Shown: positions 1 to 35,518 of the stretch, piece after piece
How positions within the stretch are numbered: position 1 is the stretch's first letter
Layout of the letters: each line of letters begins with the position of its first letter
Position numbers and translations under genes: made by a program
Assembly (NCBI GenBank): GCA_012719345.1
Contig: JAAYAN010000094.1
Location: 1 to 35,518 of the forward strand
DNA length: 35,518 nt
From: Ignavibacteria bacterium
GTDB lineage: Bacteria; Bacteroidota; Ignavibacteria; Ignavibacteriales; Melioribacteraceae
Direction of reading: 5' to 3'
Notes under the pieces: model-generated
What the model was told of the DNA's origin: nothing
Database searches by the model: none
What the model saw: only the letters and a program-made list of their open reading frames with translations

Positions 1-3000
1 GTAAGTTCGAACACACCGCATTTTTACGATGAAATTGCCAGGGCATTTTTAAATAAGTGCGATAAGGAAATTGAGTTTACGTATTTCGATTTGCGCAATT
101 ACGGTAAAAATGAAAAGGAACTTGCGCTGCTTTTTAAGTTGTTTTCGCCGGAAAACCTGCTTAAAAAACCTTTTGCCAACGACAGCAATTCGCTAAACCG
201 TCCGTTTTATAATGAGCTTCTGCACATTATTGGGCTTGAAGAAGTTAAAGACGGCAGCAAAAAAATTATCAGACGGAAAGATGAAAAAACTCGCGAAAAC
301 GGCGCTCTGCTGGAAAACACTTTAGGCAAATTAGAAACAAAGGACGTTTTAAACCAGATAAACAAGGGCAGATACGGAAGTGAAAAAGGCGAGCAAATGT
401 TCAACATTGCACTCGAACTTAACATAACCTGGATTAACAGGCTTCTTTTCCTTAAACTTTTGGAAGCGCAGCTTATAAATTATAATAAAGGGGATAAGAA
501 ATATAAATTTCTTGATGCGGGAATTATTACCGAATTCGATATTCTTCACGAACTTTTTCACGACGTACTAGCACAGAAACCGGAAAACCGCGGCGGCGAC
601 ATTCTTAAACAGTTTTCAGGAATTCCTTATCTTAACAGCTCGCTTTTTGAACTCAGCGAATTGGAAAGAAAGGCAATTGATATAAGCGGATTAAAAGACC
701 GCCACAAAATAACATATTTTTCCGCAACGGTTTTAACCGACGGGCAAAAGAAAAAACGGAAAGGCGAAGTTTCCACGCTGAAATATCTGTTGGAATTTTT
801 GGATGCGCACAATTTTGGAGCCGATGCCGGGAGCAGCGAAATTCAGGAAGAAAGCAAAACTATAATTAACGCTTCGGTTTTAGGCAGAATTTTTGAAAAG
901 ATTAACGGCTACAAGGAAGGCTCCATATTTACGCCCGGTTTTATTACAATGTACATGTGCCGCGAAACTATCCGCCGGGCAGTAGTGCAAAAATTTAACG
1001 AGGAATATTCAAAAAATGCCGTAGGAATAGGAAAACGCACTGTAGGAACGGAAGAACGTCCGGTAGCAACACAAGAACGCCCCGTAGCAACAGAAGAACG
1101 TCCGGTAGGAATAGAAGAACGTCGTGTAGGAACAGGAAGACGCCCGGTAGGAACGGAAGAATGGCGTGTAGGAACGGAAGAATGGCGTGTAGCAAGCCAA
1201 AATGTTTTTAACAATTTTGAAGAATTGAAGCGGGAAATTGACCGGAGCGCGAAAGGAAGAGAAGAAGCCAACCGGATTATTAACAGTCTTAAAATTTGCG
1301 ACCCCGCAGTGGGGAGCGGACATTTTCTGGTATCGGCGCTGAATGAAATTATTGCAATAAAGAGCGAACTTGGCGTATTAAATTACCGCGACGGCGGCAA
1401 ACTTCAGGGTTGCAGCATCGAGATTGAAAACGACGAATTAATTATTACCGATGATGAAACCGGCGAACTTTTTAATTATCATCTTAACGATAAAGGCGAA
1501 ACAATACCGCGTTTGCAAAAATTGCAGGAAACGCTTTTTCACGAGAAACAGACAATTATTGAAAACTGCCTTTTCGGCGTGGATATAAATCCTAATTCCG
1601 TAAATATATGCCGGCTGCGCTTATGGATTGAACTGCTTAAAAACGCTTATTATCTGCCCGGAACAAAACAGCTTGAAACCCTGCCCAATATTGATATTAA
1701 CATTAAACAGGGAAATTCGCTGATAAGCCGTTACCCGCTGGATGCCGATATTAAAACTGCTTTGAAGAAAAGCAAATGGAGCGTGGAAAGCTACCGCGCC
1801 GCTGTTATGACTTACCGGAATGCCCGTACAAAAGATGAAAAGCGCGAAATGGAAGGCTTGATAAATTCTATTAAAGGCGATTTTGTTTCGGAAATATCGG
1901 CAAAGGACAGAAGAGTTTTGCGCAAGCAAAAGCTTACGGGCGATTTATATAACCTGAACAACCAGTTCAGCCTGTTTGCATTGACCGAAAAAGAAAAGGA
2001 AAAATGGGAGAAAGACGTAAATACAATTTCTGCCGAAATAAAAAAGCTTGAAACCGAAATTGAGGAAATTAAGAACAATAAAATTTACGAGAACGCCTTC
2101 GAGTGGCGGTTCGAGTTCCCCGAAGTGCTGGATTACGAAGGAAATTTCAAAGGCTTCGATGTCGTGATTGGAAATCCGCCGTATATAAGACAGGAAGAAT
2201 TTGCTGATATAAAATCACTTCTCAAAGAGAATTACAAAATCTACCATTCAATTGCAGATTTGCTTACTTATTTTGTTGAACTCGGTTATAAAATTCTTAA
2301 AACAGACGGAGCTTTTCAATTTATTATTTCCAATAAGTTTACCCGCACAAATTATGGCAGTGTTATGAGAAGCTTTTTAAAAGATAATACCCGTTTGATA
2401 AACTTTATTGATTTCGGAGGTTATTCAGTTTTTGATGAAGCTACTGTTGACCCTGCAATTTTAACTTTTAACAAATCCATTCAGGAAAATTCAAATTTTG
2501 TGCACTGTAAAATTGAAAAGGATTTTAATGGAGACATTGAAAATTACCTTAAGCAAAATTCGCAGTTTATAATGCAAAATAACCTTCCGGAAAATACCTG
2601 GTCCTTTGAAAGCGATATTGTTACGAAGATAAAACTAAAAGTAGAAGCACAAGGGATAAAATTAAAGAATTGGGATATTACAATAAATTACGGAATAAAA
2701 ACCGGACTAAATGAAGCGTTTGTAATTGATGAAAAAACCAAAAATGAACTTATTGCTAAAGACCCAAAAAATGCAGAACTATTAAAGCCAATGTTAAGAG
2801 GAAGAGATATACAGAAATGGTATCCTGATTATCAAAATTTGTGGTTGATAAATTCGCATAATGGAATTAAAGAAAAAGGCATAAAAAGGATTGATATTGA
2901 AAATGAATTCCCGACAATTTTTAATTACTTTAAATCATTTAAAGATAATTTGTTAAAAAGAATCGATCAAGGAGATCATTGGACAAACTTAAGGAATTGT

Positions 3001-3423
3001 GCATATTTGGAAGAATTTGAAAAACCAAAAATTGTTTACCCAAATATGACTAAGTATTTGCCTTTTGTTTATGATGAAGAAAAATATTATACAAATCAAA
3101 AGTGTTTTATTTTAATAGGGGCTAAACTTAAATACTTAATATCTTTTTTAAATTCTAAATTATTTAAGTATTGTTTCAAAGATAATTTTCCTGAATTACT
3201 TGGCGGAACGAGGGAATTAAGTAAAGTTTTTTTCGAAGAAATCCCGGTTAAACAAGTTAGCGCTGAACAGGAAGAAGTATTTAAAGAGAAGGTCGATCAA
3301 ATCCTGCTTGCCAAAAAAGAAAACCCCAAGGCAGATACAAGCTTGCTTGAAGCCGAAATAGACCGATTGGTTTACGAGCTTTACGGACTGACCGAAGAAG
3401 AAATAAAAATAGTGGAAGGCTGA
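1..3423 (+). CDS. Eco57I-like (type IIG) restriction-modification methylase, 5' end outside window
   Basis: Reading frame 1 is open from base 1, so the TTG at 91 is not the true start and the gene begins left of the window. The visible part is an N6-adenine DNA methyltransferase of the Eco57I/type IIG kind. Counting residues from base 91, the SAM-binding motif DPAVGSGHF is at about 404, GVDINPNSVNICRLRLW follows at about 500, and the catalytic IGNPPYIR is at about 693-700. After it comes a TaqI-like target-recognition region, and the protein ends in the family-typical tail IDRLVYELYGLTEEE. A coiled-coil-like stretch precedes the NPPY motif. Such proteins combine methylation and cleavage in one polypeptide; the nuclease or helicase part would lie upstream and cannot be seen. 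A 7-residue repeat array (bases 1021-1188) interrupts the linker before motif I. Restriction activity is inferred from the family; the methylase call is firm. Confidence 0.92.
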   Translation, partial: VSSNTPHFYDEIARAFLNKCDKEIEFTYFDLRNYGKNEKELALLFKLFSPENLLKKPFANDSNSLNRPFYNELLHIIGLEEVKDGSKKIIRRKDEKTRENGALLENTLGKLETKDVLNQINKGRYGSEKGEQMFNIALELNITWINRLLFLKLLEAQLINYNKGDKKYKFLDAGIITEFDILHELFHDVLAQKPENRGGDILKQFSGIPYLNSSLFELSELERKAIDISGLKDRHKITYFSATVLTDGQKKKRKGEVSTLKYLLEFLDAHNFGADAGSSEIQEESKTIINASVLGRIFEKINGYKEGSIFTPGFITMYMCRETIRRAVVQKFNEEYSKNAVGIGKRTVGTEERPVATQERPVATEERPVGIEERRVGTGRRPVGTEEWRVGTEEWRVASQNVFNNFEELKREIDRSAKGREEANRIINSLKICDPAVGSGHFLVSALNEIIAIKSELGVLNYRDGGKLQGCSIEIENDELIITDDETGELFNYHLNDKGETIPRLQKLQETLFHEKQTIIENCLFGVDINPNSVNICRLRLWIELLKNAYYLPGTKQLETLPNIDINIKQGNSLISRYPLDADIKTALKKSKWSVESYRAAVMTYRNARTKDEKREMEGLINSIKGDFVSEISAKDRRVLRKQKLTGDLYNLNNQFSLFALTEKEKEKWEKDVNTISAEIKKLETEIEEIKNNKIYENAFEWRFEFPEVLDYEGNFKGFDVVIGNPPYIRQEEFADIKSLLKENYKIYHSIADLLTYFVELGYKILKTDGAFQFIISNKFTRTNYGSVMRSFLKDNTRLINFIDFGGYSVFDEATVDPAILTFNKSIQENSNFVHCKIEKDFNGDIENYLKQNSQFIMQNNLPENTWSFESDIVTKIKLKVEAQGIKLKNWDITINYGIKTGLNEAFVIDEKTKNELIAKDPKNAELLKPMLRGRDIQKWYPDYQNLWLINSHNGIKEKGIKRIDIENEFPTIFNYFKSFKDNLLKRIDQGDHWTNLRNCAYLEEFEKPKIVYPNMTKYLPFVYDEEKYYTNQKCFILIGAKLKYLISFLNSKLFKYCFKDNFPELLGGTRELSKVFFEEIPVKQVSAEQEEVFKEKVDQILLAKKENPKADTSLLEAEIDRLVYELYGLTEEEIKIVEG
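1021..1188 (+). repeat. In-frame array of eight 21-bp (7-residue) tandem repeats
   Basis: Eight consecutive 21-bp units run from 1021 to 1188, with a partial ninth to about 1197. Each unit encodes a variant of V-G/A-T-E-E-R-P, for example VGTEERP, VATQERP and VGIEERR. The last two units (1147-1167 and 1168-1188) are identical at the DNA level, which indicates recent duplication. Because the unit length is a multiple of three, copy-number change alters protein length without shifting the frame. The array lies between the N-terminal domain and methylase motif I. Confidence 0.95.
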
Positions 3424-3455
3424 ACCCCTCCCCCGACAGATGCCGGGTAAACCGA

Positions 3456-3478
3456 CCTCCCCTTTAGCAAAGGGGAGG
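3456..3478. repeat. Perfect 10-bp hairpin (REP-like) after the methylase gene
   Basis: Arms 3456-3465 and 3469-3478 are perfectly complementary (CCTCCCCTTT / AAAGGGGAGG) around a 3-nt loop. There is no T tract, so it is not a canonical intrinsic terminator. It resembles the short palindromic intergenic repeats of Bacteroidota genomes. It may protect the mRNA 3' end or be a dispersed repeat; only one copy is seen here. Confidence 0.6.
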
Positions 3479-3496
3479 AGATAAACCATTTAAAAC

Positions 3497-3533
3497 AAAA
3501 GTATCACGAAGACATATTCCCTGTGATACTTTT
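3497..3533. terminator. Bidirectional intrinsic terminator between converging genes
   Basis: A perfect 11-bp stem (3497-3507 with 3523-3533) and a 15-nt loop has AAAA at one base and TTTT at the other. It would therefore terminate both the plus-strand methylase gene ending at 3423 and the minus-strand gene ending at 3587. Confidence 0.75.
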
Positions 3534-3586
3534 CAAAAAGGTTTACCTAATTGCCTAAAAACCCGATTCCTGAAACCCTAAAAAAA

Positions 3587-5782
3587 CTATTTCATCAAAA
3601 TTAATTTCTTAACCGAACTGAATTCACCTGCCTGTAATTTGTACAAATAAATTCCGGAAGAAAGGTTCGAAGCATCGAACTTCACTTCATAATTTCCGGC
3701 TGGCTGCTGCCGGTTTACAAGTGTTGCTACTTCCTGACCGAGCATATTATATACTTTCAAAGTAACAAAATTGTTCATTGGTAATTGGTAACTGATCATT
3801 GTAGAAGGATTAAAAGGGTTTGGGTAGTTTTGCATAAGAACAAAAGTCTTATTCTTCTCTTCAGATTTTTCCACATCAACTGTTGTTTCGTCCAGCGAAA
3901 AGATACCATTTGCATAGGTGCAAAGATATATCTCAGTTCCTGATTCGGAAATAGAAAGGTTCGTTAAAATCCTGTTATATAAATTATCGTTTGTTTCAAC
4001 CCAATTACTGTAAGTATTATCGCCGTTTCTGAAAACACCCGAAGACTGCGAGGCAAGCCATATAATTCCGTCCGGCGAAGTTTCCAATGCTGCAATATTC
4101 ATATTCGTAGGGATTGAATTTGTGTTAGTCCAGCTTGTGCCTGAATTTGAAGAAATATAAACGGCAAACTCTCCGTTATCAACTCTGTAAGTGTGCGCTA
4201 AAGCCTCACCGTTATTTAATTCTGTTACAAAATAGCATCCATGGTATGAAGCAGGTAAATCGGAATTTACCGGAAGCCATTCTTCGCCGCTGTTTGCAGA
4301 ATAAAATATTCCTCGGTTTGTGCCGATAACTAAATTATTGTTTGAAAGTTTTGCAATAGAATAAACAACAATTTCATCTTCAAGTCCTTCATTAATTTTT
4401 ACCCAATTATCTCCATTATCTGTGGATTTGCAAACTCCATCCGAAGAAGCAAGGTATAATCCGGAAGCAGTTTCAATAATATCATAACAATCAAGATAGT
4501 AAGAAAACACAGAAGTAATTTTTTCCCAGTTGCTGCCGTTATCAGTTGATTTGTATAATCCGCCTTCTTTGGAACTACGATATATGGATAAAGCAAGTAA
4601 ATTTCCGTTATTAATCTTTATAAAATTGTTTACCAATCCCATATTCGATTTTACAATCTGCCAGCCGGCGCCGTTATCATTCTTATAAATTGTTCCGAAA
4701 GAAGTGCCTGCAAGCTGATAATTATTCCCTTTATAATAAGCGGTATAAAGCATATTATTCATACCGTTTGAAGTAAATTCCCAATTATCTCCTGAATTGC
4801 TGCTTACGTAAATTCCTCCTGGCTGACTTTCATTATTTACACCTGCAAAAATTTTGCTGCCCGAAATTGCAACCGCATACATCGTAAAGGGAGAAGGGAG
4901 TCCGTTATATTTCCGGATCCAGCTTTCACTCGAATCAGTACTGATGTAAATTCCTCCGGTAGTATCGCGCGAAATGGAATAAAAAGCAGCGTAGACGTTT
5001 CCGTTGGAATTATCAACCTTTAAATCCAGCACGCCGTGTCCTCTGTCGTCCATAGGAATTCCTGTGTGAACAGCTTCCCAATTATCTCCGTCATTTGTGG
5101 ACCGGTAAACTCCGTTTGCGTAAGTTCCTGCGTAAAGATAATCGCGCGATGTTTGATGATTTGATACAGCAAGCGAATAAATATCGAAATTGTAAGCAAA
5201 TCCTGTTGTTTTTATTTCCCAGTTTTGTCCGTTATCTGTTGAACGATATAAAGAATTCAGCTTAGATGCAAAGATATAACCCTTGCTATTAATTGCCAGA
5301 CGAATTACTGATGAAAGTCCGAGACGCGACCAGTTTAATCCTTTATCGCGGGAAATATAAACTCCGTTGCCGCCGGCTGCATAAATAAACCCCGAAGTGG
5401 AATCGAACCGCGAAACAGCCAGATTATTATACGAATATGTTAAATCCAAACCGCTATTACGCTCTTCCCAGTTTTCGCCTTTATCGGAAGAATAATAAAT
5501 TCCGCCGGAATACGGAGTTATAAAAATTTCGTTATCATTTATGCAAAGTATATCATGAATTGTTGCGTCGTAAGGCAGTCCGCTGTTTATCGGTTTCCAT
5601 TCCGAAGTTCCTGAATTAAATCTGTACATACCGCCGCGGTCAGTTCCAGCATAAACAGTTCCGTCGGGAGAAGTTTCAAGTGTTTGAATCAATCCTCCTT
5701 CAGGCACAGTAATCCTTTCCCATCCTGTCTGGGCAAATAATAACGCGCTAAAAAGCACAAATAAAACAATATTTTTGAGCAT
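3587..5782 (-). CDS. Secreted Asp-box (BNR/sialidase-like) repeat protein with T9SS type-A sorting domain
   Basis: This 731-residue protein starts at an ATG with AGGAG eight bases upstream. A signal peptide (about residues 1-17, hydrophobic core then FAQ) directs export. The body carries about eleven Asp-box motifs of the form DNGxNWE (such as DKGENWEE, DNGQNWEI, NSGDNWEF), each marking one blade of a beta-propeller as in photosystem-stability-factor or sialidase folds. The last 80 residues (about 652-731) form a type IX secretion C-terminal domain: NYPNPFNPST, then VYNMLGQEVATLVN, SSGIYLYKLQAGEF and a basic tail. The protein is therefore probably exported by Sec, moved across the outer membrane by T9SS and left on the surface or released. 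No catalytic residues can be assigned, so sialidase activity should not be assumed. It stands alone between terminators. Confidence 0.93.
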   Translation of the reverse strand: MLKNIVLFVLFSALLFAQTGWERITVPEGGLIQTLETSPDGTVYAGTDRGGMYRFNSGTSEWKPINSGLPYDATIHDILCINDNEIFITPYSGGIYYSSDKGENWEERNSGLDLTYSYNNLAVSRFDSTSGFIYAAGGNGVYISRDKGLNWSRLGLSSVIRLAINSKGYIFASKLNSLYRSTDNGQNWEIKTTGFAYNFDIYSLAVSNHQTSRDYLYAGTYANGVYRSTNDGDNWEAVHTGIPMDDRGHGVLDLKVDNSNGNVYAAFYSISRDTTGGIYISTDSSESWIRKYNGLPSPFTMYAVAISGSKIFAGVNNESQPGGIYVSSNSGDNWEFTSNGMNNMLYTAYYKGNNYQLAGTSFGTIYKNDNGAGWQIVKSNMGLVNNFIKINNGNLLALSIYRSSKEGGLYKSTDNGSNWEKITSVFSYYLDCYDIIETASGLYLASSDGVCKSTDNGDNWVKINEGLEDEIVVYSIAKLSNNNLVIGTNRGIFYSANSGEEWLPVNSDLPASYHGCYFVTELNNGEALAHTYRVDNGEFAVYISSNSGTSWTNTNSIPTNMNIAALETSPDGIIWLASQSSGVFRNGDNTYSNWVETNDNLYNRILTNLSISESGTEIYLCTYANGIFSLDETTVDVEKSEEKNKTFVLMQNYPNPFNPSTMISYQLPMNNFVTLKVYNMLGQEVATLVNRQQPAGNYEVKFDASNLSSGIYLYKLQAGEFSSVKKLILMK

Positions 5783-5960
5783 GATATTTTCTCCTGTAAA
5801 TTTAAGTATTAATATAACAATTCCTTTAATGAATTATTTGTGATTATTTTCACTAAATCTCGTAACAGAAGAATTGCAATGATACAGAGTATGATTTTTG
5901 TGAGAGCAGGAAATACATTTTACGGAAAAATTAAAAATGGAAGCGGTGCGTAAAGTTAAG

Positions 5961-5985
5961 TCTCCGGAGCTTAAAGCCCCGGAGA
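5961..5985 (-). terminator. Hairpin downstream of creD
   Basis: Arms TCTCCGG (5961-5967) and CCGGAGA (5979-5985), with an inner GC/GC pairing, lie just beyond the creD stop codon. No strong T tract follows on the minus strand, so termination is possible but not certain. The rest of 5783-5993 is AT-rich and shows no other feature. Confidence 0.45.
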
Positions 5986-5993
5986 TAACTTGT

Positions 5994-7295
5994 TTATTGC
6001 TGCTGATTTATTGAATACCAGTCAATTTTACGGGTTAAAAACATTACAATTGATAAAACAACAAACAAGAGAATACTTCCTACAATAAGCGCATAATCCT
6101 GCATCTGAATAATTGTAAAAAGAAAACCGTAAAGAATAAGCAGCAGAGCAAGAATTACAAACACAAGTTTTTTATCCTTTAGCACAGCAAGTGAGTAAAG
6201 AGAAATAACTGAAATACTGCTTAATGTTGAAAAGAAAAATGCAAAATCGTAATTAGTCTGTTCACCTACCGAAAGCAACAAAAGATAAAAAATAACCAAG
6301 GCAAAACCTATCATCGCGTACTGGAAAGGATGCAGGTGTTTTTTGTTAAGAATTTCTATAAGGAAAAACGCAAGAAATGTTAGTCCGATAAAAAGAAAAT
6401 CGTATTTGGAAGTACGCATAGTTTTTTGGTATTGATCAACCGGAAGCAGAAAATCCACTCCGAAAGAAGACGATTCGAGGTTAACATCGGTGCCGATCCA
6501 GCTTTGCGGGAAATTTCTGTTAAGGTGCGATATCCGCCATTCGGAGCTGAATCCATTTCCGGTAATATTTCTTTTCTCCGGCAGAAATTCTCCGCAGAAG
6601 CCAGGGTTTATCCAATTCGAATTCAATTTCACTTCAGTAGATTTACCGGCGGGGATGAAATTAATTCTGTTGCTTCCGCTTAAATCAATTTCAATTAGGA
6701 AAGGAATAGCTGCGGAACTTTCTAACCTTTCTCCAATTATCGCTGTAATTCCGCTCTTTATTAATCTGTTATTTTGTATTCCTGGATTTGTATTAAGTTT
6801 TTTCCCGCCGAAATTAATAGTAACATTTCCCTTAATTCCTTTTAAATCTGTAATTCCGAGGTTCATTACAGCTTTATCCCACTTAATGGAATTTGTGTCA
6901 ATACCCAGCTCCGTAAAATCGGGAGCTTTAAATTCCCCAGAAATGATAAGTTTCGAGTTGTAAAGCGGAATTTCGTAAATACCGCGTTTTCTTATTTCAC
7001 TTTCGATATTCCCGTCAATTTTAAGTATTTCGGGTAAAAAACTGGCAATTCCGTTATCGGTAAAAGTTCTGCCGTTGTTGATTGTAAAAACTTCATAAGG
7101 AAGTGATAATATTGGACCGGTAATAGTCTGCTCTCTTCCCCATTTTTCGCTTACTTCAAATACAGCTTCTTCTCTGCGCGTTTCTCTTTCGCGGATTAAA
7201 TCCTGAATCATAAAAGAGGCAATCATTAAAATCAGAATTAAAAACAAAATTGTTATAAGTTTTAAAACAGGTGAGTATTTCAGTCTGTCGTTCAT
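5994..7295 (-). CDS. creD: CreD-family inner membrane protein
   Basis: About 433 residues from the ATG at 7295, close to the usual 450 for CreD (Cet). That start is chosen over the longer frame to 7364 because GAGG lies six bases upstream and the protein then opens with the family-typical MNDRLKYSPVLK followed by one membrane helix. Next come a conserved cytosol-proximal segment (RERETRREEAVFEVSEKWG, then GPILSLPYE), a large periplasmic region with WRISHLNRNFPQSW, and a C-terminal block of about five hydrophobic helices. In Enterobacteria CreD belongs to the CreBC regulon and affects envelope integrity and colicin E2 tolerance, but its molecular function is unknown. No creBC genes are adjacent. 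Family assignment is strong; role here is open. Confidence 0.92.
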   Translation of the reverse strand: MNDRLKYSPVLKLITILFLILILMIASFMIQDLIRERETRREEAVFEVSEKWGREQTITGPILSLPYEVFTINNGRTFTDNGIASFLPEILKIDGNIESEIRKRGIYEIPLYNSKLIISGEFKAPDFTELGIDTNSIKWDKAVMNLGITDLKGIKGNVTINFGGKKLNTNPGIQNNRLIKSGITAIIGERLESSAAIPFLIEIDLSGSNRINFIPAGKSTEVKLNSNWINPGFCGEFLPEKRNITGNGFSSEWRISHLNRNFPQSWIGTDVNLESSSFGVDFLLPVDQYQKTMRTSKYDFLFIGLTFLAFFLIEILNKKHLHPFQYAMIGFALVIFYLLLLSVGEQTNYDFAFFFSTLSSISVISLYSLAVLKDKKLVFVILALLLILYGFLFTIIQMQDYALIVGSILLFVVLSIVMFLTRKIDWYSINQQQ

Positions 7296-7442
7296 TTCTG
7301 CCTCGGTTATATGGTTTATTAAAAATGTAAGAAACGGAAAGCAGTTCAACAGAAATTTCCGCAAACAGTTTCGGAGGCGGACAAGTAGAAATAAATCTCC
7401 AAAATTGTTAAAATCCGGCTTTCAAAAATGTACAGAAAAACT

Positions 7443-7856
7443 TTATTCTATTTCAAAAGAAGTTGATATTTCAGCCGTTTTATCAAGCATTCCGGAAACC
7501 GAACAGTATTTCTCCATTGAAAGATCGATTGCTCGTTTTACTTTTCCCGGGTCTGCTTTTCCCTTTAAAATATAATGCACGTTTATTTTGGTAAAAACAG
7601 CGGGCAGTTTTTCTTTTCTTCTCTCGCTTTGTATCTCAATTCTGAAATCTGAAATCTCCTGTCTCTGCTTTTTAAGAATATCAATTATATCAACCGCGCT
7701 GCAGCTGCCAAGAGCCATTAGCACAAGTTCCATCGGGCGGGCGCCGTTGTTTTTACCGCCATGGTCTGTTCCCGTATCAATTAAAATTGGAACCCCGGAA
7801 GATCCTTTTGCTTCAAAATTGAAAGCATCGTCAATTCTTTTTAATGTAACGTTCAT
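7443..7856 (-). CDS. OsmC/YhfA-family peroxiredoxin-like protein
   Basis: A 137-residue OsmC-fold protein. The two family cysteines are present, C52 in ALGSCSAVD and C118 in KYCSVSGML; in Ohr/OsmC enzymes this pair reduces organic hydroperoxides. The sequence NGARPMELVLMALGSCSA is closer to the YhfA branch than to Ohr, so the substrate is uncertain. AGAGGAAAT sits just before the ATG. The gene follows metZ by 7 bases on the same strand, so the two are probably co-transcribed, linking a thiol peroxidase-like protein with sulfur amino acid synthesis. Confidence 0.9.
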   Translation of the reverse strand: MNVTLKRIDDAFNFEAKGSSGVPILIDTGTDHGGKNNGARPMELVLMALGSCSAVDIIDILKKQRQEISDFRIEIQSERRKEKLPAVFTKINVHYILKGKADPGKVKRAIDLSMEKYCSVSGMLDKTAEISTSFEIE

Positions 7857-7863
7857 ATTTCCT

Positions 7864-9030
7864 CTATTTTGATTTTTCTAATGCCTGAAAAATATCTTCA
7901 AGAATATCTTCGTAATTTTCAAGACCTACTGACATCCTTACCATTCCTTGTGTAATTTTCACGTCCAACCTTTCCTGTTCCGCAAGTTTTGAATGAGTTG
8001 TAGTGGCAGGATGTGTAATTGTTGTGCGGCTGTCGCCAAGATTTGAAGTTACAGAAAGCATTTTAAGATTATTGATAAATTTCATCGCTCTTTCAACTCC
8101 GCCTTTTACTTCGAAAGAAACAAGACCGCCGCCCATTTTCATCTGCTTTTTTGCAAGTTCAAATTGCGGGTGCGATGGCAGAAACGGATATCTAACAAAA
8201 TTTATCTCAGAATTTTTTTTGAGTTCTTTTGCAATTTCCAGTGCATTAAAGCAGTGGCGTTCCATTCTTAAAGAAAGAGTTTCGATACTTTTGGATAAAA
8301 TCCAGGCATTAAAAGGAGAAAGAGAAGGTCCGGTTGTGCGGGCAAAAATCCTTATCTGGTTTATTAAATCCTTTCTTCCTACAACTGCTCCGCCTAAAAC
8401 CCGTCCCTGTCCGTCAATAAATTTTGTTGCCGAATGCGTAACCAGATCGGCGCCGTAATCTGCCGGTGTTTGAATAACCGGCGTGGCAAAGCAGTTATCA
8501 ATATTAAAAATCAGGTTATGCTTTTTTGCAAGCTTTCCTGCGTAAGTTAAGTCGGCAATTTCAAGTCCGGGATTTGAAGGAGATTCGAGATACAGCATTT
8601 TGGTATTTGGGTTTATTGCATTTTCCCAGGTCTCGGGTTTATCAATATCAACATAGCTGCACGATATATTCCATTTGGGAAAAATCTTTGTGAACAAAGA
8701 ATGGGTTGCGCCGAAAAGTGAACGAGAAGCTACAATATGATCGCCTGAATTAAGAAGTGCAGCAATACCCGAAAAAACTGCCGACATACCGGTTGCAAAT
8801 GCAAAGCCGTCCTCACATCCTTCAAGATATTTCAGCTTTTCAATAAATTCTTCCGTGTTCGGGTTCCCAAAACGGGAATAAGAATGACCCTCGACTTCTT
8901 CATCGAAAATTGCTTTGGCGTGCTCGGCACTGTTAAAAACAAAACTTGATGTTAAAAAAATAGGGGAAGAGTGTTCTCTGTATTGTGTCCTTTCTGTCTG
9001 CTTGCGGATTGCTTCTGTTTCTTTCTTCAT
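7864..9030 (-). CDS. metZ: O-succinylhomoserine sulfhydrylase / trans-sulfuration PLP enzyme
   Basis: A 388-residue Cys/Met-metabolism PLP enzyme of fold type I. The PLP lysine is K203 in HSATKFIDGQGR, the ring-contacting aspartate is D178 in NIDNCFATP, and YSRFGNPNTE binds the phosphate of the neighbouring subunit. The phrase SATKFIDGQGRVLGG is characteristic of MetZ, which forms homocysteine directly from O-succinylhomoserine and sulfide; cystathionine gamma-synthase is the main alternative. Homocysteine would feed the MetH encoded at 20.3 kb. The gene heads a two-gene unit with the OsmC protein. No SAM-type riboswitch is visible in the leader. Confidence 0.9.
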   Translation of the reverse strand: MKKETEAIRKQTERTQYREHSSPIFLTSSFVFNSAEHAKAIFDEEVEGHSYSRFGNPNTEEFIEKLKYLEGCEDGFAFATGMSAVFSGIAALLNSGDHIVASRSLFGATHSLFTKIFPKWNISCSYVDIDKPETWENAINPNTKMLYLESPSNPGLEIADLTYAGKLAKKHNLIFNIDNCFATPVIQTPADYGADLVTHSATKFIDGQGRVLGGAVVGRKDLINQIRIFARTTGPSLSPFNAWILSKSIETLSLRMERHCFNALEIAKELKKNSEINFVRYPFLPSHPQFELAKKQMKMGGGLVSFEVKGGVERAMKFINNLKMLSVTSNLGDSRTTITHPATTTHSKLAEQERLDVKITQGMVRMSVGLENYEDILEDIFQALEKSK

Positions 9031-9368
9031 AAAATACCGGATGTCTTATTATTGATGTAAGCATAATAAAAAAAATAATACTATTTACGAAGAAAAATGT
9101 TGAAACAAGATTATGAGTAAGAAGTAAGAGTAAGGTAAAAAAACCCAACACCCTAATTTCCTGTTTCCCCAAACCCCTGTTTTTCCTTAAACTTATAACT
9201 GAAACCTTAAAACCTAATTTCTCCATTTGCCTAAAACATGTTATTTTTTATTTTCACAAGTGTAATAAGTAGCTGTCTCCTGACAGGATGAAAAGTTTGA
9301 GATCCTTTAGTGAATGCAATTTCAGGAGCTACTAAATTAACAACTGAAGAAAAAATCAATTAGGAAAA
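9031..9368. other. Intergenic region with one spacer-repeat copy
   Basis: This 338-base region separates metZ (minus) from a small plus-strand gene. It contains one degenerate spacer repeat (9115-9236: gagtaag units, then CCCTAATTTCCTG-like and ACTTATAACTGAAA-like blocks). A short CTGTC/GACAG hairpin lies near 9275-9290. I see no coding gene or RNA. Confidence 0.6.
9115..9236 (+). repeat. Interspersed spacer repeat, copy A
   Basis: The copy has gagtaag/agtaag units at 9115-9134, then CCCTAATTTCCTG, CCCCTGTTTTTCC, ACTTATAACTGAAA and further CCTAATTTC blocks. The same ordered blocks recur at 9705-9812, 11483-11620 and 12752-12896. Confidence 0.65.
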
Positions 9369-9551
9369 ATGATGAGGTTAAAGTTAATATTTATTATTGT
9401 TGGATTAATAACTTTACTAATTAAAATGTATCTTAAGAAAGATGAAAAAATATTTAATGGCGCATTTAGTCGCTTGTTCTCGGTTTATAGTTATATAGTC
9501 ATTACACTAGGGGTAATTGCATTAATACAGTTAATAATAGATTTTCTATAA
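9369..9551 (+). CDS. Small two-helix membrane protein (paralogue of 12428-12616)
   Basis: A 60-residue protein with two predicted membrane helices (about residues 4-20 and 40-58) separated by a charged loop KKDEKIF. AGGAAAA lies just upstream of tandem ATG codons. It is clearly homologous to the 62-residue protein at 12428: both share IVGLI, a Lys, a K-x-D-(E/K) loop, Y-x-YI and a hydrophobic tail ending in acidic/aromatic residues. Conservation of two diverged copies argues that it is a real gene. It is followed by an intrinsic terminator and by DNA blocks that also follow the Rhs immunity gene at 34776, so an orphan immunity function is possible but unproven. I do not recognise the family. 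Confidence 0.7.
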   Translation: MMRLKLIFIIVGLITLLIKMYLKKDEKIFNGAFSRLFSVYSYIVITLGVIALIQLIIDFL

Positions 9552-9575
9552 AACAGGATTATTCAAGTATTAACT

Positions 9576-9682
9576 GGTATTACTCCTTCCGGCATAAACT
9601 AAAAATTCCACCCACCTGCCGCTAACCCAAAAGCGACAGGTTTGTTTTTAACTAAATGAGGGCAAAGCGTAATTTATAATGC
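9576..9682 (+). repeat. Cassette-end repeat, copy 1 (shared with 35336-35442)
   Basis: A 15-base block at 9576-9590 and a 19-base block at 9664-9682 are identical to 35336-35350 and 35424-35442. The two blocks are 88 bases apart, start to start, in both places. The DNA between them differs but contains a hairpin with CCGCTAAC in each copy. Confidence 0.75.
9615..9649 (+). terminator. Intrinsic terminator of the small membrane gene
   Basis: Arms 9615-9623 and 9632-9640 pair (one mismatch) and are followed by TTTGTTTTT. A closely related hairpin follows the paralogous gene at 12695-12726, so gene and terminator were duplicated together. Confidence 0.75.
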
Positions 9683-9704
9683 TGTTGTTGGGGTAGTAGG
9701 GCAG

Positions 9705-9812
9705 AGATTACGAATATGATCAGGATTATGATTAAGAAAAACCCAAAAAACCTAATTCCCTAATTTCCTGAAACCCTGACATCCTGTTTTTACTTATAAC
9801 TGGGAACTGAAT
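9705..9812 (+). repeat. Interspersed spacer repeat, copy B
   Basis: It contains GATTATGATTAAGAAAAACCC, then CCTAATTCCCTAATTTCCTGA and TTTTTACTTATAACTG. These blocks occur in the same order as in copies at 9115, 11483 and 12752. Confidence 0.65.
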
Positions 9813-9888
9813 ACCAGGCACTGTTATTCACTGCCTCCGATGTTCAGTCAAACATTTAATAAATTCATAGCAAGTTATAAATTACAAA

Positions 9889-11199
9889 CTATTTAGCCTG
9901 CCACGCAGTTTTTGAATTTCCGAAACGTTTTTTAGGACTGCTTTTCCCTGAAGGATTAAACCGTGAGGGATTCGAACATCTTCTTCCCTGACTGGTTGCT
10001 GTTTTTACCGGATTATGATCTTTTAGCGGGAATGGATGATTATCAATTATATCTATTTTTTTTGAAGTCAATTTTTCAATATCGCGCAGATACGATTTTT
10101 CTTCTGCATCGCAAAAAGAAAGCGCTGTGCCTTTAGCGCCGGCTCTTCCGGTTCTCCCTATACGGTGGACATAAGTTTCTGCAATATTTGATATTTCGAA
10201 ATTAATTACATATTCAAGGTCATCAACATCAATTCCGCGTGCAGCAATATCAGTTGCTACAAGCACACGTGTTGTTTGCGCCTTAAAATTTGAAAGCGCT
10301 CTCTGCCGCACGCTTTGAGCTTTATTCCCGTGAATTGCTTCGGCTTTTATATTATTCTGTAAAAGCACTTTTGCCACTTTATCGGCACCGTGTTTTGTCC
10401 GTGTAAATACAAGCGCGGTTTTAATATTTGTATCCTTTAACACATTCACGAGCAACGCGTTTTTATTTCCTTTATCAACAAAATATATGTATTGTTTAAT
10501 AATATCAACTGTTGACGAAACCGGAGTTACCGAAACCATAGAAGGATTATTTAAAATTGTGTTAGAAAGTTTTATAATTTCGGGCGGCATTGTTGCGGAA
10601 AAGAATAAAGACTGCCGTTGCTTTGGAAGCGCTGCAAGTATTTTTTTTATATCGTGAATAAAACCCATATCAAGCATCCTGTCCGCTTCATCCAAAACAA
10701 AAAGTTCTATATCGCGTAAAGATATATGACCCTGGCTCATCAAGTCCAAAAGTCTGCCAGGAGTAGCAACCAAAATATCGATGCCGCTTCGCAGAGCTGT
10801 TATTTGCGGATGCTGCCCGACACCGCCGAAAATAACAGTGTATTTTAATCCGGTATGTCTTCCGTATGCTTTAAAACTTTCTTCAATCTGTATAGCGAGT
10901 TCGCGTGTGGGAGTAACAATAAGACTTCTGATTTTCCTCTTTTTGGTAAAAGATTTATCTTTGCTTAGTAATTGAAGTATCGGTATCGCGAAAGCAGCTG
11001 TTTTTCCCGTTCCGGTTTGAGCGCATCCAAGTACATCTTTCCCTTTAAGAACAATTGGAATTGCTTGTTTTTGAATTGGTGTTGGTGTTGTATATCCTTC
11101 TTCTTCTACGGCTTTTAATATAGGCTCAATAATATTTAATGATTTAAAATTAATTTCCGTTTCCTGTGATGAGTTATTAAACTCTGCAATGTTTATCAA
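9889..11199 (-). CDS. DEAD-box RNA helicase, RhlE-like
   Basis: A 436-residue ATP-dependent RNA helicase. All core motifs are present: Q motif ([12 protein letters not shown], about 37-48), motif I AQTGTGKT (60-67), Ia PTRELA, GG, TPGR, DEAD (170-173), SAT (201-203), [24 protein letters not shown] and [10 protein letters not shown], followed by a basic Ser/Arg/Pro-rich tail that probably aids RNA binding. It likely unwinds structured RNA in ribosome assembly or mRNA turnover. The start is a TTG with AAAGGA eight bases upstream; no ATG fits better. It lies alone on the minus strand between spacer repeats. Confidence 0.94.
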
Positions 11200-11461
11200 G
11201 TATTTAATCCTTTGATTATTAATGTGTGTGTAATTTATGCGGCTTGTCGTAAAACGTGGGGTTTAATGCACATGTATTTCAAGCATATAAGGGAGATTTA
11301 ATATATCGCCCGTAAAACGCAAAACAAATATAGCATTTATTTATCAAAGTTAAAAGGCGTTTTGCAATTTATAAGGCTGACTATCAAATCTTCGCAGATT
11401 GAAATGAGGTGTTTTTACGTCCCGTCAGGAGTTAGTCTTGACGAAATACAGAAAACTCATC

Positions 11462-11488
11462 TCCCGCTGCGAACTCAAAACAGCGGGA
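11462..11488. repeat. 8-bp GC-rich hairpin
   Basis: TCCCGCTG (11462-11469) pairs perfectly with CAGCGGGA (11481-11488) around an 11-nt loop. Its right arm merges into the left edge of the direct repeat that flanks higBA. No T tract follows. Confidence 0.55.
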
Positions 11489-11620
11489 AAAGACGAGAGT
11501 AAGCTTGCCCGCCTCAGGAGGGATTGAGATTAAGATTATGATCAAGAAAAAATCCTAAAACCATAATTTCCTAAAAACCTGAAAACCTGTTACTCTAATT
11601 GCCTGAACCCCTGATTACAA
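11483..11620 (+). repeat. Spacer repeat copy C, left direct repeat flanking higBA
   Basis: A 21-base block (11483-11503) and a 36-base block starting at 11516 match 12752-12772 and the bases from 12773 onward exactly. A 12-base insertion (11504-11515) separates the blocks here but not in the right copy. CCTAAAACC and CCTGAAAACC blocks follow. Confidence 0.85.
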
Positions 11621-11652
11621 CAGAATATGTTAGTTATGATAAAATAGTTTAC

Positions 11653-11681
11653 TTGACTTGTATAACGCCAAGCGTTATATT
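11653..11681 (+). promoter_or_regulatory. Sigma70-like promoter of higBA
   Basis: A TTGACT box (11653-11658) and a TATATT box (11676-11681) are separated by exactly 17 bases. The higB ATG begins five bases after the -10 box, so transcription would start at or beside the start codon and the mRNA would be leaderless or nearly so. Confidence 0.7.
11661..11679. promoter_or_regulatory. HigA operator palindrome
   Basis: TATAACGC (11661-11668) and GCGTTATA (11672-11679) form a perfect inverted repeat with a 3-base spacer, lying between the -35 and -10 boxes and covering most of the -10 box. This is the expected place for autorepression by HigA. Confidence 0.75.
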
Positions 11682-11686
11682 TCGTT

Positions 11687-11968
11687 ATGATTAAATCATT
11701 TGCCGATAAAGAAACCGAAGAATTGTACTTCACCGGAAAAAGTAAGAAAATGAATCAGGTTATAATTAAAACTGCATTACGAAAATTGGATTATTTGAAT
11801 GCTGCTGTTTCTATAAAGGATTTAAAAGTTCCTCCGGGAAACAGATTAGAGGCTTTGAAAGGTGATTTAAAGGGGAAATACAGCATAAGGATAAATGATC
11901 AGTACAGAATAATTTTCTATTTTGAAGATGTAAACGCTTTTGAAGTTGAAATTATCGATTATCATTAG
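11687..11968 (+). CDS. higB: HigB-type toxin (RelE superfamily mRNA interferase)
   Basis: A 93-residue toxin of the HigB branch of the RelE/ParE fold. It opens with the typical MIKSFADKETEELYFTG, and carries LEALKGDLKGKYSIRINDQYR and a closing EIIDYH. The family cleaves mRNA in the ribosomal A site. The start is fixed by the conserved N terminus although no Shine-Dalgarno sequence fits between promoter and ATG. It precedes higA by 8 bases, the toxin-first order usual for higBA. Confidence 0.93.
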   Translation: MIKSFADKETEELYFTGKSKKMNQVIIKTALRKLDYLNAAVSIKDLKVPPGNRLEALKGDLKGKYSIRINDQYRIIFYFEDVNAFEVEIIDYH

Positions 11969-11976
11969 GAGACAAA

Positions 11977-12279
11977 ATGAATAATATAAAAAGAGAACCC
12001 GCACATCCGGGGGAAATACTAAGGTCCGAATTTCTGGAAGAAATGGGAATTACACAGGTTGAACTGGCAAAAGCAGTAAATACAACATTTAGAACCATTA
12101 ACGAAATTATAAATAAAAGAAGAAATTTAAGTCCGGAAATGGCGCTGAAATTATCTAAATATTTTGGCACATCGGTTGAATTATGGCTGAATTTACAAAA
12201 TCAGTACGACATATATATATTATTGAAGAAAAATAAAAACATATTGGATTCGATACATCCTTACAGGGTAAGTGCATAA
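11977..12279 (+). CDS. higA: HigA-type antitoxin (XRE family)
   Basis: A 100-residue antitoxin with the hallmark opening REPAHPGEILRSEFLEEMG, a helix-turn-helix at about residues 26-47 (TQVELAKAVNTTFRTINEII) and the SVELWLNLQNQYDIY segment. It neutralises HigB and binds the operator at 11661-11679. AGGAG overlaps the higB stop codon just upstream, so translation is coupled. Both genes lie within a segment bounded by direct repeats. Confidence 0.95.
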   Translation: MNNIKREPAHPGEILRSEFLEEMGITQVELAKAVNTTFRTINEIINKRRNLSPEMALKLSKYFGTSVELWLNLQNQYDIYILLKKNKNILDSIHPYRVSA

Positions 12280-12427
12280 TTGTAACCATATATAAAAGTC
12301 CTGCCGGGGCAAAAAAGCGCACCAAATGAGGCTGGCTATATAGAACAAACACTAATGCCAGAAGTTAATATTTTAGCAATTCTTCACAGGAAGTTGCAGA
12401 AGAACGAGTTGAATAAATAGGTAAAAA

Positions 12428-12616
12428 ATGACGTATAAAATAATACTTTTAATAGTTGGTTTGATTTGTTTTACGTTAAAGTTGTTTGTTAAAGAAGATA
12501 AAGAAGTGTTTAAAAGTAAAATGGGTAATCTATATGAAATTTATGGTTATATTGGTATTGCAATTGGTGTATACGCACTTGTTCTGTTATTAAAAGACTT
12601 GGTTGAAATGTTTTAA
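12428..12616 (+). CDS. Small two-helix membrane protein (paralogue of 9369-9551)
   Basis: A 62-residue protein with two hydrophobic helices (about 4-20 and 41-57) joined by the charged loop VKEDKEVFKSK. It aligns over its whole length with the protein at 9369. TAGGTAAAAA precedes the ATG. It lies 148 bases after higA, inside the direct-repeat-bounded segment, and may share the higBA transcript; the 12280-12427 gap shows no terminator. The function is unknown; a membrane immunity-like role is one possibility. Confidence 0.7.
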   Translation: MTYKIILLIVGLICFTLKLFVKEDKEVFKSKMGNLYEIYGYIGIAIGVYALVLLLKDLVEMF

Positions 12617-12694
12617 ACTTTGGTTAATACTTTCTGTTCGATTTTATAGTCTCGTCATAAGTTATTCGTCTCGGTATAAACAGTAAATTACTCA

Positions 12695-12726
12695 CCCACC
12701 GCTAAACTAAAAGCGGCGGGTTTGTT
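12695..12726 (+). terminator. Intrinsic terminator of the second small membrane gene
   Basis: CCCACCGCT (12695-12703) pairs with AGCGGCGGG (12712-12720), with one mismatch, and TTTGTT follows. It is homologous to the hairpin at 9615-9649, including the surrounding CGG(C/T)ATAAAC sequence. Confidence 0.7.
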
Positions 12727-12751
12727 ATTACGTCGGTTATCTGCTACAATT

Positions 12752-12896
12752 GCGGGAAAAGACGAGAGTAAGAGGAGGGATTGAGATTAAGATTATGATC
12801 AAGAAAAATCCTAAAACCCTAATCCCCTGAAAATCTAACTCCTGCTTTTACTTATAACTTATAGCTGAAAACTTACAACTGTTTTCCTGAAAACCT
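12752..12896 (+). repeat. Spacer repeat copy D, right direct repeat flanking higBA
   Basis: Bases 12752-12818 match 11483-11562 except for the missing 12-base block and one A in a homopolymer. CTTTTACTTATAACTTATAG and CTGAAAACTT blocks follow, as in copies A and B. Confidence 0.85.
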
Positions 12897-12923
12897 AAAT
12901 TAAAACCTGCTGCAATGTTGATT

Positions 12924-12954
12924 TTAAGGCAGTATTGCCTTAATATTGCGCAAT
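12924..12954. promoter_or_regulatory. Two adjacent palindromes at the menA start
   Basis: TTAAGGCA (12924-12931) and TGCCTTAA (12936-12943) form a perfect 8-bp inverted repeat with a 4-base spacer. Directly after it, ATTGCGCAAT (12945-12954) is a perfect 10-base palindrome that overlaps the menA ATG. No ordinary ribosome binding site is visible. They could be a repressor operator or an mRNA hairpin that limits initiation. Confidence 0.55.
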
Positions 12955-13846
12955 GAATTCTTTAAGTAATAACTCCAAAATACAAATCTGGTTTATAACA
13001 GCCAGACCCAAAACTCTTCTTGCGGCAATTGTGCCGGTAATTGTCGGCAGCGCGATTGCTTTTAACGACGGTTCGTTTAAATTCATTCCGGCAGCGGCAG
13101 CTTTGTTGTGCTCGCTTTTAATCCAGATAGGAACCAATTTTGTAAACGATCTTTACGACTTTATGAAGGGAACAGATAAAAAAGACAGGGTTGGTCCGCG
13201 GCGCGCTTTGGTTGAAGGACTTTTGACCGTAAATGAAATGAAAGCCGGAATAGCTGTAACCTTTATTTCAGCTTTTCTACTGGGTTTATATCTTGTTTAT
13301 ATAGGCGGCTGGCTGATATTAATTATTGGAATTGTTTCTATCGCCGCCGGATTTGCATACACTGCGGGCCCATATCCGCTTGCATATAACGGACTTGGTG
13401 ATGTTTTTGTCTTTGTCTTTTTCGGAATGGTGGCAACAACCGGAACTTATTTTGTACAGACGGGAGATATTTCGCTTTTCGCATTCTGGGCTTCGATTCC
13501 CGTCGGCGCGCTTGTTACAAATATTCTTGTTGTAAATAATTACCGCGATATCGATGAAGACCGGATTTCCAAAAAAAATACACTTGCAGTAAAACTCGGT
13601 AAAACTTTCACACGGCTTCAATACGTCAGTTTTATGATAATTTCGTATCTCGTTCCTTTTGTAGTTTATATAACATTTAAGAACAGTCCTTTTGTCTTTC
13701 TGCCGTTGTTATCATTTCCGCTTTCGGTAAAATTAGTTAAAATGATTTACAAATTAGAAGGCAGCGAGCTGAATAAAACACTTGAGCTGACGGCAAAATT
13801 ATCCGGTATTTATGCAATTTTATTTGCAATCGGTATAATTTTATGA
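12953..13846 (+). CDS. menA: 1,4-dihydroxy-2-naphthoate polyprenyltransferase
   Basis: A 297-residue UbiA-superfamily integral membrane enzyme with about eight to nine hydrophobic helices. It attaches the polyprenyl chain to 1,4-dihydroxy-2-naphthoate, giving demethylmenaquinone. The opening IWFITARPKTL is typical of MenA. The first prenyl-diphosphate/Mg motif is NDLYDFMKGTDKKD and the second is NNYRDIDEDRISKKNTLAVKLG. It is the first gene of menA-menC-menE and overlaps menC by the 4-base ATGA. Two palindromes sit at its start codon. Confidence 0.95.
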   Translation: MNSLSNNSKIQIWFITARPKTLLAAIVPVIVGSAIAFNDGSFKFIPAAAALLCSLLIQIGTNFVNDLYDFMKGTDKKDRVGPRRALVEGLLTVNEMKAGIAVTFISAFLLGLYLVYIGGWLILIIGIVSIAAGFAYTAGPYPLAYNGLGDVFVFVFFGMVATTGTYFVQTGDISLFAFWASIPVGALVTNILVVNNYRDIDEDRISKKNTLAVKLGKTFTRLQYVSFMIISYLVPFVVYITFKNSPFVFLPLLSFPLSVKLVKMIYKLEGSELNKTLELTAKLSGIYAILFAIGIIL

Positions 13847-14886
13847 AACTTGGCGGATTGGAATATTACAATTATTCGCTTCCGTTAAAAACCAGTTTTA
13901 TAACTTCTGCCGGAAATATTTCAGAATGCCGCGGAATAATCCTTAAAATTAACGATGAAAACGGGAATACAGGTTTCGGCGATATTCCTTTGCTAAAAGG
14001 TTTTAATTCGGAAAATGAATCTGAAATTATTACAGAATTAAACAGTTTTAATCCTCAAAAAATTGATGTAACTGATAAATTCCCCCCCGGCAAAATATTG
14101 TTCCGGTCAAAAACACTTCAATTCGCATTCGATCAGGCGATAACTCAAATAATACTGAAAAACAATTCTAAAGCGCTGAATGTTGATTTTGTAAATCCTG
14201 TAAAAGTAAATGCCGTAACCAGTTTAAGCAATCCCGAAGTTTTGGAAGAAAATATCCGCAAGTTTATTTCCAACGGCTGCAATACAGTGAAAATTAAAAC
14301 CGGTATTTCGGATTACCAAACTGAATTACATACTATCCGGAAAATGCGGAAAAGTTTTCCTTTGCTTAATATCCGGTTGGATGTAAACGGAGCCTGGAGT
14401 TTTGAAGAATCACTTAAAAATATTGATTTACTGAAAGATTTGAACATTCAATACATTGAGCAGCCGGTTGCAGATACCAAGGACTTAATCAAGCTTTCAA
14501 AGATTTCCGAAATCCCGCTATGCGCCGATGAATCAGTCAGATGTCTTCACGACGCTGAAGAAATTGTCAGTTGCGGAAAGATTAAATTCATTGTCCTCAA
14601 ACCTTCACTTTTCGGCGGATTTTCGGATTTCTTTCGTTTGAAAGATCTGGCAGAAGAAAATGCTGTTAACTTAATAATTTCCTCTTCGTTCGAATCTTCT
14701 GTGGGAAACAGCTGGTTGATTATGCTTGCCGCCTCGTTAAACCATAAATTCGCTCACGGACTTGCAACACGAGATTTTTTTGCCGGCGACTTAATAGAAA
14801 ATCCTTTTCCTGTTTCCGGCTTTAAAATAAATTTTGTGCCTGAAAAATTACGGCATATAAATCCATTGAGGGAACATGTAAAATGA
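13843..14886 (+). CDS. menC: o-Succinylbenzoate synthase
   Basis: A 347-residue enolase-superfamily enzyme that dehydrates SHCHC to o-succinylbenzoate in menaquinone synthesis. The catalytic set is complete: K150-x-K152 (KIKTG), metal ligands D180 (RLDVNGAW), E206 (IEQPV) and D229 (CADES), and K253 (VLKPSLFGG). The N-terminal capping domain is present. It overlaps both menA and menE by 4 bases, so the three are translationally coupled. The enolase superfamily also includes dipeptide epimerases, but the operon context settles on MenC. Confidence 0.95.
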   Translation: MKLGGLEYYNYSLPLKTSFITSAGNISECRGIILKINDENGNTGFGDIPLLKGFNSENESEIITELNSFNPQKIDVTDKFPPGKILFRSKTLQFAFDQAITQIILKNNSKALNVDFVNPVKVNAVTSLSNPEVLEENIRKFISNGCNTVKIKTGISDYQTELHTIRKMRKSFPLLNIRLDVNGAWSFEESLKNIDLLKDLNIQYIEQPVADTKDLIKLSKISEIPLCADESVRCLHDAEEIVSCGKIKFIVLKPSLFGGFSDFFRLKDLAEENAVNLIISSSFESSVGNSWLIMLAASLNHKFAHGLATRDFFAGDLIENPFPVSGFKINFVPEKLRHINPLREHVK

Positions 14887-16301
14887 AAACCCCTAACTTG
14901 GATAAATGGCTTTTTAAATATTTAATCGGGAACGAAGAAAAAATTGTATTTGAAAACGCGGAAACGCAAATTAAATTAAAAGATTTGCGAGAATTGATTT
15001 CAGGTTTCTGCGATTTCCTGCTGTCTAAAAAAATTAAGGAAAATGACAGAGTTGCAATTTGCGCTGCTAACTCGATTGAATTTGCGGCAATGCTCTTTGC
15101 AATTTGGGAAACAGGCGCCGTGCCGGTTTTGCTGAATACACGACTTCTTAAAGAAGAATTGATTTATCAAGCAGAATTCTCGGACTGCAAAATTATCATT
15201 TCGGACAGATTTACTGAAAAACCATTCGTGCCGTTTCCGAAAATAAAAAAAACTGTAGTTCCCGAATCCGAGCCGGGTAAGTTTTTTCCGACAAAAGATG
15301 CCGTAATAATTTTTACTTCGGGCTCACGAAACCAGCCAAAAGCGGTTGTCCACTCTTTCAGAAATATGATAAACAGTTTTAAAAACACAAATTCGGCAGT
15401 CAAATTTGAACCCGGCGATACTTTTCTTGTGTCGCTTCCGTTTTATCATATCGGCGGATTGATGATTATTATCCGCGCATTTCTTTCCGGTGGGAAACTT
15501 GCTTTTCCGCAATCATTAAAAACTGATGAACTGATTGAAGGCATTTTGAAATTTCGCCCGAACTTTATTTCGCTGGTACCCGCACAAATGATTTCTGTAA
15601 TCAATAAAATTAAAAAAACTTACTCGGGGTTAAAAATGATTTTTTTAGGCGGCGGACCATCAACACCCGCTAATTTGGAAATGTTTATTGCCTCAAATTT
15701 CCCGATTGCTAAAGTTTACGGTTCTTCTGAAACCTGCTCGATGATAACGCTTCTGCAACCCGATGAATTAAAAAAACACCCGCTTTCTTCAGGAAAAGTT
15801 TTACCGGGCAGCGAAATAAAATTTACTGCCGACGGAGAATTTGTTGTGAAATCGGATGCGCTTTTTAAGGGGTATTTAGGAAAGAGTAAGAGAAGGAGTA
15901 AGAGTAAGAATTTTTTTACAGGGGATTATGGTTATGAAGATGATGAGGGATTTATTTATATTCAAACGCGAAGGGAAGACTTGATAGTTACCGGCGGGGA
16001 AAATGTGAATCCGGAAGAAATAGCAGAAATCCTGCAATCTTTTTATGAGATTGATGAAGTATTTGTTTTTGCCGAAAATGATGAAAAATGGGGACAGATA
16101 ATTTGCGCGGCTGTTTCTGTTAAAAATAAAAAAGCAGATTTTGAAGAAAATATTTTTAAACATCTTCGTTCAAATCTGCCTGATTATAAAATTCCTAAAA
16201 AAATATATTTGTTCAGCAAATTACCCATAAATGAAATGGGAAAACTTCTGCTGAACGATTCCGAAAAAAGAAAAGCTTTAAATATTTTTAATAAACTGTA
16301 A
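14883..16301 (+). CDS. menE: o-Succinylbenzoate-CoA ligase
   Basis: A 472-residue ANL-superfamily ligase that adenylates o-succinylbenzoate and transfers it to CoA. Motifs in order: the phosphate loop IIFTSGSRNQPKAVVH, PFYHIGG, GGGPST, KVYGSSETC, TGDYGYEDDEGF, the hinge RREDLIVTGGENV and the C-terminal catalytic lysine in INEMGKLLLND. Between LFKGYLG and TGDYG is an unusual run KSKRRSKSK (residues 334-342) encoded by gagtaag micro-repeats that resemble the intergenic spacer repeats. Its 3' end overlaps the convergent thioesterase gene by 24 bases. Confidence 0.95.
   Translation: MKTPNLDKWLFKYLIGNEEKIVFENAETQIKLKDLRELISGFCDFLLSKKIKENDRVAICAANSIEFAAMLFAIWETGAVPVLLNTRLLKEELIYQAEFSDCKIIISDRFTEKPFVPFPKIKKTVVPESEPGKFFPTKDAVIIFTSGSRNQPKAVVHSFRNMINSFKNTNSAVKFEPGDTFLVSLPFYHIGGLMIIIRAFLSGGKLAFPQSLKTDELIEGILKFRPNFISLVPAQMISVINKIKKTYSGLKMIFLGGGPSTPANLEMFIASNFPIAKVYGSSETCSMITLLQPDELKKHPLSSGKVLPGSEIKFTADGEFVVKSDALFKGYLGKSKRRSKSKNFFTGDYGYEDDEGFIYIQTRREDLIVTGGENVNPEEIAEILQSFYEIDEVFVFAENDEKWGQIICAAVSVKNKKADFEENIFKHLRSNLPDYKIPKKIYLFSKLPINEMGKLLLNDSEKRKALNIFNKL
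15884..15908 (+). repeat. gagtaag micro-repeat inside menE
   Basis: Three gagtaag units (15884-15890, 15896-15902, 15902-15908) lie in frame inside menE and encode Ser/Lys/Arg only. The same unit begins spacer-repeat copy A at 9115. Confidence 0.7.
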
Positions 16302-16670
16302 AATATTTTCGGGTATCGGCTTTTTATTTCCCGTCTTTTTCTCGAGGCAAACGTGGACAGTATTTACAACTGCTACAACATTATTATCGTTGTTATAAAT
16401 TGTAAATTCGCACGAAAAAGAAGATTCGCGGATTTCCAGGATGCTGAATTTAATTTTAACTTCCTGTCCCGGACTTAAAGGTTTTTTAAAATCTGCCGAG
16501 GTTTGTTTAACCGGATATGTGTAAATCTCATTGTTAAAGAAATCGTCGTATAATCCGCCGGAATTCATACACTTTTCCAGTGAATAATGAACTATGCGGA
16601 AAGTATTTCCGAAGAAAATAACTCCAGCCGGATCGGCATCGTAAAATGTAACTAAATAATTAACAAACAT
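16278..16670 (-). CDS. 4HBT hot-dog thioesterase, probable DHNA-CoA hydrolase
   Basis: A 130-residue single-domain hot-dog acyl-CoA thioesterase. The 4HBT signature YDADPAGVIFFGNTFRIVHYSLE carries the catalytic aspartate at about D13. The length and motif fit MenI, which releases 1,4-dihydroxy-2-naphthoate from its CoA ester, the step directly before MenA. The position tail-to-tail with menE (24-base 3' overlap) supports this; a general acyl-CoA thioesterase is the alternative. AGGGAAA precedes the ATG. Being on the opposite strand, it is regulated separately from menACE, and the overlap could allow antisense interference. Confidence 0.85.
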   Translation of the reverse strand: MFVNYLVTFYDADPAGVIFFGNTFRIVHYSLEKCMNSGGLYDDFFNNEIYTYPVKQTSADFKKPLSPGQEVKIKFSILEIRESSFSCEFTIYNNDNNVVAVVNTVHVCLEKKTGNKKPIPENILQFIKNI

Positions 16671-16986
16671 ATTTTCCCTGTATTTTTTTGATTATCATCA
16701 TAAAGTTATGGAAAATATAAAATTTTTGAAAGCAGAAATTAAGTTTAGATACTTAATAAATGTTAATTAATTATTTAATATTGTTTTTGGATTTCAAAAT
16801 CACATTAACCTGTCATACTAAACTGTCTGCTCTAAAGTGAAATATGGTGATGAGTAATTCTGGTTTTATATATTTTTCAGCAATACCTCATTTCAAAAAT
16901 TTATTCATTAAAATTTATTTTTTACTTAACTTATAAAGTGAATTTACTAAAATTATTAAATTATTTAATAGCTTTAAGGAATAAGA
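16671..16986. other. Divergent promoter region, no gene seen
   Basis: This 316-base, very AT-rich gap lies between the divergent thioesterase and hydrolase genes. It must hold promoters for both. I see no RNA gene, strong hairpin or ORF. Confidence 0.5.
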
Positions 16987-17784
16987 ATGAAATATATAAT
17001 TAATAGTCTTTCGGTAAATACTTTCGGCGATCCCGAAAATATCCCTGTAATATTTGTGCACGGATTTCCTTTCGATTATTCGATGTGGGAAAACCAGATT
17101 GCTGAATTAAAGAACGATTATTACTGTATTTCTTACGATGTGCGGGGATTGGGTGACAGTTATGTGGGCGACGGGCAATATACAATGGATGCATTTGCCA
17201 GCGATTTGTTTTCGATTGTTCACGAAATGAATATTAATCAACCTGTTTTGTGCGGACTTTCGATGGGTGGTTACATTATTTTAAGGACACTCCAACGCGA
17301 TTCCAAGAGGTTTCGGGGAGTGGTTTTATGCAACACCAAAGCTTCGGGCGATGATAACGAAGCTAAACTGAAACGCGCTCAGGCAATAGACGACATAAAT
17401 GTAAAGGGGCTCGATTTTTTTGTATCGAATTTTGTTCCTAATTGTTTTTCGGATTTCACAAAGAAAAAGAATCCTGAATTGGTTGAAAAAATTACGCAAA
17501 ATGCAAAAAGGCATATCCCTAAAGGTGTTAAAGGTTCTGTATTTGCAATGCTGAGCCGGAACGATACAAACGAAATTCTTCCAAAATTAGAAATACCTGC
17601 ACTTGTTATTGCCGGCAAAGATGATAAAATAACTCCGGTTACTGCAATGAAGGAAATGGCTGATAAAATAAAAGATTCCGATTTTACTGAAATTCCGAAC
17701 GCAGCCCATTTAACACCGCTTGAAAATCCGGAAAAATTTAATAAGGCATTAAAAGAATTTCTGGATACGAAAATCACAAAATAA
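16987..17784 (+). CDS. Alpha/beta-fold hydrolase, first of tandem pair
   Basis: A 265-residue cytoplasmic alpha/beta hydrolase. The oxyanion HGFPFD motif is at 25-30, the nucleophile is S92 in GLSMGG, the acid is D213 in AGKDDKITP and the base is H241 in NAAHLTPLENP, so the triad is complete. The pattern resembles 3-oxoadipate enol-lactonase and MenH-like enzymes. The neighbouring men genes make MenH (SHCHC synthase) a candidate function, but the sequence alone does not decide it. AAGGAATAAG precedes the ATG. The next gene is a close paralogue with every triad residue at the same position. Confidence 0.9.
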   Translation: MKYIINSLSVNTFGDPENIPVIFVHGFPFDYSMWENQIAELKNDYYCISYDVRGLGDSYVGDGQYTMDAFASDLFSIVHEMNINQPVLCGLSMGGYIILRTLQRDSKRFRGVVLCNTKASGDDNEAKLKRAQAIDDINVKGLDFFVSNFVPNCFSDFTKKKNPELVEKITQNAKRHIPKGVKGSVFAMLSRNDTNEILPKLEIPALVIAGKDDKITPVTAMKEMADKIKDSDFTEIPNAAHLTPLENPEKFNKALKEFLDTKITK

Positions 17785-17899
17785 TTTTTTGGATTTATTT
17801 ATTTATTTAAGTATATTTTTCATTAAAAGTTAATAAATAAAGAAATCAATTAAAATTTCGTTATTTTCTTATTCTTTAAACTTAAAATATGAAAGCAAA

Positions 17900-18691
17900 G
17901 TGAAGACAATTATAAACACTCAAGCAGTTTATACTGCCGGTAATCCTAAAAATATTCCTGTAGTTTTTATTCATGGTTTTTTATTCGATCACACAATGTG
18001 GAAAAACCAGGTAAATGCCTTAAGCGAAAACTATTATTGTGTTTCGTACGATATAAGAGGTTTTGGCGAAAGTTACGTTGGCGACGGGCAATATACGCTT
18101 GAAGCCTATGCAAGTGATTTGTTTTCGATAATTACAGAACTTAACCTGATTCGTCCTGTGCTCTGCGGACTTTCACTTGGCGGCTATATTGCTTTACGTA
18201 CTTTAGAAAGAGACCAGTCGAGATTTAGAGGCGCGGTTTTATGTAACACAAAATCCGAAGCCGATTCGGGTAAAGACAAACTTTTAAGATATTCTAAGAT
18301 TGATGAGATAAATTTAAAGGGGCTCGAAAAATTTACCGGTGAATTCATTAAATCCTGCTTTTCGGAAAAAACACTCGGTGAAAAAGAAAATTTTGTTTCA
18401 TCATTAATTGAAAACGGCTGTAAAAATAACCCCAGAGGAGTTAAAGGCGGTTTGTTTGCAATTTTAAGCCGTACCGATACAACTGATTTTTTACCTCAGA
18501 TTAAAATCCCTGCACTTGTTATTGCCGGTGAAAAAGATAAAAAAACACCTGCTGCTGAAATGAAAAAGATGGCAGAAAAGATTCCAGATTCGAAATTTAC
18601 GATAATTAAGAATGCCGGACATATTTCTCCGCTTGAAAATTCTGAAGAAGTTAATGCTGCATTAATTGCTTTTCTTAAAGGAATAAAATAA
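17900..18691 (+). CDS. Alpha/beta-fold hydrolase, second of tandem pair
   Basis: A 263-residue paralogue of the preceding protein. The triad is S92 (GLSLGG), D213 (AGEKDKKTP) and H241 (NAGHISPLENS). The shared blocks GDGQYT, ASDLFSI, VLCGLS and LPALVIAG-like strands show a recent tandem duplication. The start is a GTG, fixed by alignment with the first copy. A four-codon ORF (ATG at 17889) ends on the TGA that overlaps this GTG, which could allow reinitiation. The ligand is unknown; divergence is mainly in the cap region (about 120-185), suggesting a different substrate. Confidence 0.9.
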   Translation: MKTIINTQAVYTAGNPKNIPVVFIHGFLFDHTMWKNQVNALSENYYCVSYDIRGFGESYVGDGQYTLEAYASDLFSIITELNLIRPVLCGLSLGGYIALRTLERDQSRFRGAVLCNTKSEADSGKDKLLRYSKIDEINLKGLEKFTGEFIKSCFSEKTLGEKENFVSSLIENGCKNNPRGVKGGLFAILSRTDTTDFLPQIKIPALVIAGEKDKKTPAAEMKKMAEKIPDSKFTIIKNAGHISPLENSEEVNAALIAFLKGIK

Positions 18692-18694
18692 GAT

Positions 18695-19153
18695 TTACTG
18701 AAAATTTACTTCGTGGCGGAGGTACTTACCGTTTTCGTAAATAAATTTTGCGCAGAAAAATTTTTTGTTAAAAATCCAATCGATAAATATTTTATCACCT
18801 TCCCAAAGATTAAGCTTGTTTAAATCTTCAATTTTAATCCATTCAAGTTTACCTTCGGGAGATTCTGTCAATTCGCCTGTAAATTCCGTTGATGTAAAAA
18901 GAAAAACGTGCCAGTCGAAAAAACCGTCAAACTTCGGGAAAGTAATAAATCCTTTAAGAGCGGGATTAATCATTGTTAAACCCGATTCTTCCTGTACTTC
19001 TCTTATTGCGCAGTCGAAAGGTGATTCTCCGGATTCGAATTTTCCGCCCAATCCGTTCCATTTGCCTTTATGATAATCATTTTCCTTTTTGTTGCGGTAA
19101 ACCATTAAAACTTTGTCGTCTTTCAATAGATAACACAATGTTGCAAGTTTCAT
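18695..19153 (-). CDS. Nudix hydrolase, MutT-like
   Basis: A 152-residue Nudix phosphohydrolase with a complete Nudix box at residues 37-59 (GKFESGE then REVQEESGL). Upstream WNGLGGKFE and the start LATLCYLLKDDKVLMVYR are typical of MutT/NTP pyrophosphatase members that hydrolyse oxidised dNTPs. The substrate is inferred. The gene converges on the second hydrolase gene with a 3-base gap and lies just beyond the hldD terminator. Confidence 0.9.
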   Translation of the reverse strand: MKLATLCYLLKDDKVLMVYRNKKENDYHKGKWNGLGGKFESGESPFDCAIREVQEESGLTMINPALKGFITFPKFDGFFDWHVFLFTSTEFTGELTESPEGKLEWIKIEDLNKLNLWEGDKIFIDWIFNKKFFCAKFIYENGKYLRHEVNFQ

Positions 19154-19163
19154 ATTTCAAATC

Positions 19164-19189
19164 AAAAAAAAAGACGGCGTAAAGCCGTC
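19164..19189 (-). terminator. Intrinsic terminator of hldD
   Basis: On the minus strand GACGGC (19189-19184) pairs with GCCGTC (19178-19173) around a 5-nt loop and is followed by nine T residues. This is a canonical intrinsic terminator. Confidence 0.9.
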
Positions 19190-19205
19190 AGATGAAAAAA
19201 ATTAT

Positions 19206-20183
19206 TTAAGATAAACCCACATACTTATATTTCTGCAGGTAATTTGTTATGTAATCTTTAATCCCTTCTTCAAGAGAAGTAATTGGTTTGCTGTAGCCGG
19301 CGTTTCTGATTTTTTCAATATCTGCCTGAGTAAAATATTGGTATTTATCCCTCATTCCTTCCGGCATATCAATGTAATTGATTTTAGGAGTTTTTCCGAG
19401 TACTTTGAAAATAGCAGTTACAAGATCGTTCCAAGTTCTGGCAGTTCCGGTTCCAACATTAAAAAGTCCGTTTTTTTCATGATTTTCGAAAAAGTGAAGA
19501 ATCATTTCTACGGCATCGTTAACATAAATAAAATCGCGCTTTTGTTCTCCGTCTTTGTATTCTTTTTTGTAGGATTTAAAAAGACTTACTTCTCCGGCAG
19601 CAGTAATCTGTTCGTAAGCTTTGTTAATAACGCTTCGCATTTCACCCTTGTGGTATTCGTTAGGTCCGTAAACATTAAAAAATTTCAAACCTACTACTTT
19701 TTCGTCAATTTCCATCTTTTTCAGCCAAAGATCAAACATTTGTTTGGAGTATCCGTACATATTCAAAGGGCGGAGTTTTTCAATTTCATTTTCATCATCT
19801 TTATATCCAAGAGAACCGTCTCCGTAAGTTGCAGCCGACGAAGCATAAATAAATCTTGCTCGTTGAGGCAGGCAGTATTTTACAAGTTCCTTACTGAAAC
19901 GGAAATTATTCTGAACAAGATAATCGGCATCTTTTTCTGTTGTAGATGAACAAGCGCCTAAATGAATAACAGTATCAACATTAAAAGGAACTTGTTCGTC
20001 CATAATTAAATTATAAAACTCGTCTTTATGATAAATATCTAAAAATTTTAAACCGTTTAGGTTTTTCCATTTCTCTTCGCAGCCCAGCCTGTCTACTATA
20101 ATAATATTTTCGTAGCCGAGCTTATTTAATTTGCTTATAAGTACGCTTCCAATAAAACCGGCGCCGCCTGTTATTACAATCAT
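19206..20183 (-). CDS. hldD: ADP-L-glycero-D-manno-heptose 6-epimerase
   Basis: A 325-residue extended short-chain dehydrogenase/reductase. The NADP-binding loop is GGAGFIG (6-12), the family-specific HLGACSSTTE is at about 74-83, S115/S116 and Y143-x-x-x-K147 form the active site, and GEMRS and KRDFIYV follow. It epimerises ADP-heptose for the LPS inner core, which indicates a Gram-negative outer membrane. It is transcribed alone and ends in a strong terminator. Other heptose genes (hldE, gmhA) are not in the window. Confidence 0.95.
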   Translation of the reverse strand: MIVITGGAGFIGSVLISKLNKLGYENIIIVDRLGCEEKWKNLNGLKFLDIYHKDEFYNLIMDEQVPFNVDTVIHLGACSSTTEKDADYLVQNNFRFSKELVKYCLPQRARFIYASSAATYGDGSLGYKDDENEIEKLRPLNMYGYSKQMFDLWLKKMEIDEKVVGLKFFNVYGPNEYHKGEMRSVINKAYEQITAAGEVSLFKSYKKEYKDGEQKRDFIYVNDAVEMILHFFENHEKNGLFNVGTGTARTWNDLVTAIFKVLGKTPKINYIDMPEGMRDKYQYFTQADIEKIRNAGYSKPITSLEEGIKDYITNYLQKYKYVGLS

Positions 20184-20316
20184 CTTTTATCCTCGCAATA
20201 TCAAAATTTAAATATTTTGTTTATATTCGCTTATTACTTTTTTACAAATCCTTAATTATTATCGAACTAAAATAACAAAAAAAATAACTAATTAGCTCTC
20301 CCGAAAGGAAATATAA

Positions 20317-23300
20317 ATGACAATAACTAAATTAAAATCTTTATTGAAGGAAAGGATACTTGTTCTCGACGGTGCAATGGGCACAATGATACAGCGGAAA
20401 AAACTGAGCGAAGAAGATTTCCGCGGAGTAAGGTTAGCCGATCATTCAAATGATCTTAAAGGAAACAACGATATACTTTCAATAACACAACCGGAAATAA
20501 TAAAAAGTATTCACAGAGAATATTTAGAAGCTGGTGCTGATATAATTGAAACAAACTCGTTTAACGGAAATATTTTTTCGCAAGCCGATTATAAAACAGA
20601 AGAACTTGTTTATGAAATAAATTTTGAAGCAGCAAAAATTGCTAAAGAAACTGTAAATGAATTTTTAAAAGATAATCCAGAAAGTCCGCGTTTTGTGGCT
20701 GGTACTTTGGGACCCACAAACAAATCGCTTTCACTTTCCCCGGATATAAACGATCCCGGTTACCGTGCCGTTACATACGACCAGATGCGAGATGCGTATT
20801 ACGAGCAGGCAAGGGGACTTATTGATGGCGGTGCCGACATTATTATGATAGAAACTGTATTCGATACTTTGAATTGCCGGGCTGCAATTTATGCCGTTCA
20901 GGAACTCATGGAAAAAACAGGAAAGGATTTTCCGGTAATGATAAGCGGCACCATAATAGACCAAAGCGGACGCACGTTATCCGGACAGACAGCCGAAGCA
21001 TTTTGGATTTCGGTAGCGCATACAAAAAATCTTTTAAGCGTTGGGTTGAATTGTGCTCTTGGTGCCGAACAAATGAGACCTTTTCTTCGTGAACTTTCCA
21101 ATAAAGTTGAATGCTTTATAAGCGTACACCCAAATGCCGGTCTGCCAAATGAATTCGGAGGATACGACCAGACTGCAGCAGAAATGACAGAAATTTTAAA
21201 AGATTTTGCCGAACACGGTATGTTTAATATTGTTGGAGGATGCTGCGGCACAACACCGGAACACATTGCGAAAATTTCTGCTATGGTTAAAAATTATAAA
21301 CCCCGGATGCCTAAAAAACCTGATAATTATTTAGAACTGAGCGGAATGGAACCTCTTGTTGTAAGACCCGAAACTAATTTTGTTAATGTGGGAGAAAGAA
21401 CAAACGTAACCGGTTCAAAAAAATTTGCGCGTCTTATAAAAGAAGAAAAATATGACGAAGCTTTGTCTGTAGCACGCGATCAGGTTGAAGGAGGAGCCCA
21501 AATACTTGATATAAATATGGATGAAGCAATGATAGATTCCGAAAAGGCGATTGTTAAATATCTCAATCTTCTTGCCGCCGAACCTGATATTGCAAAACTG
21601 CCAGTAATGCTCGATTCAAGTAAATGGGAAGTGATTGAAGCCGGATTAAAATGTCTGCAAGGCAAAGGAATTGTAAACTCTATCAGCTTAAAAGAAGGCG
21701 AAGAAATTTTTACCGAGCGGGCAAATAAACTATTCAAATACGGAGCTGCTGTAATAGTAATGGCTTTTGACGAGAAAGGACAAGCCGATACTTACGAGCG
21801 TAAAATAGGTATCTGCAAACGCGCGTACGAAATTCTTACTAAAAAAATAGGTTTTCCGCCTCAGGATATTATTTTTGATCCGAATATCTTTGCAATTGCT
21901 ACGGGTATTGACGAGCATAACAATTATGCAGTTGATTTTATAAACGCAACAAGATGGATAAAAAGAAATCTGCCTTATGCAAAAGTTAGCGGCGGGGTAA
22001 GCAATATTTCTTTTTCTTTCCGCGGGAACGACAGAGTGCGCGAAGCAATGCATTCGGCATTTCTTTATCACGCAATTGAAGCCGGAATGGATATGGGAAT
22101 TGTTAACGCCGGTCAGCTCGAAGTTTATGAAGAAATCCCAAAAGATTTTTTAGTTATAGTTGAAGATGTAATTCTAAACAGAAAACCAGAAGCAACTGAA
22201 AAACTGATTGCGGCAGCTGAAAAAGTTATTGGGAAAGGCAAAGAGTCAGCAAGTGAACAAGAATGGAGAAGCGCACCGGTAGAGGAAAGACTGAAGCACT
22301 CGCTTGTAAAAGGAATAGTTGAGCATGTAGAAGCAGATACAGAAGAAGCGCGTCAAAAATTTTCCGATCCGCTGGAAATAATTGAAGGACCTTTAATGGA
22401 TGGAATGAATACAGTCGGAGATTTATTCGGATCCGGCAAGATGTTTCTTCCGCAAGTTGTAAAAAGCGCGCGCGTTATGAAAAAATCAGTTGCCTATCTT
22501 ATACCGTTTATAGAAGCGGCAAAGTCATCGGCAAAAGCTCATAAATCGGGTAAAATTCTTATGGCAACAGTTAAAGGCGATGTACACGATATCGGTAAAA
22601 ATATTGTCGGGGTTGTTTTAGGATGCAATAATTACGAAATCATTGATCTAGGTGTAATGGTTCCTGCCGATAAAATTATTGATACTGCAATTAAAGAAAA
22701 TGCTGATATTATCGGTTTAAGCGGACTTATAACACCGTCGCTTGACGAAATGGTGGACATTGCATCGGAACTTGAAAGAAGAAAATTGAATATTCCTGTA
22801 ATGATAGGAGGAGCTACAACTTCAAGGATTCATACAGCAGTAAAAATTGATCCGCAGTATTCAGGCGCTGTAGTGCATGTTATTGATGCTTCCAAAGCAG
22901 TTCCGGCAGCCGGAAATCTGGTAAATAAAAAATCTTACAATAATTATTTATCGGAAATTAAAAATGAATACAGCCGGCTCCGCGAAAATCATCAAAAAAA
23001 CAGGGGGGCAAAAAAATATATTACGCTTGAGCAAGCCCGTAAAAACAAATTTAAAATCGACTGGCAGAATTATCAGCCGCCTGTTCCATTTAAAACCGGC
23101 ATACAGGAATATAAAAATTATTCTCTGGGTGAAATTAGAAAGTATATCGACTGGAATCCGTTTTTTATTACCTGGGAATTAAAAGGCAAATATCCGGCAA
23201 TTTTCGAAAACACGGATTACGGCGCCGAAGCTAAAAAACTGTATGAAGATGCAAATAAGATACTTGACAAAATCATTTCCGAAAAACTGCTTACCGCTGA

Positions 23301-24012
23301 CGGAGTGACCGGAATTTTTCCTGCAAATACAATAGGCGAAGACGATATTGAAATTTATTTTGATGAAAACCGTAAAAACAGCCGTGCATTAATTCATACT
23401 TTGCGCCAGCAATATGAAAAATCTGAAAACAATCCGAGCATTGCACTTGCAGATTTTATAGCTCCAAAAGAATCGGGAAAGAATGATTATATTGGAGCCT
23501 TTGCTGTTACTGCCGGAAACGGTATCGAAAATATTATACAGAAATACGAAAAAGAAAATGACGATTACAGCAGCATTATGGTAAAGGCGGTTGCAGACAG
23601 ACTTGCAGAAGCATTTGCTGAACTTCTGCACGAGAAAATCCGGAAAGAAATATGGGCATACTCGAAAGATGAAAATCTTGCAAATAATGATTTAATTGCA
23701 GAGAAATATACAGGAATAAGACCTGCGCCAGGATATCCGGCTCAGCCTGATCATACTGAAAAAATTACACTATTCAATCTGCTTGATGCTACAAAAGTTA
23801 CCGGCATTACTCTTACCGAAAATCTGGCTATGAATCCGGCTGCTTCAGTCTGCGGACTTTATTTTTCGCATCCGGAAGCAAAATATTTCACTACTGGTAA
23901 AATATCAAAAGATCAGATTGACGATTACAGAAAGCGCAAAGGAATAAGTATTAATGAAGCTGAAAAATGGTTGAGACCTGTACTGAATTATGATGAAAGT
24001 GATAAATTATGA
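20317..24012 (+). CDS. metH: Cobalamin-dependent methionine synthase
   Basis: A full-length 1231-residue MetH (E. coli enzyme 1227). Domains in order: homocysteine-binding barrel (about 1-330) with zinc ligands C246 (LNCALG), C309 and C310 ([10 protein letters not shown]); pterin-binding barrel (about 355-620; [11 protein letters not shown]); B12 cap and Rossmann domains (about 650-900) with the cobalt-ligating H757 in [12 protein letters not shown]; and the reactivation domain with [14 protein letters not shown]. It methylates homocysteine from methyltetrahydrofolate and completes the route started by metZ. AAAGGA precedes the ATG. The 133-base leader shows no B12 riboswitch. It overlaps the next gene by 4 bases. 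Confidence 0.98.
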
Positions 24013-24692
24013 ACAATAATATTAAAGTAAATCTGATTGTTGCGGCATTAATGATTTTATCGTGCGCCGAAAAGCCTTCCGAAAAACCGGATTACAGCGC
24101 TGCAGAAATAGCATACCGAAACGGTCAGTACGATTCTGCAATAGTTCTTTATAAACAAATAACCGATAAATTCCCGGAGGAATATCTGGCGTATTTTTCC
24201 AGCGGAAGCTGCAAATTTAATCTGGGCGATTATCAGGGAGCCGCTGATGATTACGGTAAAGTAATAGAAATAAGAGAAGATAATTTTATAGGATACGATA
24301 GCAGAGGGATATGTTACTTTAATCTTGAACTTTTGGAAAAAGCTAAAGACGACTTTAAAAAAGCTATTAAAATTCAACCACAATATCCTGATGCCTTTTC
24401 TAATCTTGGTTATCTCTTTTTTGTAGAGGGAGAGAATGATTCTGCTTTGTTTTATTACAATGAGGCGATAAAATCTTATTCTTACTCTCTTCCGGCATAT
24501 TTCAACAGAGCAACTCTTTACGATACTTTGGGGCAATACCAACAAGCTGTTGCGGATTTAAACGAAATACTTAAAATCGATTCACTTAATGCTGTCGTTT
24601 TGAACTTACGCGGAAAAATAAAACTTAAAGCAGGCGACAAAAAAGGAGCGGATGAGGATTTTAAGAAATCCCAAAACACTAAAATGCAATAG
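24009..24692 (+). CDS. TPR-repeat lipoprotein
   Basis: A 227-residue protein with a signal peptide ending in a lipobox-like ILSC (Cys about 20), so probably a lipoprotein. Five to six tetratricopeptide repeats follow, with recognisable [41 protein letters not shown] and [12 protein letters not shown]-like units. TPR proteins scaffold protein complexes in the periplasm or at the outer membrane. The 4-base ATGA overlap with metH implies co-translation, an unexpected pairing with a cytoplasmic enzyme. The partner is unknown. Confidence 0.85.
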
Positions 24693-24718
24693 TCCTGCAA
24701 AAAGGAGAGGGGAATTAA

Positions 24719-25261
24719 ATGTCCGATGACCGCCGATTAATGACGGATGAATTAAAAAAGACAACTCTTCCTGTTCTTAAACAAAAAGGATTTAAGGGCA
24801 GTTTTCCTCACTTCAGAAGAATATCGGACGATAAAATTGATTTGCTGATGTTTCAATTTGATAAATACGGCGGCGGTTTTATTGTGGAAATTTCTTTTGT
24901 TATCACCAGCGAAACCGATAAATACGTCTTCCACTGGCGGAAAGGTGTAGCTCCCGAAAAACTTACCGTTGCAGACGCAAAATTACGAAAACGATTTCCC
25001 GAAGCAAATACCTGGTTTTATTATTGGGATTTATACGAGCAGAAAACCCTCTTCGGAAAAAACATAATTGCTGTTAATCCGGAAGAAAAATTTCACTTGC
25101 CGGAAAAGTATAAGCTTATCAAAAAAACTGATGAAAATATTTACAAAGAGCTTTCGGAAAAAGCAGTCAGTTGCATTGAAGAAGCTGAAAGATACTGGGA
25201 AAATCCGGACCTTTTTAATAAGAAAAAAAGATTCCGTTTGTTTGGGAAAAATAATTTTTAA
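24719..25261 (+). CDS. DUF4304-domain protein
   Basis: A 180-residue cytoplasmic protein with the DUF4304 pattern: a helix near LPVLKQKGFKGSFPHFRR, then alternating strands including DLLMFQFDKYGGGFIVEISF. The function of this family is unknown. An unusually purine-rich AGGAGAGGGGAA stretch precedes the ATG, supporting the start at 24719 over the internal ATG at 24740. It is 26 bases after the TPR gene, so it may be the third gene of the metH unit, and it ends 10 bases from the converging DUF4301 gene. Confidence 0.8.
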   Translation: MSDDRRLMTDELKKTTLPVLKQKGFKGSFPHFRRISDDKIDLLMFQFDKYGGGFIVEISFVITSETDKYVFHWRKGVAPEKLTVADAKLRKRFPEANTWFYYWDLYEQKTLFGKNIIAVNPEEKFHLPEKYKLIKKTDENIYKELSEKAVSCIEEAERYWENPDLFNKKKRFRLFGKNNF

Positions 25262-25271
25262 TTCTAAATTT

Positions 25272-26825
25272 TCAAGGCTGATGTTCCGGAAGAAGGAGAT
25301 CGTTTACCTCTTTAACGGGACTGAAAGTAATTTTAGGCACTTCAATAAAAATTGTAATCCAGTCCGCCATACTGCCGTTCCAAAGTCCGGGAAGTTCAAG
25401 AGCTTTCAATCTGCTGCCGTTTTTTGCTTTTTCCGAGATAAAAAAAGCATTTTCATCGCGGAATTTTCTTAAATCAAAAGGTTTTCCTTTAAAATCTCTG
25501 ATGCCGCAGACTAAATCGACAGGATTAAAATGCGTGGATTTTTTGAAAATTTCAAATTGCTCAGAATTATATTTATCAATCTGCGCGCTCTCAACAATCT
25601 GCAATGATACCGAATTATCTTCAAATTTAACCCAGAAAGGTCCTCCTCCGGGAGCACCCTGATTAAGCACCATTCCGCAAACGCGGATTGGTCTGTTCAG
25701 TTTTTTGTAATAATAATCGAGCAATCCTTTTGCGTCTGAACCGGAATCAGCAGGTTTGGGAATAAATAACTCTTTTTCAGCGAATTCAGACATTTCAAAT
25801 ATTTCATCTTTTTTGAGAGTTCCGCCGGCAATTTTGCGAAGGTAATTAAAAATACGCGACTGCGCTTTTATCAAATTTCCCGAAAGAAGTTTTTTATAAA
25901 GAATTGTAGAGCCTAATACTTTTTCCGTCACAACATTGTCGATGTTCTTAATAAAAACAATATCGCCGTTTATTTCCATCAGATTTTCCAGCAAGGCTCC
26001 GTGTCCGCCGGGGCGGAATAAAAGATTGCCGTTTTCATCCAAAAAAAGTTCATTGTTTATAGCAACGGCTATTGTATCTGTACTTTTTTTCTGCACCGAA
26101 TAAGTAACGCTAAACTTATATCCGCCGCTTTCGTAAAAAGGCAGGACTTTTTCAACGTGGCTTTCAATTTCTCCGATGTGCTCGGGAGAGATTGTAAAAT
26201 GAATGTTTATTTTTCCTTTCGAATTGGAGGAATACCCGATTGCTTCGGCAAGGTGTTCTTCGAGAGCAGTGCGGACTTGAGTTTCGTATTTGTGAAATTT
26301 TACCAGAGCTTTTGGTTTATCGGAATAATTTAATCCTTCGGGACTTATTAAAAAGTCGAGCAGATCATCGTATTCGATGTAAACTTTCCGAGAACCCTTT
26401 GCCTTCCGGTGTTTTTTATATTCTGCAATTATATCGTCAAAAAATGCAAACCTGTTCATCTTCTTGAAAAAATCGAGGACAGGCAGAAACTCTGTTTTGC
26501 CATTATTTACAAAATTCTGAATATCTTCCAGAGACTTGAAATTACTGATTTTCCGGGCGGTTTCAAGCTTTTCGAACATACGGGTTGCGGCTCCCGATGA
26601 AGGGACAAATTTCATTATTCTTCCGGCATCGGCAGCTTCGTGGTGAAACGATACCAATTCGTCGAAATCATTGTATTTTAAAACTTTAATGCCGTCGTCA
26701 ATTGTTGCCGGGCGCACAAGACGTGCAGGAATAAATCCGCGCTTAAAAAACGAAAGCTGTTTTTCTATATCTTCCGGCGTTAAATTATGACCGGTTATTT
26801 GTTCAGTAATTTCTTTTGAAAACAA
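25272..26825 (-). CDS. DUF4301-family protein
   Basis: A 517-residue cytoplasmic protein of the DUF4301 family, which is widespread in Bacteroidota and of unknown function. Recognisable conserved blocks are KFVPSSGAATRMFEKL, FRPGGHGALLENL and VCGMVLNQGAPGGGPFWVK. The first and second blocks recall nucleotidyltransferase-like glycine motifs, but I do not assign an activity. The start is a TTG by fit to the family N terminus; the nearby ATG is out of frame and no strong ribosome binding site is visible, so the start is uncertain. Confidence 0.85.
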   Translation of the reverse strand: MFSKEITEQITGHNLTPEDIEKQLSFFKRGFIPARLVRPATIDDGIKVLKYNDFDELVSFHHEAADAGRIMKFVPSSGAATRMFEKLETARKISNFKSLEDIQNFVNNGKTEFLPVLDFFKKMNRFAFFDDIIAEYKKHRKAKGSRKVYIEYDDLLDFLISPEGLNYSDKPKALVKFHKYETQVRTALEEHLAEAIGYSSNSKGKINIHFTISPEHIGEIESHVEKVLPFYESGGYKFSVTYSVQKKSTDTIAVAINNELFLDENGNLLFRPGGHGALLENLMEINGDIVFIKNIDNVVTEKVLGSTILYKKLLSGNLIKAQSRIFNYLRKIAGGTLKKDEIFEMSEFAEKELFIPKPADSGSDAKGLLDYYYKKLNRPIRVCGMVLNQGAPGGGPFWVKFEDNSVSLQIVESAQIDKYNSEQFEIFKKSTHFNPVDLVCGIRDFKGKPFDLRKFRDENAFFISEKAKNGSRLKALELPGLWNGSMADWITIFIEVPKITFSPVKEVNDLLLPEHQP

Positions 26826-26889
26826 TTTTGTACCATTAATAAAATTTATGCAAAGTTAATAAAAATTATTTTAACTGACCACTTGCAAA

Positions 26890-27555
26890 TTAAATTTCTG
26901 CTTTAATTATTCTTATTAATTCTCTGATTATAACAGCCGTTATACCCCAGATTTTGTAACCGTTGAAGTTGAAAACATAAACTTTGAATTTTCTGCCTTC
27001 TCTTGGTTCGCCGTAAATTGACGGGAGTCCGAGTTTTTTAACAGGCAGAAGCTCTATTTTCTTACCGGTCTCATCAAAATAATAAGGCTCAATTAATGTG
27101 CGGGAATAATAAACTTCGGGTTCGTTTTTTATAAAATATTCCAGCGGCGCTGTAAAAATGCTTTCAACTTCGTTTTTATCAATCTTGATTTCTTCAAGCG
27201 AAAGATCAAGAAATGCCAGAACTGGATCTATGGTAATTCCGAAAGGTCCAACAAGAAAATCCAATTTTCCGATAACCGATATTTTTGAAGCGGGAATTCC
27301 AAGTTCTTCAACTGTTTCGCGCAAAGCAGTATCAATTACATCCTTATCGGAATTTTTGTCGAATTCTCCTCCCGGAAAACAGATTTCGCCGCCCTGACGG
27401 ATATTTACTGCCCGTTTCTGAAAAAGCAGATGATACGAATCTTTAATCGTAATAATAGGAACTAAAACAGCAGCATTAAAATATTCATCTTTCCCGATCA
27501 TCGAGCAGGATTTGGAAAGCGAGTTTTTCAATTTTGAAATTTCGGGAATTTTCAT
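26890..27555 (-). CDS. Nudix hydrolase, CoA pyrophosphatase-like
   Basis: A 221-residue Nudix protein from the ATG at 27555 (an upstream TTG at 27561 is less likely). The segment LLFQKRAVNIRQGGEICFPGG followed by TALRETVEELGI has the UPF0035 pattern of NudL/Nudt7 CoA diphosphatases placed just before the Nudix box. These cleave CoA or acyl-CoA to phosphopantetheine and 3',5'-ADP. It is the last gene of the minus-strand unit with ParA, CHAD and kinase genes, 21 bases after parA. No good ribosome binding site is seen, so coupling is likely. Substrate is inferred. Confidence 0.87.
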   Translation of the reverse strand: MKIPEISKLKNSLSKSCSMIGKDEYFNAAVLVPIITIKDSYHLLFQKRAVNIRQGGEICFPGGEFDKNSDKDVIDTALRETVEELGIPASKISVIGKLDFLVGPFGITIDPVLAFLDLSLEEIKIDKNEVESIFTAPLEYFIKNEPEVYYSRTLIEPYYFDETGKKIELLPVKKLGLPSIYGEPREGRKFKVYVFNFNGYKIWGITAVIIRELIRIIKAEI

Positions 27556-27576
27556 CAGCAAACTAAATATTAAGTA

Positions 27577-28317
27577 TCAGAATAAAATATTATTGAATTC
27601 GTTCCAAAGTTTTTCGTAAGATTTAGCTGCCTTGCCCGACGGAGCAAAAATAAAAACGGGCTGCAGATGAATTCCCATCTTTTCGATATCAGAACAGTAT
27701 GGGATGAAACTGGATAAGAAATTAGAATTATCTGTATTTTGCTGCATAATTTCTTTGTGCATTTTCTTGCGAAGTTCAACCATCGAATAAAAAGTATAAA
27801 GGCTTTCGGGATTAAAATCCGAATCCTTCAGAAAATCATAAAGCTTTTCGTGAGTAAGAATTGATAATGTTGTAGGAATACAAGGCTCCGTAATTATATC
27901 CGCCGCATTAAAAATATTTTCCGAAAAAAGCGTGATATTCGGGGGACAGTCGAGAAAGATGATATCGTAATTACCTTTAAGATTTTTCAGCACGCTTTTA
28001 AGTTTTTTCTTCGATTTTTTTACGTTATCCAAAAGGAGATCCAGATTCCGGTACGAAAAATCGGAAGGAAGAATATCGAGATTATCGAAATCCGATTGTT
28101 TAATGTATTTTTCAATGTTTTTATTTTCATCAATCAGTTTGCCCGAATCGAATTTTTTAGACGGACGGATCCGGAAATAATAGGAGGTTGAACTTTGAGG
28201 ATCGAGATCGCAAAGAAGAGTTTTATAACCGGCGCGGGCTGCCAAGTAAGCAAGATTTACCGATGAAGCAGTTTTGCCGACACCTCCTTTAATACTGTAA
28301 ACTGCTATAATTTTCAC
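27577..28317 (-). CDS. ParA/MinD-family partition ATPase
   Basis: A 246-residue orphan ParA ATPase. It has the deviant Walker A KGGVGKT (10-16) with signature lysine K10, A' motif CDLDPQSS with D39, and Walker B DIIFLDCPP with D123. A lysine-rich patch (about 100-114, NVKKSKKKLKSVLKNLKG) could bind DNA. No ParB gene or parS-like repeat lies nearby, so chromosome or plasmid partition is unlikely. The GTG start is 3 bases after the CHAD-protein stop, and its AAAGG lies inside that gene, so the two are tightly coupled. This points to a role in positioning a CHAD-bound cargo, possibly polyphosphate. The C-terminal IPYCSDIEKMGIHLQPVFIF segment seems typical of an orphan ParA subgroup. Confidence 0.93.
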   Translation of the reverse strand: MKIIAVYSIKGGVGKTASSVNLAYLAARAGYKTLLCDLDPQSSTSYYFRIRPSKKFDSGKLIDENKNIEKYIKQSDFDNLDILPSDFSYRNLDLLLDNVKKSKKKLKSVLKNLKGNYDIIFLDCPPNITLFSENIFNAADIITEPCIPTTLSILTHEKLYDFLKDSDFNPESLYTFYSMVELRKKMHKEIMQQNTDNSNFLSSFIPYCSDIEKMGIHLQPVFIFAPSGKAAKSYEKLWNEFNNILF

Positions 28318-28320
28318 TTT

Positions 28321-29853
28321 TTAACCTTTGCCGAAAACATCATAAAATATTTTTATATTCCTCTTTTTCCGGAACTGAGAATACAAGATAAAAAATTCTT
28401 CTCTAACTTGCATTTTTCTTTGCGATTTTACGGCAATTAATCCTCCTACAGCCGGAAGAATTATTTTTGCAGTTTCAGGTTTAGGCCGTATACGCAAAAG
28501 ATAATTTGTAAGTTTTTGCTGCTGAATTGAAAGATCGTTAAACTCGCCCAGATTATCCTGAAGAGCTTTTATCTTGTAAAGTATAATATCCATTTGCTCT
28601 TCGGGATAAATTCCCGAAAAAAATTCGAGCAAGTACCTCAGCTTTTTCAAAGAAATCCTGAATTTATGAAATTGCTCGTCAGGGGATTTTGGTACAATTA
28701 TATCGCCTGCTGCAATTGTTTTTTCTAAAGCGGGAATTATTTTTTTTGCCGAAAGAGCGCTTATTTCTAAAAAAGTATTTCCCAAATCGCTTATGTTTTC
28801 GTTAACCGATTGAAGAAAGTCAGTCCATTCTTTTTTTGCTTTTACATATTTTTCGGAACGGAGCAGTCTTATAAGATTCTGCTGTTCTTTCGATCTTTCT
28901 TTTTTAAGATATTTTACAAGAAGATCGATTCCGGTATGCATTTTAAGAGGAAGAATATTTTTATAATCCGATTTATTCAGAATGTCCACGTCAATATCGC
29001 GCGATGCGTTGGTTGCGTTTTGAATATACTTAAAAGTCTGCCTGAAATGATTTTGCGTTTCTTTTGGGAATACTTTGTTTATTTGCGACAGAGCCGAACG
29101 CGTGCACCGGATTGCCACACGGAAATCGTGCAAAAATTCAGGATCGAGATTATTTTTAATTCCTTCTTCATTCAGTTTCATATTGGCAAACAATTTACCA
29201 TAAATTATCTTCATTGCCAGCCAAGCAGGCATATCCGCATCAATTTCGTATTTTGGTTTCGAAGAATAAGAGCCGGGAACATTTCCGGTTAAGGATATAA
29301 TTTTTTCTGTCCAGTTTCCTCTGAAAGGAAATATTGAATATTCGGAAGTAAGAGCTTCAATTTTCCCGGAATATTTCGAGTAACCTTTCAGCTTTTCTAT
29401 TTTAATAAACGCTGCTTTTACTCCGTGACTTTTTAATAATGGAACATACTCGTAAAGATGAAGCCGGCTTATTGTTTTCCCATCCTTGTTAAGAACTTTA
29501 AAAACGGTTCTTTTTTGTTTGAACCGGAAATTACGGCAAATTCTGCGGCAGCCTGTTACGGAAGATAAAATATTTCTAAAACCGGTTTCGGCAATATCGT
29601 CGGCAAAAACAATTTTCTTTTTCAATTTATGTGAAGAATATCCCGATTCCTGGTTTCCGAAATGATAATTGCTGCCCGAAAAAATAAGCGATTTACCGCT
29701 TCGGAAAAGCCGCCAGTCAAAAGTATCGAATATCGAAATTATGCAGTTTTTAACTTCTTCAGTTTCAACTGTAAAATCATCATCAAGATGATTGATGAAA
29801 AACTTAAAATAGCTTTTCGACCCGGCTAAATAGTAGTTATTTGTTAAAAACAC
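28321..29853 (-). CDS. CHAD-domain protein with degenerate CYTH-like N terminus
   Basis: A 510-residue cytoplasmic protein. The CHAD domain spans about 205-495, with the two helical signatures LHDFRVAIRCTRSAL (around H242) and FHKFRISLKKLRYLLEFF; CHAD domains are histidine- and basic-rich bundles that bind inorganic polyphosphate. Residues 1-190 resemble a decayed CYTH (triphosphate tunnel) domain: IFDTFDWRLFRSGKSL matches the usual FDTPDxRLxxxG block, but the ExExK strand motif is not evident, so catalysis is doubtful. The start is a GTG 29 bases after the kinase gene. Context places it between a sensor kinase and a ParA ATPase. Confidence 0.88.
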   Translation of the reverse strand: MFLTNNYYLAGSKSYFKFFINHLDDDFTVETEEVKNCIISIFDTFDWRLFRSGKSLIFSGSNYHFGNQESGYSSHKLKKKIVFADDIAETGFRNILSSVTGCRRICRNFRFKQKRTVFKVLNKDGKTISRLHLYEYVPLLKSHGVKAAFIKIEKLKGYSKYSGKIEALTSEYSIFPFRGNWTEKIISLTGNVPGSYSSKPKYEIDADMPAWLAMKIIYGKLFANMKLNEEGIKNNLDPEFLHDFRVAIRCTRSALSQINKVFPKETQNHFRQTFKYIQNATNASRDIDVDILNKSDYKNILPLKMHTGIDLLVKYLKKERSKEQQNLIRLLRSEKYVKAKKEWTDFLQSVNENISDLGNTFLEISALSAKKIIPALEKTIAAGDIIVPKSPDEQFHKFRISLKKLRYLLEFFSGIYPEEQMDIILYKIKALQDNLGEFNDLSIQQQKLTNYLLRIRPKPETAKIILPAVGGLIAVKSQRKMQVREEFFILYSQFRKKRNIKIFYDVFGKG

Positions 29854-29882
29854 TTAAAGTTATATTTTGTTTTGAAATAATT

Positions 29883-31043
29883 TCAGCTTTTCGAAAATAT
29901 TACTTTGAAAGTTGTTCCTTCGCCCATCGAAGTTTCAACTTCAATGTCGGCTTTGTTAAGAATAGAATATTGTCGTGTAAGCGCTAACCCCAATCCGTTC
30001 CCTTCAAATTTGTAAGGATAGTTCCCCTGTTCCATCGAAAAAGGATCGAATAAAGTTTTAATATATTCCTTTTCAATACCAATACCGCTGTCGGTAACTT
30101 CAAGAACAAGTTTGTTGTTGCTGTTCGTGTACGCTTTTATAAATACGTTCCCTTTTATCGAGCATTTAATGGCATTATCAACAAGATTTCTGATAATCTG
30201 CCAAGTTGAATAAGTGTCGCCTTCAATTTTTGTTTTATCTGTATTTATTTCAGTAATAATTTCCAGACCTTTGGAATCGGCGAGCTGCGAAAGTTCATTA
30301 TACACGGCTTCAATAAGATCTTTTATATCAATGGTTTCGATATGAAAATTGTAATTCTCGGATTTAACTTCAGTAAGATCGATGAACATTTCAACAGCGC
30401 GGGTAAGCCTGTTGCTTACGCTTTTAATTGATTCGAAAATATCATTGAATTCGCTGTTTTCTGTATTTTCAAATTCATCTTTTATTAATCCCACAAAATT
30501 AAGTAAAGCGCTTAAAGGAGTTCGTATTTCGTGTGATATTTGCGAAAGGTACTGATAACTGATTTTAAATTCGTTCTTTTGTGCCGGATGTTTTCCGTTT
30601 TGCTCTTTTCCGGGAACAAGCATCAAATCTTTTTCGTCATCTTCATTTGGCTGACCGGGAATTGGCAGCACTTTGGAAATGCTTAACAGCATATCGTTTA
30701 TTTCGAGAGGTTTACGTATAAAACCAATTGCGCCGGAATTAATAAACCGGTCAGTATCGGTATTATCGAGATGCGAAGTCATAAAAATGATTGGAATATT
30801 TTTTGTTTTAGGATTTTGCCTTAGTTTTTCGGAGGTTTCGTATCCGTCCAGGCCGGGCATATTTATATCAATCAGTATTAAATCGGGCAGGGTAATTTTT
30901 GCCCGCTCAACTGCCATTTCACCGCTTGTTGCAAAATCTACCGAAAAACCGTTTTCCTTTAAGTTTTTTCTGGCAAATTCTATATTTACTGTTGTGTCGT
31001 CAACAATTAATATTTCTGCCTGTTTAATTTTCTGCTGAGCCAT
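29883..31043 (-). CDS. Soluble receiver-histidine kinase hybrid
   Basis: A 386-residue cytoplasmic protein without membrane segments. The N-terminal receiver domain (about 9-125) has acidic D15/D16, phosphoacceptor D59 (LIDINMPG), T89 and K111. A linker leads to HisKA with H171 (ISHEIRTPLSALL), then an HATPase domain with N box RNLVDNAIKC, G1 DSGIGI, F box LFDPF and G2 GNGLGLALT. It would receive phosphate at D59 and autophosphorylate at H171, so it may be an intermediate in a relay. GAGG lies six bases before the ATG. It heads the operon with the CHAD, ParA and Nudix genes. No DNA-binding output is linked. Confidence 0.93.
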   Translation of the reverse strand: MAQQKIKQAEILIVDDTTVNIEFARKNLKENGFSVDFATSGEMAVERAKITLPDLILIDINMPGLDGYETSEKLRQNPKTKNIPIIFMTSHLDNTDTDRFINSGAIGFIRKPLEINDMLLSISKVLPIPGQPNEDDEKDLMLVPGKEQNGKHPAQKNEFKISYQYLSQISHEIRTPLSALLNFVGLIKDEFENTENSEFNDIFESIKSVSNRLTRAVEMFIDLTEVKSENYNFHIETIDIKDLIEAVYNELSQLADSKGLEIITEINTDKTKIEGDTYSTWQIIRNLVDNAIKCSIKGNVFIKAYTNSNNKLVLEVTDSGIGIEKEYIKTLFDPFSMEQGNYPYKFEGNGLGLALTRQYSILNKADIEVETSMGEGTTFKVIFSKS

Positions 31044-31184
31044 AGTAACCTCAGTAATGATATTTAATTATCTGAAAGATATGTTTAATTTATCAAAAAT
31101 AAAACATATTCAATCACATTATGAATTATGTTTTATATTTTTTAAAAGGTAATTTTCAATTCATAAAAATATAAAATTGAACGG

Positions 31185-31445
31185 ATGAAAAAAATTAATA
31201 AAATAATTATTTATCCTTTTATTCTTTTGATAAGATTTTATCAGATTGCAATATCCCCTTTATTTCCGTCATCCTGCAGATATTTGCCTACTTGTTCACA
31301 ATACACATTGGAAGCTTTGCAGCGTTTCGGGCTGATAAAAGGCGGATGGCTGGGGATTAAAAGAATATTAAGCTGTAATCCCTGGGGAGGCAGCGGTTAC
31401 GATCCTGTTCCGGAAAAACCTGAAAATAAAAATAAAGTTAAATAG
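31185..31445 (+). CDS. yidD: Membrane protein insertion efficiency factor YidD
   Basis: An 86-residue protein with the full YidD signature: an amphipathic N terminus, [36 protein letters not shown] and [17 protein letters not shown]. YidD sits at the inner membrane and assists YidC/Sec insertion. It usually lies with rpmH-rnpA-yidC, but here it stands alone, divergent from the kinase operon across a 141-base gap. A shared bidirectional terminator follows. Confidence 0.95.
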
Positions 31446-31464
31446 TAAATGCGAATTAAAAAAA

Positions 31465-31486
31465 AGGCAGCTTTTCAGGGCTGCCT
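31465..31486. terminator. Bidirectional intrinsic terminator
   Basis: AGGCAGC (31465-31471) pairs with GCTGCCT (31480-31486). On the minus strand the stem is followed by a run of about nine T residues, a strong terminator for the barrel gene; on the plus strand ATTAATATTT follows, weaker, for yidD. Confidence 0.85.
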
Positions 31487-31502
31487 ATTAATATTTCTAA
31501 GA

Positions 31503-32027
31503 TTAAAGTTTAAAATCCACGCCCACTTCTAATGATCCGTAACTTAATGTTCCAAATCCCAAACGTGCAGTTCCTGCAAGAGTCGGCGTAAACCAATATC
31601 TTACTCCGCCCTGAAGACCGAGGAAAAAACCTCCGTGGCTTGGAGAAGCATAACCGGCATGCGGTCCGTCCCAGCTTACAGAACCTCCGTGATAAGCCAG
31701 CACAAGTCCTGCCCAAGGATCAAATTTATCGGTATTCAGCTTAAAATGATAATTTCCCTGAGCTCCAATCATAACATTCGAGTAACTCCATTCTCCGCCG
31801 TAATAATCTTCGCTGTAACCCCAGTAACGGAAAATTCCGCCGATTCCGATAGTTCCAAAGTCCTGCACAACCATACTGTATTCGTAATTTACTCCCAATT
31901 GCGGAGCCGAACCCAGAAATGATAAACCTACGCTTGGTCCCAGATAATGGTTTTCGGGCGTGAACTGAGCAAAGACGCCAATAGAAAACATAAAACAAAA
32001 AACTGCTGCCGAAATTTTTCTGAACAT
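31503..32027 (-). CDS. Small outer-membrane beta-barrel protein
   Basis: About 174 residues from the ATG at 32027, chosen because AGAGG lies upstream and the protein then begins with a proper signal peptide (FRKISAAVFCFMFSIGVFAQ). The mature part is rich in Gly/Tyr/Trp with alternating strands (GGIFRYWGYSE, NVMIGAQGNYHF, GGVRYWFTPTLAGTARLGFG) and ends in DFKL, as in eight-stranded OmpA/OmpW-like barrels. Function is unknown. It has its own strong terminator. Confidence 0.82.
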   Translation of the reverse strand: MFRKISAAVFCFMFSIGVFAQFTPENHYLGPSVGLSFLGSAPQLGVNYEYSMVVQDFGTIGIGGIFRYWGYSEDYYGGEWSYSNVMIGAQGNYHFKLNTDKFDPWAGLVLAYHGGSVSWDGPHAGYASPSHGGFFLGLQGGVRYWFTPTLAGTARLGFGTLSYGSLEVGVDFKL

Positions 32028-32130
32028 TATAACACCTCTATTAGTTATTGAATAGTATTGCAAGTTTTTCAAAAACAAATAAAACAATATTTTATCTAAG
32101 ATTCAAAACTAATCCTGAGTATTCAAAAAA

Positions 32131-33045
32131 TCAGAATTTCTTTTCGTATTTGTGGCAATAGGGATATTTGCCCGTTATTTCGTAATAATCCTGATGATAT
32201 TCTTCGGCTTTCCAGAATTTTCCTGCTTTTGTAATTTCGGTAACAACTTTAATTCCTTTTTGCTTTAACTGCTTTATCAGTTTTTCGGAAGCTGATTTCT
32301 GTTCATCGGATAAATAAAAAATTGCAGACCGGTATTGCTCGCCTATATCGGGTCCCTGCCTGTTTAATTGACCTGGATCGTGAGTTTCAAAGAAATATTT
32401 TGCAAGTTCTTCGAAGCTGGTTTTTGAAGGATCGTAAATTACTTTTACAGCTTCAGCGTGTCCTGTTCTTCCGGTGCATACTTCTTCGTAGTCAGGGTTT
32501 TCAGTTTTGCCTCCAGTATAACCTACTTCTGTAGAAACCACACCTTTTGCTTTTTTAAGGAAATATTCGGTTCCCCAGAAACAGCCCGAAGCAAATATTG
32601 CCGTTTCAGTTTTTCTTTCACTTTTTTCGGGAATAAAATTCAATGAAATAGAATTTACGCAATGCCTGGTGTTTTTTTCGGTAAAACGTTCGCCGTAAAA
32701 CACATGCCCAAGATGAGCGCCGCAATTTGAGCACAATATTTCAGTCCTTCTGCCGTCTGCATCCTTTTCTTTTTTTACAGATCCTTTTATCTCATCATCA
32801 AAACTAGGCCAGCCGCATCCGCTTTCGAATTTTGATGACGATTTATATAAAGGTGCATCACATCTTTTGCATATATAGGTTCCCTTTTCTTTATGTTTTT
32901 CAAATTTCCCGGTAAACGGCATTTCGGTTCCCTTGAAAATTATTACGCGTTCCTCTTCGGCGGTTAATTTATTCAATTTCATCTTCTTTTTTTCCTGAGC
33001 GGTTAAAATTGAAAAAAATAATAATATGATTAATAGTGTTTTCAT
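32131..33045 (-). CDS. msrBA: Secreted MsrB-MsrA methionine sulfoxide reductase fusion
   Basis: A 304-residue fusion from the ATG at 33045; the longer frame to 33105 lacks signal-like features. A signal peptide (about 1-17, TLLIILLFFSILTAQ) directs export. MsrB comes first (about 25-140) with zinc cysteines C59, C62, C105 and C108 and catalytic C129 in RHCVNSISL; MsrA follows (about 148-304) with catalytic C155 in GCFWGTEYF and a C-terminal resolving cysteine in YPYCHKYEKKF. The pair repairs both R- and S-methionine sulfoxide in exported proteins. Thioredoxin-like electron donors are not encoded here. The B-A order is the less usual A-B reverse but common in Bacteroidota. Confidence 0.94.
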   Translation of the reverse strand: MKTLLIILLFFSILTAQEKKKMKLNKLTAEEERVIIFKGTEMPFTGKFEKHKEKGTYICKRCDAPLYKSSSKFESGCGWPSFDDEIKGSVKKEKDADGRRTEILCSNCGAHLGHVFYGERFTEKNTRHCVNSISLNFIPEKSERKTETAIFASGCFWGTEYFLKKAKGVVSTEVGYTGGKTENPDYEEVCTGRTGHAEAVKVIYDPSKTSFEELAKYFFETHDPGQLNRQGPDIGEQYRSAIFYLSDEQKSASEKLIKQLKQKGIKVVTEITKAGKFWKAEEYHQDYYEITGKYPYCHKYEKKF

Positions 33046-33143
33046 TAACTCAATAACATCTTTGTGCAGAGAAAAATTCAAAATAATTAATGGAGCATTA
33101 AACAATAATAAACTCTCTTAGGAAATTACAACACTTAAACACA

Positions 33144-33272
33144 CAGCATCATTCAGGAAATTACAATTTTAAGTGGGATGCTTCTGGTTTTCCAAGCGGT
33201 ATCTATTTCTGCAGACTGCAGACAGGCAATTCAACCCGCACCGGACAGGAATTTAGTTTAGGGAAAAAATAG
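33144..33272 (+). pseudogene. Remnant of a T9SS type-A sorting domain
   Basis: In one frame the plus strand encodes SGNYNFKWDASGFPSGIYF, then CRLQTGN and a short basic end before TAG at 33270-33272. This matches the end of a T9SS sorting domain (compare GNYEVKFDASNLSSGIYLYKL in the protein at 3587). No start codon or upstream domain remains; the aromatic before RLQ is replaced by Cys. It is the tail of a lost secreted-protein gene. Confidence 0.75.
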
Positions 33273-33743
33273 TGCTGATAAAACAGAAAATCAAACTTAA
33301 TTTATTCCGGTTTTATTTTGTCCTGTTGTTTAAATATTTGAAAGTTTTCTGTAAAATATTATTAAAGTCAATAACGAAGCACATAACTTATTAGACAGCT
33401 TAAAATTTGATTATACTATGGTTGCAAAAAAATATTAGCATTTTAAATTAAACCCAGATCGGTCATTACAAATAATAAAAATATTAAAAAACCAAGTATA
33501 TGTGACCGAAATAGGTAACACCGACTTATCCAGATTTATTGGGATGTTTTTCAGGAATGTATAGATTTTGTTAGTCGACCCGTCCGGCTTTGACGGATCC
33601 GCCATTATTTTCTTTTTTAATGGCGGATTTAGGTTAAAATAAAATTTGACTTTATGCATTGTAATAGAAATTTAGCATTAATTTATTGAGCAACATAATT
33701 TTTTTTATTAGATTTTGGAAGTTCTTTTAAGAATAAAAAAATT
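33273..33743. other. Intergenic region with hairpin repeats, no gene seen
   Basis: This 471-base, AT-rich stretch lies between the T9SS remnant and tRNA-Gly. It holds a pair of hairpins at 33580-33628 and presumably the tRNA promoter. A 74-codon antisense frame here mainly reads through the hairpins and is not supported as a gene. Confidence 0.5.
33580..33628. repeat. Tandem hairpins, palindromic repeat
   Basis: CCGTC/GACGG (33580-33584 with 33592-33596) is immediately followed by a perfect 11-bp stem, ATCCGCCATTA (33597-33607) with TAATGGCGGAT (33618-33628), around a T-rich 10-nt loop. It is not next to any gene end, so a palindromic repeat element is likelier than a terminator. Confidence 0.6.
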
Positions 33744-33816
33744 GCGAGTGTAACTCAGTTGGTAGAGTGTCAGCTTCCCAAGCTGAATGTCGCGGGTTCG
33801 ATCCCCGTCACTCGCT
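33744..33816 (+). tRNA. tRNA-Gly (anticodon CCC)
   Basis: The 73 bases fold into a full cloverleaf: acceptor GCGAGTG (33744-33750) with CACTCGC (33809-33815), discriminator T, D arm with AGTTGGTAGA, anticodon stem TCAGC/GCTGA with loop TTCCCAA, and T arm CGGGTTCGATCCCCG. The CCC anticodon reads GGG glycine codons. CCA is not encoded. Accessory Rhs DNA begins about 165 bases downstream. Confidence 0.95.
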
Positions 33817-33980
33817 CAAGGGTGTAGTAAATGATAGTTATAAGTTTAGCAGTAAAAGCAGGGGAGTTTATTTTCTTTTAGCGGAATGAGTTAATTTTAA
33901 GCTTATTTTTATCAGTCTTGTCTGGATTTATCGGAATTTCAAGATAAAGGTACAAAGAAAAACTGTTCTTTAAATATTGA

Positions 33981-34184
33981 TATGCCCGCAGTTGGAACAG
34001 CGGCGATGCAAACGGAAAGTACAGATTTACCGAGAAGCAGCGTGATGCCGAAACCAATTACGATTACTTTGGCGCCCGCTTTTATGATAGCGAAATTGGC
34101 AGATGGCAAAGCGTTGACCCGCTGGCAGCAAAATACCCCGGCTGGAGCGAGCCTGCCCCGATAGTGAAGCGTATCGGGGTATAA
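33981..34184 (+). pseudogene. Truncated Rhs core fragment
   Basis: From 33981 the frame encodes SWNSGDANGKYRFTEKQRD, then NYDYFGARFYDSEIGRWQ and SVDPLAAKYPGWS, the conserved Rhs repeat-associated core that normally precedes a variable toxin tip. A TGA (33978) closes the frame upstream and no start codon is present, so the long YD-repeat shell is gone. A palindromic insertion at 34149-34179 shifts the frame and ends it at 34182. The expected continuation YNYCGNNPIKRIDDDG resumes at 34180 in another frame. Confidence 0.88.
34149..34179. mobile_element. Palindromic insertion inside the Rhs core
   Basis: Between the codons for PGWS and YNY lie 31 bases where about 3 are expected, a net insertion of about 28 that shifts the frame. 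It contains CCCCGATA (34156-34163) and TATCGGGG (34172-34179), an 8-bp inverted repeat with an 8-base loop. GAGC is repeated directly at its left edge (34145-34152). It looks like a short mobile palindromic (REP/MITE-like) element. Confidence 0.65.
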
Positions 34185-34371
34185 TTATTGTGGCAACAAT
34201 CCGATAAAACGTATTGATGATGACGGAAGATCTTGGTGGGATAAAATCGTTGGTTATGCTGTTGCTACTATTGATAATGCTACGGTTGGATTTGTAAATT
34301 TAAGAAGTGCTTATACTCCGACAAATTCAAGTGATTATAATTATGGGCAGGATGGTGGCGATGTAAATTCT

Positions 34372-34776
34372 ATGATGATGGGTATAAGTGAAACAGCTAT
34401 AGGGTTACTAGCTGAAGGGGGTGGAACTGCCCTAACATTAAGCACTGGCGGATTGTCCTCTGAGGTTACTGTGCCCGTAGCAGCAGGTGGTGCTGTGCTT
34501 GCTGTACACGGTGCAGCTGTTACAACATATGCAACTCTTAACCTTGCAAAAAGTTCAGGTAGAAATGAACCTCATGCAAATCAAGATAGAAAAAATGTAG
34601 CACAAGAAAAATATGAAAAAGCGAAAGCAGAATATGAAAAAGCAAAAAGTCAACCAAATAAAACAAAAGAAGATAAGGCTGCACTCGAAAAGTTGAAAAA
34701 GGAAGTGGACCATCAAAAAAGAAAAGCAGATTATAAAGGAGATAATGATAGTCAAAAAGCAAAAGGCAGTAATTAA
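34372..34776 (+). CDS. Rhs C-terminal tip, putative polymorphic toxin domain
   Basis: The frame is open from 34168 and resumes the Rhs core end (GNNPIKRIDDDG) before the first ATG triplet at 34372, so the 134 residues given here are the part that could still be translated separately. Residues after the core contain a Gly/Ala-rich hydrophobic stretch (GISETAIGLLAEGGG, VPVAAGGAVLAVHGAAV), typical of pre-toxin or membrane-translocation segments. A strongly charged helical stretch follows (EKYEKAKAEYEKAKSQPNK) with the tail KADYKGDNDSQKAKGSN. I do not recognise the toxin family or catalytic residues. It overlaps the next gene by 1 base (TAATG), as toxin-immunity pairs do. Whether it is expressed after loss of its shell is doubtful. 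Confidence 0.65.
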   Translation: MMMGISETAIGLLAEGGGTALTLSTGGLSSEVTVPVAAGGAVLAVHGAAVTTYATLNLAKSSGRNEPHANQDRKNVAQEKYEKAKAEYEKAKSQPNKTKEDKAALEKLKKEVDHQKRKADYKGDNDSQKAKGSN

Positions 34777-35321
34777 TGATGGAAAAAATAAATATATATA
34801 CATATCTGTATTCTATTAAAAATGAATACAAATTACTACAGGTAAAAAGTACAGATGTTTTCAATTCTAAAAAATCTTTTTTAGAATTATTTTTAAATAT
34901 GTATATTAATAATGAAGAAAGAAGTATAAATAAATTTTTGAAAGATTTTGAAGATGAACAACCTACATTAATAAATGGAACAAATTATACTTGGTGTATG
35001 GGAGTTTTTTGGAAACAAGAATTTGTTCTTTTTAATATAGTTGAAACAAGAGAAATATTTGAACCTAATAACGAATATACTTTTGTTATGCATTATGAAG
35101 GTGGTACTTTTATTTCGCAATTTAATTTTAAAGAAACATCAATTAATGCCATTATTAACGAATGGGTTGATAATTATAATTTTGTTTCAATAAATAAAGA
35201 AAAAGTAAATAATAGTATTAAAAGTCAGCAGCCTATTAAACATAATATACTTGAAAATATTTGGGAGGTTATTGATAAGGATTGTTCTTTAAACATTACA
35301 ATAATAAAAAACAATGTCTAA
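34776..35321 (+). CDS. Putative immunity protein of the Rhs tip
   Basis: A 181-residue soluble, acidic protein with no signal peptide and no family I recognise. Visible features are a YTWCMGVFWKQEFVLFN aromatic strand region in the middle and a Ser/Asn/Lys-rich tail. The gene is much more AT-rich than its neighbours, as is usual for immunity genes in polymorphic toxin loci. Its ATG overlaps the stop of the toxin-like gene (TAATG), implying coupled translation. A strong terminator follows at 35361. The immunity role rests on position and composition, not on homology. Confidence 0.7.
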   Translation: MMEKINIYTYLYSIKNEYKLLQVKSTDVFNSKKSFLELFLNMYINNEERSINKFLKDFEDEQPTLINGTNYTWCMGVFWKQEFVLFNIVETREIFEPNNEYTFVMHYEGGTFISQFNFKETSINAIINEWVDNYNFVSINKEKVNNSIKSQQPIKHNILENIWEVIDKDCSLNITIIKNNV

Positions 35322-35335
35322 TTTAATTCTCCAAA

Positions 35336-35442
35336 GGTATTACTCCTTCCTGAATTCAGTCGGGTCAGGTTTTATGAACTTGACCCGTTTTTAATTACCC
35401 GCCGCCGCTAACCAAAAAGCGGGAAAGCGTAATTTATAATGC
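35336..35442 (+). repeat. Cassette-end repeat, copy 2 (shared with 9576-9682)
   Basis: Blocks 35336-35350 and 35424-35442 are identical to 9576-9590 and 9664-9682, with the same 88-base offset. They begin 14 bases after the immunity gene stop, versus 24 bases after the small membrane gene in copy 1. Confidence 0.75.
35361..35392 (+). terminator. Intrinsic terminator of the immunity gene
   Basis: CGGGTCA (35361-35367) pairs with TGACCCG (35381-35387), the stem extends inward through GTT/AAC, and TTTTT follows. Confidence 0.88.
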
Positions 35443-35518
35443 CGTGCGGGTTTACAATGCAACCGGTTTACTGCTGCAAAAGCGGGGAAATAATTGCTGA
35501 TATTTAATTTGCAGTAAA

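Follow-up and report, generated by a model that had tools for sequence, protein, structure and literature searches.

Does a CHAD protein encoded immediately ahead of a ParA-type ATPase couple polyphosphate, the phosphate store of the cell, to a machinery that positions or distributes it? The question is raised by four genes in a 35,518-nucleotide stretch of DNA (hereafter the window; contig JAAYAN010000094.1 of the Ignavibacteria bacterium assembly GCA_012719345.1). The original prediction read these genes as one module, in which a histidine kinase supplies the input, a CHAD protein links polyphosphate to ParA, and a Nudix hydrolase completes the set. Our analysis narrows this module to its two central genes, and the recurrence of CHAD with ParA suggests a hitherto unrecognised machinery for placing or distributing polyphosphate granules.

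Four genes of the window

Checks of the open reading frames and of the sequence confirmed four minus-strand genes, with the close spacing that had been reported, and Pfam matches bore out the domain identities assigned to them. The first gene (29883–31043) encodes a receiver-HisKA-HATPase protein, i.e. a receiver-histidine kinase, of 386 aa (Response_reg 1.9e-26, HisKA 1.1e-10, HATPase_c 8.7e-20). It is followed after 29 nt by the gene for a CYTH-like/CHAD protein of 510 aa, the proposed polyphosphate-binding adaptor (28321–29853; CHAD 8.7e-44), after a further 3 nt by that for a ParA-family ATPase of 246 aa (27577–28317; AAA_31 4.5e-36, CbiA 4e-17), and finally by that for a Nudix hydrolase of 223 aa resembling CoA pyrophosphatases (26890–27561; NUDIX 1.2e-9). 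The last gap measures 15 nt if the Nudix gene starts at TTG, or 21 nt if it starts at the ATG at 27555; the nearest NCBIfam model for its product, CoA pyrophosphatase, scores 99.7 bits, under the family's 134-bit cut-off. The ParA gene starts with GTG, and a candidate ribosome-binding site, AAAGG (28325–28329, minus strand), is located 7 nt ahead of this GTG inside the last CHAD codons, a placement in line with the predicted translational coupling of ParA to the CHAD gene.

The genome of the window holds a single CHAD match. Two partial matches to PPK1, perhaps parts of a single split gene, lie on other contigs, and there is also a chromosomal parA-parB locus (L045), distinct from the window's ParA gene, whose parB was identified by eye. 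The window ParA had been described as lacking a ParB, and our search agrees: one ParB query, taken from a relative (G031), gave no match in the window (E 1e-3), although a highly diverged ParB could escape it. A ParB gene beside parA, the mark of ParABS systems, was likewise not found by this query within 4 kb of CHAD in the 80 loci described below (E 1e-4), with the same reservation for very diverged proteins.

The CHAD protein and the ParA ATPase

The window CHAD protein combines the CHAD fold with the conserved basic pore residues. A long-type CHAD domain occupies residues 196–510 (28324–29268, minus strand), and residues 201–510 of the predicted model (pLDDT 90.7) superimpose on polyphosphate-bound 6qva with Z 36.6 and an rmsd of 1.6 over 308 residues. 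Residues H242, R245, R249, R285, R406, Y407 and K429 correspond to H253, R256, R260, R296, R418, Y419 and K441 of CtCHAD from Chlorobium tepidum, and the first six of these CtCHAD positions (H253, R256, R260, R296, R418 and Y419) are invariant in 82/82 sequences, that of the window among them. Conservation is weaker in the outer basic patch, part of which the window protein has lost (R385->I, K386->P, K389->E, R438->Y).

Judged by sequence and gene context, CtCHAD is an orthologue of the window CHAD: it has no mismatch, save at the first aligned position, with a CHAD protein encoded next to ParA in another genome (G155), and 6QVA, the polyphosphate-bound CHAD structure, is that of a protein whose gene adjoins a ParA of this kind. 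According to the available text of PMC6537752, polyphosphate is bound in the CtCHAD crystal and mutations of pore residues lower the affinity, so that this type of CHAD is a proven polyphosphate binder. The same text quotes two observations from Ralstonia: overexpression of CHAD shifts granules to the poles, and deletions of CHAD genes have no apparent phenotype.

The first 190 residues of the window protein have no Pfam match. In the predicted model, residues 2–190 (29284–29850, minus strand) adopt the tunnel-barrel fold of CYTH/TTM proteins and align with the CYTH/TTM enzyme 6yp4 (VIA-align Z 13.5, 175 residues, rmsd 3.7), in support of the CYTH-like part that had been proposed. The ExExK motif is absent within the first 80 residues of the window protein and occurs there in 2/34 family members (L192 and L200); the N-terminal domain of the window protein is probably non-catalytic. 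A long basic N-terminal tail, which is a feature of the ParB/McdB type, is present in none of the aligned CHAD proteins.

The neighbouring ATPase is of the ParA type. Its deviant Walker A motif, KGGVGKT (residues 10–16; 28270–28290, minus strand), conforms to KGGxGK[TS] with the signature lysine and is invariant in 25/25 aligned CHAD-linked ParAs; its model (pLDDT 90.6) has the Soj/ParA fold, with TMq 0.90 to 8ray, 0.89 to 6iub, 0.84 to McdA 6non and ~0.75 to BcsQ and FleN. The NCBIfam model for partition ParA scores 81.2 bits on it against 54.2 bits for BcsQ, all scores being under cut-off. A C-terminal segment, IPYCSDIEKMG (residues 205–215; 27673–27705, minus strand), serves as the signature of a clade: E[KRQ]MG occurs in 72/73 CHAD-linked ParAs and in 0/36 Soj/other loci (some of the 36 being duplicates), a strict and a looser form of the signature having matched 50 and 66 of the same 73.

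In a quick tree of 75 rows, for which the outgroup was drawn from the window's order and family and McdA-type sequences were left out, the CHAD-linked ParAs, those of Chlorobiota and those of two families treated below (f25 and f50) split from 18 Soj/other rows with 99% SH-aLRT; the program warned of long branches, including the one that joins a Soj/other row to the rest. The f25/f50 ParAs nest inside the CHAD-linked clade, and the CHAD label requires four changes on the tree. Mean net charge is +13.6 (range 3 to 21) for 35 non-Chlorobiota CHAD-linked ParAs, +4.3 for 43 Chlorobiota ParAs, -1 for the 7 f25/f50 proteins and -7.1 for 36 Soj/other proteins; the basic charge of many members points, only indirectly, to possible ATP-dependent non-specific DNA binding. 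Positions 49, 73 and 218 are occupied by basic residues in almost every CHAD-linked ParA and in few of the seven f25/f50 proteins; at 218 the window ParA has Leu.

Recurrence of the CHAD-ParA pair

A scan with the window CHAD as a single sequence gave no matches, whereas a GTDB genome scan with a CHAD alignment returned at least 591 stretches and confirmed at least 544 relatives; the best 80 were kept. A ParA of this kind lies next downstream on the same strand in 69 of these 80 loci (38/46 in Chlorobiota and 31/34 elsewhere), a proportion that is valid for the nearest CHADs only, because it describes the best 80 of at least 544 relatives. The gap between the two genes is 30 nt or less in 61 of 68 measured loci and reaches 503 nt at most. 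By the labels of the records, which may be imprecise for metagenome-assembled genomes, the pair is spread among these best 80 over about ten phylum-level groups: Chlorobiota, Thermodesulfobacteriota, Chloroflexota, KSB1, Gemmatimonadota, Latescibacterota, Calditrichota, Verrucomicrobiota, Deferribacterota and Myxococcota, with one record labelled only 'bacterium'. The pairing exceeds chance, because of these adjacency counts, and the adjacency on which the original prediction depended recurs far beyond close relatives. In 31 loci, distances among ParAs are correlated with those among CHADs (Mantel r 0.79; the permutations reached 0.21 at most), a correlation to which shared organism history also contributes.

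Of the 11 loci without a downstream ParA among the best 80, two stop at the contig end (L174, L198) and seven, all from Chlorobiota, carry PPK1 in ParA's place (L132, L136, L137, L140, L148, L163, L165); L143 and L189 make up the remainder. No ParA-CHAD fusion was seen: the one longer open frame inspected for this (G075, L114) is an ordinary ParA of 247 aa once a start codon is required.

Searches that started from ParA gave the same picture. CHAD is directly upstream of 101 of 118 ParAs of this kind in three phylum samples, which are not independent of the CHAD scan because they have genomes in common with it, for the own phylum those of Chlorobiota. The sample from the window's own phylum (395 genomes) yielded 89 ParA matches in 88 genomes, with CHAD directly upstream of 74, elsewhere in the genome for 8 and no match to the long-CHAD profile for 7; this tally leaves out ParA matches below 147 bits (the next score was 129) and merges two fragments from one genome (G366). 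The other two samples were centred on genomes chosen for holding the pair: among 57 genomes from the phylum of G458 (a sample that includes G460), 16 have the ParA and all 16 have CHAD upstream, and among 400 genomes from the phylum of G464 (Chloroflexota by label), 13 have the ParA and 11 of these have CHAD upstream, the EKMG signature also being missing from the other two. Up to six candidates per genome were scored in the own-phylum and G464-phylum searches, and up to three in the other own-phylum search.

The seven own-phylum ParAs without a long CHAD come from six genomes of family f25 and one of family f50. An unlinked, weakly matching CHAD is present in 3/6 f25 genomes and none in the remaining 4 of the 7, and PPK1 is present in 7/7. 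The f25 ParAs belong to the same clade and carry the signature without a long CHAD; therefore, this type of ParA can work without that partner. Of 90 genomes with a CHAD-profile match, 9 lack the ParA, the strong matches among these being those of G012 and G222. Within the window's family, this kind of ParA is present in 3/79 genomes. In G008 it directly follows the CHAD gene; in G024 the C-terminal end of CHAD is directly upstream of ParA at a contig start and the N-terminal part is at the end of another contig; G012 has the CHAD gene and no ParA.

Genes of polyphosphate metabolism occur around the pair. PPK1, PPK2, PPX, SixA or a small CYTH gene is found within 4 kb in 35/69 pair loci (22/31 non-Chlorobiota and 13/38 Chlorobiota), as counted among the best 80 of at least 544 relatives and with no random-locus control. 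These neighbour counts are lower bounds, because 4 kb on both sides was available in only 45/69 loci. PPK1 is within 4 kb of CHAD in 23/69 pair loci (13/38 Chlorobiota, 10/31 others); the 31 non-Chlorobiota pair loci have, at the same distance, CYTH in 14, SixA in 12, PPK2 in 7, Nudix in 6 and PPX in 4; and 34/69 pair loci have none of the queried polyphosphate genes within 4 kb. Pfam verified PPK1 in one Chlorobiota cluster and, as single examples elsewhere, PPX, a SixA-like histidine phosphatase, CYTH, PPK2 and Nudix.

Possible roles and known systems

A polyphosphate-related function of the pair is very likely, and a positioning role is on balance probable. We favour, with moderate confidence, a reading in which CHAD and ParA are devoted to positioning or partitioning polyphosphate bodies, with CHAD as the adaptor. 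The CHAD domain would coat polyphosphate through its basic pore, as shown for an orthologue, and contact with ParA may be made by the CHAD surface or by the degenerate CYTH-like domain; in its ATP-bound dimeric state the Soj/McdA-like ParA would sit on the nucleoid until released by CHAD-loaded granules, which would thereby be spaced or split between daughters; and PPK1 and other neighbours would make and trim the polyphosphate cargo. Both the recurrent adjacency and the presence of polyphosphate genes near about half of the pair loci speak for the adaptor proposed by the original prediction, and the adaptor role itself is one that we infer. The polar shift of granules upon CHAD overexpression in Ralstonia also fits this reading. 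Against it count the aligned CHAD proteins, which show no long basic N-terminal tail, the f25 ParAs that have no long CHAD, the genomes such as G012 with CHAD but no ParA, the 34/69 pair loci with no queried polyphosphate gene within 4 kb, the only slightly positive charge of the Chlorobiota ParAs, and the Ralstonia CHAD deletions without apparent phenotype. As a tentative extension, CHAD-ParA could be a widespread system that partitions polyphosphate bodies at the expense of ATP, these bodies being a new class of ParA cargo, with perhaps a second wiring in the window's order, where a half-CHAD in the chromosomal parA-parB operon might let polyphosphate segregate with the chromosome.

ParA might instead use ATP to switch or assemble a polyphosphate enzyme complex (PPK1-CHAD), much as BcsQ does for cellulose synthase, and move no granules. 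The proximity of PPK1 in one third of the pair loci (23/69) would fit such a role, and the model is also matched by ParA-fold proteins that are not engaged in transport, BcsQ for example; however, the fold resembles Soj/ParA and McdA more closely than it does BcsQ or FleN, the partition ParA profile outscores that of BcsQ (both below cut-off), and ParA and CHAD are still together in the 46/69 pair loci that showed no PPK1 within 4 kb. We consider this role unlikely. It is also conceivable that information flows in the reverse direction, with CHAD sensing polyphosphate and tuning ParA, whose target in starvation would be the chromosome or the cell cycle. The available text of PMC9239181 describes effects of polyphosphate on the cell cycle and the chromosome in Pseudomonas and Caulobacter, and a half-CHAD gene is located upstream of a Soj-type parA in 21/58 genomes searched. 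Against this, 10/10 genomes tested have, besides a single ParA of this kind, at least one further ParA-type gene, and the ParB query had no match near the pair; a reverse flow seems to us quite improbable.

The remaining alternative is the four-gene sensing module, in which the kinase would regulate CHAD-ParA and the Nudix hydrolase would act on a product. The short gaps in the window suit it, as do a PAS-kinase gene after ParA in three loci (L139, L141, L142) and a Nudix gene of another subfamily within 4 kb in 6/31 non-Chlorobiota pair loci. However, the same-family genomes G008 and G024 showed neither the kinase nor a window-type Nudix next to the pair, and among the best 80 of at least 544 CHAD relatives, homologues of the window kinase are within 4 kb in 5/80 loci and homologues of the window Nudix in 0/80. 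On these observations we reject kinase-CHAD-ParA-Nudix as a conserved unit, and we regard a single sensing module as very improbable. A conserved input role of the kinase is not supported, nor is membership of the CoA-type Nudix in the module: both are local, lineage-specific additions, and the conserved unit is CHAD followed by ParA, with which the window kinase is perhaps co-transcribed here.

The statement that no such system had been described has to be qualified. A folD-ppk-parA-CHAD cluster is known from Acidithiobacillus and, likened by gene content, resembles the pair loci in that ppk and parA cluster with a gene for a CHAD or CYTH-CHAD protein, whereas the available texts of PMC6416229 and PMC10892726 read it in the context of cAMP/polyP signalling or of copper, with no positioning role, and term its ParA only a plasmid or chromosome partition protein. 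In the searchable text, which comprises few subscription papers and no bioRxiv, ppk-parA-CHAD clustering appears only for Acidithiobacillus and under that other interpretation, and no ParA assigned to polyphosphate granules was found there. The ParA goes unnamed in the available text of PMC6537752, with Figure 1B, the drawing of the C. tepidum locus, outside the search, and a word search of PMC10241942 returned neither 'polyphosphate' nor 'CHAD'.

Among known systems, the CHAD phosins (CtCHAD and the Ralstonia CHAD proteins) share the long-type CHAD and the same core polyphosphate residues with the window protein. McdA-McdB and other ParA/MinD cargo systems resemble the pair in having an orphan ParA-type ATPase with a deviant Walker A motif beside a probable cargo-bound protein, with no ParB found, and the window ParA model is McdA-like in fold (TMq 0.84 to 6non); in contrast to McdAB, ParA is here partnered by a folded polyphosphate-binding protein of CYTH-like/CHAD type and carries a clade-specific EKMG signature near its C-terminus, and positioning is a proposed role. 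A further known system is AlgP of Pseudomonas aeruginosa, which spaces polyphosphate granules on the nucleoid (available text of PMC9239181); unlike ParA, it is a histone-like tether, with its ATP dependence listed as unknown in the available text of PMC13052382. In that 2025 review, AlgP is the sole polyphosphate entry in the table, the Caulobacter proteins are given as not identified, and the question is posed whether granule localisation costs energy. Beside the AlgP tether, the CHAD-ParA pair offers a candidate ATPase and adaptor for the placement and distribution of polyphosphate granules in about ten phylum-level groups. Because these groups include the green sulfur bacterium with the solved CHAD-polyphosphate structure, how bacteria position their granules becomes directly testable.

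CHAD genes within the window's relatives

A CHAD match is present in 35 of the 58 genomes searched, and one CHAD locus is seen in each of the 35; the two CHAD matches of one genome (G024) look like one split gene. A shorter type of CHAD gene lies on the same strand as, and upstream of, the Soj-type parA in 21 of the 58 genomes, the window's own being among the 58. This half-CHAD gene, which encodes 147–157 aa (loci L013, L014, L016, L017, L019, L021, L022, L024, L030 and L034), belongs to an operon whose order, as read by eye, is folP, a cdaA-like gene, a glycosyltransferase gene, half-CHAD, a metallo-hydrolase gene and parA; the glycosyltransferase gene appears, also by eye, to be absent from some copies, and parB was seen in L034. 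No half-CHAD gene lies at L045, the chromosomal parA locus of the window's genome. A few genes past the chromosomal parB at L045, on the opposite strand, is a Ppx/GppA-like gene (10866–11786; identity by eye).

Genes beside the Nudix and ParA genes

In the window, a gene for a DUF4301 protein (25272–26825; Pfam, 638 bits) lies 64 nt downstream of the Nudix gene on the shared strand, and may form one transcript with it. In f25, a genome family with a CHAD-less ParA of the same clade, the ParA gene adjoins or lies near a putative esterase gene (L106–L108 and L110), as placed by eye and as assigned by Pfam for the L108 gene.

CHAD genes apart from ParA

One genome, G066, has a second CHAD gene separate from its ParA-linked CHAD. 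At seven Chlorobiota loci (L132, L136, L137, L140, L148, L163 and L165), PPK1 takes the place of ParA after a CHAD gene that belongs to the same family as the ParA-linked ones.
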